From Leeuwenhoekiella nanhaiensis (GTDB lineage Bacteria; Bacteroidota; Bacteroidia; Flavobacteriales; Flavobacteriaceae), in the NCBI RefSeq assembly GCF_002744755.1, contig NZ_KZ319301.1, forward strand, positions 1 through 58,292: a DNA stretch of 58,292 bases. The letters are read 5' to 3'. Position numbers and translations under genes: made by a program. Of the stretch, positions 1 to 58,292 are shown in pieces. The notes beneath the pieces were generated by a model. The model was given only the letters and a program-made list of their open reading frames with translations. It made no database searches and had not been told where the DNA came from. Numbering within the stretch: position 1 is the first letter of the stretch; each line of letters opens with the position of its first letter.

Positions 1-30
1 TTTAGTTACACACTTTATGAGATAGTGCTT
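1..30. repeat. Left copy of the contig-terminal inverted repeat
   Basis: These 30 bases are the exact reverse complement of positions 58262-58291. Identity stops abruptly on the inner side at both ends, so the shared unit is the tip of an element lying outside the window. The GTGTAA-containing tip resembles, from memory, the terminal repeats of IS256-family insertion sequences. The assembly probably stopped where two copies of one IS could not be resolved. Naming the IS family is inference; the inverted identity is directly visible. Confidence 0.85.
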
Positions 31-78
31 AAAAGTTATGAGGTTTGTGTCACGATTATCGTTTTTGCGCACAGTTTT

Positions 79-681
79 TTATTCAATTCCGTTTGATGTG
101 TCTAAAAAGTATTCTGTCAGATTTTTATATTCAATTTCTCCTGGAATCCAACTCGCAAATTTCCAGTATTTCCACGTATCATTTTCTTCAATTGGCGGGA
201 TTAAAAGAAACCACTGTTCTTCTTGCTTTCCTGCAACAATTATGCTTTGGTTTAATTTTTTTCCTATTTCATCGTTACCAGTTTTTATCCAAATTTGAAT
301 TGTTTCTGGATCAAAAACTCTTAAATATTGAATCTCACGTACTTTTTCAAAACTCGGTTCAACTGCGTCATTATAAGTCGGATATCCGTTCGCTATTTTG
401 AGAAATTCTTTGTAATCAGCAGGTAATTTAATCCCAAGCCTTGATTCAGTTTCCTCAATTTCTTTCTGGGTTGCTGGAAGATTGCCAATCCAATTATTTT
501 TTATTTGATCGGTAGTAAAATAATTATTGTCTCTCGTGGTCAATGACTTTTGGAATAAGTCAGTCAGTACTTTTTTCATTTCAGTTGTTTGATTTGAGGT
601 CTGTTTTTCCAAATTCTTTGAAGCCCCACAAGACAGTAAAAAAAATAGTATTCCAAAAGTTAGTTTGTTATTTGCGGTCAT
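79..681 (-). CDS. SUKH (SMI1/KNR4)-like lipoprotein
   Basis: A 200-residue protein. An N-terminal hydrophobic stretch ends in a lipobox (LLSC, Cys18), so it should be a lipoprotein. From about residue 68 it carries a SUKH-type pattern: an alternating Glu-rich helix followed by LGIKLPADYKEFL and an IANG turn, as in the SMI1/KNR4 superfamily. Most SUKH members are immunity proteins of polymorphic toxins, and a lipid-anchored one is less common. No partner toxin lies inside the window. ATG at 681 is preferred over an in-frame TTG at 699 because it gives a compact signal peptide. It is the last gene of the minus-strand accessory array before the contig end. Confidence 0.7.
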   Translation of the reverse strand: MTANNKLTFGILFFLLSCGASKNLEKQTSNQTTEMKKVLTDLFQKSLTTRDNNYFTTDQIKNNWIGNLPATQKEIEETESRLGIKLPADYKEFLKIANGYPTYNDAVEPSFEKVREIQYLRVFDPETIQIWIKTGNDEIGKKLNQSIIVAGKQEEQWFLLIPPIEENDTWKYWKFASWIPGEIEYKNLTEYFLDTSNGIE

Positions 682-699
682 TTTTAAAATTGTAAACAA

Positions 700-836
700 T
701 GCTCTCGTATAATCATCAATTACGTGTTTGAAATTAATACTTTTCGGCTAAGTACAGAAGTTAGGAATTCTAAATGGATTGTGACCTAGTTAGCCGAAGC
801 CTCAGGACGCCGCAATTGCGGTCATACGTTATTTTG
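700..836 (-). repeat. Palindromic array spacer A
   Basis: This spacer fills the gap between two accessory genes. Positions 757-826 are a 70-nt core that aligns without gaps to 1457-1526 and 54489-54558; I count 52 of 70 matches to the 54.5-kb copy. The outer arms 706-724 and 811-828 are largely complementary (CGTATAATC against GGTCATACG in part). The core holds a GAAGCCTC hairpin loop flanked by GC-rich arms. It reaches close to both neighbouring genes. Confidence 0.75.
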
Positions 837-1388
837 CTATGTTATTTTCTTCACAAGCTTTTCATAATCGTATTTTCGCTTTTTCTTTCGCTTTTGTCCT
901 TTTATATAGCCTTTTACTTTGTTCGTTTCAGGTAAGAATTCTAACCATTTTTCTGAACATCCACCAATCGCATAATCATTTTCATCTTCATTAGGTTGGC
1001 TATATTCAGTTTTACGACTCTTGTAAATACCAAAAATATAGATTCGGTCAATTTCGAAAAGATGAATACTTTCTCGACAATCAACACCATCACTCCCGTA
1101 AATTTCAAAAATTCTCCTTTCTTCTTTTCCTTTTATTAACTCAATAACCTCAACTCTTGTAGACTTATAATGTTCTTCATTGGTTTTGATTAAATAATCC
1201 CCAAAGCTTTCCTCATTATTAAACGTTTTTCCACTATCAAAATGCCACAATACGTCAACCACTTTGGCTTTTATTATTACTTCAGAATCTTTGGAAGATT
1301 TTATAAAGTTTCCTCCCCATTTACAACTACAAGCGAAAGTCAGACTTGAAATCGAAAATAATATTATTGTTAGAATTTGTTTTCCCAT
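837..1388 (-). CDS. Secreted CSC-type hypothetical protein
   Basis: A 183-residue protein with a clear signal peptide (about residues 1-19, ending FA) followed at once by CSCKW. A strand-rich region follows (EVIIKAKVVDV), with a late GGCSEKW motif. Secreted proteins with an N-terminal CSC after the signal peptide and this strand pattern resemble TIMP/NTR-like OB folds, but that is inference from pattern only. The C-terminus is very basic (GQKRKKKRK). The ATG at 1388 abuts the arm of spacer B; an upstream in-frame TTG at 1400 is possible. Strongly AT-rich compared with the core genes. Confidence 0.65.
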   Translation of the reverse strand: MGKQILTIILFSISSLTFACSCKWGGNFIKSSKDSEVIIKAKVVDVLWHFDSGKTFNNEESFGDYLIKTNEEHYKSTRVEVIELIKGKEERRIFEIYGSDGVDCRESIHLFEIDRIYIFGIYKSRKTEYSQPNEDENDYAIGGCSEKWLEFLPETNKVKGYIKGQKRKKKRKYDYEKLVKKIT

Positions 1389-1543
1389 AATGTAGCACAA
1401 CAGCCTTATATAATCGCAGTTAGGGGTTAATATGCGTTACTATTCGTTTTGACATAGACGTTAGCAATTCAGAGTGGATTCAGACGCAGTCTCCCGAAGT
1501 CTCGGGGGGCCGTGATTACAATTATAAATTGTTGTGCAACGTT
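1389..1543 (-). repeat. Palindromic array spacer B
   Basis: The clearest spacer of the family. The arms 1389-1402 and 1530-1543 are complementary at 12 of 14 positions (TGTTGTGC-type), so the element runs from the base next to one gene's ATG to two bases short of the other gene's stop codon. The interior holds the 70-nt core (1457-1526) with a CCCGA/TCGGG hairpin. The core matches the copy at 54489-54558 at 56 of 70 positions with no gap. Confidence 0.8.
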
Positions 1544-1545
1544 TT

Positions 1546-2166
1546 TCAATTACACGTTGATTTTAAAGTCGTTTTTCCATTTTTCACGACCATTTCATAT
1601 CCATTATCCAACATAGGTTGAAAACTTTTTCTTCCTGTAATATGCCATAATAAATGACCATAAGTGCATTTACTAATAACTCCGCTATCCAGTTCACTTT
1701 TCATTAATATTTTCAGTTCTTCCCAATATTTTTTAGGCGCGTGAACTAATAATATATATGGATTAAATTCTGGGTCAGCGAATTCTTCGTGATAATACTT
1801 TTTAATTCGATTTAAACTTGGAAAACCATACTTTTTTGTTATTTCAATCATTCTTTCGGTATGTTCAGCATCTTTTGGGTTGATATAATTCTTCCAAATT
1901 AATTTTCCGATGCTATCAGATTTAAATCGTCTTTTAGTCATTTCTTCTGTTCTTAAACTGTCAGGAAGATTTTCTATTCTGTCAGTTTCTGATTTATCAA
2001 AAGTTTTAAATATTATGTATTCACGTAGTATTTGGTCATAACCATACATAAATTCCATTTCTTCAACTAAGTCAACGATATCCTTTTGTAAAAGTGAATC
2101 TTTTACAGATTGTGAGTAAATAAAATTGGATATTAATATGCTTAAAATCAGTATTTTAAATTTCAT
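1546..2166 (-). CDS. Secreted hypothetical protein
   Basis: A 206-residue protein I do not recognise. It has a typical signal peptide (KILILSILISNFIYSQS) and then a mainly helical, charged sequence with repeated ITKKYG- and NPYILLVHAPKKYWEEL-like segments. The C-terminal TYGHLLWHITGRKSFQPM segment has two His residues close together. The ATG at 2166 gives the signal peptide directly; a TTG at 2181 is an alternative. It lies in the accessory array with the same orientation and AT-richness as its neighbours. Confidence 0.6.
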   Translation of the reverse strand: MKFKILILSILISNFIYSQSVKDSLLQKDIVDLVEEMEFMYGYDQILREYIIFKTFDKSETDRIENLPDSLRTEEMTKRRFKSDSIGKLIWKNYINPKDAEHTERMIEITKKYGFPSLNRIKKYYHEEFADPEFNPYILLVHAPKKYWEELKILMKSELDSGVISKCTYGHLLWHITGRKSFQPMLDNGYEMVVKNGKTTLKSTCN

Positions 2167-2181
2167 TCCGAGGTTTTTCAA

Positions 2182-2221
2182 TTTGTGGTAACGTTTTATA
2201 CACGTTTTCAGCCACTGGGCT
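2182..2221 (-). repeat. Short spacer C, core missing
   Basis: Only 40 bp separate two array genes here. The sequence keeps end-like motifs of the other spacers (AACGTGTATAAAACGTTACC on the minus strand) but has none of the interior hairpin core. It looks like left and right spacer ends fused, as expected after deletion or recombination between arms. That interpretation is inference. Confidence 0.5.
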
Positions 2222-2743
2222 TTACTCCAACACGCTTTTAGTTAAAAAGGAAATCAGTTTGATTTTGGAAATATTTGTATTGCCTTTTTCTTCAAGATTA
2301 AATTCAAAAAAGTGGGCCTGATTTCCTTTTCGATATTCCGTCCTGTATAAATCGCAAAGACAAACAGTGGAAACAACATCCTCTCTGATTTCAGTTGGCT
2401 TTGTATCCTTATGTAATAATTTTCTGTTTACAAATGCTTTAATTTCGTCTTTTGACAAATCAATTTTTTCCTTTTTCCGTAACGACCGGAGTTGATTGTC
2501 ATTTCGAAACTCGTCCGGTAAATATGTAAATCTACTTGCAGTCCAATTATTCCCAGTTCTTTTTATTTCAAATAATTCTTCAAAAGCTGCTCCTCCTTCC
2601 GGATATCTCCAAACTCTTAAAATTTCATCTGGTTGAAAAAAGTCAACAACCCCCATCTCTTTTAAGTCAATTGGTATTTCTCGAGGGTTCTTATCGTCAT
2701 TCGAAGAGAAGAAAAATGCAAGTATGACAATCAAATATTTCAA
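2222..2743 (-). CDS. Hypothetical exported protein
   Basis: A 173-residue protein from a TTG start, which places a hydrophobic leader (LKYLIVILAFFFSS) at the very N-terminus. A longer reading from 2812 would run through the spacer palindrome and lacks a sensible leader, so the internal TTG is preferred. The mature part contains paired FEELFEIKRTGNNW and TVCLCDLYRTEYRKGN segments typical of small secreted beta-rich proteins. I do not recognise the family. It is in the minus-strand accessory array. Confidence 0.55.
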   Translation of the reverse strand: MKYLIVILAFFFSSNDDKNPREIPIDLKEMGVVDFFQPDEILRVWRYPEGGAAFEELFEIKRTGNNWTASRFTYLPDEFRNDNQLRSLRKKEKIDLSKDEIKAFVNRKLLHKDTKPTEIREDVVSTVCLCDLYRTEYRKGNQAHFFEFNLEEKGNTNISKIKLISFLTKSVLE

Positions 2744-2765
2744 TTTTTCAGCTTGTGGATAATGT

Positions 2766-2880
2766 CTCGTATAAAAGCAGTGCGAGCTGGCGAGTTTGAT
2801 TGTCCAGGACAATCAGGCGTTGCACGCGAGCATGGACTTTCGATTCAAGACAGGTTTGAGCATTGTTTTTATATATTGTT
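2766..2880 (-). repeat. Palindromic array spacer D
   Basis: A different interior from spacers A and B but the same plan. The outer arms 2770-2783 and 2860-2873 are complementary at 12 of 14 positions, and both exceptions can form G-U pairs. In the centre is a perfect 9-bp hairpin (TGATTGTCC, one-base loop, GGACAATCA) at 2797-2815, flanked by GC-rich CTCGC repeats. Confidence 0.7.
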
Positions 2881-2888
2881 GGTAAAAG

Positions 2889-3254
2889 TCATTTTTTCGA
2901 TTCCAGAAGTTTCGTATTCTTTTTAAAAGTATCAGAAATCAGCTGTGCTTGCTCTTTAAAATGACCTTCTTCATTATACATTTTCTCGAGGTAAGCTTTT
3001 GAGATTTGCTGATTCATACCAACTACTTTTTTAAATTTTTTTTCCGAAAAATTATGACTTTGATTGTAGTCTTTTGCCTTGCTGATATTCACTCTTAAAG
3101 TCCCGTCATAAATAAACTTTATGAGAGTTCCATCTTTAAAATAATCATTAAACACTTCTCTGGCTAGAGAATATTCTTTCATTTTCTCAAAGCCGTAATC
3201 GGCAATCAAGAAATGAAAATATTGTTCTAAATCAGGTTCAACTATTCCAGCCAT
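2889..3254 (-). CDS. Small hypothetical protein of the array
   Basis: A 121-residue, charged, probably cytoplasmic protein with no signal peptide or membrane segment. It begins MAGIVEPDLEQYFHFL and ends in a Lys-rich helix. An in-frame start at 3311 would extend it by 19 residues across the arm of spacer E and is considered less likely. I do not recognise a family. Its N-terminal LIADYGFEKMKEY pattern recalls small SUKH-neighbour immunity-like proteins, but this is too weak to assign. Confidence 0.5.
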   Translation of the reverse strand: MAGIVEPDLEQYFHFLIADYGFEKMKEYSLAREVFNDYFKDGTLIKFIYDGTLRVNISKAKDYNQSHNFSEKKFKKVVGMNQQISKAYLEKMYNEEGHFKEQAQLISDTFKKNTKLLESKK

Positions 3255-3281
3255 ATGTTTTTCTGATTTTTGCCACCGGTC

Positions 3282-3404
3282 TTGGCTATGAGTAGTTGCG
3301 TGGGTTAGCATTTAACTTTGCAAGTACACACTAAACTGAATCCCGAAGCTTCGGGACGCGAGGATTTTCAGAAGTAGGCGATTACAAGCAATTCTTATAG
3401 CCAA
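3282..3404 (-). repeat. Palindromic array spacer E
   Basis: The arms TTGGCTATG (3282-3290) and CTTATAGCCAA (3394-3404) are complementary, as are the GCAA/TTGC steps just inside them. In the interior a CCCGAAGCTTCGGG hairpin (about 3342-3355) matches the hairpin of spacers B and F. Spacer G (55151-55257) has the same GGCTATAAA / TTTATAGCC arms. Confidence 0.7.
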
Positions 3405-3420
3405 CGTTTTGGTGTTTTTT

Positions 3421-4467
3421 TTAATTTATTTCAGCCGGACCAAATTGATAATCGTAAATTATTCTATTTAGTCCAAGTTTATTAATATTTTCAACTCCAA
3501 TCTTCTTGTCTTTTATAGGGCTTCCAAATAAAGCAAGATTCGGAATTGTACTTGATTTTTCAAATTCTTTATATTGAGGAATCCTTCTTGTAGAAATTCC
3601 ATAAACCGTTGGGAATGGAATTTTCCCTGTCCTGGCTAAACTAAAAAAGGAAGGATATATAATGCCATCAAAACCTTTCTCGCTTACATAAAGACTTAAT
3701 TCTTTTGAAATTTCATAGGAATGTTTCGAAGCTAAAAACAGCATTTGTATTGATAAATCAAGACTTTCAAATTCAGTACCTTCTTCATCAATTAGCTCTG
3801 TCAAGTCTAAAAGTTTTAAAGCCTTATTCGGCTTTAGAGTTGCGACATATATTTCGTCCTCTACTGTTACTCGACATTCGTGTATACAAACTTCTAAATC
3901 TTGTGAACCATACAAAACTTGATGATTTTCACTGTCAAATCGTCCATTTCCTGGATATGGTGAACTATCATATTCATTTTCAGCAATTGGATTTTTAGGA
4001 TTAGTTCGAATTCTATAGAATAATTCGTTTTCTTTTAATAAAATTGTTGGAAACTCATTGATTATCCTGTCGAAGATTGATTTTCTTGTTTTCTTATTTT
4101 GCAAGTTTTTAAGAGGTTCAATTTCGCCAATCATCCAAAGTCTAGGACCATAATGAAAAAAGCCAACACCTAATTCCTTTTCAAATAGTTTGATATCTTT
4201 TTGTAATGATTTAGATAACTTGATGCTTGTTTTTTGATGTTCATTAAATTGAATTAGAGGGGCAGCTCCATAATCTGGTTTAAAGATACTTCCAATAACA
4301 AAAAATCTATAAGCCAAATTTTCTATTTGTTCAATGTTTAGTTTAATTCCGTTTGAGTTTGAACAATTAGTGCAGCTCTGGGAATTTTCTATTCCAATTC
4401 GCTCCGCCAAGAGTTTAAGTCCTTGGTCTGTGAAACATTCTGAACAAAGTTTATCTGTATTACTCAT
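3421..4467 (-). CDS. RES-domain protein with N-terminal Cys-rich motif
   Basis: A 348-residue protein. The N-terminus has paired CxxC motifs (Cys8/Cys11 and Cys32/Cys35), suggesting a zinc ribbon. From about residue 145 the RES pattern is visible: LFYRIR with the conserved Arg, a GNGRFD turn, VLYGSQDLEVCIHE with the conserved Glu, and GFDGIIYPS with the Ser. RES proteins include NAD-degrading toxins; longer ones with N-terminal HEPN/RES-type domains are predicted effectors of abortive infection. No Xre antitoxin gene is adjacent, although an operator-like palindrome lies upstream. It heads the left array. Confidence 0.75.
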   Translation of the reverse strand: MSNTDKLCSECFTDQGLKLLAERIGIENSQSCTNCSNSNGIKLNIEQIENLAYRFFVIGSIFKPDYGAAPLIQFNEHQKTSIKLSKSLQKDIKLFEKELGVGFFHYGPRLWMIGEIEPLKNLQNKKTRKSIFDRIINEFPTILLKENELFYRIRTNPKNPIAENEYDSSPYPGNGRFDSENHQVLYGSQDLEVCIHECRVTVEDEIYVATLKPNKALKLLDLTELIDEEGTEFESLDLSIQMLFLASKHSYEISKELSLYVSEKGFDGIIYPSFFSLARTGKIPFPTVYGISTRRIPQYKEFEKSSTIPNLALFGSPIKDKKIGVENINKLGLNRIIYDYQFGPAEIN

Positions 4468-4499
4468 CTTTTCTCAAATGACACACAACAATTAGATAA

Positions 4500-4555
4500 C
4501 AGTACATTTTGTACTGCTATATCTGTTTTATAATTCATTTACAAAGGTTTGTAAA
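4500..4555 (-). promoter_or_regulatory. Two palindromes upstream of the RES gene
   Basis: CAGTACA-TTT-TGTACTG (4500-4516) has perfect 7-bp arms, and TTTACAAA-GG-TTTGTAAA (4538-4555) has perfect 8-bp arms. Both lie within 100 bp upstream of the start at 4467, where an operator would sit. The region also carries the GTTGTGTGTCATT end motif seen at array spacers, so part of the symmetry may belong to a spacer element rather than to regulation. Confidence 0.45.
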
Positions 4556-4639
4556 CATATACTATACGATTGCGTTCTCGTAAATATACCCTTTCGAGTT
4601 GTTCGTTTTATACGGAATTCCTGATTTAAATACATTTTG

Positions 4640-4667
4640 CCGCAAACCGCAAACCGCAAACCGCAAA
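4640..4667. repeat. Four tandem copies of CCGCAAA
   Basis: Four perfect, contiguous 7-bp units sit just downstream of the M14 peptidase stop codon, at the junction between the accessory array and the conserved chromosome. The copy number is likely to vary between strains. No function is evident. Confidence 0.8.
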
Positions 4668-4675
4668 CCTTTATC

Positions 4676-7192
4676 CTACATCGCTCCAGCAAAGAAAATA
4701 CCGTTCATCAACAACTTGCTGGTACCGTACCAGAACGCTCTAAAGTTGGTGTTATCTGTAAAGACAAGCACGTCACCTCTGCCCAGGCTCTGATGTACAA
4801 AGGGGCGTGTGCCTTTTAGCGCTTCGAGGTTGATATCGCTGATGTAACCGCTGGCCAAGGGTTCTTCGGTATATAAAACCGGGTTTTTATAACTGGTTTC
4901 ATCGGCTTCGATAAACAGGGTAGTATCTCTAAAGAGGTTGATTTCATCCCGGTCATAACCAAACGCGATAGGGTGGGAGCGGTCCAGTTTGGCCTTAAAA
5001 ATGGCGCCGCCTATAACCTGCGCTCCGTTAAAATCCCCGCGTTGTTCAAAGCTGATGTTGGTGGCGGGATTTTCGGTTTCTACTTCTTTAAAATCAACGA
5101 GTCCGTTGCGTTTGATCCACCTTGCAGCGTTTTTAGAGCCAATGAGAGTTCCGCCTTGTTGAACCCAGGTTTTGAGCTTTTCGGCATCCTCGTCGGTGAG
5201 GCCACGACCCCAGGTGGAAGGCATGATAATCGTAGTATAGCGATCCAGACCAGAACGGCTGAAATTGCGGGTGTCTAATTTGGTAATCGAAATGTCAAAA
5301 CGCGTATCGAGCAAATGCCAAATCTCACCGGCATCATACGAACTGATACCTTCACCCACTAAAAGCGCAATGTGTTGCTTTTTAACCGACTCAAACTGCC
5401 GGCTTCCCAAATCAATTCCCTGCGTAGAGCCGGTTGCTACAGGATCAATGGTGAGGTGTGCGTCTTTAGCGACCCCATCCAGAAAGCTTTGCAGAGCCTC
5501 GGCATCGAGTTTTTGATTTTGCACGGGGATCATTAAAGTCCCGTAATCGTATGTTTTTCCATTAAGGGTAAAGGGCTGCATGGCCATTTTAACCCGAATA
5601 TCTTCGTTGAGTATGGTGTTTAAGGCTTTTGGCGCGTAGTAATTTCCCCATGGAATCAAATAGGCATAATTGCTTTGCCGCAAGGTAAGCGGTTGAGGCA
5701 ATGTGATGCTGTCAAGATTTTCGCCGGCAAGACCGGCCGGAGCCGCATCGCTAAAATCGAGATTAAAAGCCAGTGGAAAACTCCAGGCTGAGATGTCGTA
5801 AAATAAACTGTCTTCAAAGGTGGTGCGGGTTTCAAACATGGCTTTGAGCAAACGACTGTGCTTTTGGGTTTTTGGCACCACATAGCTGCTGTTTGTACCA
5901 AAGTTTTTTCCATCTGTTTCATAGTCGCGGGTCGGTTTGTACACCTCGATATGATGTCTTTTCAGCAATTTGGCCAGATGCGCGGCACGTGCAGGATCGT
6001 TTGTATTGCCAAAGATATACGCGTCCTTTCCGCGCTCAGCTCTTGAATTGGCGTAAAAATCACGCTGGTAATTGAGCAGTTTGGTACGCATAGCCTTTGC
6101 TGCTTCGAGGGTAGACAGGAATGCGGTAAACTGATTCCGAATCGTAAACGGAAAGCTCAGCAGTCCGTTTTCAGTTTCCTGAAGATGACCGCGTGAACTA
6201 GCCTGCTCAAAAAGAATACCGATGCTTCCGTTAATGTCGGGGAAGGTAGAACCCTTTCCGTAGTAAAAATCGTCGTAATCCTCTTCGGTGTAATACAGCG
6301 AACCAATGTTATCAAAAGCTTTGGCGTGATAGGTTCCAATCTCTGCAGTAAGCTCCTGATTAAGAGCCGGTGTAAGCGGGTGCGTACGACTTGGTATCCC
6401 GGGCTGAAAGAAAAAAGACGAACTGCTGCCCATCTCGTGATGATCGGTTAAAATGTTGGGATGCCACTGGTGAAAGGTTTCTATACGCGCCTGAGACTCG
6501 GGTAATTCTGCCGGTAACCAATCGCGGTTCAGGTCAAACCAATAGTGATTGGTACGCCCGCCGGGCCAGATCTCATCATATTCGCGGTCCTGAGGATCGG
6601 CAGTTACGGTCTGATTTTTATTGGTATTGGCCCAGTACGAAAAGCGTTGTAAACCATCCGGATTAAAAGAGGGATCAAAAAGAATAACCACATCATTAAG
6701 CAAAGACTCGATCTCAGGACCTTCGGCAGCAGCCAGATAATAGACTGCCAGTAAACCGGCGTTAGAACCACTGGCCTCATTACCGTGTATGCTCATTCCC
6801 TGATATACCACAATAGGCATAGTGGCTGTATCCAGATTTGCGCTTCCATCTTCAGTTAGCGCAGCGTGCTTCTCGCGAATGTTTTCCAGATTCTGATGAT
6901 TTTGAGGAGAGGTGATGGTGAGCAGGAGCAAAGGGCGCCCTTCAAAAGTGCTGCCGCGAAGATCAATACTTATACGGGGCGATGCTTCAGCCAGTCGCTC
7001 CATATAGCTAATAAGCTGATCGTGACTAACGTGCCATTCTCCGGGCATATAACCCAGAAGTTCCTGAGGCTTTGGTATTTCGGGGTTGTAGCTTACATTT
7101 TTTGGGAGGTAATAATCGAGGTTAAGATCTGTTACCTGTGCAGTAAGGAAACTTAAGCTGAGCAGAAAAACAAGAAGCGTAGCGTTTTTCAT
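4676..7192 (-). CDS. M14-family zinc carboxypeptidase
   Basis: An 838-residue secreted metallopeptidase with an N-terminal signal peptide (ending LTAQ). The catalytic domain occupies about residues 55-370: zinc ligands in HGNE (His136, Glu139), then NPDG (177-180), a substrate-binding Arg in FDLNRDW (219-225), a third ligand in the TDHHEMG segment (251/252), and the general-base region FEQASSRG. The long C-terminal half (about 400-838) contains a glutamine-amidotransferase-like DJ-1/ThuA-type stretch (WHLLDTRFDISITKLDT, then WVQQGGTLIGSKNAARW). Such two-part M14 proteins are common in Flavobacteriia. It is probably periplasmic or outer-membrane associated and degrades peptides. Confidence 0.88.
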   Translation of the reverse strand: MKNATLLVFLLSLSFLTAQVTDLNLDYYLPKNVSYNPEIPKPQELLGYMPGEWHVSHDQLISYMERLAEASPRISIDLRGSTFEGRPLLLLTITSPQNHQNLENIREKHAALTEDGSANLDTATMPIVVYQGMSIHGNEASGSNAGLLAVYYLAAAEGPEIESLLNDVVILFDPSFNPDGLQRFSYWANTNKNQTVTADPQDREYDEIWPGGRTNHYWFDLNRDWLPAELPESQARIETFHQWHPNILTDHHEMGSSSSFFFQPGIPSRTHPLTPALNQELTAEIGTYHAKAFDNIGSLYYTEEDYDDFYYGKGSTFPDINGSIGILFEQASSRGHLQETENGLLSFPFTIRNQFTAFLSTLEAAKAMRTKLLNYQRDFYANSRAERGKDAYIFGNTNDPARAAHLAKLLKRHHIEVYKPTRDYETDGKNFGTNSSYVVPKTQKHSRLLKAMFETRTTFEDSLFYDISAWSFPLAFNLDFSDAAPAGLAGENLDSITLPQPLTLRQSNYAYLIPWGNYYAPKALNTILNEDIRVKMAMQPFTLNGKTYDYGTLMIPVQNQKLDAEALQSFLDGVAKDAHLTIDPVATGSTQGIDLGSRQFESVKKQHIALLVGEGISSYDAGEIWHLLDTRFDISITKLDTRNFSRSGLDRYTTIIMPSTWGRGLTDEDAEKLKTWVQQGGTLIGSKNAARWIKRNGLVDFKEVETENPATNISFEQRGDFNGAQVIGGAIFKAKLDRSHPIAFGYDRDEINLFRDTTLFIEADETSYKNPVLYTEEPLASGYISDINLEALKGTRPFVHQSLGRGDVLVFTDNTNFRAFWYGTSKLLMNGIFFAGAM

Positions 7193-7309
7193 AGTTCTGT
7201 AACGGGTTTTAGGATTATTATATTCGATTTGTTTTAAAGATATTGATTTCTGTGCATAAGCACAGCCTTTGGGGGGAAAATAGCTTTTAGGTAAGAGCAG
7301 GGCATAAAA

Positions 7310-7332
7310 AAAGCCGCAGTAGTTGCGGCTTT
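7310..7332 (-). terminator. Intrinsic terminator of the PUR gene
   Basis: AAAGCCGCA / TGCGGCTTT forms a 9-bp stem with a 5-nt loop and A/T tracts on both sides. It lies 20 bp beyond the PUR stop codon, and on the minus strand the U-run follows. Confidence 0.85.
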
Positions 7333-7351
7333 AATCTAAACGTCATTTTTT

Positions 7352-7723
7352 TTAAATATCTTCAAAGCTTACGTCAGTAAAGGCTTTTGCAGGTTTTTCG
7401 GCTACCAGCTCTGCATCGTCCTCTTTGCTGTAATCGCTCTGGTGACGTTCGCTGATGACCTCTTCACCTTTCTCATCAAGGATGTAACCGGTCATTTCAT
7501 TCAGGATTTCAGAAAAGCCTTCAAAATCTTCTTTGTATAAATAGATTTTGTGCTTTTTGTAATGAAAAGACCCATCGTCATTGGTAAATTTCTTGCTTTC
7601 GGTAATGGTTAGGTAATAATCCCCTGCACGGGTAGAACGTACGTCAAAAAAATAGGTGCGGCGCCCTGCTCTTAACACTTTAGAGAATATCTCGTCATTC
7701 CCCCTCATTTCAGTATTGCTCAT
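7352..7723 (-). CDS. PUR-family DNA/RNA-binding protein (DUF3276)
   Basis: A 123-residue protein. Residues 10-70 form one PUR repeat with the recognisable RAGRRTYFFDVRST and YYLTITESKK strands, as in Borrelia BpuR and the Bacteroidota DUF3276 family, which bind single-stranded DNA or RNA. The tail is acidic (KEDDAELVAE). It is a single-gene unit with its own terminator; a regulatory role is inferred from the family only. Confidence 0.88.
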   Translation of the reverse strand: MSNTEMRGNDEIFSKVLRAGRRTYFFDVRSTRAGDYYLTITESKKFTNDDGSFHYKKHKIYLYKEDFEGFSEILNEMTGYILDEKGEEVISERHQSDYSKEDDAELVAEKPAKAFTDVSFEDI

Positions 7724-7790
7724 ATTCTTGGTTTAATTAATATGCATTACGCTGTCAAAAATGGAAAAAAATTAAATGGTGTACAAAAAA

Positions 7791-9548
7791 TTATTCCATT
7801 TCTTTTTCTTCAAGCTGCTTGCGATACAGCTCCTGATAATAGCCTTCCTGATTGACCAGATCATTGTGTGTACCGCGTTGAATGATTTGTCCTTCTTCAA
7901 GGATAATAATCTTATCGGCATTTTTAGCCGAAGAAATGCGGTGGCTCACCAGGATGGTGGTTTTATCTGAAGCGATGCGTTTTATGTTTTCCAGAATTTC
8001 TTCTTCGGTCTCAGTATCTACTGCGGAAAGACTGTCGTCAAAGAGTAAAATCTGCGGGTCTTTAATGATGGCCCGGGCGATAGAAACACGCTGTTTTTGG
8101 CCTCCACTCAGAGTAATACCCCGCTCACCCAGAACCGTGTCGTAACCTTTTGTAAAATCGACAATATTGTCGTGTACCGAAGCATTTTTGGCCGCTTCCG
8201 TAACTTCGGCATCGGTCGCGTCTTTTTTACCAAACTTGATATTTTCTTTGATGCTGTCGCTAAAAAGAAAAGCTTCCTGAGGCACATAGCCTATGCTGTT
8301 TCGTAGATCTTTCAGGTTGAGCGCTGTGATGTTTGTACCGTCTATTTCGATACTTCCGCCAGTGGTGTCGTATAATCGTCCTATAAGTTCTAAAATGGTA
8401 GACTTTCCGGAACCGGTTTTACCAATGATAGCCAGAGTTTCCCCTTTTTTAACTTCAAAGGAGACGTCTTTTAAGGCCGTGATGTTGGTATCTTCATAAG
8501 TAAAGCTCACCTTATTAAACTGAATGCTTCCGTCTATGGGGGTATGCTGTTCGGTATGATTTACAATGCTGGGTTTTTCGTTCAAAAATTCATTGATACG
8601 CTTTTGAGAGGCTTCGGCCTGTTGTACCAAAGAGGTAATCCATCCCACCGAAGCTACCGGCCAGGTCAGCATATTTACGTAGATCAAAAATTCGACAATC
8701 ACGCCCAGATCAGGAATACTGCCTTCGATGTATTTTTTTCCGCCTATATAAATAACAAGCAGGTTACTTACCCCGATCAAAGCGATCATCAGGGGGAAGA
8801 AAAAGGCCTGAACCTTTACCAGATCGAGGTTTTTATCTCTGCTGGTGATGCTGAGTTTTTCAAAGTTAGTATAGGTTTGTTTTTCGATTCCGTAAGCCTT
8901 GATCACACCAATACCGCTAAAAGACTCCTGCGTAAAGGTGCTGAGATGCGAAAGGTATTGCTGTACTACCGTACTGCGCTTGTGAATAAGACGGCTCAAC
9001 TGGTAAATAGCCACCGAAAGAATGGGTAGCGGTATGATTACGTATAAGGTAAGCTCTGGCGCTGTGTAAAACATATAGGGGATTACCGTTGCAAAGAGTA
9101 TAAATGTGGTCACCCCATACATAATGGCGGGCCCCAGATACATGCGTACTTTGCTCACATCCTCGCTGATACGGTTCATCAGGTCACCGGTGCGGTTTTT
9201 CTTATAGAAGTTGAGCGAAAGGTTTTGATACTGCTCGTACACCTCGTTTTTAAGGTCGGCTTCCATATAGCGGGAAACCACAATAAACATCTGCCGCATT
9301 AAAAAGGTAAAGAAGGCTGATAGCAAAGCGGCTCCCAGAAGCAGGAGCAGGGTCATCAACAGATTGTGTTTCAGTTCGCTCAGATCACCACCCTTACTCA
9401 TATAATTTTCAACAAGATTGATCATATCCCCGCTAAACTTAGGTGTAAGAATGGCAAAAATGCGGGCAACCAGTACGATGAAGAAGCCCAGAATGAGTTT
9501 CCATTTGTACTTTTTAAAATATTTATTGAGATGCTGAAGTTCTTTCAT
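7791..9548 (-). CDS. ABC transporter, fused permease and ATPase
   Basis: A 585-residue half-transporter of the MsbA/LmrA exporter type. Six membrane segments occupy about residues 1-310. The ATPase domain has GKTGSGKST (Walker A), the LSGGQKQR signature, ILLFDD (Walker B, with SLSAVDTET after it) and VSHR (switch His). It would act as a homodimer or heterodimer in the inner membrane exporting lipid or drug substrates; the substrate cannot be read from sequence. The start at 9548 (MKELQHL) is preferred to an upstream in-frame start at 9611, which lies inside the promoter element. Confidence 0.9.
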   Translation of the reverse strand: MKELQHLNKYFKKYKWKLILGFFIVLVARIFAILTPKFSGDMINLVENYMSKGGDLSELKHNLLMTLLLLLGAALLSAFFTFLMRQMFIVVSRYMEADLKNEVYEQYQNLSLNFYKKNRTGDLMNRISEDVSKVRMYLGPAIMYGVTTFILFATVIPYMFYTAPELTLYVIIPLPILSVAIYQLSRLIHKRSTVVQQYLSHLSTFTQESFSGIGVIKAYGIEKQTYTNFEKLSITSRDKNLDLVKVQAFFFPLMIALIGVSNLLVIYIGGKKYIEGSIPDLGVIVEFLIYVNMLTWPVASVGWITSLVQQAEASQKRINEFLNEKPSIVNHTEQHTPIDGSIQFNKVSFTYEDTNITALKDVSFEVKKGETLAIIGKTGSGKSTILELIGRLYDTTGGSIEIDGTNITALNLKDLRNSIGYVPQEAFLFSDSIKENIKFGKKDATDAEVTEAAKNASVHDNIVDFTKGYDTVLGERGITLSGGQKQRVSIARAIIKDPQILLFDDSLSAVDTETEEEILENIKRIASDKTTILVSHRISSAKNADKIIILEEGQIIQRGTHNDLVNQEGYYQELYRKQLEEKEME

Positions 9549-9608
9549 AATGCGTAATGCAGCGAGATTGGTAGTCTTGACCACTTTTAAGGTCTGTAAT
9601 ACGGCCGA

Positions 9609-9616
9609 CAAAGATA
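9609..9616 (-). promoter_or_regulatory. Likely -7 element of the ABC transporter gene
   Basis: On the minus strand this reads TATCTTTG, an exact match to the Bacteroidota -7 consensus TAnnTTTG. It gives a leader of roughly 55 nt to the ATG at 9548. No clear TTTG -33 box is present. Confidence 0.5.
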
Positions 9617-9697
9617 CGCGATTCGGCTTAGAAAAGTGGCTCCGGTATTTTTAAGATAAAAAAGCAGTTTTCAGGCTTAGAACTTTCTAAGATCATG

Positions 9698-9705
9698 TAT
9701 TTTTG
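9698..9705 (+). promoter_or_regulatory. Likely -7 element of nusB
   Basis: TATTTTTG matches TAnnTTTG exactly. Transcription would begin near 9711, leaving a leader of about 100 nt before the nusB ATG. The -33 region is not a clear match. Confidence 0.55.
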
Positions 9706-9715
9706 CAGCGTTTTT

Positions 9716-9756
9716 GAGCCGCCCGGCTACCTGCATTAAAGGTAATGTGGAGGCTC
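9716..9756 (+). other. Structured leader of nusB mRNA
   Basis: GAGCC (9716-9720) pairs with GGCTC (9752-9756), and inside it TACCT (9728-9732) pairs with AGGTA (9740-9744), starting a few bases after the predicted transcription start. No known riboswitch class is recognisable. It may be a simple 5' stabilising structure or an autoregulatory target. Confidence 0.4.
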
Positions 9757-9813
9757 TTGCAACCAAAGCTTTAAAATACCTACGGGTATTAACACTTTAA
9801 GTTCATTAACGCT

Positions 9814-10761
9814 ATGCTCAACAGGAGGCACATTCGCATTAAGGTAATGCAGGCGCTTTATGCTTTAAGTCAGGCCGAACAGCCCGATTTACAAAAAGAA
9901 GAAAAGTTTCTCAATGCCAGTACTGCCCAGATGTATGACCTGTATCTGGTTCTGGTAGATTTACTTACCGAAATTCACGCTCACGCAAAAGATATTCTGG
10001 AGCGTTCCCAGCAAAAAATCCTCGCAACAGAAGAAGATCGTAATCCCAATTTACGTTTTGTAAATAATGAAATCCTGGTGCGTCTTTCAGAAAACGAGAC
10101 CCTGCAGGGCAGTCTTAAAAAAGCAAAGCTGAAAAACTGGCGTCTGGACAATGAGTATGTTGTGCTTATTTATGATGAACTCGTTAAGAGTGATCTTTAT
10201 GAGGCCTATATGTCACAGCCCGAAACCAATTTTAAAACAGACCGTCAGTTTGTTATTGATATGTTTACCGAATTTGTGGCGCCAAATGATAAGCTCTACG
10301 ATTATCTGGAAGATTACCGCATAACCTGGCTTGACGATTTGCCGGTAGTGAATACCACGCTCGTAAAACGTTTAGGAAAGATCAAACCCAATTCTCCCGA
10401 AAGCACGATCCTGCCAAAACTTTATAAAGATGAGGAAGACCGTGATTTTGCCCGCGATCTGCTGAGACGCACTGCACATAATGACGAGGAATTTGAAGCC
10501 GAAATACTGGGCAACACTCCAAACTGGGATCAGGACCGTATCGCGGTTTTAGATAAGATTTTGATCAAAATGGCCTTGTGCGAGTTTTTGCGTTTCCCAT
10601 CAATTCCCATCAAGGTGAGTATTAATGAATATCTGGAACTTTCTAAAGAATATTCAACCCCAAAGAGTAGCATCTTTGTAAACGGGGTGCTTGATCGTCT
10701 GGTTAAGAAGTATAAAAAAGAAGGACGATTAAATAAGGCCGGTCGTGGTCTTATGGAATAG
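9814..10761 (+). CDS. nusB: Transcription antitermination factor NusB
   Basis: A 315-residue protein in the long Bacteroidota form of NusB. It starts with the conserved LNRRHIRIKVMQALYA helix that binds boxA RNA. The C-terminal NusB domain (about 200-300) includes the NWDQDRIAVLDKILIKMALCE segment and the ending motif FVNGVLDRLVKKYKKEGRLNKAGRGL. It works with NusE/S10 in rRNA antitermination. It starts at ATG 9814 and is divergent from the ABC transporter. Confidence 0.93.
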   Translation: MLNRRHIRIKVMQALYALSQAEQPDLQKEEKFLNASTAQMYDLYLVLVDLLTEIHAHAKDILERSQQKILATEEDRNPNLRFVNNEILVRLSENETLQGSLKKAKLKNWRLDNEYVVLIYDELVKSDLYEAYMSQPETNFKTDRQFVIDMFTEFVAPNDKLYDYLEDYRITWLDDLPVVNTTLVKRLGKIKPNSPESTILPKLYKDEEDRDFARDLLRRTAHNDEEFEAEILGNTPNWDQDRIAVLDKILIKMALCEFLRFPSIPIKVSINEYLELSKEYSTPKSSIFVNGVLDRLVKKYKKEGRLNKAGRGLME

Positions 10762-10829
10762 CTTTTGTATCGATTTGAGACGGGATCATAGAATCTCCAA
10801 TTAAAACAGTCACTTTGGGTCAAGCCCAG

Positions 10830-10898
10830 GGCATTCTTTTGAAACTTAGTTTTTAGGCAAACCTTGAAGGTATTATGCCTTTGGCGTTGCCAATAAAA
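10830..10898. repeat. Dispersed 68-bp intergenic repeat, copy 1
   Basis: It aligns with 39780-39846 from GGCATTCT to ATAAAA with about two single-base gaps. The shared core is AAGGTATTAT-CCTTTGG. The core can fold (AAGG / CCTT), and the variable base (G here, A in the other copy) keeps pairing as G-U or A-U. In this copy its right half supplies the -33 box of the next gene. Confidence 0.65.
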
Positions 10899-10909
10899 TT
10901 GTATTTTTG
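10880..10909 (+). promoter_or_regulatory. Promoter of the DUF1573-yajC pair
   Basis: TTTG at 10880-10883, an 18-nt spacer, then TATTTTTG at 10902-10909: a good match to the Bacteroidota consensus TTTG-N19-TAnnTTTG. The start codon at 10926 follows closely, so the leader is very short. Confidence 0.65.
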
Positions 10910-10925
10910 AACTTTTAAAAATTTG

Positions 10926-11396
10926 ATGAACATGAAAAAAGTATTTTTAATTGCAGGTATTGTTGCTGCAATGGCATTTACAGGCTGTAAAGACAATGCG
11001 TCTGATAAGGTTAAAGGTGAAAATGTGGAAATGGCTGCGACTCGTGATGAGAATGCAACTGTTTTCCCGGTAATTGAATTTGAAGAAACAGCTTACGATT
11101 TCGGAAACATCGCACGCGGTACCGAAGTAGAGCACGTTTTTAAATTTAAGAATACCGGTAAAGCACCTCTAGTTATTGTAGATGCAACCAGTACTTGTGG
11201 TTGTACCGTACCTAGCTATCCTGAAGCACCTATTCAACCGGGAGAAACAGGCGAACTTTTAGTAAAATACAACGGTAGCGGTCTTAACGCGGTAACCAAA
11301 GTAGTGACTGTAAAGTCTAATACCGAAAAAGGATCTGAAACCGTAAAAATAACCGCCTTTGTACAGCCTACTGAAGGACCTGCTGCACAAGGATAA
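10926..11396 (+). CDS. DUF1573 lipoprotein
   Basis: A 156-residue protein with a lipobox (AFTGC) close to the N-terminus. The DUF1573 domain covers about residues 40-150, with FDFGNI-like YDFGNIARG, VFKFKNTGKAPL, a STCGCTVP Cys pair and the IQPGETGELLVKY strand. The fold is an Ig-like MSP/ASPM domain; the function is unknown, probably in the envelope. It lies 9 bp upstream of yajC and probably shares its transcript. Confidence 0.85.
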   Translation: MNMKKVFLIAGIVAAMAFTGCKDNASDKVKGENVEMAATRDENATVFPVIEFEETAYDFGNIARGTEVEHVFKFKNTGKAPLVIVDATSTCGCTVPSYPEAPIQPGETGELLVKYNGSGLNAVTKVVTVKSNTEKGSETVKITAFVQPTEGPAAQG

Positions 11397-11405
11397 TCCC
11401 TTATA

Positions 11406-11702
11406 ATGGAACAAATAACCAGTTTTTTACCTATTCTTTTGATGATCGCTGTGGTGTATCTGTTTATGATTCGCCCGCAGATGAAGCGTCAGAAGGAAGA
11501 AAAGAAGTTTTCTGAAGCCTTAAAACGCGGAGATCGTGTGATTACCAAGAGTGGTTTGCACGGTAAAATTTTAGAGCTCAATGAAGATAGCGTTTTATTA
11601 GATGCCGGTGCCGGCAAGATGCGTTTTGAACGCTCTGCGCTTTCTCTGGAGCTTTCTAAAAAGCTTAATGAGCCTGAAAAACCGCAAAACGAAAAGAAAT
11701 AA
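11406..11702 (+). CDS. yajC: Preprotein translocase subunit YajC
   Basis: A 98-residue protein. A single N-terminal membrane helix (residues 5-23, ILLMIAVVYLFMIRPQ) is followed by the family pattern RPQMKRQKEEKKF and a small soluble domain with GDRVITKSGLHGKI. YajC associates with SecDF at the translocon. It is transcribed with the DUF1573 gene and ends at a strong terminator. Confidence 0.92.
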   Translation: MEQITSFLPILLMIAVVYLFMIRPQMKRQKEEKKFSEALKRGDRVITKSGLHGKILELNEDSVLLDAGAGKMRFERSALSLELSKKLNEPEKPQNEKK

Positions 11703-11720
11703 GAATTTTCAATAAACTAA

Positions 11721-11752
11721 AAAACCCGATGTTTCAAAACATCGGGTTTTTT
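11721..11752. terminator. Bidirectional terminator
   Basis: A perfect 15-bp stem (AAAAACCCGATGTTT and complement) with a 2-nt loop and an extended T tract, set between yajC and the converging ferritin-like gene. Confidence 0.93.
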
Positions 11753-11774
11753 TTATTCTAATTACTGTATAAAA

Positions 11775-12605
11775 TCAGCTTGCAATAAACAGACTTGCAA
11801 TGGTTCTTGCGGTATCTCCGTTCATAGGCTCATCATAAGCTTGTGTTGAAGATTCAAAAGAGAACGGATCTGAAGTACCTAAAGTGGTAACATCAACTCC
11901 ACCCTGATTCACATTTTCTTCTCCGTTATAAACGGCTTGGGTAGCATCGGGCATACCGGCTCCGCGTTGATCTCCTGTAATCCAGCCTTCCAGACCTCGA
12001 AGTCTTCTGATTTCAGAGGCGTGACGTGCTTCTACCGAGTGAATTTGTAAAGCTGCGGTAAGCAGGCCACCCTGACCAATAAGATTTGCTGCCTGACCTT
12101 TGTAAGCGCGTACACCGGTATCTTCAAAAGCCTGGGCTAAAGCTAATAGCTGAGCATAGGCTGTATCCTGCCCGCTTCCATTTTCATTAAAGGGATCAAA
12201 GCTTCCTCCGGCTGTAAAGTCAAATGTAGGACTCTCTACGGGTGTAGCTCCTGCATTGGTTAACGCTTGTCTTAGAAAAGCCACGTGTGCATCCTCATGT
12301 TGTGAAATTTGCTCGTAAATTTCGCGCGCTTTCCCGCTACTGCCTAACACTCCGGAATCAAGGGCTTTCATGTAAAATTCAGCTTCTAGATATTCAAGAG
12401 TCAAAGCAAGATTAAAAATGCCTGCAACATCACCGCTCTCCTGAGCGTGAGCTTTATTACTAACGGTTGCAAGGCCAAAAGGCACTGCCAGCATTGCAGC
12501 TTTTTTACTGATACTTCCTAATTGACCAAACATCTCACGTCGTGAAGACATAGGTTGCTGAAGTTTATCTGTGGTAAATTCGTCTAAAAATTTTATGATA
12601 TTCAT
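11775..12605 (-). CDS. Ferritin-like domain protein, Tat-type leader
   Basis: A 276-residue protein of the Ferritin_2 type. A twin-arginine-like SRREMFG motif at residues 21-27 precedes a hydrophobic stretch ending AHAQES, so export folded by Tat is likely. The four-helix region shows EYLEAEFYMKAL, ISQHEDAHVAFLRQAL, QAFEDTGVRAYKG and HSVEARHASEIR, which supply the Glu and His ligands expected for a di-metal site. It is paired with the upstream paralogue 25 bp away. The metal and reaction are unknown. Confidence 0.82.
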   Translation of the reverse strand: MNIIKFLDEFTTDKLQQPMSSRREMFGQLGSISKKAAMLAVPFGLATVSNKAHAQESGDVAGIFNLALTLEYLEAEFYMKALDSGVLGSSGKAREIYEQISQHEDAHVAFLRQALTNAGATPVESPTFDFTAGGSFDPFNENGSGQDTAYAQLLALAQAFEDTGVRAYKGQAANLIGQGGLLTAALQIHSVEARHASEIRRLRGLEGWITGDQRGAGMPDATQAVYNGEENVNQGGVDVTTLGTSDPFSFESSTQAYDEPMNGDTARTIASLFIAS

Positions 12606-12630
12606 TGTGATTTTCTTTTAAGGTTAGTGT

Positions 12631-13368
12631 TTACGATCCCATTGGGTTTTTGTAAGTAAATGGCGTTACTATAAAAGGACCTGCATTTTCAAATACTTTC
12701 TCTGGCGTATAGGCCACATCAAGACCAGTATCCACGGTTACAATATCGTCGCCTGCAAAAGCTTTAAAATCTCCATCAGGATTCATTATAGAGCGAATCG
12801 CTGCAGCGTGACGTGCCTCTACAGAAACAATTTTACCTGCAAGCGTTAAGTATAAAGGAGTTTGAATATAAATCCCTGCTCCATTGTAGGCGCCCACACC
12901 AGTATCTTCAAGAGCCATTGCGGTTTGTAAAACTGAAGTACGGCTGCTGAAATCGACACTGCTAAAATCAAATTCCAGATTGTCTGGTAAGCGTTGTGCC
13001 GGGTTGGTAACATTTGCACCTATTGCCGCTCTAAACCAATCTCTGTGATTAACCTCGTGATTGTATAAATCTTCAAGAATAGCTTTTTCTTCGGCATCAG
13101 CACCGGCCCAATAGGAACCATCTAATACGCTAGTGTAAAAGGCTGCTTCAAGTTGTTCTAGAGCATAAGCATAATTAAGAACACCAACATCCCCGGACCC
13201 GAGATCAAATATTCCGTTCGGGTTCATATACCCGGCATCATCATCATTGTCGCATGATGCCAATAAAAGGCCAGAACCTGCAAGTGCAAGACCGCTGACT
13301 TTTAAGAAGTTTCTGCGGTTTCTGCCCACAGCCTGAGTTTTTACCTCATTTCCTTTTTTCTTTTTCAT
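12631..13368 (-). CDS. Ferritin-like domain lipoprotein, Tat-type leader
   Basis: A 245-residue paralogue of the next gene. RRNFLK gives a clear twin-arginine motif, and the hydrophobic stretch ends in a lipobox (LLASC). The helices carry YALEQLEAAFYTSVL, LYNHEVNHRDWFR, ALEDTGVGAYNG and VSVEARHAAAIR, keeping the Glu/His ligand pattern. It is the first gene of a two-gene operon, likely anchored on the periplasmic side of a membrane. About 220 bp upstream hold no gene. Confidence 0.82.
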   Translation of the reverse strand: MKKKKGNEVKTQAVGRNRRNFLKVSGLALAGSGLLLASCDNDDDAGYMNPNGIFDLGSGDVGVLNYAYALEQLEAAFYTSVLDGSYWAGADAEEKAILEDLYNHEVNHRDWFRAAIGANVTNPAQRLPDNLEFDFSSVDFSSRTSVLQTAMALEDTGVGAYNGAGIYIQTPLYLTLAGKIVSVEARHAAAIRSIMNPDGDFKAFAGDDIVTVDTGLDVAYTPEKVFENAGPFIVTPFTYKNPMGS

Positions 13369-13591
13369 AATGTCGTAGTTTTTGGTTATTGTACTGAAAT
13401 CTACGAGTGAAAAGGACCTAAGGTTTTTTTAAAACTAGCCTTTAACAAAGCTTTAAGAGAAAAAGTACTTGAAAAGCATTTATTAACACTAATTATTATA
13501 AATAATAGGGAATTGTTTATGTTAATTTTGGGAAGAAAAAAATGCTAGATATATTTTGGACAGAACCAGACGGAATTAAGCTATGCATGAA

Positions 13592-14203
13592 TTAATTGGT
13601 ACATTCAAAATCGTAGTCAATAATTTTAAACGCATAATTCTTTTTGTAGTTAAAATGCCACCACTCGGTGCGGATGGTTTCAAAACCAAAACGAATCATA
13701 CCTTCCTGAAGCAAGGCCCTGTTTGCTTGTACCTCTTTAGGTAGATCGGTATTATCAATATGCGCCTCCCGGCCAAAAAAATCATGATCGGTACCCATAT
13801 CAACCGGAGTGCCGTCTAATTTTTCAAGGCTGATGTCTACGGCTGCTCCACGATTGTGTACTGATCCGGTAGTGTAGGGATTTGCGACGTATTGGGCATT
13901 GGGATATACCGCCCACATTTTCTTCTGAGCACTTACCGGCCGGTAGCAATCAAAAAGCACAATACGGTATCCTTTTTCGCAGAAATAATGATTAGCTTCC
14001 TTAAGCGCTGCTGCAACTTCCGGTCGTAGGTAACAGGCTGCACAGTCGTAAAAGGCTTCTTTCAGAAAATTGTTTGTGCTGGCGTAACGTATATCGTAGG
14101 TAAACCCGTCTTGTAGGGTGTCCAGTTTTACTAAGGGAGCTTTTTCGCTTTGCGCATTCGCGAAAAAAATTCCGCATATATATAGAAAGAAGAAGTTTTT
14201 CAT
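13592..14203 (-). CDS. D-alanyl-D-alanine dipeptidase (VanX/DdpX type)
   Basis: A 203-residue M15-family metallopeptidase with a signal peptide (ending FANAQ). Zinc and catalytic motifs are present: SVHNRGAAVDIS (SxHxxGxAxD) and EWWHFNY with the catalytic Glu and the final His ligand. A Cys pair (YDCAACY) lies near the centre. It hydrolyses D-Ala-D-Ala, most likely in periplasmic peptidoglycan turnover; nothing nearby suggests glycopeptide resistance. ATG 14203 is chosen over the adjacent TTG. Confidence 0.9.
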   Translation of the reverse strand: MKNFFFLYICGIFFANAQSEKAPLVKLDTLQDGFTYDIRYASTNNFLKEAFYDCAACYLRPEVAAALKEANHYFCEKGYRIVLFDCYRPVSAQKKMWAVYPNAQYVANPYTTGSVHNRGAAVDISLEKLDGTPVDMGTDHDFFGREAHIDNTDLPKEVQANRALLQEGMIRFGFETIRTEWWHFNYKKNYAFKIIDYDFECTN

Positions 14204-14283
14204 CAAAAATTAGTTTAGAAATAATGTCTGCAGCACTAACAGTAAGTGAAGCCTGGTTTAAATTGGAAATTACAAAAATCCAG

Positions 14284-14568
14284 CTAGTATTTGGAGGCTT
14301 CAAGATACTTACGCTCCATCCAGAATGTACCAAAAGGAATTACCGAACAAGCCAAAACAATTAAAAGAGTCTTAATGTTCCAATTTAATTCAGATTTGAC
14401 CAGGAATGCCATGACCACGTAAGCCAAAAATAAAAAACCGTGGGCCATCCCAATAATTTGATTGGGCTGTCCCATATCAAAAATGTACTTAAGCGGCATG
14501 GTTACAAAAAGTATGAGAAGAAAGGATATACCTTCCAGAATCGCAATCCATTTAAAAGACTGTATCAT
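14284..14568 (-). CDS. DUF3817 membrane protein
   Basis: A 94-residue protein with three membrane helices. It starts MIQSFKWIAILEGISFL and contains MPLKYIFDMGQP and GMAHGFLFLAYV, the DUF3817 signature also found at the C-terminus of some MFS proteins. ATG 14568 follows the stop codon of the upstream VTT gene by one base, so the two are translationally coupled. Function unknown. Confidence 0.82.
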   Translation of the reverse strand: MIQSFKWIAILEGISFLLILFVTMPLKYIFDMGQPNQIIGMAHGFLFLAYVVMAFLVKSELNWNIKTLLIVLACSVIPFGTFWMERKYLEASKY

Positions 14569-14569
14569 T

Positions 14570-15187
14570 TTAGACCATATTAAAAATAGCAGCACCGTAA
14601 ACCGCAAAGCGCACAAAACGTAGCAAACCAAAAAGCAAGTAACTCGTAAACGGGTATTTAATCATTCCGGCGGCGAGGCTGCTGATGGCAAAGGGTACTG
14701 GTAAAGTGGCACCTACCACAATTAAAAAACCTCCCCATTTACGGGCGTTTTTAAGGTGTTTAGCCATTTTAACTTCCAGATAATCGTGTACCGATGGAAT
14801 ACGGGTTGCCGCTCTTCCGGTAAAGTAACTTACGATTCCGCCTGCATATGAAAGCACAGCTATAAGAGATAGGTAGAGAATAGGATCGGGCATTTTATCA
14901 CTCCAGGCAATAAAAATCTCTGGAGGAATAAGTCCCAAAATACTTTCGGAAATAAAAAAGACCGTCAGTACCCAAAAAGGAGGGAAGGTATTGGTCATTT
15001 TAACCAATAAACTATTGATGTCAATTACGAAATAATGAATGCCTAAAAGCAGAACCACAAAAACCAGTAGAGGCGTAAGTGCCTTTTTAAGGCTGCCTCC
15101 CAAAAATTTATAAAAGCCCGTGTACCTGTAATATTGGTGCAGCAGCTTTAGTCTTGATTTTTTTTCGGTTTTGCGCTGTTGGGACAT
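14570..15187 (-). CDS. VTT/DedA-like membrane protein
   Basis: A 205-residue protein with four to five membrane segments and a basic N-terminus. It has the features of the VTT (SNARE-associated) domain: IPPEIFIAW, YAGGIVSYFTGR, and the re-entrant GATLPVPFAISSLAAGM segment. DedA/VTT proteins act in lipid scrambling or undecaprenyl phosphate recycling; this assignment is by family. ATG 15187 sits just after a strong promoter match. Confidence 0.82.
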   Translation of the reverse strand: MSQQRKTEKKSRLKLLHQYYRYTGFYKFLGGSLKKALTPLLVFVVLLLGIHYFVIDINSLLVKMTNTFPPFWVLTVFFISESILGLIPPEIFIAWSDKMPDPILYLSLIAVLSYAGGIVSYFTGRAATRIPSVHDYLEVKMAKHLKNARKWGGFLIVVGATLPVPFAISSLAAGMIKYPFTSYLLFGLLRFVRFAVYGAAIFNMV

Positions 15188-15200
15188 TGTAATTTTTTTG

Positions 15201-15232
15201 CAAATATATCCTATGACAAAGGCCCTCACAAA
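15201..15232 (-). promoter_or_regulatory. Promoter of the VTT-DUF3817 operon
   Basis: On the minus strand TTTG (15229-15232), 20 nt, then TATATTTG (15201-15208): a full match to the Bacteroidota consensus. The leader to ATG 15187 is about 8-10 nt. Confidence 0.75.
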
Positions 15233-15328
15233 GATGCCGGGTATTATCTAAGGGAAAATCCCAAGATTTGGGAAAACTTTAATTTTTTCAGTCTTCATAA
15301 TCGCTCAGAATACCTTTAATTTTAACAT

Positions 15329-16048
15329 ATGGATAAATTTGAAGATAAAGTTGCTCTCATCACCGGGGGCACAAAAGGAATAGGAAGAGGTATTGCGGAA
15401 GCACTCCTCGAACTGGGAATGAATGTGGCGATTACCAGCCGAAATCTCACTGCTGCCGAAAAAGTGGCGGCTGAATTGTCAAAAGCTGGAAAAGGTAAAG
15501 CCATCGGTGTCAAAGCCGACGTGCGGAAGATGGACAGTCAGGTGCAGGCCGTTGATACGGTTTTAAAGGAATTTGGAAAACTTGATGTACTGGTAGCAAA
15601 TGCTGGTTTAGGGCATTTTGCCGGAATTTCGGACATGACCATTGATGAATGGCAGGAGACTATAGACACCAATCTGACCGGAGTATTTTTTAGTGTAAAA
15701 GCTGCGCTAAACGAATTGAAAAAGTCAAAAGGTTACATTTTTACGATTTCAAGTCTGGCCGGTACTAACTTCTTTGCAGGTGGTGCAGCCTACAACGCCA
15801 GTAAATTTGGTGTAACCGGTTTTACACAGGCTATCATGCTCGATTTGCGACAGGACGATGTAAAGGTTTCTACAATTATGCCGGGTTCAGTAGCCACGCA
15901 TTTTAATGGGAATGAGCCTTCAAAAAAAGATGCCTGGAAAATTCAGAGTGAAGACATTGGGGAACTCGTGGTAGATCTTTTAAAAATGAATCCGCGTACA
16001 CTACCCAGTAAAATTGAGGTGAGACCCTCAAAGCCGCCACAGAAATAA
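15329..16048 (+). CDS. SDR-family oxidoreductase
   Basis: A 239-residue classical short-chain dehydrogenase. The Rossmann motif is GGTKGIGRG, followed by NAG (VANAGLGH), the catalytic Ser in ISSLAG and YNASK (Tyr/Lys). An Arg after the second strand (TSRN) points to NADP(H). The closest description is a 3-ketoacyl-ACP reductase-like SDR; the substrate is not known. A single-gene unit. Confidence 0.85.
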   Translation: MDKFEDKVALITGGTKGIGRGIAEALLELGMNVAITSRNLTAAEKVAAELSKAGKGKAIGVKADVRKMDSQVQAVDTVLKEFGKLDVLVANAGLGHFAGISDMTIDEWQETIDTNLTGVFFSVKAALNELKKSKGYIFTISSLAGTNFFAGGAAYNASKFGVTGFTQAIMLDLRQDDVKVSTIMPGSVATHFNGNEPSKKDAWKIQSEDIGELVVDLLKMNPRTLPSKIEVRPSKPPQK

Positions 16049-16110
16049 AGAAAATCAAACTGCTTAATGAGGCATTTAAATACCGGTTTGCCGGGTAAAC
16101 TACCACCAAA

Positions 16111-16147
16111 AAAAAAAGACCGTCTGTTTTGCAGACGGTCTTTTTTT
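16111..16147. terminator. Bidirectional terminator
   Basis: AAAGACCGTCTG and its complement form a stem flanked by A and T tracts with a 5-nt loop, between converging genes. Confidence 0.93.
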
Positions 16148-16161
16148 AAAGATAGGTTCAA

Positions 16162-16542
16162 TTAATTTTCTTCAGCATACTCCTGCATCGCATTGACATA
16201 AGCCCTTAGGTCGAGCCTGTTTGTTTTGTTTTCAGGCTCTGCGATTAGATTTAATAAGTATAATAGACTTTCTTCGGGAGTTGCCTGATTATCCTGCTCT
16301 TCCAGCAATTCTTCATAACCCTCAATAGGTTCTTCTTCCGGGATAGGAATATCAAAAGTTTGGTATTCTTCGATATGCTCAAAGGTTAGGCGGATAGTTT
16401 TAGCCAGCAAAGGGCGCTTCTCTTCCACAGCAAAAGGTCTCAAATCCTTTAGATCAGATACAACCGTATTGGTTATGATTCCATTTAACTCAACTTCTCC
16501 TATGAGTTTATTTATAAGTTTTTGTGCTTTCGGGTTCTTCAA
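16162..16542 (-). CDS. Conserved hypothetical protein
   Basis: A 126-residue acidic cytoplasmic protein with no recognised domain. It has two helical parts: an N-terminal KAQKLINKLIGEVELNG stretch and a C-terminal LYLLNLIAEPENK stretch, separated by a Pro/Glu-rich linker. It starts at TTG 16542; no ATG is available upstream. The position beside a bidirectional terminator supports a real gene. Confidence 0.7.
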   Translation of the reverse strand: MKNPKAQKLINKLIGEVELNGIITNTVVSDLKDLRPFAVEEKRPLLAKTIRLTFEHIEEYQTFDIPIPEEEPIEGYEELLEEQDNQATPEESLLYLLNLIAEPENKTNRLDLRAYVNAMQEYAEEN

Positions 16543-16761
16543 AATTGATGGGTTTTATTTAGAAAGCAAAGGTAACGGTTTGAAGCTTTTTTTTTCAAAT
16601 TCAAACGGGCATTTTTTTACAATGTGGTTATCAGCCTATGATCCTCAATTTAAAGTCTTTTGATTAAAGAAGCCGACGTTATCGAATTTTCAGAATAAAG
16701 AGACTTTATTGCCAAATTGGTAATTCCTTGTAGATTCTTACGAGAAGCCCTTGAAATCCCT

Positions 16762-16769
16762 TATTTTTG
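16762..16769 (+). promoter_or_regulatory. Likely -7 element of the helicase operon
   Basis: TATTTTTG, an exact TAnnTTTG match, 38 bp before the helicase ATG at 16807. The -33 box is unclear. Confidence 0.5.
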
Positions 16770-16806
16770 CAAAATTCATAATTACACAGAGCTACTAAAA
16801 AGCAGT

Positions 16807-18327
16807 ATGGCGAAAGAGCAGGATTTAAATAGCGGAAAAGAATTATACAACTACCAGTTAAAAGATCTCGATCGGATTTTTACCTGTATGGAAGAAGAGG
16901 CAGATGATTTTAATCTGCTTTACCAATTACCCACCGGAGGTGGTAAAACGGTAATCTTTTCAGAAATCGTACGCCGGTATATTGCTCAAAAGCAAAAAAA
17001 GGTGGTTATTCTTACCCACCGTATTGAGTTGTCTTCGCAGACCTCAAAAATGCTCAAAACCTTTAATGTTCCCAATATGGTCATAAACTCAAAGGTTAAA
17101 ACCCTTGAGGGCAATGAAGATTACATGTGTTATGTGGCCATGGTTGAGACGCTTAACAACCGTCTTCAGGATGAAAAAATTGACATCAACGATGTCGGGT
17201 TAGTGATTATAGATGAGGCGCATTACAATTCATTTAGAAAGCTGTTTAGCTATTTTAAAGATGCCTTTATTTTGGGTGTTACGGCCACTCCGTTGAGTTC
17301 TAATGTGAAGTTGCCTATGAAAGACAACTATCGTAAACTGATCATCGGGGAGAGCATAGGTTCATTAATAGAAAAAGGCTTTTTGGCCAAAGCTCACGTG
17401 CATACCTATGACGTAGGGTTAAAAACCTTACAGGTAGGGATTAACGGGGATTATACGGTTAAGTCTTCAGAAATTCTGTATACCAATCACAGTATGCAGG
17501 AGAAATTGCTCAGTGCCTATGAGGAGCGGGCTAAAGGAACCAAAACCCTGATTTTTAATAACGGAATCAATACCTCCAGATACGTTTATGAAACCTTTAA
17601 AGAGGCGGGTTACGACGTACGACATCTGGATAATACACATACCAATAAAGAAAGAAAGGCAATCCTGAAATGGTTTAAAAACACACCGGATGCCATTCTC
17701 ACCTCTGTAAGTATTCTTACTACCGGTTTTGATGAGCCTACGGTCGAAACGATTATTTTAAACCGGGCGACGCGTTCGCTTACCCTGTACTTCCAAATGA
17801 TAGGCCGTGGTTCACGGGTTCTGCCAGACAAGAAGAGTTTTCAGGTGATCGATTTGGGTAACAATATGGCACGTTTCGGGCTGTGGGATGCCCCTATGGA
17901 TTGGAATGATATCTTCCTGTATCCTGATTTCTATCTTGAAAATCTCATAAGTGATGAGGAGATTGAACGCAACTTTGAGTATGTGATGCCACCTGAACTG
18001 CGGGAGCAATTCAGCAAAAGCGATAACATAGATTTCGATATCAAAAAGGAATACGAAGAGGTGTTTGCCAAGGGGCTTAAATCTAAGGAAGCTTTAGAGC
18101 GATCTATAAATCAGCACGCACAAATTGTTTTTGAGAATACCGAAGATATTTTTGATGCACGTATTTTAGCACGGGAACTGAAGGAAGAAATTCAGTATCG
18201 CATTCGCCAATATTCATACTGCATTATGAAGAATACCAAAAATTATAAGGATTGGCTTGAGGAAGATTATATGCGTAAGTTGCGTTTAAAGCTGAGTCAG
18301 ATGTATGCTAATGTTCCAGCTCAATAA
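16807..18327 (+). CDS. SF2 DEAD/DEAH-box helicase
   Basis: A 506-residue helicase of the RecG/UvrB-like type III restriction ResIII family. Q-motif-like YNYQLKDL is followed by LPTGGGKT (motif I), VIIDEAH (motif II), GVTATPLS (motif III), LTTGFDEP (motif V) and QMIGRGSR (motif VI). An acidic C-terminal extension of about 120 residues has no recognised domain. Similar stand-alone proteins are common in Flavobacteriia; the role in DNA or RNA metabolism is not known. The longer reading from 16717 covers the promoter, so MAKEQ at 16807 is used. Confidence 0.88.
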   Translation: MAKEQDLNSGKELYNYQLKDLDRIFTCMEEEADDFNLLYQLPTGGGKTVIFSEIVRRYIAQKQKKVVILTHRIELSSQTSKMLKTFNVPNMVINSKVKTLEGNEDYMCYVAMVETLNNRLQDEKIDINDVGLVIIDEAHYNSFRKLFSYFKDAFILGVTATPLSSNVKLPMKDNYRKLIIGESIGSLIEKGFLAKAHVHTYDVGLKTLQVGINGDYTVKSSEILYTNHSMQEKLLSAYEERAKGTKTLIFNNGINTSRYVYETFKEAGYDVRHLDNTHTNKERKAILKWFKNTPDAILTSVSILTTGFDEPTVETIILNRATRSLTLYFQMIGRGSRVLPDKKSFQVIDLGNNMARFGLWDAPMDWNDIFLYPDFYLENLISDEEIERNFEYVMPPELREQFSKSDNIDFDIKKEYEEVFAKGLKSKEALERSINQHAQIVFENTEDIFDARILARELKEEIQYRIRQYSYCIMKNTKNYKDWLEEDYMRKLRLKLSQMYANVPAQ

Positions 18328-19027
18328 CCTGTATATTTTGAAGAGAGCCATCTATCTGATTTTAGTGATTTTCAGTTTTTTAAATACTGAAAACATGCAA
18401 GCTCAGGAAGGAAATCCAACCCTGGGAGCCTGGTATGGCTATTTTATATTTTCTGACTTTAAAGACTCCCAGTTTGGACTAATGGGTGACGTGCAATACA
18501 GGAATTATGAAGTAACCAGCGATTTTCAGCAGTTTATTGTTCGCGCCGGTCTTTCCTATAAATTTAAGAATACACCTTTAAAGGTTTTAGCGGGGCACTC
18601 CTATTTTGTTACCGGTTTTTTTGGGGAAAGCGAGGAGACTTTTTATGAGCATCGTCCTTATCAGGATGTCATCTGGAATCAAAAAATTGCAGCCCGTCTT
18701 TATTTTCTACATCGTATCCGTTTTGAGGAGCGGTTTATAGAAAATCAGGATTTTAGAATGCGCTATCGCTATATGCTAAATGCAAAAATTCCGTTAAACA
18801 AACCGGAAATTTCTGCAAAAACGCTTTATTTGTGGACAGCTGCAGAGGTTTTTCTAAATGGAAAACAGTCTGTAGTAACGCCAAATATCTATGACAGAAC
18901 CTGGTTTTTTGGCGGTGGTGGATACAAGTTTTCTGATGCAGTCTGGGCCGAACTGGCGTATATGCGTGAAGTAACAAATGCGCAAACCAAAGGTCAACTC
19001 ATTGTGAGCTTGTTTCATAAATTTTAA
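18305..19027 (+). CDS. DUF2490 outer-membrane-type protein
   Basis: A 240-residue protein with a leader ending MQAQ and then a strand-rich DUF2490 sequence (GAWYGYFIFSDF, LYFLHRIRFEERF, RMRYRYMLNAKIPL). It probably forms a small beta-barrel. It overlaps the helicase stop codon by 23 bp and is followed 14 bp later by the small His/Cys protein, so it may be co-transcribed with the uptake genes downstream. Confidence 0.75.
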   Translation: MLMFQLNNLYILKRAIYLILVIFSFLNTENMQAQEGNPTLGAWYGYFIFSDFKDSQFGLMGDVQYRNYEVTSDFQQFIVRAGLSYKFKNTPLKVLAGHSYFVTGFFGESEETFYEHRPYQDVIWNQKIAARLYFLHRIRFEERFIENQDFRMRYRYMLNAKIPLNKPEISAKTLYLWTAAEVFLNGKQSVVTPNIYDRTWFFGGGGYKFSDAVWAELAYMREVTNAQTKGQLIVSLFHKF

Positions 19028-19041
19028 TGTAAAATCAATAC

Positions 19042-19362
19042 ATGATATTTAAGAGTAAAAATATACAGATTCTTATCAGCTTTGTTCTGATTGTGGCTGT
19101 TTTTGCTTTTAAAGTAGCTGATTTACATAAATACGTTCACGACAAAGATGATTTAAACAATCATCATTGTGAATTGTGCCTGCTGAGTCAAAAGCAGAAA
19201 AATCAGTCAGATTTCTTCTTACCTGAAGCCTACAGCGGTTTAGAACACACTGCTGTGGCAATTAGCGATCTGCAAAAAAGTTTTTTCTACACCTTTAGAA
19301 AAAATATTCCGGTACTTACCGGGAAATCGCTTAACAAAGCACCCCCTTACCCATCAGTTTAA
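19042..19362 (+). CDS. Small membrane-anchored His/Cys protein
   Basis: A 106-residue protein with one N-terminal membrane segment (IQILISFVLIVAVFAF). Just after it come a His-rich stretch (DLHKYVHDK) and HHCELC, a plausible metal site. The C-terminus ends NKAPPYPSV. Small proteins of this layout often precede TonB-dependent receptors and recall DUF2946-type copper or zinc proteins, but I cannot assign a family. It lies directly upstream of the TonB receptor. Confidence 0.7.
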   Translation: MIFKSKNIQILISFVLIVAVFAFKVADLHKYVHDKDDLNNHHCELCLLSQKQKNQSDFFLPEAYSGLEHTAVAISDLQKSFFYTFRKNIPVLTGKSLNKAPPYPSV

Positions 19363-19371
19363 TACCGATTT

Positions 19372-19413
19372 ACAATCGTTGTTTTTCGCTATGCGAAAAA
19401 TGCAAGTGATTGT
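19372..19413 (+). other. Hairpin between the small protein and the TonB receptor
   Basis: TTTTTCGC-TAT-GCGAAAAA (19382-19400) is a perfect 8-bp stem, extended outward by TTG/CAA and ACAATC/GATTGT (19372-19413). There is no long U-run, so it looks more like an mRNA processing or stability element than a terminator. It also contains the TTTCGC-N3-GCGAAA motif found elsewhere in the window. Confidence 0.5.
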
Positions 19414-19452
19414 TATAATTAACTGATTAAGCATTTCTTTTCTTTTAAAGAG

Positions 19453-21879
19453 ATGAAATATAGATTCACTATGAAATTTTTCACTTTAGTGTTTGTATGT
19501 GTATTTGGTTTACACATTCAGGCACAGGAATGCGACTATACCATAAGCGGTGTAGTGCGTGATTTTCACGATGGCCAGGTTTTGCCTAATGCGACATTAA
19601 GTATAAACGGCTATCAAAAATATGCCTTATCTAATCTGGATGGTAAATATGCACTTAAAGGCCTGTGTGAAGGCTCTTACGTGATTACCATAACGCATCC
19701 GGAGTGCGAGGTCGCTGAGTTTACCGTTGAGGTAAGCGGTGATGTGCAGCGAGATTTTAAGCTTGAGCATCATACCGAAGAACTCAATTCGGTTACGGTT
19801 AAAGGGCAAAACCTTAAAAAAGGTTCCGCTTCAAGTGCTGCGCAAATTTTACAAACCGATGCTCTGGAAAGCTACAGCGATGCGAGTCTGGGAGATGCGC
19901 TCCGGGAAATTCCCGGTGTTTCATCCCTCAATACCGGAAGCACCGTTGTCAAACCGGTAATTCAGGGACTGCACAGCAGCCGTGTACTCATTATCAATAA
20001 CGGTACGCGGATGGAGGATCAGGAGTGGGGAGTAGAGCACGCTCCAAACCTGGACCTAAATACTGCGGCAAACGTCACTGTTGTAAAAGGAGCGAGTGCG
20101 CTTCGCTATGGTGGTGACGCGGTAGGCGGGGTGATTTTGACCGAATCTCCCAAAGCACCGGCTAAAGATACCCTTTATGGAAAAACTATCCTAAGCGGAG
20201 CTTCAAATGGCCGTGGCTACGGAATTACTTCCACCTTAATGAAGGCCTATCATAGCGGACTTTATATTCAGGGTCAGGGAACCCGTAAGCGTTCGGGCGA
20301 TCGTGAAGCACCAGATTATGTTTTATCGAATACCGGAGTTTCTGAAAATGACTTTTCGGTTGGTTTTGGTCTGGATAAGTTTACCTATGGTTTTGACGCG
20401 TACTACAGTATGTATGATGCTGAAATTGGTATTCTTAGAGCCAGCCATATAGGAAATGTAAGTGACCTGGTAAGAGCCATCAACAGCGGAGAACCTGATG
20501 TTATCAGGGATTTTATCTACGATATCAATGCGCCAAAGCAGGATGTAAGGCATCATCTGGCCAAACTAAGTGTTTTTAAGCGCTTTGAGAAAGCCGGTAA
20601 ATTAACGCTTGATTATTCGTTTCAGCAAAACAACCGATTAGAATACGACATCAGAAGGGGCGAGAACCGTGATAAACCCAGTCTTGACTTAAGGCTAACC
20701 ACACATACGCTGCAAAGTAATTTTGCCTACGATGCGCGATCTGATTTTAAAGCAGATTTTGGGGTTGAAGCTTCCTATCAGGAGAACTTCCCTAATCCGG
20801 AAACCGATATCAGACGTCTGATACCGGATTATGAGATGTATACTTTTGGGGCTTATGCAACAGCTTCTTATGACATCAACAGCAATTTCAAACTAGATGG
20901 GGGTTTTAGATATGATTTTAGTGAAATAGACGCTGAAAAATTTTATCAAAACAGCAGATGGGAAGAAAGGGATTATGATACCGATTTTGCCGACTTAATT
21001 GTCGAGCAATTTGACAACCAGCTGTTGGTAAATCCGGTCTTTGACTATCATAATTTTTCAGGAACGCTGGGAGGTAGATATCAGTTTGCAAACAACTGGG
21101 ATTTGAAACTCAATTTTAGTTCTGCGTCACGGGCGCCAAACCCTGCAGAATTATTTAGTGACGGCCTTCACCACTCGGCTGCGATAATTGAATTAGGGGA
21201 TCTGCGTATTAAACAGGAGCAATCCTACAAGACCAGTCTCGAGCTTAATGGGCAAAGTGGTGGATTTAGTTTTGGAATCAATCCCTATTACAATCAGATC
21301 AGCGATTTTATTATTCTTGAACCCACCGGACTTCAATTTACTAATAGAGGTGCTTTTCCGGTTCACGAATACAGACAGGTTGATGCGCGTTTGTATGGGG
21401 TAGATCTTCAGGCAGCCTATTACTTTAACGATCAGTTTGATGTAAAAACGGGTTTTGCTTATGTCAACGGGCACGATTTAGATCGTGACCGTCCCTTAAT
21501 TGATATGCCGGCGCCTAATGTGAATACGACTTTTTCATTTCGCAAAGCGGAATGGAATAATCTAAATGTTTCCTTACGGAATCAAAGTGTTTTTAAGCAG
21601 AATCGTTTTCCCGATAATGATTTTGAGGTGACGTACATCAACGATTCTGGAGACGAGGTAACTGAAACCGTAAGAATTAGTGAATCTCCAGCAGCTTATA
21701 GCTTATTTCACCTGGCATCTTCAGCAGAATTTAAGGTGCTTAATCAATCTACACTGACTTTAGGCCTCTTTGTAGATAACATTTTGAATACGGCCTATCG
21801 CGATTACCTGAATAGACAGCGCTATTTCGCTGACGATTTAGGACGAAATTTTAAAATTCAAATTAAGCTCAATTATTAA
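19453..21879 (+). CDS. TonB-dependent receptor with CarboxypepD_reg domain
   Basis: An 808-residue outer-membrane receptor. Signal peptide to about residue 24, a carboxypeptidase-like regulatory domain (about 27-110, YTISGVVRDFHDG), then a plug with ALREIPGVSSL and KPVIQGLHSSRVLIINNG, and a 22-strand-type barrel ending in an aromatic-rich strand (FKIQIKLNY). The plug resembles ZnuD-like metal receptors (KPVIRGL-type motif). With the His/Cys protein upstream and the lipoprotein downstream this suggests metal uptake; that is inference. An internal ATG at 19471 is an alternative start. Confidence 0.85.
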   Translation: MKYRFTMKFFTLVFVCVFGLHIQAQECDYTISGVVRDFHDGQVLPNATLSINGYQKYALSNLDGKYALKGLCEGSYVITITHPECEVAEFTVEVSGDVQRDFKLEHHTEELNSVTVKGQNLKKGSASSAAQILQTDALESYSDASLGDALREIPGVSSLNTGSTVVKPVIQGLHSSRVLIINNGTRMEDQEWGVEHAPNLDLNTAANVTVVKGASALRYGGDAVGGVILTESPKAPAKDTLYGKTILSGASNGRGYGITSTLMKAYHSGLYIQGQGTRKRSGDREAPDYVLSNTGVSENDFSVGFGLDKFTYGFDAYYSMYDAEIGILRASHIGNVSDLVRAINSGEPDVIRDFIYDINAPKQDVRHHLAKLSVFKRFEKAGKLTLDYSFQQNNRLEYDIRRGENRDKPSLDLRLTTHTLQSNFAYDARSDFKADFGVEASYQENFPNPETDIRRLIPDYEMYTFGAYATASYDINSNFKLDGGFRYDFSEIDAEKFYQNSRWEERDYDTDFADLIVEQFDNQLLVNPVFDYHNFSGTLGGRYQFANNWDLKLNFSSASRAPNPAELFSDGLHHSAAIIELGDLRIKQEQSYKTSLELNGQSGGFSFGINPYYNQISDFIILEPTGLQFTNRGAFPVHEYRQVDARLYGVDLQAAYYFNDQFDVKTGFAYVNGHDLDRDRPLIDMPAPNVNTTFSFRKAEWNNLNVSLRNQSVFKQNRFPDNDFEVTYINDSGDEVTETVRISESPAAYSLFHLASSAEFKVLNQSTLTLGLFVDNILNTAYRDYLNRQRYFADDLGRNFKIQIKLNY

Positions 21880-21889
21880 ATATCAAATT

Positions 21890-22483
21890 ATGAAAAATTT
21901 AAAAATCTCAAGCCTTTTACTTTTAGCGTTAATCAGTTTTTCAAGCTGTTCAGACGATGAGGGAACACCCGAATTAATAAATGAAGAAGAGGTTATTACA
22001 ACCGTAACCGTAACTCTTAAGTCAAATTTTGGGAACGGTGAGGAAATAATATTAACATCAAGAGATTTAGATGGTGAAGGCCCTGATGCTCCTGTAATAA
22101 GTGTCACAGGAGGTAATCTACAGTCTGGTATCGAATACACTGGAACTGTTGTTCTTGAAAATGAAACTGTTTCTCCTGCGGAAGTTATCAATGAAGAGAT
22201 TATAGCTGAAGCAGATGAACATCAGTTTTTCTATCAGATTGGTTCAGGTCTGGATGCGACAGTTAGCTACGATGATACCGAAAATCAATATCTAAATAAT
22301 GGTAGCTTAAACCCAGTGGGCTTAAGCTTTACATTAACAGCCGGGGCTGCATCAACCGGTCAGTTTACCGTTACGCTGCGTCACGAGCCTAATAAAGATG
22401 CAGCAGGTGTAAGTGAAGGTAACTTAACTAATGCAGGTGGAGAGACTGATGTTGCTCAAACCTTTAACCTGACTATTGAATAA
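21890..22483 (+). CDS. Lipoprotein partner of the TonB receptor
   Basis: A 197-residue lipoprotein (lipobox SFSSC at about residue 19). Two strand-rich halves follow, with EIIAEADEHQFFYQIG and a C-terminal VTLRHEPNKDAAGVSEGN segment. Similar proteins sit directly downstream of TonB receptors in Flavobacteriia. It begins 10 bp after the receptor stop, so one transcript is very likely. The EADEH segment might bind a metal; this is speculative. Confidence 0.75.
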   Translation: MKNLKISSLLLLALISFSSCSDDEGTPELINEEEVITTVTVTLKSNFGNGEEIILTSRDLDGEGPDAPVISVTGGNLQSGIEYTGTVVLENETVSPAEVINEEIIAEADEHQFFYQIGSGLDATVSYDDTENQYLNNGSLNPVGLSFTLTAGAASTGQFTVTLRHEPNKDAAGVSEGNLTNAGGETDVAQTFNLTIE

Positions 22484-22501
22484 AAGTTAACTTTAAAGCA
22501 T

Positions 22502-22533
22502 AAAAAATGCCCTGCGAAAGCAGGGCATTTTTT
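22502..22533. terminator. Bidirectional terminator
   Basis: AAAAAATGCCCTGC, a GAAA tetraloop, and the perfect complement: a 14-bp stem between the lipoprotein gene and converging rpoD. Confidence 0.94.
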
Positions 22534-22551
22534 AGTTTTAGGAAGCTTTTA

Positions 22552-23418
22552 TTAACCTAAATAGGTTTTTAGCACTTTACTTCTTGAAGTATGACGCAAT
22601 CTTCTGATTCCTTTTTCACGAATCTGGCGTACACGTTCACGACTTAAGTCAAACATCTCACCAATCTCCTGAAGGGTGTGCGGTTGCTCACCACCCAGAC
22701 CGTAATTCAATTTAATTACATCAGATTCCCGGGGAGATAAGGTCTCAAGAGCACGCTCAATCTCAGTACCCAAAGATTCCTGCATTAAATCTGCATCAGG
22801 GTTTGGAGACTCTCCAGATTTTAAAACGTCATAAAGATTAGAGTCATTTTCCCCTTCTTTAAAAGGAGCATCCATAGAAAGATTACGACCCGAATTCTTC
22901 ATTGCCAACTTAACTTTGGCCACAGTCATATCAAGTTCTTTCGCGATCTCATCTGCAGAAGGTGGTCGTTCAAGACTTTGCTCCAGATAAGAAAACGCTT
23001 TATTGATCTTGCTGATTGTACCAATTTTGTTAAGCGGTAGACGAACAGTTCTTGAGTGTTCTGAAATAGCCTGTAAAATTGACTGACGAATCCACCATAC
23101 GGCGTAAGAAATAAATTTGAAACCACGGGTTTCATCAAATCGTTTTGCAGCTTTAACCAGACCTACATTACCTTCATTAATCAAATCAGGTAATTTTAAA
23201 CCCTGGTTTTGATACTGTTTAGCAACAGATACCACAAAACGCAAATTAGCCTTCGTCAATCGTTCTAAAGCAACCTGATCGCCCTCACGAATACGTTGTG
23301 CCAACTCGACTTCCTCATCAGCGGTAATCATATCGAGTTTGCTTACATCCTGTAAATAGGTATTTAAAGATTTTGATTCCCGATTGGTTACCTGCTTGGT
23401 GATTTTGAGTTGTCTCAT
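22552..23418 (-). CDS. rpoD: Primary sigma factor RpoD
   Basis: A 288-residue group 1 sigma factor in the short Bacteroidota form, lacking region 1.1. Region 1.2 starts at the N-terminus ([19 protein letters not shown]). Region 2 has [35 protein letters not shown]. Region 3 carries RLPLNKIG. Region 4 has [19 protein letters not shown]. It directs housekeeping transcription from TTTG/TAnnTTTG promoters. A single gene with its own spacer on each side. Confidence 0.95.
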
Positions 23419-23543
23419 ATATAAAATTGTTTTTTAAAGTAAATGGAATGTATTATAACATGGATATTTATCAAATCAAATTATTTGGTCACTTTTAGTA
23501 GTAATTTAACATTTGATTCCATTCAGATTGTTTATTTGATCAA

Positions 23544-26054
23544 TTATTCATTGTTATTCTTCTTTTTCTTCCGTTTTAAAAACGAAAAGAATCCGCCATT
23601 GTTGCCTTCGTCCTCCTGTTCTTCCGTGTCAATTTCTTCTTCAACAGGCTGCTCAACCGTTTTTAAAATTTTCCCACGATCATCGAGGTAAACTTCTTTA
23701 GTAAATGATTCTTCCTGCCCATTAAAAATAGACTCAAAAAAGGACTGTACTCTTGAAGTACTATCGCGTACAATTGGGGCACAGTTTAAAGCATTTGCAA
23801 CCTCTGCCGAAGGACTTCTAAATCTTTGCTGGGTAATTGAGGCGTAGGTGGTATCTGCATTTAATCGCTGCATTAACTTCGCAAAAATAGGCAAAGCCGA
23901 ATTTGCACCTGCACCTAAACCGGTACTGCTAAAACCTATACGATAATCATCATTACCCACCCAGGTTACGGCTACCATTCCCGGGGTAATACCTACAAAC
24001 CAACCGTCCTTATTGTCTTGAGTGGTACCCGTCTTACCGGCAATGTCATTTTTGAGCTTGTACGTATACCTTAGTCGGGTAGCTGTGCCTTCACTTACAG
24101 TTGCTTTCATCATTTCGATCATGGCCTGTCTGGTACTGCTGCGCATTACGGGTTTTTCAGCAATTTCGGGCTCAAATTTGGCGATAACACGTCCGCTTCG
24201 GTCTACTATTTTTGTGATGTAATAGGGTTTAGCAGGTTTTCCCTGATTTACAAATGCGGTATATGCCGAAGCTAAATCACGCATTTTGATTTGGGCAGTT
24301 CCTAAAGCAAGCGATGGAACATAAGGCAGTTTACTTTCAATACCCATGCGTTTAGCCTGATTGATTACTTTGCCTATTCCTACATCAAGCAAAACCTTAA
24401 CGGCAACCGTGTTGATGGAGTTGCTTAAAGCTCCTTTCAACGAATATTTCAAATCTTCACCCTCTCCGCCCGAGTTTGAAGGAGACCACACTTTGCCATT
24501 AAAATGATATACTTCTTGCGATCCATCATAATACGTACAGGGATCCATTTGATTTTCAAGAGCGGTGGTATATACAAAGGGTTTAAAGGTAGAACCTACC
24601 ATACGTTCACTTTGACTTACGTGATCGTATTTAAAATTTTCAAAATCAATTCCGCCTACGTAGGCCAGAATACCTCCGGTTTGAGGATCCATTGCTATGA
24701 ACCCGCAATTGAGAAGGGAAAGATAGTGCGCCAGACTATCGCGTACCGAAATTTGCTGGGTGCGCTCGTCTGTATTCCAGTCAAAGATAGAGCGCTTCTT
24801 TTTAAGGTTTAGCGAATCTTCAAGTGCCTGACCGGAAATACTGTCTTTAATAAGTTTTTGGTAATAGGGAAGACGCTCCAGAGAAGGTTGCAGTATAGAT
24901 TTTTGCTTCCAGGGTGCGTAATTCCCATACGCTTTTTCATACTGTGTCTGCAGGGCTGCCATATGCTCACGCATGGAAGCTTCGGCATATTGCTGCATTT
25001 TTTTATCGAGAGTGGTGTGAATGGTAAGACCATCCTGATACAGGTCGTAAGAGCTGCCGTCTTCTTTTGAATAGTTTTTCAACAGTTCGCGGGCTTCTTT
25101 ACGTATCAATTCCCTGAAATAGGGAGCGATGCCCAGATCACTGCGTTCCTGATAGTTTAGGACGATTGTATCCCGTTCCATCCCAATAGTATCCTGAGGT
25201 TTCAGATACTTGTAGCGTAACATTTGATTGATAACCACATCCCGTCTTTTTTTAGCGCGTTCAGGGTTTACACGGGGATTATAGCTGTTATTGGCTTTAA
25301 GCGTACCTACCAAAATCGCGGCTTCATTGAGTGTAAGCAATTCAGTACTTTTATTAAAAAACTTTTGGCTGGCGCTTTCAATGCCATAGGTATTGTCAGG
25401 AAACGGAACGGTGTTTAAGTAGAGGTTTATTATTTCGTCTTTAGAATAAACCTGTTCGATGCGCTGAGCGACAATAAATTCTTTAAATTTCGATACAACC
25501 AGTCCTAAGGTGCCATTATCGGGACGTCCATAAATATTCTTAACCAATTGCTGTGTAAGTGTACTTCCACCTCCGGAAGATTCGTCCTGCATTAGGAGCG
25601 TTTTAAAAAATACCCGCATCAGGCTTAATTTGTCAACACCGTCGTGCTTGTAAAAGCGGGCGTCTTCGGTAGCAATTAAGGCATCTCTAAGATGGGTGGG
25701 AATTTCTTCAAATCCTATGGGTCTGCGATCAAAAATGTAGTAATTACCAATATTTTCACCGTTGCGATCTACCAGTTGGGTAGCCAGAGATTGTTCAAGA
25801 TGGGAGAGTTCATACTTGGTAGGAAGTTTACCCCAAAGCCCCAGATAAATACTTAAAAAAAACAGGGAGAACATGAAAAAAAGCGACCCAAAGGCCATTA
25901 GCGGATAACGTACCCACTTGCGTTTAATAGCCGTATGAAATTTAAGTGCCGCAAAACGAAAACCAATTTCAACGTACTTTATGATTTTCATTAAGGTGGT
26001 AAAGGCCTTGTGTTTTAAAGAAGAATTTGGCTTGTTTTTCAAGGGATTTTTCAT
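23544..26054 (-). CDS. Penicillin-binding protein 1A (transglycosylase/transpeptidase)
   Basis: An 836-residue bifunctional class A PBP. One membrane helix (about 52-74). The GT51 domain has the catalytic Glu130 in EDARFYKHDGVD and GGSTLTQQLVKN. The transpeptidase domain has STFKP (SxxK), SNS in LSNSINT and KTGTT. The tail (about 800-836) is acidic then very basic. It polymerises and cross-links peptidoglycan on the periplasmic side. Confidence 0.94.
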   Translation of the reverse strand: MKNPLKNKPNSSLKHKAFTTLMKIIKYVEIGFRFAALKFHTAIKRKWVRYPLMAFGSLFFMFSLFFLSIYLGLWGKLPTKYELSHLEQSLATQLVDRNGENIGNYYIFDRRPIGFEEIPTHLRDALIATEDARFYKHDGVDKLSLMRVFFKTLLMQDESSGGGSTLTQQLVKNIYGRPDNGTLGLVVSKFKEFIVAQRIEQVYSKDEIINLYLNTVPFPDNTYGIESASQKFFNKSTELLTLNEAAILVGTLKANNSYNPRVNPERAKKRRDVVINQMLRYKYLKPQDTIGMERDTIVLNYQERSDLGIAPYFRELIRKEARELLKNYSKEDGSSYDLYQDGLTIHTTLDKKMQQYAEASMREHMAALQTQYEKAYGNYAPWKQKSILQPSLERLPYYQKLIKDSISGQALEDSLNLKKKRSIFDWNTDERTQQISVRDSLAHYLSLLNCGFIAMDPQTGGILAYVGGIDFENFKYDHVSQSERMVGSTFKPFVYTTALENQMDPCTYYDGSQEVYHFNGKVWSPSNSGGEGEDLKYSLKGALSNSINTVAVKVLLDVGIGKVINQAKRMGIESKLPYVPSLALGTAQIKMRDLASAYTAFVNQGKPAKPYYITKIVDRSGRVIAKFEPEIAEKPVMRSSTRQAMIEMMKATVSEGTATRLRYTYKLKNDIAGKTGTTQDNKDGWFVGITPGMVAVTWVGNDDYRIGFSSTGLGAGANSALPIFAKLMQRLNADTTYASITQQRFRSPSAEVANALNCAPIVRDSTSRVQSFFESIFNGQEESFTKEVYLDDRGKILKTVEQPVEEEIDTEEQEDEGNNGGFFSFLKRKKKKNNNE

Positions 26055-26207
26055 AAAAACACAAAGGTAATAGTTATCTAAAGAGATAGCTATGGGGCTT
26101 TACATTAGTTTAACAACAAAAAACTTTACCATGTACTGTAACAAAAAAACTAGTGGCGCGTCTATCTTATATAACATCAATCAAAAACGTTCTTTTTTAT
26201 TCAGATT

Positions 26208-26215
26208 TAAATTTA
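26208..26215 (+). promoter_or_regulatory. Likely -7 element of a small RNA
   Basis: TAAATTTA matches TAnnTTTG at all but the last position and lies just before the ORF-free transcript candidate that ends in an intrinsic terminator at 26374. The -33 region is AT-rich without a clear TTTG. Confidence 0.4.
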
Positions 26216-26219
26216 GACT

Positions 26220-26374
26220 AACGGCTGCCGAGGTGGCGGAAAGTTTATAAGACAGTGGGCTTGTTTCCTTTTTATGGGAAATGTGCCGATGGTGAGAAGA
26301 CTGAGTATTAAAGACACATTCATCAATCCCAAACGAGCGGTTATCTGATTCTTTTAGATAGCTGCTTTTTTTTT
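26220..26374 (+). ncRNA. Candidate small RNA in a 414-bp gene-free gap
   Basis: The gap 26055-26468 between PBP1A and the SLC13 gene holds no ORF of note. On the plus strand, opposite to both neighbours, there is a promoter-like -7 box, about 110 nt of GC-richer sequence with pairing potential, and a terminator. TTTCC/GGAAA forms a central hairpin near 26270, GGC/GCC and CAGT/ACTG pair around it, and the 5' TAACGGCT can pair with AGCGGTTA near the 3' end. The rod-like plan and length of about 155 nt suggest a 6S-type RNA (the flavobacterial 6S class is a candidate). I could not recognise a diagnostic sequence, so the class is a guess. Confidence 0.5.
26336..26374 (+). terminator. Intrinsic terminator without an upstream gene
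   Basis: AGCGGTTATCT (26336-26346) pairs with AGATAGCTGCT (26356-26366) over 11 positions including two G-U pairs, followed by a run of nine T. It ends no annotated gene, which is the main evidence for a plus-strand small RNA here. Confidence 0.75.
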
Positions 26375-26468
26375 GGGCATAGCTAAAAGATATAAAACTC
26401 TTAATCTCATTTCGATATCAGGTTTTACTTCCTTTAGATGACTCCAGGCTTGCCTTAAAAGCGTTTAC

Positions 26469-28268
26469 CTAAAGTAGGCCTGAAAGCAGAAAGGTTGCTA
26501 CCATACAGAGTATTAATGAAAGCAAACCTCCCACAATAAGAAAGTGCTTAAACTTATAAATACCCAGACTGTAGATAAGCGTATTGGTCTGATAACCCAC
26601 CGGTGTAAAGAAACTGAAACTTGCGGCAAATAGTACCGCAAGAATAAACGGTTTCGCAGGCAAATCAAGACCTGAGGCAACGGTTATGGCGATAGGTGTC
26701 ATTATCACCGCCGTAGCATTATTAGAAATGGAACCGCTTAAAATCATGGTTATACTAAAAAGAGCGCCCAGTATGAAGAGGTGATTTTTTCCCTCAAAAA
26801 GCATCAGCAGTTTTTCGGAAAGCCAGACATCAGCACCGCTGTTTGTCATCGCAACGCCTAGTGGGATCATTCCTGCCAGCAAGAAGAAAATTTGCCAGTC
26901 TACTTTATGATAGATTTTATCCATCTGTAAGCTGTTGGTCAATAGGAGCAAAGCGATACCTGTGAGCGAACTCGCCAAAATGCTCAACACTCCCGATGCA
27001 GCCAGGCCTATCACAGTAATCAAAATCGCTGCGGTGATGTATTTGCGTTTCGTATCTGTATGTTGAAGGGATTCGTGTGTTTTGAGAACCGCTATTCCCT
27101 CTACCTGTTCCAGCTTTTGTATTTCAGCCTGAGTGATTTCCAGCAGAATGCGGTCACCTGATTTAATTCGGATTTGATCCAGGTCTTTGCGTATAAGTCT
27201 TTCGGTGGTGTTACGGATGTTCTTTCGTTTTTTGATAGCTACCGGCAAGGCTCCTTCAAGCTTATAGCGTTTTATGCCAGATAAGGAGTTTCCTATCAGC
27301 GAGGACCCCGGAAGCACAAGAACTTCTACCAACTGTATGGCCGTATCTTCAGCTTCTTTGGTTTCAGACTCTGTCATTTCTGTTTTGCGTTCCGAAAGTC
27401 CTTCTTCATTAGATATACGGCTTATTGTTTCCAAATCGGCCATCAAAACCAGTTTGTCGCCTTCCTGAAGGCTGATATACTTCCCCGGAGCATTGGTTAC
27501 GACACCTTTACGCACCAGTTTCAAAAGTGTGACATTGGAATTACTAAGCATCGAAGAGTCATTTATAGATTTGCCAATGAGTTTTGAATCTTTAGTGATA
27601 CTTAAAGTGGTGATGAGTTCATCAAGTTTATACGATTTTTCGAGATTTTCTGAAGTGTTGCCAGATGGTAGAAAACGCGATGCGATGCTGACCACTACTA
27701 TGCCGATAACTAAAAAAATACCACCCAACCAGGCAAATTCAAAAAAAGCCAATTTTTCAACGCCTCTGTTCTGTGCTATAGAATTTACAATGAGGTTTGT
27801 TGAAGTACCCATCAACGTACAGCTTCCGCCCAGAATACCGGCAAAAGAAACGGGGAGTAATAATTTCCCGGAAGGTATCCCAAAGCGTTCTGAAAGTTGA
27901 AATATGATTTTGATAAAAACAATGACCACCGCCGTAGTGCTTATAAATGCAGAAATACCCGCAGTAATAAACATAAAAACCGGAATAAGCAGGATGAGCG
28001 GGAGAATGCTCAATTTTTGAAGACCTTGCGCAAGCCAGGCGATTACACCATTATCCTCAAGTGCAATGGCTAAAATCATAAGCGCAAGTACCGTAATGGT
28101 TGCGGTATTGGAAAAACCGCTTATACCTTCTTCCGGGGAAACCAAACCCAGAAGTACCAATGCCACAATTATAAAAATGGCAATTTTGTCAACCGGAAAG
28201 AGTTCGGTAACAAAAAAAACAATAGTTAATCCCAGTATGACGAATACCTCAATTATAGCCAGATCCAT
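26469..28268 (-). CDS. SLC13-family permease with two TrkA_C domains
   Basis: A 599-residue inner-membrane protein of the SLC13/DASS group. Membrane segments at about 1-185 and 400-599 flank a soluble part with two TrkA_C (RCK_C) domains (about 205-290 and 310-390, with LPGSSLIGNSL). The signature SxTNN-like GTSTNLIVNSI and SISNNATAVIMTP motifs are present in the two halves. It probably transports dicarboxylate or sulfate anions; the substrate is uncertain. ATG 28268 is used, with TTG 28277 as the alternative. Confidence 0.88.
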   Translation of the reverse strand: MDLAIIEVFVILGLTIVFFVTELFPVDKIAIFIIVALVLLGLVSPEEGISGFSNTATITVLALMILAIALEDNGVIAWLAQGLQKLSILPLILLIPVFMFITAGISAFISTTAVVIVFIKIIFQLSERFGIPSGKLLLPVSFAGILGGSCTLMGTSTNLIVNSIAQNRGVEKLAFFEFAWLGGIFLVIGIVVVSIASRFLPSGNTSENLEKSYKLDELITTLSITKDSKLIGKSINDSSMLSNSNVTLLKLVRKGVVTNAPGKYISLQEGDKLVLMADLETISRISNEEGLSERKTEMTESETKEAEDTAIQLVEVLVLPGSSLIGNSLSGIKRYKLEGALPVAIKKRKNIRNTTERLIRKDLDQIRIKSGDRILLEITQAEIQKLEQVEGIAVLKTHESLQHTDTKRKYITAAILITVIGLAASGVLSILASSLTGIALLLLTNSLQMDKIYHKVDWQIFFLLAGMIPLGVAMTNSGADVWLSEKLLMLFEGKNHLFILGALFSITMILSGSISNNATAVIMTPIAITVASGLDLPAKPFILAVLFAASFSFFTPVGYQTNTLIYSLGIYKFKHFLIVGGLLSLILCMVATFLLSGLL

Positions 28269-28394
28269 AGACTTCAATCTTTATATAAAAGTAAATTGAA
28301 AGTCAAAGTGCTATTCCTAAATTATACTTAAAGCTTAACAGAAGGATATAAACACATCTCAATAAGCTTATCTTTAAATTATAGTACAAAAATT

Positions 28395-28976
28395 ATGTAT
28401 CCCGTACTTCGCCGTCATATTGAATCTATTATTACACTTACAGATGCCGAGTTTGATGAATTTGTAAGCATTTTGTCTGTTGAAAAATTTCGTAAAGATG
28501 ATTTTATCATACGACAGGGCGATCTGGTAACCAAAGAGTATTATGTGCTTGAGGGTTGTATTCAGGCCTATCATACTTCAGAAAGCGGAGATCGGTCTGT
28601 ACTTCAGTTTGCCATTGAAGACTGGTGGATAAGCGATTTTACTGCTTTTTATAATGAAACCACAGCCTCGCTTAACGTTAGATGTATAGAAGATTCGGTT
28701 GTTTTAGGTTTGCAAAAAGCCCATCTGGAAGAATTTTACAACCGGGTACCGAAATTTGAACGTTTTTTTCGAATTAAAGTAACCCGCGCTTTCCTGAGTT
28801 TAAAGAGCCGTGTATTAAGCGGTATTGATAAGAGCGGAAAAGAACGTTATCTAGACTTCTGTAATTCTTATCCCAATATCGAAAAACGTGTTCCCAATTA
28901 TCAGATTGCCAGTTATTTGGGTATACAGCCCCAATCCTTAAGCCGTATTCGTAAAGCGCTCCATTCACAAGTTTGA
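28395..28976 (+). CDS. Crp/Fnr-family transcriptional regulator
   Basis: A 193-residue regulator with an N-terminal cyclic-nucleotide-binding-type beta-roll (about 15-115, FRKDDFIIRQGD and YYVLEGCIQAYH). A short C-terminal helix-turn-helix is contained in VPNYQIASYLGIQPQSLSRIRK. It has no Cys cluster for an Fe-S centre and no complete cAMP-binding motif, so the ligand is unknown. It is divergent from the SLC13 permease across 126 bp, a position compatible with control of it. Confidence 0.85.
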   Translation: MYPVLRRHIESIITLTDAEFDEFVSILSVEKFRKDDFIIRQGDLVTKEYYVLEGCIQAYHTSESGDRSVLQFAIEDWWISDFTAFYNETTASLNVRCIEDSVVLGLQKAHLEEFYNRVPKFERFFRIKVTRAFLSLKSRVLSGIDKSGKERYLDFCNSYPNIEKRVPNYQIASYLGIQPQSLSRIRKALHSQV

Positions 28977-29095
28977 TCTATAAGTTAACACAGCTTAACA
29001 GCTTTTAATGCCTGCTTAACAACTTGCGATCACATAGGTTAATTAGAAAGGGACAGATGATCACTAATTTTGATAAAATCAAAAAATCAAAAACT

Positions 29096-29839
29096 ATGAA
29101 TTTATCAAATAAAACCGTAATAGTAACCGGAGCATCAAGTGGAATAGGTGAAGCAACTGCAAAAAAGCTTGCCGCCTCAGGAGCAAATGTGGTAATTACG
29201 GCAAGACGTACAGAGCGTCTGGAAGAATTAAAGAATGCAATTGAAAAAGATGGTGGCAAAGCGCTTGTCGTGACTGCTGACGTTACCAGTAAAGAGGATT
29301 GGAAAGGAGTAATGGACCAAACACACCAGACGTTTGGTAAAGTGGACGTCCTCATCAACAATGCCGGACTCATGCCGTTGTCTTTTGTTGAAAACCTGAA
29401 GACTGACGAGTGGGACAAAATGGTTGATGTAAATATTAAAGGTGTTCTAAACGGTATTGCCAGTGTAGTGCCAGATATGAAAGAAACCAAAAGCGGTCAT
29501 ATCATTAATATTTCTTCTGTCGCAGGGCGAAAAGTAATGCCTGCAGGTGCAGTGTATTGTGCAACTAAATATGCGGTACGCGCACTAAGTGAAGGAATTC
29601 GCCAGGAAATGGGGCCTAAATACAATACTAAAGTTACGGCTATCGAACCTGGTTTTGTGGATACCGAATTAACAAATACGATTACTGACGAGGACGTTCA
29701 GGAAATGATGTCTCAGTTTCAGGATCTGACGCCATTACAGGCTCAGGATATTGCAAATTCTATTCATTATGCACTTACTCAACCGGAGCACAGTAGCGTG
29801 AATGAAATTTTAATCAGACCAACAACTCAGGAACTCTAG
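29096..29839 (+). CDS. SDR-family oxidoreductase (YdfG-like)
   Basis: A 247-residue classical SDR: TGASSGIGE cofactor loop, an Arg-rich end of the second strand (TARRTERLEE) favouring NADP(H), NNAGLMP, ISSVAGR and YCATKYAVRA. It is close to the YdfG-type 3-hydroxy acid/serine dehydrogenase group by pattern. ATG 29096 is chosen because the upstream extension is Lys-rich and non-conserved. It lies downstream of the Crp/Fnr gene. Confidence 0.85.
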   Translation: MNLSNKTVIVTGASSGIGEATAKKLAASGANVVITARRTERLEELKNAIEKDGGKALVVTADVTSKEDWKGVMDQTHQTFGKVDVLINNAGLMPLSFVENLKTDEWDKMVDVNIKGVLNGIASVVPDMKETKSGHIINISSVAGRKVMPAGAVYCATKYAVRALSEGIRQEMGPKYNTKVTAIEPGFVDTELTNTITDEDVQEMMSQFQDLTPLQAQDIANSIHYALTQPEHSSVNEILIRPTTQEL

Positions 29840-29863
29840 GATTGTTCTAGAATAAATGATTGT

Positions 29864-29892
29864 AAAGCTTCATCAGATTCTGATGAAGCTTT
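29864..29892. terminator. Bidirectional terminator
   Basis: AAAGCTTCATCA and complement (12 bp) with a 5-nt loop and T tract, between the SDR and a converging membrane-protein gene. Confidence 0.92.
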
Positions 29893-29895
29893 TTT

Positions 29896-30270
29896 TTAGC
29901 ATATAAAACTGATGTTGAAAAGACCGAGTACACCCAGAATAAGCGCGATGATGCCAATAATTACACGATAGGGATTAAGCACCGCCGAAGCTCTGTTGAA
30001 AAAATCGTGTAAGCTGGGTCTGTTTTCTAAAGCTCCGCCTAAAAGGGTTAGTCCTGCTAAAATACTTACAGCATCTCTAAAAAAGCAGAAGGGTCTGAGC
30101 AGATACCAAATGCCCAGAATTAAACAAATCCCTCCAATTACCGCTGCAAATGGTTGTAAGGCACCAGCTATTTTACTTACGATTTGCATCTTTCCATCGT
30201 ATTTGGTGAGCGTAGCTACAGCTAGAAGTATTCCTGCACAAATGAGTGCCAATTCATAAAGTAGATGCAT
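29896..30270 (-). CDS. Small hypothetical membrane protein
   Basis: A 124-residue protein with four predicted membrane helices. Two have the repeat-like form AAVIGGICLILGIWYLL and RVIIGIIALILGVLGLF, suggesting an internal duplication. I recognise no family. It lies 14 bp downstream of the next hypothetical gene and is probably co-transcribed with it. Confidence 0.7.
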   Translation of the reverse strand: MHLLYELALICAGILLAVATLTKYDGKMQIVSKIAGALQPFAAVIGGICLILGIWYLLRPFCFFRDAVSILAGLTLLGGALENRPSLHDFFNRASAVLNPYRVIIGIIALILGVLGLFNISFIC

Positions 30271-30284
30271 GGAAAAATAAGGGT

Positions 30285-30722
30285 TTAGAGTTCATTAAAG
30301 CTTTGAAGAGGAACGAGGTCTTCTTTTTGCCGTATAAAATTAACAGCTTCAAGCAGACTGTCAAATGAGACGATGGTGTCTTTATAAAAAAAACGTTCAA
30401 TAATCAGGTTAGGAATTGATTTTGAGCGGTAAGTAACGGCAGCAAAGATGTTGAATCGTTTGCCCATACCTAAGAACTTTAACCAGTCCTGAGGTTTTAT
30501 GGAGTAGTCATTTATTCGGTTTGAAATGTAATTCAAATGATTGGTTTCGGTGCCATAAAAGTCGGTACCCAGACTAATAACTTCAAAAGCTTTATCCCAA
30601 TCAAACAAAACTCCTTCTGCTATTTCAGAAATAATAAAGTCGTCAAAAAAGTAAAACACTCCAAAAGAGAATCTGTGTTCCTGAAGCACATGGTTAATAA
30701 GTGGTGTATCACAGACTTTCAT
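30285..30722 (-). CDS. STAS/SpoIIAA-like conserved hypothetical protein
   Basis: A 145-residue cytoplasmic protein of a type common in Flavobacteriia. The strand-helix order (FSFGVFYFFDDFIISEIAEG, FLGMGKRFNIFAAVTY, FDSLLEAVNFIRQ) resembles a SpoIIAA-like fold, but identity is too low to assert. It is the first gene of a two-gene unit with the membrane protein. Confidence 0.65.
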   Translation of the reverse strand: MKVCDTPLINHVLQEHRFSFGVFYFFDDFIISEIAEGVLFDWDKAFEVISLGTDFYGTETNHLNYISNRINDYSIKPQDWLKFLGMGKRFNIFAAVTYRSKSIPNLIIERFFYKDTIVSFDSLLEAVNFIRQKEDLVPLQSFNEL

Positions 30723-30822
30723 AAATTTTCAATAGTTCTGACTAAAACCTGAATTTAAGAAATAGACACGATAATTTAATCCTAAATGATCAAAATAGCC
30801 TGAATTTCAATCGTACTCATAA

Positions 30823-30848
30823 AAAAAGCTGCCCTAAGGCAGCTTTTT
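30823..30848 (-). terminator. Terminator of the OmpA gene
   Basis: AAAAAGCTGCC, CTAA loop, perfect 11-bp complement; a U-run follows on the minus strand. Confidence 0.92.
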
Positions 30849-30867
30849 ACAAGGATTTTTAACCAAA

Positions 30868-31707
30868 CTAGTCGGTACTACTTACCAGAGAAAGAAACTT
30901 ATCTAAATTAGGAAGGATAATAATACGCGTTCTTCTATTTTTTGCTCTGTCTTCTTTTGTTGCATTATCTACAAGTGGAAGGTAGCTGCTGCGTCCTGCT
31001 GCGATCAGTTTAGCAGGATCCACATTATACTTGTCCTGTAGCTCACGGATGATGGCAGTAGAACGTTGTACACTCAATTCCCAGTTGTCTTTAATGTAAG
31101 CGCCGGGTTTTACAGTCTGGTCGTCAGTATGACCTTCAACCATAACTTCAACGGCGGGTTCAGAATTAATGACATCAGCCAGACGCTTCAGAAGGTCATC
31201 AGCTTTGCGGCTTACACGGTAGCTTCCGCTATTAAAAAGCAACTTATCTGAAACATTGATCATAACTACGGTCTCATCAATATCAACCTGAATGTCATCA
31301 TCTGCAGTGACGTTTTCATCCAGATTCTTTTTTAAATTGTAAGAGATAGCCAGATTCATAGAATCTTCAAGGCTTGTTGCCTGAGAAAGTTCCTCCTGAT
31401 TAGCATTCTTTAGCGTCTCACGCATTTTTTCCTTAGACGCTTCAGACATAACCGCCAGATTTTCTACCAGATCTAATTTCTGATAGTTCTCATCGCGCAG
31501 GGAGTTGATTTTAGTATTGTAATCTGCTACCCGATTTTCTATTGCATTATACTTAGCTTCAAGTTCCTCTTTTTCTACCTGTGTTTTGGTAAGTGTTACC
31601 CGGGTATTGTCGTATTGACTTTGTAGTTCTGTGTATTTCTTTTTAGATACACAAGAAACGGTGAGTATGGTTACGCCCAGAGCCGCAACGGTGTTTAAAG
31701 TTTTCAT
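30868..31707 (-). CDS. OmpA-family lipoprotein
   Basis: A 279-residue lipoprotein (lipobox LTVSC). A coiled-coil stretch (about 20-110) is followed by an OmpA_C peptidoglycan-binding domain (about 150-270) with LLFNSGSYRVS, MVEGHTDD, ELSVQRSTAIIREL and the terminal NRRTRIIILP motif with its Asp/Arg ligands. It links the outer membrane to the cell wall. The start at 31707 is chosen because it gives a short lipoprotein signal. Confidence 0.9.
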   Translation of the reverse strand: MKTLNTVAALGVTILTVSCVSKKKYTELQSQYDNTRVTLTKTQVEKEELEAKYNAIENRVADYNTKINSLRDENYQKLDLVENLAVMSEASKEKMRETLKNANQEELSQATSLEDSMNLAISYNLKKNLDENVTADDDIQVDIDETVVMINVSDKLLFNSGSYRVSRKADDLLKRLADVINSEPAVEVMVEGHTDDQTVKPGAYIKDNWELSVQRSTAIIRELQDKYNVDPAKLIAAGRSSYLPLVDNATKEDRAKNRRTRIIILPNLDKFLSLVSSTD

Positions 31708-31790
31708 TTTTGTAAAAATTATAGTTAGGTTTCTATAACCTCGAAAACCGGTCAATAGTGCTCTGGTGTTCTTATTTTTCTGTTAAAAAA

Positions 31791-31819
31791 AATCCTGCAA
31801 TTCGATGAACTGCAGGATT
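31791..31819 (-). terminator. Terminator of the FKBP gene
   Basis: AATCCTGCA / TGCAGGATT with an inner TTC/GAA step across one mismatch, flanked by A and T tracts. Confidence 0.88.
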
Positions 31820-31861
31820 CTCTTTTTTTTTGGCTGGTTTTCAGCTTTCTTTAAAAATAGA

Positions 31862-32314
31862 TTATTTTATTTCTACGAGTTCCAGATCAAATACAAGATC
31901 CTGACCGGCTAACGGGTGATTGGCATCAATTACGATACTGTCGTTGCGCACTTCAGCAACACGTAGCTGACGTTCTGTTCCGTCAGGATTTTTAGCCATA
32001 AGTCCCATACCTACCTGAGGATCAATTTCTGAAGGTAAGTCACTTTTAGGAACTTCCTGAAAAAGCTCTTTCCGTACTTCACCATAAGCCTCAGCTTCCG
32101 GAATAGTAACGGTTTTCTTTTCATTTACAGACATATCAATCAAACCTTGCTCAAAACCCGGAATGATCATGTCTTGACCCAATTGAAATTCTAATGGCTG
32201 CTTATCTACCGAACTGTCAAAAATCTGACCGTTAGTAAGCTTACCGGTGTAATGTACTTTTACGGTGTCGTTATTTTTTACTTTACGTTGTGTGTTTTTT
32301 TCCTGTGTTTCCAT
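31862..32314 (-). CDS. FKBP-type peptidyl-prolyl isomerase, SlyD-like
   Basis: A 150-residue protein. The FKBP core is interrupted by an IF-type insert (about 75-125), as in SlyD. Visible motifs are VHYTGKLTNGQIFDSS, the LGQDMIIPGFEQGL strand and the closing NHPLAGQDLVFDLELVEI. There is no His-rich metal tail. It is probably a cytoplasmic chaperone/isomerase. Confidence 0.92.
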   Translation of the reverse strand: METQEKNTQRKVKNNDTVKVHYTGKLTNGQIFDSSVDKQPLEFQLGQDMIIPGFEQGLIDMSVNEKKTVTIPEAEAYGEVRKELFQEVPKSDLPSEIDPQVGMGLMAKNPDGTERQLRVAEVRNDSIVIDANHPLAGQDLVFDLELVEIK

Positions 32315-32391
32315 AGGGACAAACTATGGATTAGGGCTTGGAATACCTAGGTATAAGTGTTAAAATCTGAATTTTTAGGGGTCTTAAAACA

Positions 32392-32424
32392 AAAAGCATC
32401 AAAACCTGAGGAATTGATGCTTTT
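32392..32424 (-). terminator. Terminator of lepB
   Basis: AAAAGCATCAA / TTGATGCTTTT, an 11-bp stem, 20 bp downstream of the lepB stop codon. Confidence 0.88.
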
Positions 32425-32444
32425 AGCCACGTTTTAGTATTGTT

Positions 32445-34019
32445 TTACGACTTTGAAGCCCGCTTATTTTTGATGATTTTAGATATAATAAAATAAGCTA
32501 CCAGGGCAACAAGAAAATACACAAAATAAGATACCGGTTGACCGCTACCACCCACTGTAGTAAACAGACGCTCCCAGCGTATTTTTTCACCAATACCTTT
32601 ACCATTGCTATCCCAGCTAAACCAGATAAATACGGGTTTACCTACAATATGATTTTCGGGTACAAAACCCCAAAAACGGCTGTCTTCACTGTTGTGGCGG
32701 TTATCACCCATCATCCAGTAGTAATCCTGCTTAAACGTATAGGAGGTAAGCGGTTGCCCGTCTAGCAATACCTGGTTTCCATTAATGCTGACTTTACGCG
32801 GATTTCCCATCTCTTCCCCTTCATAAACTTCTATAAGTCTTTTGTAAAGTGGAATGTTCTCTGTAGTTATAGGAGTCGTCGTTCCTTCTTTAGGAATATA
32901 TACCGACGCAATCTGATCTACATTTCCCAGGCTGGCTGATCCTTTTGGAAATATATCAGCATCTTTATCTTCCTTTGGTCTTATAAAGCGTTCAAGAGCT
33001 GCAACATTGGGATGGTTTTTAAATCGTGCCGCGCTTTCTTCCGAAAGCTCCGGGATAAAAAACTGGTTGCCCTGAACAAAACTGAGTTGTTTGATCTTGT
33101 ATTGATCGTAAAGATTACCGGCATTAAAGCCTCCGTTTTTTGATACTCCGGTATAACCGTATTGCACGCGTGCCCGGTCTGGCAATTCTAAAGGTTTGTT
33201 ATTTACAAACACTTTACCGTCTACAACCTTGAGGCTGTCTCCCGGTAAGCCTACTGCACGTTTTACGTAATTTGATTTTTTGTCTATAGGTTTGTGGTAG
33301 TATTTACCATCATTAAGGTTGTAAAATTTATTGACCGTATCAACCGGCCAACTGAATACAACAATATCGCTGCGCTCCACATCCTGAAATCCGGGAAGTC
33401 TGAAATAGGGGAGTTGGGGCTTATCTAAATAAGATTTGATACCCAATTTAGGAATCGTATCGTGTACCATTGGGAAACTGACCGTGGTCATTGGGGTACG
33501 TGCGCCGTAGTGAAACTTACTTACAAACAGAAAATCTCCAATAAGCAGCGTACGTTCAAGCGATCCTGTAGGTATGGTAAAGGGTTGCATCACATACGTG
33601 TGAACAATTGTGGCGGCTACCACTGCAAATAGTATCGAACTTACCCATTCTCCTGAAGAGCTTTTAGGAACCAAAGAACGATCTTCTCTATAGGTTACAT
33701 CCTGAGTGTAATTGATGTAATACAGGTAAAACCCAAGTGTTACAAGGACCAAAACGGTATCTGTGGTGGTATTTTTACCAAAACTTCGTGCGGTTTCAAC
33801 CCAGACAACCGGAAACATGATGAGGTTTACGATGGGTATAAATAACAAAATCGTCCACCACCAGGGTCTGCCGATTATTTTCATGAGAATGACGGCATTG
33901 TAAACGGGAACAAGTGCTTCCCAGGCTTGTCTGCCGGCTTTTTTATACAGTTTCCAGGTTCCTAAAAAATGGATTACCTGAACTACCAGAAAAAAAATAA
34001 ACCACTGTGCTAGTGTCAT
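32445..34019 (-). CDS. lepB: Signal peptidase I with extended N-terminus
   Basis: A 524-residue enzyme, much longer than the usual 200-320. Residues 1-105 form a DUF5684-type membrane module with three or four helices. The catalytic part has Ser153 in PTGSLERTL, the Lys253 general base in KRAVGLPGDS and the C-terminal GDNRHNSEDSRFWG box. A large insertion lies between boxes C and E, as usual in Bacteroidota. A final membrane helix (about 500-515) ends the protein. It removes signal peptides on the periplasmic face. Confidence 0.92.
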   Translation of the reverse strand: MTLAQWFIFFLVVQVIHFLGTWKLYKKAGRQAWEALVPVYNAVILMKIIGRPWWWTILLFIPIVNLIMFPVVWVETARSFGKNTTTDTVLVLVTLGFYLYYINYTQDVTYREDRSLVPKSSSGEWVSSILFAVVAATIVHTYVMQPFTIPTGSLERTLLIGDFLFVSKFHYGARTPMTTVSFPMVHDTIPKLGIKSYLDKPQLPYFRLPGFQDVERSDIVVFSWPVDTVNKFYNLNDGKYYHKPIDKKSNYVKRAVGLPGDSLKVVDGKVFVNNKPLELPDRARVQYGYTGVSKNGGFNAGNLYDQYKIKQLSFVQGNQFFIPELSEESAARFKNHPNVAALERFIRPKEDKDADIFPKGSASLGNVDQIASVYIPKEGTTTPITTENIPLYKRLIEVYEGEEMGNPRKVSINGNQVLLDGQPLTSYTFKQDYYWMMGDNRHNSEDSRFWGFVPENHIVGKPVFIWFSWDSNGKGIGEKIRWERLFTTVGGSGQPVSYFVYFLVALVAYFIISKIIKNKRASKS

Positions 34020-34156
34020 AGGTCTTTATTTTAAATGCTGACTACAAAAGGATCAACTTAGGTTGTAAGTCAAAAAAATCAATATTCTGTTACATTTTTA
34101 TTGCGAATGCTATTGGTAAATACCTCTGAGGTAATTTATTTGCTCAGATTAATTAG

Positions 34157-34852
34157 CTATAAACCCAAAACATCTTTCATACCGTAAACGCCGGTTTTAT
34201 CTTTTAACCATTCCGCGGCGATAATTGCTCCCAAAGCAAAACCATTGCGACTGTGTGCCTTGTGTTCAATGGTGATTTCATCAACCGCGCTTTGATATTT
34301 AATAGTGTGCGTACCGGGAACCTCGCCTTCACGAACTGCGTTTATGGTCAGTTTACCGGTTTCCTTTTCGTCTAAAACCCAATCCTTCTTGTCAGAATAA
34401 TCCAGTATTCCGTCAGCCAGGGTTATTGCGGTACCGCTTGGGGCATCAAGCTTGTGAATGTGATGCACTTCGGTCATATCTACATCATATTCCTCAAGGT
34501 TTTGCATCATTTTGGCCAATTGCTTATTGAGTTCGAAAAAGATATTGACACCCACGCTAAAATTTGAGGCGTATATAAATGCGCCTTTTTTGTTTTCGCA
34601 AAGCGAAACCATTTCATCATAATGTTCTAACCAACCTGTAGTGCCAGAAACCACCGGAACACCTGCATTAAGGCAGGCTGAAATATTTGCTACTGCCGCA
34701 TCAGGAACACTAAAATCTATAGCCACGTCTGCGCCATTAAATTCGTAGTCATCATCCTGATCAATAGTTTTTACGATTTTATGACCACGCTCGGTAGCAA
34801 GTTTTTCTATGGTTTTTCCCATTCGGCCGTAGCCTAAGAGCGCAATGTTCAT
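34157..34852 (-). CDS. dapB: 4-hydroxy-tetrahydrodipicolinate reductase
   Basis: A 231-residue enzyme of lysine and diaminopimelate synthesis. The N-terminal Rossmann motif is GYGRMGK, with a short Bacteroidota-type NAD(P) domain; VVSGTTGW and the EVHHIHKLDAPSGTA signature (catalytic His and Lys) follow. A TTTCGCAAAGCGAAA palindrome (34594-34608) lies within the coding sequence. Confidence 0.94.
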   Translation of the reverse strand: MNIALLGYGRMGKTIEKLATERGHKIVKTIDQDDDYEFNGADVAIDFSVPDAAVANISACLNAGVPVVSGTTGWLEHYDEMVSLCENKKGAFIYASNFSVGVNIFFELNKQLAKMMQNLEEYDVDMTEVHHIHKLDAPSGTAITLADGILDYSDKKDWVLDEKETGKLTINAVREGEVPGTHTIKYQSAVDEITIEHKAHSRNGFALGAIIAAEWLKDKTGVYGMKDVLGL

Positions 34853-34944
34853 CTGTTTTTAATTTTTTGCCGGGATAGTTAATCTTCTATCCGTATCGGT
34901 TGGTTTTGGTTTATTTATTAAATGCCGCTAATGCGCTTTCACAA

Positions 34945-35535
34945 TCAAAACGAATAGGTAATACGCATTCCAAAGTTATTGGAAATGTTTAAATCGTCGC
35001 GTTGTATATATGGGGCGAAACTTAGTCTGTCTTCAATATCGTATTGCGAAAGATGCGCGTCTACGTTAGCCTCTAAAATCTGGAGCACATAAATACCTGC
35101 GGTAATTAAGATGGAAAGTTCTTTGTTTCTGCGGTAGAAATCCTGGGCTCTTATCAATTGATCTTCCGTAAAAATCTGATTGATATTGCCTTCTTCATCA
35201 ATTTCAGTAAACTCATCAATACGCCCGGCAATGCGGTCTTTATAAGCCGTTCGATAGGTTTGAAACAAATCATGATTGTATATCGCGATACCTACACCGG
35301 TACCAATTGCACCGTAAACCAAGGGAATTTTCCAATAGTCGCCATTGTAGGCCTGACCAAGTCCCGGGAGTACAGCGGCATAAAACGCGGCACGTGAAGG
35401 TTTTAAGGCATCGTATTCCTGAAAGGTCTCGTCAATGGCTTCCGCTTTGACAGTGGGTGCTTCCTGCTCTTCAGAAATTTGAGCTTGAATCGTAAGGGTC
35501 AAAAAAAGACCTGTAATAAACGGAAGCAGTTTACG
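34945..35535 (-). CDS. DUF5683 protein of the parAB cluster
   Basis: A 196-residue protein with a signal peptide (GLFLTLTIQAQ) and a central YAAVLPGLGQAYNGDYWKIP motif followed by a short membrane segment. The family usually follows parB in Bacteroidota. Translation may begin at the GTG at 35538 (MRKLLPF), which overlaps the parB stop codon by 8 bp and indicates coupling; positions here start from the next codon boundary. Function unknown. Confidence 0.8.
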   Translation of the reverse strand, partial: RKLLPFITGLFLTLTIQAQISEEQEAPTVKAEAIDETFQEYDALKPSRAAFYAAVLPGLGQAYNGDYWKIPLVYGAIGTGVGIAIYNHDLFQTYRTAYKDRIAGRIDEFTEIDEEGNINQIFTEDQLIRAQDFYRRNKELSILITAGIYVLQILEANVDAHLSQYDIEDRLSFAPYIQRDDLNISNNFGMRITYSF

Positions 35536-36436
35536 CACCAGAAATGAGTTTTTTAAGACGTTTAAAGTCTTCTTCAGATGAAAACGGAATGATTAGCTTT
35601 CCATTGCCTTTAGCGGCAACTTTTACATCAACTTTTGCCCCAAAATACTCAGCAAACTCTTTTTTTCCGGTTTCAATAAACTCAGGAACCTGTGCTGGTT
35701 TTGGTTTTTCGGGCGTTTTAATACCCTTTCCGGCTTTATAATCTTTGACTAAAGCTTCTGTTGCCCGTACAGATAAAGAATTCTCGATGATCTTTTCGTA
35801 GATATCAAGCTGATCTGAAGTGCTGTCGATGTTGATTAGAGCACGGCCATGGCCCATTGACAAAAATCCGTCACGCATTCCGGTTTGAATGATGGGATCA
35901 AGCTTTAAGAGTCTCAGATAGTTGGAGATCGTAGAGCGGTTTTTACCCACGCGTTCACTCATTTGCTCCTGAGTAAGATTTATTTCTTCAATAAGACGCT
36001 CATAAGACAAAGCGATCTCAATGGGGTCAAGATCCTCACGCTGAATATTCTCAACCAGAGCCATCTCAAGCGATTCCTGATCGTTTGCAATGCGTATGTA
36101 AGCGGGGATGGTTTCAAGACCTACGAGTTTTGAAGCTCTAAAACGGCGCTCACCTGATACCAGTTGGTACTTTCCAAAATCTATCTTACGTACGGTAATG
36201 GGTTGAATAACCCCTAACTCCCTGATTGACGAAGCCAGTTCCTTAAGAGCCTCTTCATTAAAGCTGCTACGAGGCTGAAACGGGTTTACCTCAATCTGAT
36301 CAAGCTCTAACTCAACGATATTGCCTACAACCTTATCTGCACCTTTATCTCCTGCTGATTTTATGTCGTTATCGGGATCCTTCAGCAATGCAGAAAGACC
36401 ACGACCCAGAGCTTGTTTTTTCATTGCTTTAGCCAT
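35531..36436 (-). CDS. parB: Chromosome-partitioning protein ParB
   Basis: A 301-residue ParB/Spo0J. ParB nuclease-like CTPase domain: VNPFQPRSSF, then LVSGERRFRASKL and LVENIQREDLDP. Helix-turn-helix: TQEQMSERVGKNRSTISNYL, binding parS. Linker and C-terminal dimerisation segment (about 240-301) end in LKKLISGA. Located directly after parA in one operon. No parS was found by eye in the window. Confidence 0.93.
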   Translation of the reverse strand: MAKAMKKQALGRGLSALLKDPDNDIKSAGDKGADKVVGNIVELELDQIEVNPFQPRSSFNEEALKELASSIRELGVIQPITVRKIDFGKYQLVSGERRFRASKLVGLETIPAYIRIANDQESLEMALVENIQREDLDPIEIALSYERLIEEINLTQEQMSERVGKNRSTISNYLRLLKLDPIIQTGMRDGFLSMGHGRALINIDSTSDQLDIYEKIIENSLSVRATEALVKDYKAGKGIKTPEKPKPAQVPEFIETGKKEFAEYFGAKVDVKVAAKGNGKLIIPFSSEEDFKRLKKLISGA

Positions 36437-36438
36437 GC

Positions 36439-37206
36439 TTACGCGTCATTTTTTGTGATTATCTCCTGGGCTAAACTTAAGTAATTTGCGGCACCTTTAC
36501 TGCCCGCATCGTAGTTTATTATGCTTTCACCATAACTTGGAGCTTCGCTTAAACGCACATTACGCTGTATGATGGTTTCAAAAACCATTTCATCAAAATG
36601 CTTTTGTACCTCTTCTACAACCTGATTAGATAAACGCAGGCGTGAATCAAACATCGTTAGCAGTAAGCCTTCAATGTCCAGGGTGTTGTTATGTATTTTC
36701 TGAACACTTTTAATGGTGTTGAGCAATTTACCCAGCCCTTCAAGGGCAAAATATTCACATTGTATAGGTATGATTACCGAATCTGATGCTGTAAGTGCAT
36801 TAAGTGTAAGAAGTCCTAAAGAAGGTGCACAATCAATCAAAATATAGTCGTACTGATCCTTCAGGTGGCGTATGGCCTTACGCAGCATATACTCACGCTG
36901 TTCCATCTCTACCAGTTCGATTTCTATCGCTACAAGGTCAATATGAGCGGGAATAAGATCCAGGTTTGGAGATTCGGTCTTTATAATGGTTTCTTCAGCT
37001 GAACTTGAATGTTCCAGTAGCTGATAGGTGCCCAACTCCACAGACTCTACGTCAATACCCAGACCGGAGGTGGCATTTGCCTGTGGATCTGCATCAATAA
37101 GAAGAACTTTTTTTTCAAGAACCCCTAAAGAGGCTGCCAGGTTTACCGAAGTAGTTGTCTTACCAACGCCCCCTTTTTGGTTTGCAATTGCAATGATTTT
37201 ACCCAT
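36439..37206 (-). CDS. parA: Chromosome-partitioning ATPase ParA
   Basis: A 255-residue Soj/ParA ATPase. Deviant Walker A KGGVGKTTT near the N-terminus, DADPQANAT (Walker A'), and DYILIDCAPS (Walker B). It ends two bases before the parB start. ATG 37206 is chosen because the sequence after it (MGKIIAIANQKGG) is the standard N-terminus; the in-frame extension to 37239 is not conserved-looking. Confidence 0.93.
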   Translation of the reverse strand: MGKIIAIANQKGGVGKTTTSVNLAASLGVLEKKVLLIDADPQANATSGLGIDVESVELGTYQLLEHSSSAEETIIKTESPNLDLIPAHIDLVAIEIELVEMEQREYMLRKAIRHLKDQYDYILIDCAPSLGLLTLNALTASDSVIIPIQCEYFALEGLGKLLNTIKSVQKIHNNTLDIEGLLLTMFDSRLRLSNQVVEEVQKHFDEMVFETIIQRNVRLSEAPSYGESIINYDAGSKGAANYLSLAQEIITKNDA

Positions 37207-37484
37207 AGGATTTGTGAGAATTATTAAGCGAAAATACAATATATAACCCGCAAATAAAATGCTTTTTGTTAACAGTCGCGGTTGACTACTCCTTCTGGAA
37301 TAGAAGCCGGCAAAATGAATTTTTGCAAAACTGACTCTCTTATACTTTAATTATTTTTAATAATAGATTATATTCATTGAATAAACTATTTACGTCTGAA
37401 AATTTGGGGTTTGGTCGATTTTATTTTTTTGATCCTTTAAATGCTTGTAGATTCATTACTGTTAATCATTTTAAACTAAGTATT

Positions 37485-37670
37485 ATGAACCAAACCAAAC
37501 TTAATCTGGAAGATTTCTCTTTTGAGAAATTGGAAGAGCGTAAGGAATTTACGTTCTATTACAGCCACGACTCCGGTTGTGCGAAAACACACAGCTCGTG
37601 TGATCCTTGTGCACCGCCACCGTCTTGTCCACCACCACCTCCACCATCATGTGGCGGTACACCAACCTAA
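37485..37670 (+). CDS. RiPP-like precursor peptide, Cys/Pro-rich core
   Basis: A 61-residue peptide from ATG 37485. The first 30 residues look like a leader (MNQTKLNLEDFSFEKLEE, charged, with an LEDFSFEKL motif suited to an RRE). The last 30 have five Cys (32, 39, 42, 48, 56) and Pro runs (APPPSC, PPPPPPSC) ending GGTPT. An in-frame reading from 37377 is longer but ATG 37485 gives a normal precursor. No function is known for this family. The downstream enzymes make it a strong precursor candidate: Cys could be prenylated, cross-linked or disulfide-bonded. Confidence 0.78.
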   Translation: MNQTKLNLEDFSFEKLEERKEFTFYYSHDSGCAKTHSSCDPCAPPPSCPPPPPPSCGGTPT

Positions 37671-37689
37671 AATAAGTACTAGTTGGGTG

Positions 37690-37747
37690 GCACCTTAAGG
37701 TGCAGTTAAAACTAAAAGTTCAAATTAAATTTTTAATTTGAACTTTT
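37690..37747 (+). terminator. Hairpin attenuator after the precursor gene
   Basis: A perfect 14-bp palindrome GCACCTTAAGGTGC (37690-37703) is followed by a 16-bp perfect stem (37714-37729 with 37732-37747) and a T run. This lies between precursor and enzymes, where RiPP operons often carry a leaky terminator to keep precursor mRNA in excess. Confidence 0.85.
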
Positions 37748-37760
37748 TACATTTTCAGAT

Positions 37761-38573
37761 ATGTCTCAAAACACAGTCTCTACCTATTTTTTTACCCGTT
37801 TACTCGACTTTATCAGTCCATTATGCGTCATAAACAATGACGAAAGATTCAATACGTTTAAAAAGGCTGTAGAGTACTACACGTATTACACCTTTACGAT
37901 TGATGCTCTGGTAGATGGAGAAATCGCATTTGAGATTGGCGTTCCGGCAGCAGAGCACAAGCTTGTTAAAGCAAATCGTTCTAATACCCAATCTTTGCGC
38001 ATATTAGCGCGGTTGTTTGATGAGAACTCCCGTTTTTGGAACATTATGGAAACTTATATGAGTGCCTATTATTGCGGTTTGGTTCTTGAAAAACAACATA
38101 ATACCGCTTCATTTTCGCATAGTCTTGAAAGCTTTAAAGCTTACGCCCTCGCTAAACACGCGCCTGCGTTTGTCCCATCAGGCGGATTGCTGCTGCTTTT
38201 TGAATCGCAAATAGATCAAAAACGGCTGGAGAAGCTCTTAACTCCCTTGTTTTATGGCATGCAAATGCTTGACGATCTGGAAGACTTTGATAAGGATATT
38301 GAATCTGGGCAGTTGACCTATTGCATTAGCCGGGTAAGAAGCTATATCGAAAAAGAAGGGGTAGAAAATCCAAATAATTTGCAACGTTTTGAAGAACGTG
38401 TTTTCTATTTGTCAGGAATTGCCCGTGAATGTAATGATTTTGCGGAAGAGCAATTTCAAAAGGCCAGAGCTGAGGCTTTAAACCTGCAACTTTATGATTT
38501 GGTTTCCTGGATCGAAAGTATGTTTAAGATGCTTGAGCACAACCGGAATATCATCGACGAGGTAAGTAAGTAA
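37761..38573 (+). CDS. Class I isoprenoid-synthase-like enzyme
   Basis: A 270-residue all-helical protein. It carries a first Asp-rich motif in FTIDALVDGE (Asp48, Asp52) and a second in MLDDLEDFDKDIESGQLTY (Asp171, Asp172, Asp175, Asp178). The second is the arrangement of polyprenyl and squalene/phytoene synthase-type enzymes, whose Asp bind Mg-diphosphate. No signal peptide or strong membrane segment is present. Its neighbours are a Cys-rich precursor and a peptide metalloprotease, not terpenoid-pathway genes. It may transfer or process an isoprenyl group on the peptide; this is inference. It ends two bases before the next start. Confidence 0.75.
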   Translation: MSQNTVSTYFFTRLLDFISPLCVINNDERFNTFKKAVEYYTYYTFTIDALVDGEIAFEIGVPAAEHKLVKANRSNTQSLRILARLFDENSRFWNIMETYMSAYYCGLVLEKQHNTASFSHSLESFKAYALAKHAPAFVPSGGLLLLFESQIDQKRLEKLLTPLFYGMQMLDDLEDFDKDIESGQLTYCISRVRSYIEKEGVENPNNLQRFEERVFYLSGIARECNDFAEEQFQKARAEALNLQLYDLVSWIESMFKMLEHNRNIIDEVSK

Positions 38574-38574
38574 A

Positions 38575-39756
38575 ATGGCAATCTTAAAAAAGCATTTCAG
38601 CATTTCAAAATACGAGCAAAACTCCTGGGTTCTGCAGAATGCTAACAGGCATTATATCATTTCTGCCCCGGCAAAAGAACTGGTAGACCTCCTGGAGCGT
38701 GCTGAAAACCTGGAAGATGCCTGTTCCAGATTTAATGAGGATTACGGCTATCAATTTAAACTTGAGGAATTTTGGGCGTTTATTGTAAACCGGTTAGGAT
38801 TTACCGGCTTGCTTTTAGACTACGAACCCGTTGAGGAAAAGGAACATAAATTCATCAACCTTCAGTTTGTAATTCTCAACGCGAAATGGGCCGGTAAAAT
38901 TGCTGCTCCCTTCATTCCCTTATTTAATAAAGTATTTTTTTACATCAGTTTTGGTCTGTTATTTCTGCTTGCGGTTTTTAGTCTGATACGCTTCAGCTTT
39001 CAAAATACGGGTTTTTCGGTGACTGATTTAATGCTTTTGTATCTGGGCACCATAGTACTTCATGAACTTGGTCATATTGCAGCCTGCAAACGGTTCACAG
39101 GGAAAAACGGAGAAATAGGAGGAGGGCTATACCTTATTTTCCCGGTGTTGTTTTCAAACATTACTGCCCTTTGGCAGGCTAAGAAAAGCGAACGCATCAT
39201 TGGCAATCTGGCCGGAGTTTATATGCAATTGTGGTGTCTGGTGTTTTTTTACCTTCTAAATTGGCTTTACCCTGATGTTGTTTTATTCAATCAGATTGTG
39301 TTTATGCTGGCGCTTTACAGCATGATTCAGCTTATTCCCTTTATACGTTCTGACGGGTACTGGCTTTTGTCTGATTGGAGTGGGACACCCAACCTTTTAT
39401 CCAGAGCTAATGCTGCTTTGAGCGACTTTATAAAGTCTCCCAAACGCTTTTATACCACAGATCGAAGACCTAAAGCCTCCTTTCTGTTAGGGTATTCCGT
39501 GTTTAACAATGCGGTAATTCTCTATTTTATAGGTCTTCAACTGGTATGGAACATTCATGCGATACTTGAGTTTCCGCTTTACCTGGTTGATGTTTTTAAG
39601 CACATCTTTCATTTAGAGGCCGTAGCCTTTGATTTTAGCTATTTCCCGGTATTGCTATTCTACGTGGTAAGTTTTCAATTACTGAAACGGGGTTTTGATT
39701 CGGTTTTTAAAGGCAATAAAAACAAAGAGACACTTGCTCAATCTGGAGCAGAATAA
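38575..39756 (+). CDS. PqqD-like/M50-type membrane metalloprotease
   Basis: A 393-residue protein. The N-terminal part (about 1-85) resembles a PqqD/RRE winged-helix (SAPAKELVDLLERAENLEDACSR, LGFTGLLL). The rest has about six membrane helices with the zinc motif HELGH (163-167) inside a helix and a partner Asp-Gly in RSDGYW (260-261), as in site-2-type and YydH/SkfC-like peptide metalloproteases. It is translationally coupled to the upstream gene. A likely role is leader cleavage or membrane maturation of the precursor. It lacks a PDZ domain, so it is not a typical RseP. Confidence 0.8.
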   Translation: MAILKKHFSISKYEQNSWVLQNANRHYIISAPAKELVDLLERAENLEDACSRFNEDYGYQFKLEEFWAFIVNRLGFTGLLLDYEPVEEKEHKFINLQFVILNAKWAGKIAAPFIPLFNKVFFYISFGLLFLLAVFSLIRFSFQNTGFSVTDLMLLYLGTIVLHELGHIAACKRFTGKNGEIGGGLYLIFPVLFSNITALWQAKKSERIIGNLAGVYMQLWCLVFFYLLNWLYPDVVLFNQIVFMLALYSMIQLIPFIRSDGYWLLSDWSGTPNLLSRANAALSDFIKSPKRFYTTDRRPKASFLLGYSVFNNAVILYFIGLQLVWNIHAILEFPLYLVDVFKHIFHLEAVAFDFSYFPVLLFYVVSFQLLKRGFDSVFKGNKNKETLAQSGAE

Positions 39757-39779
39757 ACTCCTTTGCATAACACCCAAAA

Positions 39780-39846
39780 GGCATTCTATTAAGCTATTTT
39801 TTTAAGCAAGCTTCAAGGTATTATACCTTTGGTATCACCCATAAAA
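39780..39846. repeat. Dispersed 68-bp intergenic repeat, copy 2
   Basis: Matches 10830-10898 from GGCATTCT to ATAAAA. Here the central AAGGTAT-T-ATACCTT is a perfect palindrome. This copy lies between two converging genes just before their terminator. Confidence 0.65.
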
Positions 39847-39882
39847 AAACTCCCTCGAGGTTAAGAATACCTGAGGGAGTTT
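39847..39882. terminator. Bidirectional terminator of the RiPP-like locus
   Basis: AAACTCCCTC / GAGGGAGTTT with inner AGGT/ACCT and a one-base bulge, A and T tracts on both sides, between the metalloprotease and the converging M16 gene. Confidence 0.88.
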
Positions 39883-39902
39883 AGTGATTTATGTATTAAC
39901 CA

Positions 39903-42743
39903 TTACTCGGTTTCTTCAGGCATTAAAACGCCCATAAAGTAATTGGCATCCAGATATTTGTTGGCCACTTCCTGAAGTTCTTCTGCGGTAAGTGCCTGTA
40001 CGCGTTCTTCAAAGCTCATCATACGCGAGATATCCATATCGTCTTCATCACTTTCCTGCAATACCGAAAGCCAAAAGCCATTCTGTTGCATTTTGTCTTT
40101 ACGTTCCTGTAAATAGGTTTCTTTGACTTTAGCCAAATCTTCAGCAGTAGGACCATTTTCCTTAAGTTTTTCTGTTTCGGCCAGAGCAGCTTCCGTTAGT
40201 TTCTCCACATTATCAGGCCCGCAAGGGAAGCTGATGCTGAAAGTTGCATTTCCATAAGGATATTTACGTAAGTTTCCGTTAGCGCCTACACCATAAACAC
40301 CACCTATTTCTTCACGCAATTGCTCAATAAGTTTGATGGTAAGTACTTCGCCAAGAGCGTCTAATTCAAGAGCTTCATCAGCATCATAATCGGTTTCTTC
40401 AACCCATACAATTTGAACACTACTTTTAGGATCTGTACCTTTATTTACAACAACTTTTTGATACTCATCTTTCACGCGGAACTCTGGCACTTCAAAAGTC
40501 TCGTTACTGTCTTTTCCGGGTAGACTGCCAATATAAGTTTTAGCAAATTCTTTCAGCTTTGCTTCATCAATATTCCCAACGAAGTAGAAGTTGAAATCCC
40601 CGGCATCTGCAAAACGCTCCTGATATTTGGCATACGCCAAATCGTAATCAGCCTCATCCAGTTTTTCAGGTGTAGGGAAACCACTAAATCTTGGGTTACC
40701 CTCGTTACGTACTTTGCCTATTTCATTCTGATAATAGTAATTGGGGTTAGCCATCAGGTTGCCCAAAAAGCTCTTTTGCTTGCTTATAAATGAATTGTAG
40801 GCTTCTTCATCTTTATTTAGACCTGTAAAATACAAATAGACCTGTTGAAAAAGCGTCTCAAGATCCTTTGGCGCTGCCTGACCTCTAAAGCCTTCAGTAC
40901 TGCTGGAAATATAGGGTGAAACACCAACTATTTTTCCGCTCATCATTTTATTCATATCGTTAAGGGAAAGACCGCCAATACCTGCCTGTGATAAACCACC
41001 ATTGGCGTAAACGGTATTTAGGTAGTCTTCGTCAGAATATAAGCTTGTACCCCCATAACTGAAAGCGCTAAACAGCACCTCGTCATTCTTAAAATCGGTG
41101 ATTTTGTAGGTAACTTTTGCTCCGTTACTCAGGGTAAACGATTTGTAGTCTAAGTCGGCATTGGTTTCTTCAGAAACAATTGTGCCCGCCTGAGGTTTGG
41201 TTTCAAGCAGTTCACTGCGTACAGCCTCGTCCTCGTAGGCAGTTAGTTCAGCATTCTCTACTTCTTCAAGCAAAGCCAAAACTTCGTCTTCTTTGACCAA
41301 CTCCAGTCCCTCTTTTTCGGGGCCGGTAAGAATGATTACCCGGTTGTCTGGATGTATAAAGTTTTTAATAAGACCGTTTACGTCTTTAAGTTCTATTGAA
41401 GGAAGCACTTTTTGATAGAAGTCATATTCCCACTCAATCCCGGGAATAGGCTCTTCTTCCAGATAATTATTGATGTACTCACCTACAATACGACCACTTT
41501 CTATCTTATCACGATCTTTATAAGCCTTTTCCATACGGGCAATCAGCTCTTTTTTGGCGCGCTCCAGTTCACCTTCCTGAAAACCAAAACGCTTTACGCG
41601 CTCGTTCTCTTCCAGCAAGGCCTGTAATGCAGTCAGTTGTCCGGTTTCGCTCGTTTGAGCTACAGACTGATAGGCTTTTTTATCACGGGCATAGGTGCCA
41701 CCATAATAGCTGTATCCAAAAATAAAGGGAGGATTTGCCGCATTACGCAATTCATTCAGCCTGTTGTTTAACATCGTTGAAAACAAACTGCGCACAACCA
41801 GATCTTTATAATCCTGAGTGGTCTTAGCAGCCGGACTCTTAAACGTGTCTTTGTACATTACCTGAACGCGGCTAAAAGGCGCTTCAGGATCGCTGGCTAC
41901 AGTTATGAAGGTTTCCTCGTGGTTAGGCAGATCAAATTCTTCACGTTTCGGAGCATTTTTTGCAGGCTCAATTCTTCCGAAGTGATCTTTTATTTTTTGC
42001 TCCAGGGTGGCTACATCGAGATCACCCACAGCGACTACCGCCATCAAATCAGGACGGTACCAGTCGTTGTAAAAATTACGCAGAGTCTCGTAGTCGAAGT
42101 TCTCCAGAACGTCTTTTTTACCAATGGGTAAGCGCTCTGCATATTTTGAACCGTAAAGCATTTTAGGTAAATACTCCTGTAGCATACGCTTATCAGGACC
42201 TAAGCCCAGACGGTATTCTTCAAGCACGACGCCACGTTCCCCATCAATGGCTTCTTCAGTAAGCGTAGTATTGTGCGCCCAGTCTTCCAGAATCTGAAAT
42301 CCTTTTTCCAACTTTTCAGGATCATCACTGGGGATGGGTAAGATGTATACCGTCTCGTCAAAACTGGTGTAAGCGTTAAGGTCAGCACCAAATTTCACAC
42401 CGATGCTTTGCAGGTAATCTACCAGTTCGTTTTTTTGAAAATTGGTAGTTCCGTTAAAGTTCATGTGCTCCATAAAATGCGCCAGACCCTGCTGATCATC
42501 ATTTTCAAGGATCGAACCGGCATTAACAACCAGACGTAATTCTACCTTGTCTTCGGGCTTGCCATTGTTGCGAATGTAATAGGTGAGACCGTTCTCAAGC
42601 TTTCCTATTTTGACGTTAGGATCTGTTGGGATTTGACCTTGCGGAATGTTTGCCGAATTGGCCTTGTTCTCTACATTTTGAGCTTGTACCGTTCCCAGGA
42701 GGAACAGACAGAGACCAAAAATCCAAAAATTGTGCTTTTTCAT
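39903..42743 (-). CDS. M16-family (insulinase/pitrilysin) zinc protease
   Basis: A 946-residue secreted protease with a signal peptide (ending VQAQ). The inverted zinc motif HFMEH lies in GLAHFMEHMNFNGT (about residues 85-98), with the downstream Glu region in GVVLEEYR. Two tandem M16 modules plus inactive C-domains give the usual clamshell of about 930 residues. The C-terminal module keeps FSISFPCGPDN. Likely located in the periplasm, degrading peptides. Confidence 0.92.
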   Translation of the reverse strand: MKKHNFWIFGLCLFLLGTVQAQNVENKANSANIPQGQIPTDPNVKIGKLENGLTYYIRNNGKPEDKVELRLVVNAGSILENDDQQGLAHFMEHMNFNGTTNFQKNELVDYLQSIGVKFGADLNAYTSFDETVYILPIPSDDPEKLEKGFQILEDWAHNTTLTEEAIDGERGVVLEEYRLGLGPDKRMLQEYLPKMLYGSKYAERLPIGKKDVLENFDYETLRNFYNDWYRPDLMAVVAVGDLDVATLEQKIKDHFGRIEPAKNAPKREEFDLPNHEETFITVASDPEAPFSRVQVMYKDTFKSPAAKTTQDYKDLVVRSLFSTMLNNRLNELRNAANPPFIFGYSYYGGTYARDKKAYQSVAQTSETGQLTALQALLEENERVKRFGFQEGELERAKKELIARMEKAYKDRDKIESGRIVGEYINNYLEEEPIPGIEWEYDFYQKVLPSIELKDVNGLIKNFIHPDNRVIILTGPEKEGLELVKEDEVLALLEEVENAELTAYEDEAVRSELLETKPQAGTIVSEETNADLDYKSFTLSNGAKVTYKITDFKNDEVLFSAFSYGGTSLYSDEDYLNTVYANGGLSQAGIGGLSLNDMNKMMSGKIVGVSPYISSSTEGFRGQAAPKDLETLFQQVYLYFTGLNKDEEAYNSFISKQKSFLGNLMANPNYYYQNEIGKVRNEGNPRFSGFPTPEKLDEADYDLAYAKYQERFADAGDFNFYFVGNIDEAKLKEFAKTYIGSLPGKDSNETFEVPEFRVKDEYQKVVVNKGTDPKSSVQIVWVEETDYDADEALELDALGEVLTIKLIEQLREEIGGVYGVGANGNLRKYPYGNATFSISFPCGPDNVEKLTEAALAETEKLKENGPTAEDLAKVKETYLQERKDKMQQNGFWLSVLQESDEDDMDISRMMSFEERVQALTAEELQEVANKYLDANYFMGVLMPEETE

Positions 42744-42873
42744 TAATACGTATTTAATGTTAGTGTAAGTACTTGCCCGAATGGGCGTTGTATAGGGATC
42801 GTTAAAACTAAGTATATAGTTTTTGAAAAACCATAAATTAAGGCTCTAATTTCGAGTTTTTTTTCGGTAAGAG

Positions 42874-43755
42874 TTAACTCTTGCGTTTGGCTTTAACCAT
42901 AGCCTCAAGCTGATCCCATAATTCTTCTGGGATGTCTTTAAGCAGGTTGAATTGTCCCGCGCCTTCAAGCCACTCGCCACCGTCAATGGTAACGACCTCA
43001 CCATTAAGATAAGCAGAGAAGTCAGAAACGAGATAAGCAGCCAGATTTGCCAGTTCCTGATGATCGCCTACGCGACGTAGCGGTACTTTTTTAGACAGGT
43101 CAAATTTTTCCGCCAGATCTCCCGGAAGCAGTCGTTCCCAGGCACCTTTGGTAGGGAAGGGGCCGGGTGCAATCGCATTAGAGCGTATGCCGTACTTCGC
43201 CCATTCTACTGCAAGAGAGCGCGTCATCGCCAGTACACCGGCTTTTGCGGTCGCGCTGGGCACTACATAGGCCGAACCCGTCCATGCGTAGGTCGTCACG
43301 ATATTCAGGATGGTTTTGTTTTTTTCGCCCCGGTCAATCCAGTGCTTACCAAATGCCAGCGTACAGTTTTTACTTCCTTTTAATACAATATCAATAACCA
43401 CATCAAAGGCGTTGGCCGAAAGTCGCTCGGTAGGCGAAATGAAATTACCTGCGGCATTATTGAGAAGCACGTCAACACTGCCAAAACGTTTTAAAACCGC
43501 ATCCCGCATGGCTTCAACCTGATCGTAGTGGCGTACATCGCATTGCACGGCAAAGCAGGTGCCTCCGGTCTCATCCTCAAGTTCCTGAGCGGTATTTTTA
43601 AGTTTATCGAGATCTCTGGAGGTGATTGCCACGTTGGCTCCGAGCTCTAGAAAATATTTGGTCATTGATTTTCCCAGACCGCTGCCACCACCGGTGACTA
43701 CAATAGTTTTTCTTTTAAGCGCATCATCGCGCAGCATTTTATCGGTGTAATTCAT
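42874..43755 (-). CDS. SDR-family, 2,4-dienoyl-CoA reductase-like
   Basis: A 293-residue SDR. VTGGGSGLGK cofactor motif with SRDLDKL following, NNAAGNF (typical of the DECR branch), a Ser-equivalent IVTTYAWTG region and a modified YxxxK-like segment (SAYVVPSATAKAG); it ends with AYLNGEVVTIDGGEWL. Enzymes of this branch reduce 2,4-dienoyl-CoA in beta-oxidation of unsaturated acids. The assignment is by motif; the active-site tyrosine is shifted, so activity is not certain. Confidence 0.82.
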   Translation of the reverse strand: MNYTDKMLRDDALKRKTIVVTGGGSGLGKSMTKYFLELGANVAITSRDLDKLKNTAQELEDETGGTCFAVQCDVRHYDQVEAMRDAVLKRFGSVDVLLNNAAGNFISPTERLSANAFDVVIDIVLKGSKNCTLAFGKHWIDRGEKNKTILNIVTTYAWTGSAYVVPSATAKAGVLAMTRSLAVEWAKYGIRSNAIAPGPFPTKGAWERLLPGDLAEKFDLSKKVPLRRVGDHQELANLAAYLVSDFSAYLNGEVVTIDGGEWLEGAGQFNLLKDIPEELWDQLEAMVKAKRKS

Positions 43756-43840
43756 AATAGTTTCGTGTAATTCGTATTGCTTTTTTTAAATGTACATTTT
43801 TCAGCAAACGATTCAATCACCTAATCCTACTTTTTCTAAA

Positions 43841-46081
43841 CTACTTATACTTCTTAAGGATTTTTGGCAACTCGAAATCAAACGCATACATCTGAAAATC
43901 AGCATCAACCACATTGCCGGCTTTGTCTAAAACAATGTATTGAGGAATTCCATTAAAACTGAATAAATCCCTGAAACGGTGATAGGTGCTCTGATCTACC
44001 CGATATACATTTTCCAGCTCCTGATCAGCAATAAATTTATCATAGGTTTTCTGGGGGGATTGGGATTCATCCGTGATAAAGACAAATTCAAAATCAGGAT
44101 TATCTTTAAACTTTTTACGGGTTTCTTTCATATGTTTAATGGTGGCCACGCAGGGACCGCAAGAAGTAGCCCAAAAATCAACAAACAGGATTTTCCCTTT
44201 AAATGAGTCTGTAATCTTACGAAAAGCCGCGGTACCCTTACCTTCAGGAAGCACAAGAGTATTTTCCTTAAAGATTTCGGATGCAGGTAGATCTCCATCA
44301 ACAAGCTCTTCGTTATCTGACACTTGAGGGTATGTCTGGTCATACATACGTTGTCCTTCAGCTCTTAAAAATGGGTTACCTATGTCTTTTTTAAGGTTCG
44401 TCCAGACCAGCTCTGAGGTCTCTTTTCCCCAGAAATCGAACCAAAATTTTAAACTTCGTACTTTAATAATATCACTTGCCAGACCCTTTTCAATACCAAA
44501 AATATTAAAAAGCAAGCTGTCTTTTTGCTTCCATTTTTCCAGTTCAATTGGGGCTTTATCTTTTGGGAGGGGCTCAGTGTATTTTTTACTAAAGTTCTGT
44601 AACTCCACAAAGTATTTTTCATTAAACTCATCAGATAGTTGTCTGCGCTCCAAAGCGTCTAGTTTTGAAGCCTCATCTTCAGTCAGTGGTTTTAAAAGTT
44701 CCTTAAATTTATCTTCCAAAAGAATTCCTTCTTCTTCAAAGTACTCCTGCAAGGTTTTTTCAGATTGACGATATTTGGCCCTTGAAGAATTGCGATCTAC
44801 TTCCTGAAGTGGTTCTGCAAACTCCAGGCGGTTTATTAGAACTTTATACTGATCCGTTGCTAAAGCGCCAAGATCATTAACCGGCAATAAATCCTGAATG
44901 GCTTGGTAGTAAGAATCAGGTACTTCCATTTTAAGTACTGCATTTGTAGTATCCTGCGTTTTATAATACGTCCGGTTCGATACATAGTCAAACAGATCGG
45001 TACTCGAAATCAACTTAACATAAGCCCTGTAAAGATCTTGTGCTTTTTGTGAAAGGGTATTTTTAGATAAATGCGCAGCTAATTTTTCTTCGTTGGTATA
45101 GTATTGCTTTAATACCTCCGCTTTAAAATCAAGAGGAGGCAAGGTCTTGATCATATTTGTAAAATCCTTACCATAATCAAACCGCTCCGGTTTGAAAGTT
45201 TGTAATTCCTCATTTATCTGAGCTAGCGGCCCAAGATATTCAATACTTTCAAATTCGTAACGACGGTCACGATAACGATCTGCGAGTAAAAACTCTTCCC
45301 AATCCAGAACAAGGCCCAGAGTAGTACCGGGTTCCAGATAAAAGGTAAAACCTTCATCGGCAATTACCATATACGTTTCTACGGGTTGAACCAAGGGTAT
45401 TTCGGCTTCAAATCGTCCATCAGGAGCAATTTCTATTACTGTGGGATATTCTTCCCGGGTAAGCTCATTCCCGATGTAAATCATTCCGGTTTCAAAACCA
45501 AGTCTGGGATCATAACCTTTGATATAACCCACAACCCGTCCCATTTTTCGACTGAAAAAGGTGTCAGGATCAAAACTTTCTAATGCCGGGTCAGATTTGG
45601 CTAACTCTTCCTCCAGCCAGTTCATCACTTCTACAGGTACTTCGTTTGAAGTTTCAGAAGCGCTTTCAGTTAGTGAAACACCATAAATCGTGCTTTCTCC
45701 ATCCACATAATCGATTTTTTGAGTCGAAAGAGGAAGCGGTTCAAAAATGAGTTCGGTGAATTGTTCGCCAGATTCCGGTGTCCAGAGTTTTTCATCAAAT
45801 TCGGCACCTATTACCTCTTTGATCTTGTACTTCTCATCCGTAGCTACATCCCTTAGATACGTGTCTTTGGTAAAATTGACCCACCAACCGGGAATAAATT
45901 TAGAATGAATGGTGACTCGGGTTTCTTCCGGAGTCCTTTCTATTCGGCTTATATAGGTTATCCCACTGGTGGTGACTTCATACGCCGGGTCGTCGATAAA
46001 CTGAACTGCGGTTTGAGAATTGCCGGGACTTAAAGCCAGAAAAAAGATTAGAAAAGTAAGACTGTAACTGTTGATTTTCAT
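43841..46081 (-). CDS. TlpA-type thioredoxin protein with long N-terminal region
   Basis: A 746-residue exported protein (leader ending SPGNSQ). Residues 25-600 are a charged, partly helical region without a recognised domain. The C-terminal 150 residues form a thioredoxin domain with the CxxC site in FWATSCGPC and the cis-Pro in GIPQYIVLD. Proteins of this plan are periplasmic thiol reductases of Bacteroidota; the partner is unknown. The gene stands alone between two short spacers. Confidence 0.82.
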   Translation of the reverse strand: MKINSYSLTFLIFFLALSPGNSQTAVQFIDDPAYEVTTSGITYISRIERTPEETRVTIHSKFIPGWWVNFTKDTYLRDVATDEKYKIKEVIGAEFDEKLWTPESGEQFTELIFEPLPLSTQKIDYVDGESTIYGVSLTESASETSNEVPVEVMNWLEEELAKSDPALESFDPDTFFSRKMGRVVGYIKGYDPRLGFETGMIYIGNELTREEYPTVIEIAPDGRFEAEIPLVQPVETYMVIADEGFTFYLEPGTTLGLVLDWEEFLLADRYRDRRYEFESIEYLGPLAQINEELQTFKPERFDYGKDFTNMIKTLPPLDFKAEVLKQYYTNEEKLAAHLSKNTLSQKAQDLYRAYVKLISSTDLFDYVSNRTYYKTQDTTNAVLKMEVPDSYYQAIQDLLPVNDLGALATDQYKVLINRLEFAEPLQEVDRNSSRAKYRQSEKTLQEYFEEEGILLEDKFKELLKPLTEDEASKLDALERRQLSDEFNEKYFVELQNFSKKYTEPLPKDKAPIELEKWKQKDSLLFNIFGIEKGLASDIIKVRSLKFWFDFWGKETSELVWTNLKKDIGNPFLRAEGQRMYDQTYPQVSDNEELVDGDLPASEIFKENTLVLPEGKGTAAFRKITDSFKGKILFVDFWATSCGPCVATIKHMKETRKKFKDNPDFEFVFITDESQSPQKTYDKFIADQELENVYRVDQSTYHRFRDLFSFNGIPQYIVLDKAGNVVDADFQMYAFDFELPKILKKYK

Positions 46082-46200
46082 GATTGATGCATTTAATAAG
46101 TAAAGGAAATTAACTTAAAAAATGTATCTATTTCATTAATTCACAGAATTGTAGGTCTCATGTAACATTTGAAAAAGTCTTAGTAACATCTAAATGCTTT

Positions 46201-48327
46201 TTACTCTTCAAAAGTCTTCAGCAAAATCTCCAAAATGGAAATCGCCGCCTCGCTAATCTTCGATCCCGGACCAAAAACCGCCACGGCGCCCGCGTCAAAC
46301 AGAAACTGATAATCCTTACGCGGAATCACACCACCCACGATTACCATTATGTCTTCGCGATCCAGTTTTTTGAGTTCTTCAATCACCTGTGGCACTAAGG
46401 TCTTATGACCTGCCGCGAGGGAAGAAACGCCCAGGATGTGTACATCGTTTTCTACCGCTTGGCGGGCGACTTCCTTCGGCGTTTGAAACAGCGGACCAAT
46501 ATCAACGTCAAAGCCTACATCGGCATAGCCGGTTGCGACAACTTTGGCTCCGCGGTCGTGGCCGTCCTGGCCCATTTTGGCGATCATAATACGTGGACGA
46601 CGCCCCTCGAGTTTTGCAAAACGATCTGCCAGTTCCCGGGCTTTCGCGAAAGCGGGATCTTCTTTAATTTCTTTACTATACACGCCGCTAAAGGATTTGG
46701 TTTGTGCTTTATGCCTGCCGTAAACCTCTTCCAGAGCAGACGAAATTTCGCCCAAAGTAGCACGTTTACGGGCTGCTGCTACTGCTAAAGTTAGCAAATT
46801 ACCCTCGCCGGTCTTAGCACAGGTTGTTAAATCAGCCAGGGCTTTTTCAACGGCTTTAGAATCCCGTTTTGTTTTTAGTTTTTTGAGGCGTTCTATTTGT
46901 GATTTGCGCACGGCGTCGTTGTCAACCTCAAGGGTAACGATGTCATCCTCGCTGTCCAGGCGGTATTTGTTGACGCCTACAATGATATCCTGACCGCTGT
47001 CTATACGGGCTTGCTTACGGGCTGCTGCTTCCTCAATACGCAGTTTGGGAATTCCTTTTTCAATGGCTTTGGTCATCCCGCCAAGCGCTTCAATCTCCTG
47101 AATGTGAGCCCAGGCTTTTTCAGCGATCTCGTGGGTGAGATTTTCCACATAATAACTCCCGGCCCATGGGTCTACCGTTCGGGTGATTTCGGTTTCTTTT
47201 TGTAAATAGATTTGCGTGTTGCGGGCTATGCGCGCCGAAAAGTCGGTAGGCAGAGCGATCGCCTCATCGAGCGCATTGGTGTGCAGGCTTTGTGTTCCTC
47301 CAAAAGCTGCCGCAGCTGCTTCTATGGTCGTGCGCGCCACGTTGTTAAACGGATCCTGCTCGGTAAGACTCCAGCCGCTGGTCTGGCAATGGGTGCGCAG
47401 GGAAAGCGACTTTTTATTTTTGGGATTGAATTGCTGCACAATTTTCGACCAGAGCATACGCGCTGCACGCATTTTGGCGATTTCCATAAAATGGTTCATC
47501 CCAATCGCCCAAAAGAACGACAGCCGGGGCGCAAAGTCGTCTACACTCATTCCGGCAGCAATACCGGTGCGTAGGTATTCGAGTCCGTCTGCCAGTGTAT
47601 ATGCGAGTTCGATATCACAGGTTGCACCGGCTTCCTGCATATGATAACCCGAAATGGAGATCGAATTGAATTTCGGCATTTCTTTAGACGTAAATTCAAA
47701 AATATCTGAAATGATGCGCATCGACGGGGCAGGAGGGTAGATGTAGGTGTTGCGCACCATAAACTCCTTTAAAATGTCATTTTGTATGGTTCCCTGTAAT
47801 TGTTTGGGTTTTACGCCTTGTTCTTCGGCAGCAACAATATAAAAAGCCATAATGGGAAGCACCGCACCGTTCATCGTCATCGAGACACTCATCTGGTCAA
47901 GCGGAATCTGGTCAAAAAGGATTTTCATATCCTCAACGCTATCAATGGCAACGCCGGCTTTACCTACATCGCCTTCCACGCGCTCGTGATCGCTGTCATA
48001 ACCACGATGGGTGGCGAGGTCAAAAGCCACAGAAAGTCCTTTTTGCCCGGCTTTTAAATTGCGGCGGTAAAACGCATTGCTTTCTTCAGCGGTTGAAAAA
48101 CCGGCATATTGGCGTATCGTCCAGGGGCGGCTCACGTACATCGTACTGTACGGACCGCGTAAATAAGGCGGAATCCCGGCTGCGAAATCCAGATGCTCCA
48201 GGTTCTTCAGATCCTGAGCGGTGTATTGTTTTTTTACCTCGATTTCTTCGGCGGTAAGCTGAGAATCGCTCGAAATGCTATCCGCTTGAAATGCTTTGAT
48301 TTTAATATGTTGCAGGTTTTTGCGCAT
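46201..48327 (-). CDS. mutB: Methylmalonyl-CoA mutase, large subunit
   Basis: A 708-residue enzyme. The TIM-barrel substrate domain has the [20 protein letters not shown] region and [11 protein letters not shown]. The C-terminal B12 domain (about 570-700) has the base-off motif DGHDRGAK and [11 protein letters not shown]. It interconverts succinyl-CoA and methylmalonyl-CoA. It forms the last gene of the udk-ftsB-mutA-lipoprotein-mutB operon, 3 bp after the lipoprotein gene. Confidence 0.96.
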
Positions 48328-48330
48328 AGT

Positions 48331-48966
48331 TTAAATTTTCATTCGGCTAATAAACGGATCAAAATCAGCTTCAAATGGCGTATTGAAAATGAATTGAAAG
48401 GTTTGATTATTACGGGTACTTATCAGATAAATATGCCTATAATTCATCAAGGTTTCCTCAAAATTAGAAAGTTTGAAAACAGCCTTAAAGATCTTTACAT
48501 CATCTGTCGCACTGTACTTTGCGGTTTGCTTTTCAAAGAACAGATCAGGGCCTGAAGCATCCTGTTGATTTTTACGGATCATCGCAAGCATATACTTGGC
48601 ATCCTGTCTTTTAAAATCGAAGTACGGAATACTATTTACTGCGCAAAACGAGTAATTTTCTTTATCGTAGAGCAGGTAGAAATTGCCCTTTAAATTATCC
48701 CGTAAATTGGTAAATAAGGCTATAAACGGATCAGTAATACTATCGTTAAGCTGCTTTGCCTCGTACGCATATTCACTAATCGTATATTTTTCGAAAGTAT
48801 CGGGCAGGTAGATTGACACCGCGTCTTTATCAAGGCTAAAATAGCTCCCCTCTACCACCATGGGCGCCTCTTCTTCAGTTGCTCTAGAGAGTGTGGTAGC
48901 CGTTTGAACGACTTCTTTACACGAAACAAGAAGTACGATGAACACAAAAAATAACATTCTATTCAT
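48331..48966 (-). CDS. Lipoprotein embedded between mutA and mutB
   Basis: A 211-residue lipoprotein with a lipobox (LVSC) near residue 15 and a predominantly alpha/beta soluble part (SYFSLDKDAVSIYLP, FALF-like SITDPFIALFTNL). ATG 48966 overlaps the mutA stop codon, and the gene ends 3 bp before mutB starts, so translation is coupled to both mutase subunits. No family is recognised. A cell-surface protein in this position is unexpected for a cytoplasmic enzyme pathway. Confidence 0.75.
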   Translation of the reverse strand: MNRMLFFVFIVLLVSCKEVVQTATTLSRATEEEAPMVVEGSYFSLDKDAVSIYLPDTFEKYTISEYAYEAKQLNDSITDPFIALFTNLRDNLKGNFYLLYDKENYSFCAVNSIPYFDFKRQDAKYMLAMIRKNQQDASGPDLFFEKQTAKYSATDDVKIFKAVFKLSNFEETLMNYRHIYLISTRNNQTFQFIFNTPFEADFDPFISRMKI

Positions 48967-50407
48967 CTTCCAGACGTTTTTGTTCCATTGCTTCCGAAAG
49001 GCGTCTGGCAATAATGGGCTGTATCAGCGTCTTTCGGGGTTTGACTTTAAGGAAAGGATACAATTCCAGCTCATTTTTCATGCGATCCTCTGCATTTTGA
49101 TATTTGTTTGTCCCTACCAGAATTTTTTCGCCCGTATCAAAAAGCGCCTGTTCCTTTGCAGCAGCTTCCTTGATTTTATTCTGAATTTTTCCTTCAATGA
49201 GTTGAGTCACGAGTCCGCCGCCGGCTTCCAGTTCTTTAAACAGGGCCAACGCCTGCTCTGCCAGCTGAGTGGTCAGGGCTTCAACATAATAAGCGCCTTC
49301 AGCGGGATTTGTTACCTGATCAAAATAGCTTTCGTGCTTTAGAATGAGCAGTTGGTTGCGCGCAATGCGTTGGCCAAATTCATTAGTCTTATGATAAATC
49401 GAATCATAAGGCAGGTTGCAAATTGTGTTAGCGCCACCCAAAACAGCACTCATCGCTTCAGTCGTTGTGCGCAGTAAATTGGTATTGTAATCGTAAAGCG
49501 TTTTGTTGCGGAGGGCAGGAGTTGCAAGAATGTGGCAGGTTTCCGGTAGCTTGTATTCTGATGCCAGGCTTGCATAAAGCAGACGCAGGGCACGGATTTT
49601 TGCAATTTCAAAGAAGTAATTAGAGCCAACAGCTACTTTAAACGTGATCGTCTGATTGTTGAGTTGGTCGCCAAAATGATTGAGGTATTCATTGGCGTGC
49701 GCCAAAGCATAGGCCAATTGCTGAACAGCCGTAGCTCCTGAATTGTGATATCCTGTGGCATCAACACCTATAACGTTATCGTTAGCGGTGTTTAGAAAAA
49801 GCCGTTCGAGGCCTTTAAAATCGGTTTTTTGATCAGAAAACCAGTTTCCGGTAAAGGCTAGATTGCCCACCGGATCTATATTGAGGAAAGATTTATAAGG
49901 TTTTGACTTCAAATTTTCGCAAAGCGAAAGCATAAATTCATGATCGAAAAAACTCAAATTAAAATACAGGCTGAAGGATTCCGCCGGAAGGGCATTCAGC
50001 AATTTTTTACTGTCTAAAGGTTTATCAGCTTTTAGAACAATACTTTCGGCTCCCTTCTGAAGCACTTCGTGAGCGGTTCTGGCGGTTTGTTTTTCGTCAA
50101 GAACATAAATTTCTTCAGCGACTTGCCAGGATTGCGGCTGTCCGGGAATTGAGGTGACCGCAGTACTTTCCCGATGGTAAAAAGGCTTTACGTGAATGCC
50201 TTCAGGGCTTTTCCAAACCAAAGACTCGTTATACTCTGCGCCTTTAAGATCGTATTGAATCTGTTGCTTAAACCCTTTTTCGCTTACAGCATTAAATTCG
50301 GCAAACAGTCCGGTTCGTTTGTCTTGTGATTCCCTACTGGCCTCAAAAGCCACGTCAAGGGCAGATTTGGGTTTTTTATTGGAATTTTCGTCCGATGGGT
50401 TATTCAT
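48959..50407 (-). CDS. mutA: Methylmalonyl-CoA mutase, small subunit
   Basis: A 482-residue protein. It matches the mutase substrate barrel (YDLKGAEYNESLVWKS, AIKVAVGSNYFFEIAKIRALRLL-like FEIAKIRALRLLYASL, and EGAYYVEALTTQLAE). It ends soon after the barrel and lacks the usual C-terminal B12-like domain and DxHxxG, as expected for the non-catalytic subunit in some Bacteroidota. ATG 50407 overlaps the end of ftsB by 8 bp. It also contains a TTTCGCAAAGCGAAA palindrome (49915-49929). Confidence 0.93.
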   Translation of the reverse strand: MNNPSDENSNKKPKSALDVAFEASRESQDKRTGLFAEFNAVSEKGFKQQIQYDLKGAEYNESLVWKSPEGIHVKPFYHRESTAVTSIPGQPQSWQVAEEIYVLDEKQTARTAHEVLQKGAESIVLKADKPLDSKKLLNALPAESFSLYFNLSFFDHEFMLSLCENLKSKPYKSFLNIDPVGNLAFTGNWFSDQKTDFKGLERLFLNTANDNVIGVDATGYHNSGATAVQQLAYALAHANEYLNHFGDQLNNQTITFKVAVGSNYFFEIAKIRALRLLYASLASEYKLPETCHILATPALRNKTLYDYNTNLLRTTTEAMSAVLGGANTICNLPYDSIYHKTNEFGQRIARNQLLILKHESYFDQVTNPAEGAYYVEALTTQLAEQALALFKELEAGGGLVTQLIEGKIQNKIKEAAAKEQALFDTGEKILVGTNKYQNAEDRMKNELELYPFLKVKPRKTLIQPIIARRLSEAMEQKRLEDE

Positions 50408-50735
50408 GTTCTTTGAGTTTAAGGCTGTCTTCATACTCGATGATGAAAATTTCTTCGCCTTCTTTTTTCATATGGTATTCTTCGCGGGCAAAACGCTCCA
50501 GCTCCTGACTGTCTTTAAGTTTATTGATCTGACTGCGATCCTGCTGAATTTGCTCTTTAAAATAAGCCCGGTTTCCCTCAAGCTTTTCGATCTCATCGTC
50601 CAGTTCGTCGTGAATAAACCAGGAATTGGTGTCAAAAAACACCATCCAAACGGTAAAAATTACTAAAAACAGCACGTACTTATTACCCAAAATGCGAAAC
50701 CATTTTTTTTGACGAAGTTTTTTAAGGATTGACAC
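50400..50735 (-). CDS. FtsB/DivIC-family septum protein
   Basis: A 111-residue bitopic protein: a short basic N-terminus, a membrane helix (about 19-36) and a coiled-coil (HDELDDEIEKLEGNRAYFKEQ) with the ARE-type motif (FAREEYHMKKEGEEIF). The family interacts with FtsL and FtsQ at the division site. It is 16 bp from udk and overlaps mutA. Confidence 0.88.
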   Translation of the reverse strand: MSILKKLRQKKWFRILGNKYVLFLVIFTVWMVFFDTNSWFIHDELDDEIEKLEGNRAYFKEQIQQDRSQINKLKDSQELERFAREEYHMKKEGEEIFIIEYEDSLKLKEHE

Positions 50736-50751
50736 GGTATAATGCTTTAGT

Positions 50752-51360
50752 TTAGACCAGACGCTCGTTTATAATACTGCGAACGATATCTATCGCCACT
50801 GTATTGTAGCGGTTATAAGGTATGATAATATCTGCATACTCTTTGGTAGGCTCTATAAACTGCTGGTGCATGGGTTTAAGGGTGGTCTGGTAGCGCGTAA
50901 GCACTTCTTCCAGATCCCGACCGCGCTCTGCAATATCCCGCTTCAGGCGACGTATAAGGCGCTCATCTGAATCTGCGTGAACATAGATTTTCACATCAAA
51001 AAGATCCCGTATTTCAGGATGGGTCAAAATCAAAATGCCTTCAACAATTACGACTTTTCGCGGATGCGTGATCACCTTATCGCTGGTGCGGTTGTGCTTT
51101 ACAAATGAATAGACGGGTTGTTCTATGGTTTCACCTGCACGCAATTGATCCAGATGCTCACAAAGCAATTCAAAATCGATGCTTTTAGGGTGATCAAAAT
51201 TGATTTTTACACGCTCGTCATAGCTGAGGTGCGAAGTATCCCGGTAATAGGAGTCCTGGGAAATAACGGTTACCTCACCTTCAGGAAGTTCCTGTACGAT
51301 TTGATTAACAACCGTTGTTTTACCGCTGCCGGTCCCCCCGGCGATACCAATAATGAGCAT
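50752..51360 (-). CDS. udk: Uridine kinase
   Basis: A 202-residue P-loop kinase. GGTGSGKTT Walker A at residues 8-16, QDSYYRD, and FDHPKSIDFE with the LID-region RRLKRDIAERGRD. It phosphorylates uridine and cytidine in pyrimidine salvage. It is the first gene of the operon leading to the mutase subunits. Confidence 0.94.
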   Translation of the reverse strand: MLIIGIAGGTGSGKTTVVNQIVQELPEGEVTVISQDSYYRDTSHLSYDERVKINFDHPKSIDFELLCEHLDQLRAGETIEQPVYSFVKHNRTSDKVITHPRKVVIVEGILILTHPEIRDLFDVKIYVHADSDERLIRRLKRDIAERGRDLEEVLTRYQTTLKPMHQQFIEPTKEYADIIIPYNRYNTVAIDIVRSIINERLV

Positions 51361-51404
51361 TTTTGTGACTTTGGGGGTAAAAATAGGAAACTTCGTGCAT
51401 TAAA

Positions 51405-51427
51405 AAAGCCCCCTTGAAGGAGGCTTT
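51405..51427 (-). terminator. Terminator of the YeeE pair
   Basis: AAAGCC / GGCTTT with an inner near-match and a U-run on the minus strand, between the YeeE operon and udk. Confidence 0.8.
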
Positions 51428-51474
51428 ATCAACATAAATTTAAAATCAGACGGGTAAGGGACCAATCTTAATCA

Positions 51475-51888
51475 TCAATGCGGAAGCTTATCTCGCAACA
51501 AGCCGTATATAAAGGTACCGAGTAGGGCGCCAAAAATTACAACCAGGATCGATATATAGCCTGCACCCGCAAGTACATACATAGGTCCGGGGCAGGCACC
51601 TGCCAATGCCCATCCTAAGCCGAAAAGAGTTCCGCCAATCGCATAGCGGTAAAAACTTTTGTTTTTAGGCTTTAAATGCATATCCTGGCCCTTGAGGGTT
51701 TTTACATTAAAGCGTTTGATAAGCTGAACACCCAAAATGCCCAGAATGAGTGCAGATCCAATAATTCCATACATGTGAAAGGAGCCAAACTCAAACATTT
51801 CGTAAATACGAAACCAAGAGGCCGCTTCAGATTTGTACATCAGTATTCCGAAAAAAGTTCCTACAACTAAATAAAATATGGTTTTCAT
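51475..51888 (-). CDS. YeeE/YedE-type transporter, small half
   Basis: A 137-residue membrane protein with about four helices and the motif GACPGPMY, one of the two Cys sites of YeeE/TsuA thiosulfate carriers. ATG 51888 overlaps the stop of the other half (ATAATG), so the two are made together. The in-frame extension to 52014 lies inside the partner gene and is rejected. Confidence 0.88.
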   Translation of the reverse strand: MKTIFYLVVGTFFGILMYKSEAASWFRIYEMFEFGSFHMYGIIGSALILGILGVQLIKRFNVKTLKGQDMHLKPKNKSFYRYAIGGTLFGLGWALAGACPGPMYVLAGAGYISILVVIFGALLGTFIYGLLRDKLPH

Positions 51889-52445
51889 TATGAAAATATT
51901 AAGGGGAAAATGAAATGAATCATCACCAGGCCACCGGCAAAAAAGCCAATCACGGCGATAAGCGAGGGGAGCTGCAAATTGCTCAGGCCTGAAATTGCGT
52001 GTCCTGAAGTACAACCGCCCGCATAGCGTGCGCCAAAACCTACCAGAAAGCCACCCACGATCAGGATTAGAATATTAGCCGGATTGCTCAGTGCTTCCAG
52101 ACTAAAGATCTCGTTAGGCAGGTAAGCCTCATTGGTCGAATAAATACCGTAAGTCTCCAGTTTTTGGGTTACATCGGGATTGATTTCAACCGTATTGTCT
52201 GAAAGGTATTGAGAGGCAATAAAGCCTCCAAGGGCCGCACCAACCATAACCAGTAGATTCCAGCGTTCTTTTTTCCAGTCGAATTTGAAAAAATCTGCAG
52301 CTTTACCGCCTCCCGTTGCCGCACAGAGGTTTCTTAGGTTAGACGACATACCAAACTGTCTGCCGGCAAAAAGTAAAATAAACATGGTAAGCGCAATCAG
52401 GGGGCCTGAAACATACCAGGGCCAGGGATCATAAATCCAATTCAT
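51888..52445 (-). CDS. YeeE/YedE-type transporter, large half
   Basis: A 185-residue membrane protein with about five helices. It carries the [16 protein letters not shown] motif, the second conserved Cys site. Together with the small half it corresponds to one full YeeE/YedE sulfur-compound carrier split in two, as is usual in Bacteroidota. The exact substrate (thiosulfate or related) is a family-based inference. Confidence 0.88.
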
Positions 52446-52518
52446 GTGAAGGGGTTTTTAGGGGTTTCTTTTTCAATGCTTCATCTTAGTCTCGCAAAGA
52501 ACCAAAAACTTGCATGAA

Positions 52519-52538
52519 GGTTACGTAACACCGGTTAC
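52519..52538 (-). promoter_or_regulatory. Operator-like inverted repeat upstream of the YeeE pair
   Basis: GTAAC-ACCG-GTTAC (52525-52538) fits GTA-N8-TAC, the spacing of Crp/Fnr/NtcA-type sites, and is joined by a second half-site GGTTAC (52519-52524) forming the palindrome GTTACGTAAC. It lies about 75-95 bp before the start at 52445. Confidence 0.5.
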
Positions 52539-52549
52539 ATTCATAAAAA

Positions 52550-52591
52550 AAGCCCTGATGCTTTTTCAAAACGAATTGAGCATCAGGGCTT
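52550..52591 (-). terminator. Terminator of the outer-membrane protein gene
   Basis: AAGCCCTGATGCT / AGCATCAGGGCTT, a 13-bp stem with a 16-nt loop and a U-run on the minus strand. Confidence 0.88.
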
Positions 52592-52641
52592 ATCTAGAGT
52601 CTTATTCTGTCTTTATTTTTAAAACCTGTTGAGAATGAATT

Positions 52642-53865
52642 TTAGAATAGTTTGTAACCTAAGGAGAGTGATACTACCTGAAATTCACTTGCTACGGTAC
52701 CCGAAGTAGAGGTGAGATCGCGGGAGGTGTTGTATCTAAATTCTAAAGAATACCTTTTGTTAAGACTAAGGCCTGCACCAAAAAAGAGCGTTTGTCCGGC
52801 CTTTATAGTGATGGGTATTTCGCTTCCGCTAGATCTGGCAAACACAATCTCGTTGTCAAAATCAAAATGCCATTGCACTCCCAGATTTAAGTAAGCTGCT
52901 AATTTTTCATTTAAAAATGCATAATATCTTATGCCAAATGGTAAGCCTATAGATTCATAATCAACACGATTTTCATAATTGCTTAGCGGGCCACTATTAC
53001 CTTCTCTAAAGCTTTCCCCGCTATAGGATTCATAATAGGGTTCGGTAAACAAACTCCACTTGCCTTTATTAAAAGGAAGGATTACTTCAGCCTCGATACC
53101 AAAACGTGGGTCAATACTATTACCAAAATCGCTGTCGCGGTATACCGCAATGACATTGCTTACGCTTAGGCTCGAAAAATTAACGCCTGCTCTTAAATGC
53201 AGATTAAAATCTGCCTTCATTCGGTTAGCTTCATAATTTGTAAAAGCCTCATTAGAACACGCATTTTCTGTCACAAAGTAGGCTACGAGCTGGCGACTCG
53301 TATAGCTGAGATTGCTGATCTGCGTAACACTTTGATCCAGGCAATTAACCTGGTCGTAAAGTTGTTGCTGAAAAGCTTTATTCTCTGCTGTTGTTCGGGT
53401 GCTGAAGAGGTATTTTTTATAAATCAACTGATTGATGTCTGAATTTTCGGTTTTAAAGAAATACCGAATGAGCTGACCGTCCTTGTATTTGTAAAGGGTC
53501 GCATTACCTTCTACTAAAACCTCAAGAAAAAGGGTTTCTTCGTTAAAATCTGGGGCGCGGCTCGTACTCATGGTTGCGATGTCTTCCGTTGAACGATCAA
53601 TATCAACCCGGGCACGCACATATTTTGAACTGGCATCAATACCAAACTCCCTTGCAGAAACAATATCTATAGTTTGAGATTTTGCAGAGGCATTCGCTTT
53701 AAATTCAAAACTGGTTGGATTGTTGCTCCAGTCTGCGTTGCGTACTAAACCGTTTACTTTTTGACCCTCATTGGTGATGTAATACCCAGGTTCGAAGGTG
53801 ATTTGTGCTGTTGCTGAAAGACTTAAAACTGAAGTTAAAAGGCAAATTAAAATGGTGTTACGCAT
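52642..53865 (-). CDS. Outer-membrane beta-barrel protein
   Basis: A 407-residue protein with a signal peptide (ending LSATAQ). A soluble N-terminal half (about 25-215, ITFEPGYYITNEGQKVNG) is followed by a C-terminal barrel of about eight strands ending in QVVSLSLGYKLF. The plan resembles porin-like outer-membrane beta-barrel proteins of Bacteroidota; the function is not known. The start at 53865 is used since it gives the signal peptide directly. The 260 bp before it hold no gene, only an array half-end near 54072-54083. Confidence 0.78.
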   Translation of the reverse strand: MRNTILICLLTSVLSLSATAQITFEPGYYITNEGQKVNGLVRNADWSNNPTSFEFKANASAKSQTIDIVSAREFGIDASSKYVRARVDIDRSTEDIATMSTSRAPDFNEETLFLEVLVEGNATLYKYKDGQLIRYFFKTENSDINQLIYKKYLFSTRTTAENKAFQQQLYDQVNCLDQSVTQISNLSYTSRQLVAYFVTENACSNEAFTNYEANRMKADFNLHLRAGVNFSSLSVSNVIAVYRDSDFGNSIDPRFGIEAEVILPFNKGKWSLFTEPYYESYSGESFREGNSGPLSNYENRVDYESIGLPFGIRYYAFLNEKLAAYLNLGVQWHFDFDNEIVFARSSGSEIPITIKAGQTLFFGAGLSLNKRYSLEFRYNTSRDLTSTSGTVASEFQVVSLSLGYKLF

Positions 53866-54126
53866 ATTTTTTAAAAATCTGATAATTTGTGAACTTATGA
53901 AAATCACCTCACTAAATTTTAAGGAATTCCATAAAAGCAATCTTTTTTAATTGATTGTTTAGTGATTGATTTAGAAACAATCTAGAACGTACAGATTATA
54001 TAAAAAGAGAAAACCGCTTAATCTCGAGGTTTCGGGAGGTTTAAATAATTGAGGTCATTAAGAATTAGAGACTTGTGCAACGTATTTTATCTTTTTATTA
54101 ATTCAGTCACACTTCATATCCGCAAG

Positions 54127-54420
54127 TCAATAATGTGGAATATAATTCAAGAACTCAATTCCACCAATTCTGCCGTCTTTTAAAATATCCAAAACAATTA
54201 TTCCTTCTGAAGAATGCTCCAATTCAATACATTCTTCAAATTGCCATTCAGAATCTGATTGATTAGGCTTAAATCCGCTTACAAAACGAACATAAGCCTG
54301 TTTAAACCACTCTTTGATTTCTGAATTTTCCAATTGCTTAATTAGGTCAGTCCGTTCAGGTTCCCGTTCCTTAATCATGTCAATTATCCATTTAATTTTA
54401 AATGTCGGCTGTTCTGTCAT
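54127..54420 (-). CDS. Small hypothetical protein of the right array
   Basis: A 97-residue cytoplasmic protein, acidic, with FKIKWIIDMIKEREPER and IIVLDILKDGRIGGIEFLNYIP near the end. The second segment has the form of small immunity-type proteins but no family can be named. It has the same orientation as its neighbours and is flanked by spacer F on one side and an array end motif on the other. Confidence 0.6.
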   Translation of the reverse strand: MTEQPTFKIKWIIDMIKEREPERTDLIKQLENSEIKEWFKQAYVRFVSGFKPNQSDSEWQFEECIELEHSSEGIIVLDILKDGRIGGIEFLNYIPHY

Positions 54421-54577
54421 ATTTACTACAATGGTCTCCTATAACAATCAGTCTCGGATTAATAAACATTAATTTTTAGTTTGGTACTGGCGTTAGCAAT
54501 TCCGAGTGGCTTAGGAAGTAGTCTCCCGAAGCCTCGGGATGCCGTAATTGCGGTTATATATTTTTGGCACCAATTTT
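54421..54577 (-). repeat. Palindromic array spacer F
   Basis: It contains the 70-nt core (54489-54558), 80% identical without gaps to 1457-1526 and 74% to 757-826, located more than 52 kb away. CCCGAAGCCTCGGG forms the inner hairpin. The outer arms (TATAAC near 54441 and GTTATATA near 54553) are partly complementary. It fills the gap between two accessory genes. Confidence 0.8.
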
Positions 54578-55129
54578 TTATTCACGTTTTATTTCAAATT
54601 TCAAAGTATACTTTCCATTATAATTTCCTCGTCCATAGAAAAATAGTGAATCATATCCTACTATTCTATTTTCCGAGATTTTTTCTCCGTTTTGGAAATA
54701 AACATTTGGTTTTTTATCTCCGCTTGAGTTTGAATAAATAGATTCAGTTATGTATCCAGTTCCGTCCGAGTCAATTATTAGGGTTTTTTTATTATTCGGG
54801 TCAACCACTAAAGTTACTTCTCCAGCAAAATTGTTCGGTACGATTATTTTCAATGGTGGATAATGAAAGTAAACATGAAGTCCGGTTGTAATTATTAATG
54901 AGGTAATGCTGAATAAATTCCAGAATTTGATTTCATAGTTCAAAACAGCTTTCAGGAGTCCAGCCATTATGATTCCGCCAATTCCAATTGCCACAAGACA
55001 AAAAAGAGATGATAGAATAAAAGGAAACCAAAATCCGTATGCAGATGGAAGATTAGTCATTTTAATAATCAAAGTGACGAACAGAATCGTTAAAATCAAC
55101 CATAAAATTCTTTCGTACTTTGTTTTCAT
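54578..55129 (-). CDS. Hypothetical membrane protein of the right array
   Basis: A 183-residue protein with three membrane helices in the N-terminal 100 residues and a C-terminal strand-rich domain (VTLVVDPNNKKTLIIDSDGTGYI, SLFFYGRGNYNGKYTL). I do not recognise it. The ATG at 55129 is chosen over a TTG at 55144. AT-rich like the left array genes. Confidence 0.6.
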   Translation of the reverse strand: MKTKYERILWLILTILFVTLIIKMTNLPSAYGFWFPFILSSLFCLVAIGIGGIIMAGLLKAVLNYEIKFWNLFSITSLIITTGLHVYFHYPPLKIIVPNNFAGEVTLVVDPNNKKTLIIDSDGTGYITESIYSNSSGDKKPNVYFQNGEKISENRIVGYDSLFFYGRGNYNGKYTLKFEIKRE

Positions 55130-55150
55130 CAAATTGGTACCCAAGGTTTA

Positions 55151-55257
55151 GGCTATAAATCGTTGCGGAAAAAATCCGCAGGATTTTTGGTTCAGGTGAA
55201 GATACTAAAAGGTGTTGATTTTCCGAGCGGAAAATCGACAGCAATGCGTTTATAGCC
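55151..55257 (-). repeat. Palindromic array spacer G
   Basis: GGCTATAAA (55151-55159) pairs perfectly with TTTATAGCC (55249-55257); TTGC/GCAA pairs just inside. Two inner hairpins follow: TGCGGA-AAAAA-TCCGCA (55164-55180) and GATTTTCCG-AG-CGGAAAATC (55217-55236, nine perfect pairs). Outside it, 55258-55394 contains only AT-rich sequence up to cydB. Confidence 0.8.
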
Positions 55258-55394
55258 CTTGTCGTGAACCGTTTATTAATGCGTTAATTGGATTTCCAAA
55301 AACACCAAAAAGGAAAAATACGACTACGGCTTTCTAGCCTTAAGAAAAACGGAAAAGAAAAATACCTTATCGTAGCGTGGCAGGAGTATATGCG

Positions 55395-56432
55395 TTAATA
55401 GCTGTGATCATCCAGTTGCACCTTGCCTCTAAAGGTTCGGTAGACAAAAAAAGTATAGCCCAGCACAAGCGGACCGCCAATAGCAACAAACAGTAGCATA
55501 ATACCCAGGGATTTGTCGGACGAAGCCGCCTCGTAAATATCCAGGCTGTATTTAGGGTCCAGGGTTGAAAACAGCAGGTTGGGATATAATTCTATGGCCA
55601 CCAGAACCATAAGCAGGCTTACCGTAAGTGAGGAGAAGAAAAACGCCATTTTATAATTGCGCTTGCTGGCGAGGCGCGGTACATTGGCGATACTCATAAA
55701 GGTGAGCAGGGGCACGATAAACAGCGCGGGATTGCTCTTAAAATCATCAGACAGATGCGGAATGTACAATAGTGTATACAGGCTGGTAATGGCAAAACTT
55801 ACCATAAAGAAGATCATGCCTTTCTTGAGCAGATAGGTAAGCTTGGCAAAAAGTCGGCCTTCGGTCTTTAGCAGTAAATAAATGGCACCATGCGCCATAA
55901 ATAGTGTCAAAGTCGTAACACCGGTCATCAGCGCGTACGGATTTAAAAATTCAAAAAAGCCCGATCCCGCGTATTCAAAATTGGGCCCTATAGCGATTCC
56001 CTGAAGCACATTGCCTAAAACGATTCCGAGTAAAAACGCCAGCATTATGCTCGAAATGCTGTAACACACATCCCAAAGCCTGCGCCACCACAGCATCGGT
56101 TCTTTACCACGAAATTCAATAGCGATCGCTCTAAATATGATAAATACCAAAAACAGCATAAAGGGTACATAAAGCGACGAAAACAGGGTAGCATACATCA
56201 CCGGAAAACCCGCGAACAGCGCCCCGCCGCCTATAACTAGCCAAACTTCATTACCATCCCAAACCGGCCCCACGGCATTCAGCGCGATACGCCTGCTTTG
56301 TTCCTTTTTAAAAAACAGATGCCAGGCACCCGCGCCAAAATCAAAACCGTCTAAAATGGCATAGCCCGAAAAAAGTCCGCCTACAACCAGAAACCAACAG
56401 GTGGGGTAATCTAATCCTAAAAATGTTTCCAT
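55395..56432 (-). CDS. cydB: Cytochrome bd oxidase subunit II
   Basis: A 345-residue membrane protein of the CydB family with eight to nine helices. It starts METFLGLDYPTCWFLVVGGLFSGYAILDGFDFG, with GNEVWLVIGGGALFAGFP, both typical. It partners CydA in quinol oxidation by oxygen. It begins 10 bp after cydA. No cydX-like gene was seen downstream. Confidence 0.95.
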   Translation of the reverse strand: METFLGLDYPTCWFLVVGGLFSGYAILDGFDFGAGAWHLFFKKEQSRRIALNAVGPVWDGNEVWLVIGGGALFAGFPVMYATLFSSLYVPFMLFLVFIIFRAIAIEFRGKEPMLWWRRLWDVCYSISSIMLAFLLGIVLGNVLQGIAIGPNFEYAGSGFFEFLNPYALMTGVTTLTLFMAHGAIYLLLKTEGRLFAKLTYLLKKGMIFFMVSFAITSLYTLLYIPHLSDDFKSNPALFIVPLLTFMSIANVPRLASKRNYKMAFFFSSLTVSLLMVLVAIELYPNLLFSTLDPKYSLDIYEAASSDKSLGIMLLFVAIGGPLVLGYTFFVYRTFRGKVQLDDHSY

Positions 56433-56442
56433 AATCTGTGTT

Positions 56443-57825
56443 TTAACCGGTTACTGCTTTTGAAATTTCTTTAGTGAGCGGGCGGTTGTCATCATCTTCC
56501 TCAGACTCCTCATAAGGGCCATGCTTTATTTTTTTGTTCAGCAGGTACACAAACAGCACAAACAACAAGCTGTACACTAACATAAACAGGATCAGCGAAA
56601 ACAAAATTTGGTTGGCTGACACCGCCTGCGAAAAAGCCTGATCTGTGCGCAGCAAGCCGTAAACCACCCAGGGCTGTCTGCCCATTTCGGCGGCAAACCA
56701 ACCTACCTGATTGGCAATCTGCGGAAGCAAAGCGGTAAACACAAACACCCATAACAACCAGCGCTTTTGAAACAGCTTTTTGCGCCATAATAAATAACAG
56801 CCATAAAGACTCAGGGCTATTAAAAACATGCCAATAGCAATCATAAGATGGTAAAACTGAAACACCGCGTTAATTTGTGAGGGGCGATCTTCCTCGGGGA
56901 AGGCATTAAGCCCGGTTACCGGCGTTTTAAAGTTCTGATCTATCAGAAAAGAAAGTCCGCCGGGTATCGCCAGACCGGTAACTTCCTGTTTTTCCTTATC
57001 TACCCAGCCGAAAAGATATAAATCTGCCGGAGCTTCCGTTTCAAAATGTCCCTCCAGCGCAGCAAGCTTTGCGGGCTGATTTTTGGCAACTCCGTCTGCA
57101 CTCGCGTGACCGGCAACCAGCTGCCCTAGGGAAGTTATCGTAGCCACAATCAAGGTGATTTTAAAGGCTTTTTTAGAGATCGCCACATAACGTCCCTTTA
57201 AAATATAATAGGCGTGAACACTCAGTATCAAAAACGCGCCTGCTAAAAAGGCACCGAGCCAAACGTGTATGATGCGCTCTACGCTAGACGGATTGAAAAC
57301 CATCGCCCAAAAATCGGTGATCTCAGCACGGGCATTCAGGCCTTCTCCCACGATGTGATAGCCTGCGGGCGTTTGCTGCCAGCTGTTTGCGACCACAATC
57401 CAGATCGCACTAAACATAGATCCCAGAAATACTCCAATAGTTGATACTAGGTGCACCCAGGGCTTAACGCGGTTCCAGCCAAAAAGCAACACGCCCAGAA
57501 AACCGCTTTCGAGGGCAAAAGCAAAGATTCCTTCAGCCGCCAGGGCGCTGCCAAAAACATCACCCACATAGCGCGAGTAGGTCGCCCAGTTGGTACCAAA
57601 TTCAAATTCCATCACAATTCCGGTAACCACCCCAATACCAAAAGTAAGCGCAAAGATTTTAGTCCAGAATTTGGCCAGAATGTGATACTGCTCTTTTTTG
57701 GTTTTGATAAACATACTCTCAAAAAAGACCATCAGCAGGCCAATCCCGATGCTAAGCGGCGGATAGATATAATGAAAGGCGATGGTAAAGGCAAACTGGA
57801 TTCGGGCAAGTAATTCGGTATCCAT
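56443..57825 (-). CDS. cydA: Cytochrome bd oxidase subunit I
   Basis: A 460-residue subunit carrying the haems. FHYIYPPLS near the N-terminus holds the His18 haem ligand; ALESGFLG and the GRQPW motif are present. The Q-loop is short, as in the non-L-subfamily bd enzymes. It oxidises quinol at low oxygen. The upstream region contains two palindromes that may serve regulation. Confidence 0.96.
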
Positions 57826-57842
57826 TTTTTAAAGTTTTCGCA

Positions 57843-57960
57843 GCTGTGAAAAGATTCAGACACAGCCGGTTTAGATACTTTAAAATTACAACCCAACAAC
57901 TTTATAAGCCCAGTAATCACAAGGCTTTTAGTGTTAAATGTCTTTCATTTTAAAATGAAA
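57843..57960 (-). promoter_or_regulatory. Palindromes upstream of cydAB
   Basis: GCTGTG-N12-CACAGC (57843-57866) lies 18 bp before the cydA start, and TTTCATTTT-AAAATGAAA (57943-57960) is a perfect 18-bp palindrome. cyd operons are commonly oxygen- or redox-controlled, so operator roles are plausible, but neither sequence matches a site I know. Confidence 0.4.
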
Positions 57961-58038
57961 ATTATAGAGAGTTTTGAAAAGCCTTTTTGGCAAGTCGTAA
58001 ACCTGAAAATACTCTTGTTAAACTCATATGATATGGTT

Positions 58039-58227
58039 TCAGGTTAGTAAAGCCAAAAGAATGATAAGAAATCCACAACAAATAAAAAGGATTGAAATAC
58101 CGTAGAGTTTTCCTATCGGTGTATCAAACTCATTGCCATTTTTTGATAGGTATCTTCTATACAAGAATCCAATAACAATCAAAATTAAGCCAAGAATTAT
58201 TGGGGGCAGAACGCCTTGAAATTTCAT
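58039..58227 (-). CDS. Small two-helix membrane protein
   Basis: A 62-residue protein with two membrane helices (about 8-25 and 43-61) joined by a short charged loop (RRYLSKNGNEF). No family is recognised. It has an ATG start at 58227 and lies just inside the right contig end. Confidence 0.6.
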   Translation of the reverse strand: MKFQGVLPPIILGLILIVIGFLYRRYLSKNGNEFDTPIGKLYGISILFICCGFLIILLALLT

Positions 58228-58261
58228 TTACAGGTTTTTGCTAGGATGAAAAGAAATTACC

Positions 58262-58291
58262 AAGCACTATCTCATAAAGTGTGTAACTAAA
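58262..58291. repeat. Right copy of the contig-terminal inverted repeat
   Basis: Exact reverse complement of positions 1-30. The unique sequence inside (AAATTACC) is unrelated to that at the left end, as expected for two separate insertion points of one element type. Confidence 0.85.
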
Positions 58292-58292
58292 A

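What the first reader, a model, noticed from the sequence alone, without database searches (positions are those of the whole stretch)
37485..39756. A compact RiPP-like locus joining a Cys/Pro-rich precursor, an isoprenoid-synthase-fold enzyme and an M50-type peptide protease
Seen in sequence: a 61-residue leader-core peptide, a terminator-like hairpin, an enzyme with both class I Asp-rich motifs, and a PqqD-like plus HELGH membrane protein, all on one strand with two of the genes translationally coupled. Known: PqqD/RRE domains bind leader peptides and YydH/SkfC-type M50 proteins mature RiPPs. Inference: the isoprenoid-type enzyme modifies the peptide, perhaps on Cys, giving a lipidated or cyclised product. 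I do not know a described RiPP class with this set of parts.
Basis: partly seen in the sequence, partly recalled or inferred. Interest (0 to 1): 0.92.

Follow-up and report, generated by a model that had tools for sequence, protein, structure and literature searches.

The report
Minimal cassette for prenylated peptides
Three neighbouring genes in a marine bacterium appear to make a small peptide, attach an oily isoprenoid chain to it and trim it; it looks like a stripped-down relative of a recently described tryptophan-modifying system, but its peptide contains no tryptophan, so the chain would have to go onto a different amino acid.

Summary
A 61-aa precursor, a hairpin, a 270-aa isoprenoid-synthase-fold enzyme and a 393-aa HELGH membrane protease with a probable leader-binding domain form a three-gene cassette. 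In 13 genus genomes, 6 hold enzyme and protease and 7 hold neither. The leader is under purifying selection.

The parts are not unprecedented. In 15 of 30 loci examined, the same enzyme domain comes with a squalene-cyclase-like domain (14 fused, 1 split). There, 20 of 21 precursors carry Trp just after the leader. This fits the published ChrPC maturase, which prenylates Trp and cyclises the prenyl group; ChrPC itself could not be aligned.

The window belongs to a well-supported ten-locus clade with no cyclase and no Trp at that site (0 of 13 precursors). Tyr at or next to the Trp position is kept in 13 of 13, and all 13 carry Cys. I read it as a stand-alone peptide prenyltransferase acting on Tyr or Cys, followed by leader removal by the protease. 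A 2026 review states that all characterised peptide prenyltransferases of this type target Trp. New variant of a known kind; reaction, acceptor and product are untested.

The parts
37485..37670 (+). Precursor peptide gene, 61 aa
   Evidence: homologues in the same order in 5 relatives counted as same genus; 0 non-synonymous leader changes in 14 codons
37515..37559 (+). Conserved leader block FSFEKLEERKEFTFY (residues 11-25), ending in Tyr25
   Evidence: Alignments; tally
37560..37667 (+). Variable Cys/Pro-rich presumed core, no Trp, 5 Cys (residues 26-61; the cleavage site is not known)
37714..37747 (+). AT-rich hairpin plus T run between precursor and enzyme, read as an attenuating terminator (inference)
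37761..38573 (+). Stand-alone isoprenoid-synthase-fold enzyme (P domain), 270 aa
   Evidence: AlphaFold2 pLDDT 86.3; 15 of 15 PDB fold matches with E <= 0.001 are prenyl diphosphate synthases or terpene synthases of that fold
37902..37916 (+). First Asp motif D48xxxD52
   Evidence: Invariant in 21 of 21 rows
38271..38297 (+). Second Asp motif D171 D172 xx D175 xxx D179, preceded by Gln168
   Evidence: Asp invariant, Gln nearly invariant in 21 rows
38575..39756 (+). M50-type intramembrane metalloprotease with probable RRE, 393 aa
   Evidence: NCBIfam NF041824 daptide_HExxH E 1.3e-25, NF058609 LiaK/YydH E 1.2e-14, both below cut-off; no Pfam match
38599..38805 (+). PqqD/RRE-like N-terminal domain (three strands, three helices)
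   Evidence: Model; the nine best of 74 fold matches are RiPP enzymes or stand-alone RREs, but E 0.095-1.2
39061..39075 (+). HELGH zinc site; presumed third ligand Asp260 in RSDGYW (39352-39354)
   Evidence: ligand role recalled from M50 proteases

Best explanation
A minimal lipopeptide RiPP cassette. The precursor is made in excess because a hairpin attenuates read-through. Its leader (FSFEKLEERKEFTFY) binds the RRE of the membrane protease and probably also the enzyme. The enzyme, a stand-alone prenyltransferase domain related to the P domain of cyclase-bearing maturases, uses its two Asp motifs and Mg to ionise a prenyl diphosphate (probably C15 or C20) and transfers it to the peptide. Because the window's peptide has no Trp and its clade has none at the usual Trp site, the acceptor is a different residue: Tyr25, which lies at or next to the usual Trp position, or a core Cys. 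With no cyclase the chain stays linear. The prenyl anchor then presents the peptide to the intramembrane protease, which removes the leader: a bacterial parallel in logic, not in ancestry, to eukaryotic CaaX prenylation followed by membrane proteolysis. Shown: gene set, selection on the leader, predicted fold, motifs, co-inheritance, absence of cyclase and of Trp. Inferred: attenuation, leader binding, prenyl transfer, acceptor, order of steps, cleavage, biological role.
For: Enzyme in 6 of 13 genomes of the genus, protease in the same 6; in 7 of 7 without it ParA lies next to the SDR gene. Cassette with protease and precursor in 12 of the 15 loci whose enzyme has no cyclase domain and on a Hymenobacter plasmid. 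Cyclase-bearing relatives: SQHop_cyclase_C in 4 of 4 tested (best 8.2e-20) and Trp at the third to seventh residue after LExRxE in 20 of 21 precursors, fitting ChrPC as described in PMC13290415 section 2.4 (section read). Clade support: enzyme 99/99 and 100/100, protease 100/100. Fold. Probable RRE. Protease nearest to the daptide HExxH model; PMC11002830 says MpaP removes the daptide leader (passage). Clade-specific residues: H133 beside K132, F164 and M169 before the second motif. Two ordinary polyprenyl synthases and no SQHop_cyclase_C match in the genome.
Against: No chemistry is shown. The Gln before the second motif, which the review ties to Trp recognition, is kept here. Trp occurs elsewhere in three loci of the clade: further on in L071 (index 10, 2 of 2 precursors), at the end of L072, and in the leader of L051. 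The Hymenobacter cassette has a stand-alone enzyme and Trp but no Tyr at that place, and L052 has a stand-alone enzyme with Trp and Tyr, so 'no cyclase' does not by itself predict 'no Trp'. Tyr25 may be kept as part of the leader rather than as an acceptor. The protease model is weak (pLDDT 70.2), its RRE fold matches have E above 0.05, and Pfam finds neither PqqD nor M50 in it. Pfam PF13243 scored a divergent cyclase domain only just above cut-off (L038, 27.6 of 26.1 bits), so a divergent one elsewhere in the genome could have been missed.
Confidence: 0.72

Rival explanations
1. Cys S-prenylation: the enzyme prenylates one or more core Cys.
For: 13 of 13 precursors of the ten-locus clade, and those of L041 and L052, have at least one Cys after the leader, against 12 of 21 in cyclase-bearing loci. 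In two of three L070 copies and one L041 copy a Cys stands at index 2, a usual Trp place. Cys32 is invariant in the eight-row alignment.
Against: Number and spacing of Cys vary (1 to 5 in the clade). A zinc site of the eukaryotic type was not looked for. Cys may instead form disulfides or bind metal. Both L071 precursors have only one Cys.
Confidence: 0.38
2. Tyr prenylation at Tyr25: the acceptor is the Tyr that lies at or one residue beyond the Trp site of the cyclase-bearing relatives.
Against: The Hymenobacter stand-alone cassette lacks it. Rows are not independent: 13 of the 15 are one clade. Tyr25 lies at the leader end and may serve leader binding.
Confidence: 0.4
3. Not a peptide-modifying enzyme: it makes a special isoprenoid donor or a free terpene, and another enzyme or none modifies the peptide.
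For: Fold and Asp motifs resemble those of chain-length synthases.
Against: No other candidate modifying enzyme in the cassette; two ordinary polyprenyl synthases already exist; co-occurrence with a precursor and the protease in loci across the phylum; homologous domains joined to cyclases beside Trp precursors.
Confidence: 0.12
4. The locus is a decaying ChrPC-type cassette without cyclase and acceptor and is non-functional.
For: No cyclase in locus or genome; no Trp.
Against: All catalytic Asp kept, leader with 7 synonymous and 0 non-synonymous changes in 14 codons, clade found in two families with both enzymes kept, hairpin covaries.
Confidence: 0.04

Closest known systems
ChrPC-type prenyltransferase-terpene cyclase maturases (Hubrich et al. 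2024, not held; described in PMC13290415)
   Same: Isoprenoid-synthase-superfamily P domain acting on a ribosomal peptide; relatives of the window enzyme found here have such a domain plus a cyclase domain beside Trp precursors
   Different: Window has no cyclase domain and no Trp in the precursor; it sits in a stand-alone clade. Homology to ChrPC itself not tested
ComQ/ComX and PalQ/PalX
   Same: Stand-alone trans-IDS-like peptide prenyltransferases with a small precursor
   Different: Both use Trp; ComQ lacks the second Asp motif (PMC10853753, passages), which is intact here; ComX is cleaved by unknown proteases (same passages), whereas here a protease gene is part of the cassette
Daptide MpaP and LiaK/YydH-type HExxH proteases
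   Same: RiPP-linked HExxH membrane protease; the only NCBIfam hits of the window protease
   Different: Scores far below the equivalog cut-offs (90.3 of 300; 54.6 of 225); the cassette has none of the other daptide genes
Eukaryotic CaaX processing
   Same: Prenylation followed by membrane proteolysis, in logic only
   Different: Comparison recalled from general knowledge; no homology claimed or tested

Membership tests
RiPP cassette (general) | Short gene-encoded precursor with conserved leader and variable core beside a modifying enzyme | tested here: met
RiPP cassette (general) | Leader-binding RRE in a partner protein | tested here: inconclusive
   Nine best fold matches are RiPP/RRE proteins but E 0.095-1.2; no Pfam hit
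RiPP cassette (general) | Modified peptide product | not testable with these tools
   Needs mass spectrometry
Trans-IDS-like peptide prenyltransferase | Isoprenoid synthase fold | tested here: met
   Predicted model
Trans-IDS-like peptide prenyltransferase | Asp motifs for prenyl diphosphate | tested here: met
   Six Asp invariant in 21 of 21 rows; the first motif is DxxxD
Trans-IDS-like peptide prenyltransferase | Trp acceptor in the precursor (true of all characterised members per PMC13290415) | tested here: not met
   No Trp in any of the six precursors counted as same genus
Trans-IDS-like peptide prenyltransferase | Gln just before the second Asp motif | tested here: met
   Gln168 in 10 of 10 of the clade and 14 of 15 cyclase-bearing rows
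ChrPC-type maturase | Cyclase (C) domain, fused or adjacent | tested here: not met
   No C-domain hit in the locus, no PF13243 match in the genome
ChrPC-type maturase | Sequence homology to ChrPC itself | not tested
   Sequence not available; only architecture-matched relatives compared
ComQ family (IPR033965) | Match to the family model | not tested
   That model was not searched; Pfam and NCBIfam gave no relevant match
Daptide HExxH protease (NF041824) | Score above the equivalog cut-off | tested here: not met
   90.3 bits of 300
YydH/LiaK protease (NF058609) | Score above the equivalog cut-off | tested here: not met
   54.6 bits of 225

The most novel reading that the evidence does not exclude
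A clade of stand-alone isoprenoid-synthase-fold enzymes that uses Tyr or Cys instead of Trp as acceptor and works with an RRE-bearing intramembrane protease: a two-enzyme bacterial route to linear prenylated peptides, analogous in logic to CaaX processing and, if the acceptor is Cys, an S-prenylating peptide enzyme of a type so far known (per PMC13290415) only for Trp.
Probability: 0.58. Interest if true: 0.82.

Novelty: new variant of a known kind. Interest (0 to 1): 0.68.

Why it matters
The review read here in part (PMC13290415, 2026) says every characterised peptide prenyltransferase of this type targets Trp. A clade whose precursors lack Trp at the site offers a natural test of how acceptor choice evolves, with a possible intermediate (Hymenobacter: no cyclase, Trp kept). 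It may give a leader-guided enzyme that puts prenyl chains on Tyr or Cys. A published antiSMASH and BAGEL4 survey of a strain that carries the cassette, L. parthenopeia Mr9, lists no cluster type that fits it (PMC9859067, passages), so such loci can be missed by routine mining.

Tried and rejected
Rejected: an ordinary carotenoid, hopanoid or chain-length synthase (the genome search with PF00348 finds two other genes and not this one; Pfam gives it no such match at E up to 10; it sits in a RiPP-like cassette). Not supported: a cyclase acting from elsewhere in the genome. Rejected as family members: L074 and L075, no protease and no precursor, kept only as outgroup. L062-L064 (E about 5e-8 to 1.2e-7, open frames 340-345 aa) and L019, L020 (E 0.002 and 0.009; only the L019 ORFs looked at) were not followed. 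L046, a weak relative with NHLP-type precursors, was only scanned. No formal statistics on Trp or Tyr against architecture were made because the rows are related. One motif hit on the minus strand of L070 (tail WMFM) was dropped before counting; it lies in another frame of a 535-aa ORF. The Hymenobacter precursor fits the leader by eye only: the motif pattern does not fit it and the A6 profile does not find it. Literature: ten searches; in the listings and passages seen there was no report of Trp-free precursors for this enzyme type. The key primary paper (PMC11484575) is not held, so novelty is judged through a review.

Full report
WHAT IS THERE. On the + strand lie a 61-aa precursor (37485-37670), a 270-aa enzyme (37761-38573) and a 393-aa protein (38575-39756). 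Enzyme and protease genes are separated by one nucleotide. A hairpin lies between precursor and enzyme: 37680-37750 folds at z -5.64. Six sequences counted as the genus all have a hairpin there; the stem shows 4 of 13 pairs with changes on both sides and all 64 cells paired in 5 distinct rows. Single-sequence folds also show hairpins of other sequence before the enzyme in L051, L070, L071, L072 and L052 (no shuffle control). I read it as an attenuator giving more precursor than enzyme. The simple terminator scan did not list it.

IT IS REAL AND PATCHY WITHIN THE GENUS. Titles of matching contigs name Leeuwenhoekiella for three relatives. Of 13 genomes counted as the genus, 6 (own included) have the enzyme, the same 6 have the protease, and all 6 have the precursor in the same order. 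The other 7 lack both enzymes; in 7 of 7 ParA lies next to the SDR gene with no ORF of 60 aa or more listed between. In 5 of the 6 carriers the cassette lies between these two genes, in three of them with an M16 peptidase as well. The sixth, G006, has it elsewhere; it is a MAG with 9% contamination whose contig is titled Cytophagaceae, so its genus label is unsure. Over 14 leader codons the precursor shows 7 synonymous and 0 non-synonymous changes against L007 and against L008, whose enzymes are 46 and 39% identical to the window's. The leader evolves more slowly than the enzymes; the core varies.

THE ENZYME. Pfam, NCBIfam and PHROGs give no meaningful match. AlphaFold2 on five sequences gives an almost all-helical model (pLDDT 86.3, pTM 0.85). 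Its 15 PDB matches with E up to 0.001 are prenyl diphosphate synthases or terpene synthases of that fold (best E 1.4e-4, TM by query up to 0.74). In 21 aligned domains D48, D52, W93, D171, D172, D175 and D179 are invariant, and K132 and Q168 nearly so.

THE PROTEASE. Its two NCBIfam matches are the daptide HExxH protease (E 1.3e-25, 90.3 bits against a cut-off of 300) and the LiaK/YydH protease (E 1.2e-14, 54.6 of 225); the proteases of L041, L037 and Hymenobacter give the same two, also below cut-off. Pfam gives no match, though M50 is found weakly in the relatives from L048 and L041. HExGH and RSDGYW are invariant in eight rows; Hymenobacter has HEAGH and RRDGYW. The model is weaker (pLDDT 70.2, pTM 0.52). 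Its N-terminal strands and helices match RiPP leader-binding domains: the nine best are ThcOx, TbiB1 with leader, heterocyclases and McbBCD, with PqqD, TruD and SkfB lower among unrelated hits. No match has E below 0.09.

THE WIDER FAMILY. Profile searches covered 397 genomes of the family (10 with a match at E 0.01 or better), 395 of the phylum (11 at 1e-4), 395 of the order (12 at 1e-6) and 395 of the class (6 at 1e-6); the window's own genome is in each, and the sets overlap. So the family is sparse. Of the 30, 12 have an enzyme without cyclase domain plus protease and precursor; three more without cyclase (L046, L074, L075) have neither protease nor an LExRxE precursor. Fifteen have the enzyme domain with a cyclase domain, 14 fused and one (L069) as two adjacent genes. 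The cyclase profile was built from 11 of these 15, so only L038, L044, L069 and L073 are independent hits of it; Pfam SQHop_cyclase_C was tested on four (L048, L037, L047, L038) and hit all four, best 8.2e-20, with squalene-hopene cyclase structures as relatives of L048. Among the 15, the protease was found in 14 and precursors in 14; the misses, L038 and L073, lie on contigs of 12.3 and 4.4 kb.

WHAT THE PRECURSORS SHOW. Counting residues after LExRxE from 0, in cyclase-bearing loci 20 of 21 precursors carry Trp at index 2 to 6 (index 2 in 10, index 3 in 9, index 6 in one); the exception is L044 (index 19). In the ten-locus clade of the window 0 of 13 have Trp there; Trp occurs further on in L071 (both copies), at the end of L072, and in the leader of L051. 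Tyr at index 3 is present in 13 of 13 of the clade, and in L041 and L052, against 2 of 21 in cyclase-bearing loci. So Tyr25 lies at the Trp place or one residue beyond. All 15 of these cyclase-free precursors have Cys, against 12 of 21. A second L041 precursor copy, open at the locus start and so not scanned, also has Tyr there. L052, nested among cyclase-bearing loci, keeps Trp. A Hymenobacter plasmid carries a stand-alone enzyme, the protease and, by eye, a precursor with Trp and without that Tyr, all three annotated hypothetical; no cyclase is found in its 10.8 kb. It groups with the window's clade (93/85, not starred, midpoint root). Absence of the cyclase may therefore be older than absence of Trp; this is inference, and the trees cannot tell gain from loss.

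TREES. The ten loci form one clade in the enzyme tree (99/99; 100/100) and in the protease tree (100/100), each on a long stem. Cyclase-free enzymes need at least three changes on each tree. Clade-specific residues include His133 next to Lys132, and Phe164 and Met169 just before the second Asp motif (L052 also has Met169). This fits a changed acceptor pocket, though no pocket was modelled.

KNOWN SYSTEMS. Section 2.4 of PMC13290415 (section read; other passages; part of the reference list) describes the P domain of ChrPC as prenylating an internal Trp and its C domain as cyclising the prenyl group, and states that all characterised trans-IDS-like peptide prenyltransferases target Trp. It links a Gln before the second Asp motif to Trp recognition; that Gln is kept here, which tells against a simple switch. 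The primary ChrPC paper is not held, so I could not align the sequence. PMC10853753 (passages) says that ComQ lacks the second Asp motif. PMC11002830 (passages) says that MpaP removes the daptide leader. PMC9859067 (passages) lists, for L. parthenopeia Mr9, five antiSMASH clusters and two BAGEL4 areas, none of a type that fits this cassette; the strain carries it (L010). PMC12715784 (passages) shows that another kind of peptide prenyltransferase needs the leader, a precedent for leader-guided transfer.

MECHANISM. Most likely: leader-guided prenyl transfer to Tyr25 or a Cys without cyclisation, then leader removal at the membrane by the protease. The genome has two ordinary polyprenyl synthases that could supply the donor and no SQHop_cyclase_C match. 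No exporter is part of the cassette: between ParA and SDR in L011 and L007 only the three genes were listed. The role (antibacterial, signal or surface peptide) is unknown.

Noticed in passing
L040:9361-10752 and L042:9794-11419 (look-alikes by eye in L039 and L045): Cyclase-bearing cassettes that also hold a radical SAM/SPASM peptide maturase (for L040 and L042), suggesting prenyl plus radical-SAM hybrid peptides.
   Followed up: partly
L046:5211-6821: A distant stand-alone relative of the enzyme beside two short ORFs with weak NHLP-clan matches (below cut-off) whose tails carry Trp.
   Followed up: partly
L095:4929-7256 (Hymenobacter sp. DG01 plasmid NZ_CP040937.1): Stand-alone enzyme, protease and a likely Trp precursor on a plasmid, all annotated hypothetical.
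   Followed up: partly
window 39903-42743: M16 peptidase beside the cassette, with relatives of 91-93% identity at the same place in two of the four other genomes with the cassette at this site.
   Followed up: yes
L037:5364-6364: Six short precursors with the same leader and different tails in one locus.
   Followed up: no
L070:5919-6507: Three tandem precursors; the residue at index 2 after the leader motif is Phe in one and Cys in two.
   Followed up: no
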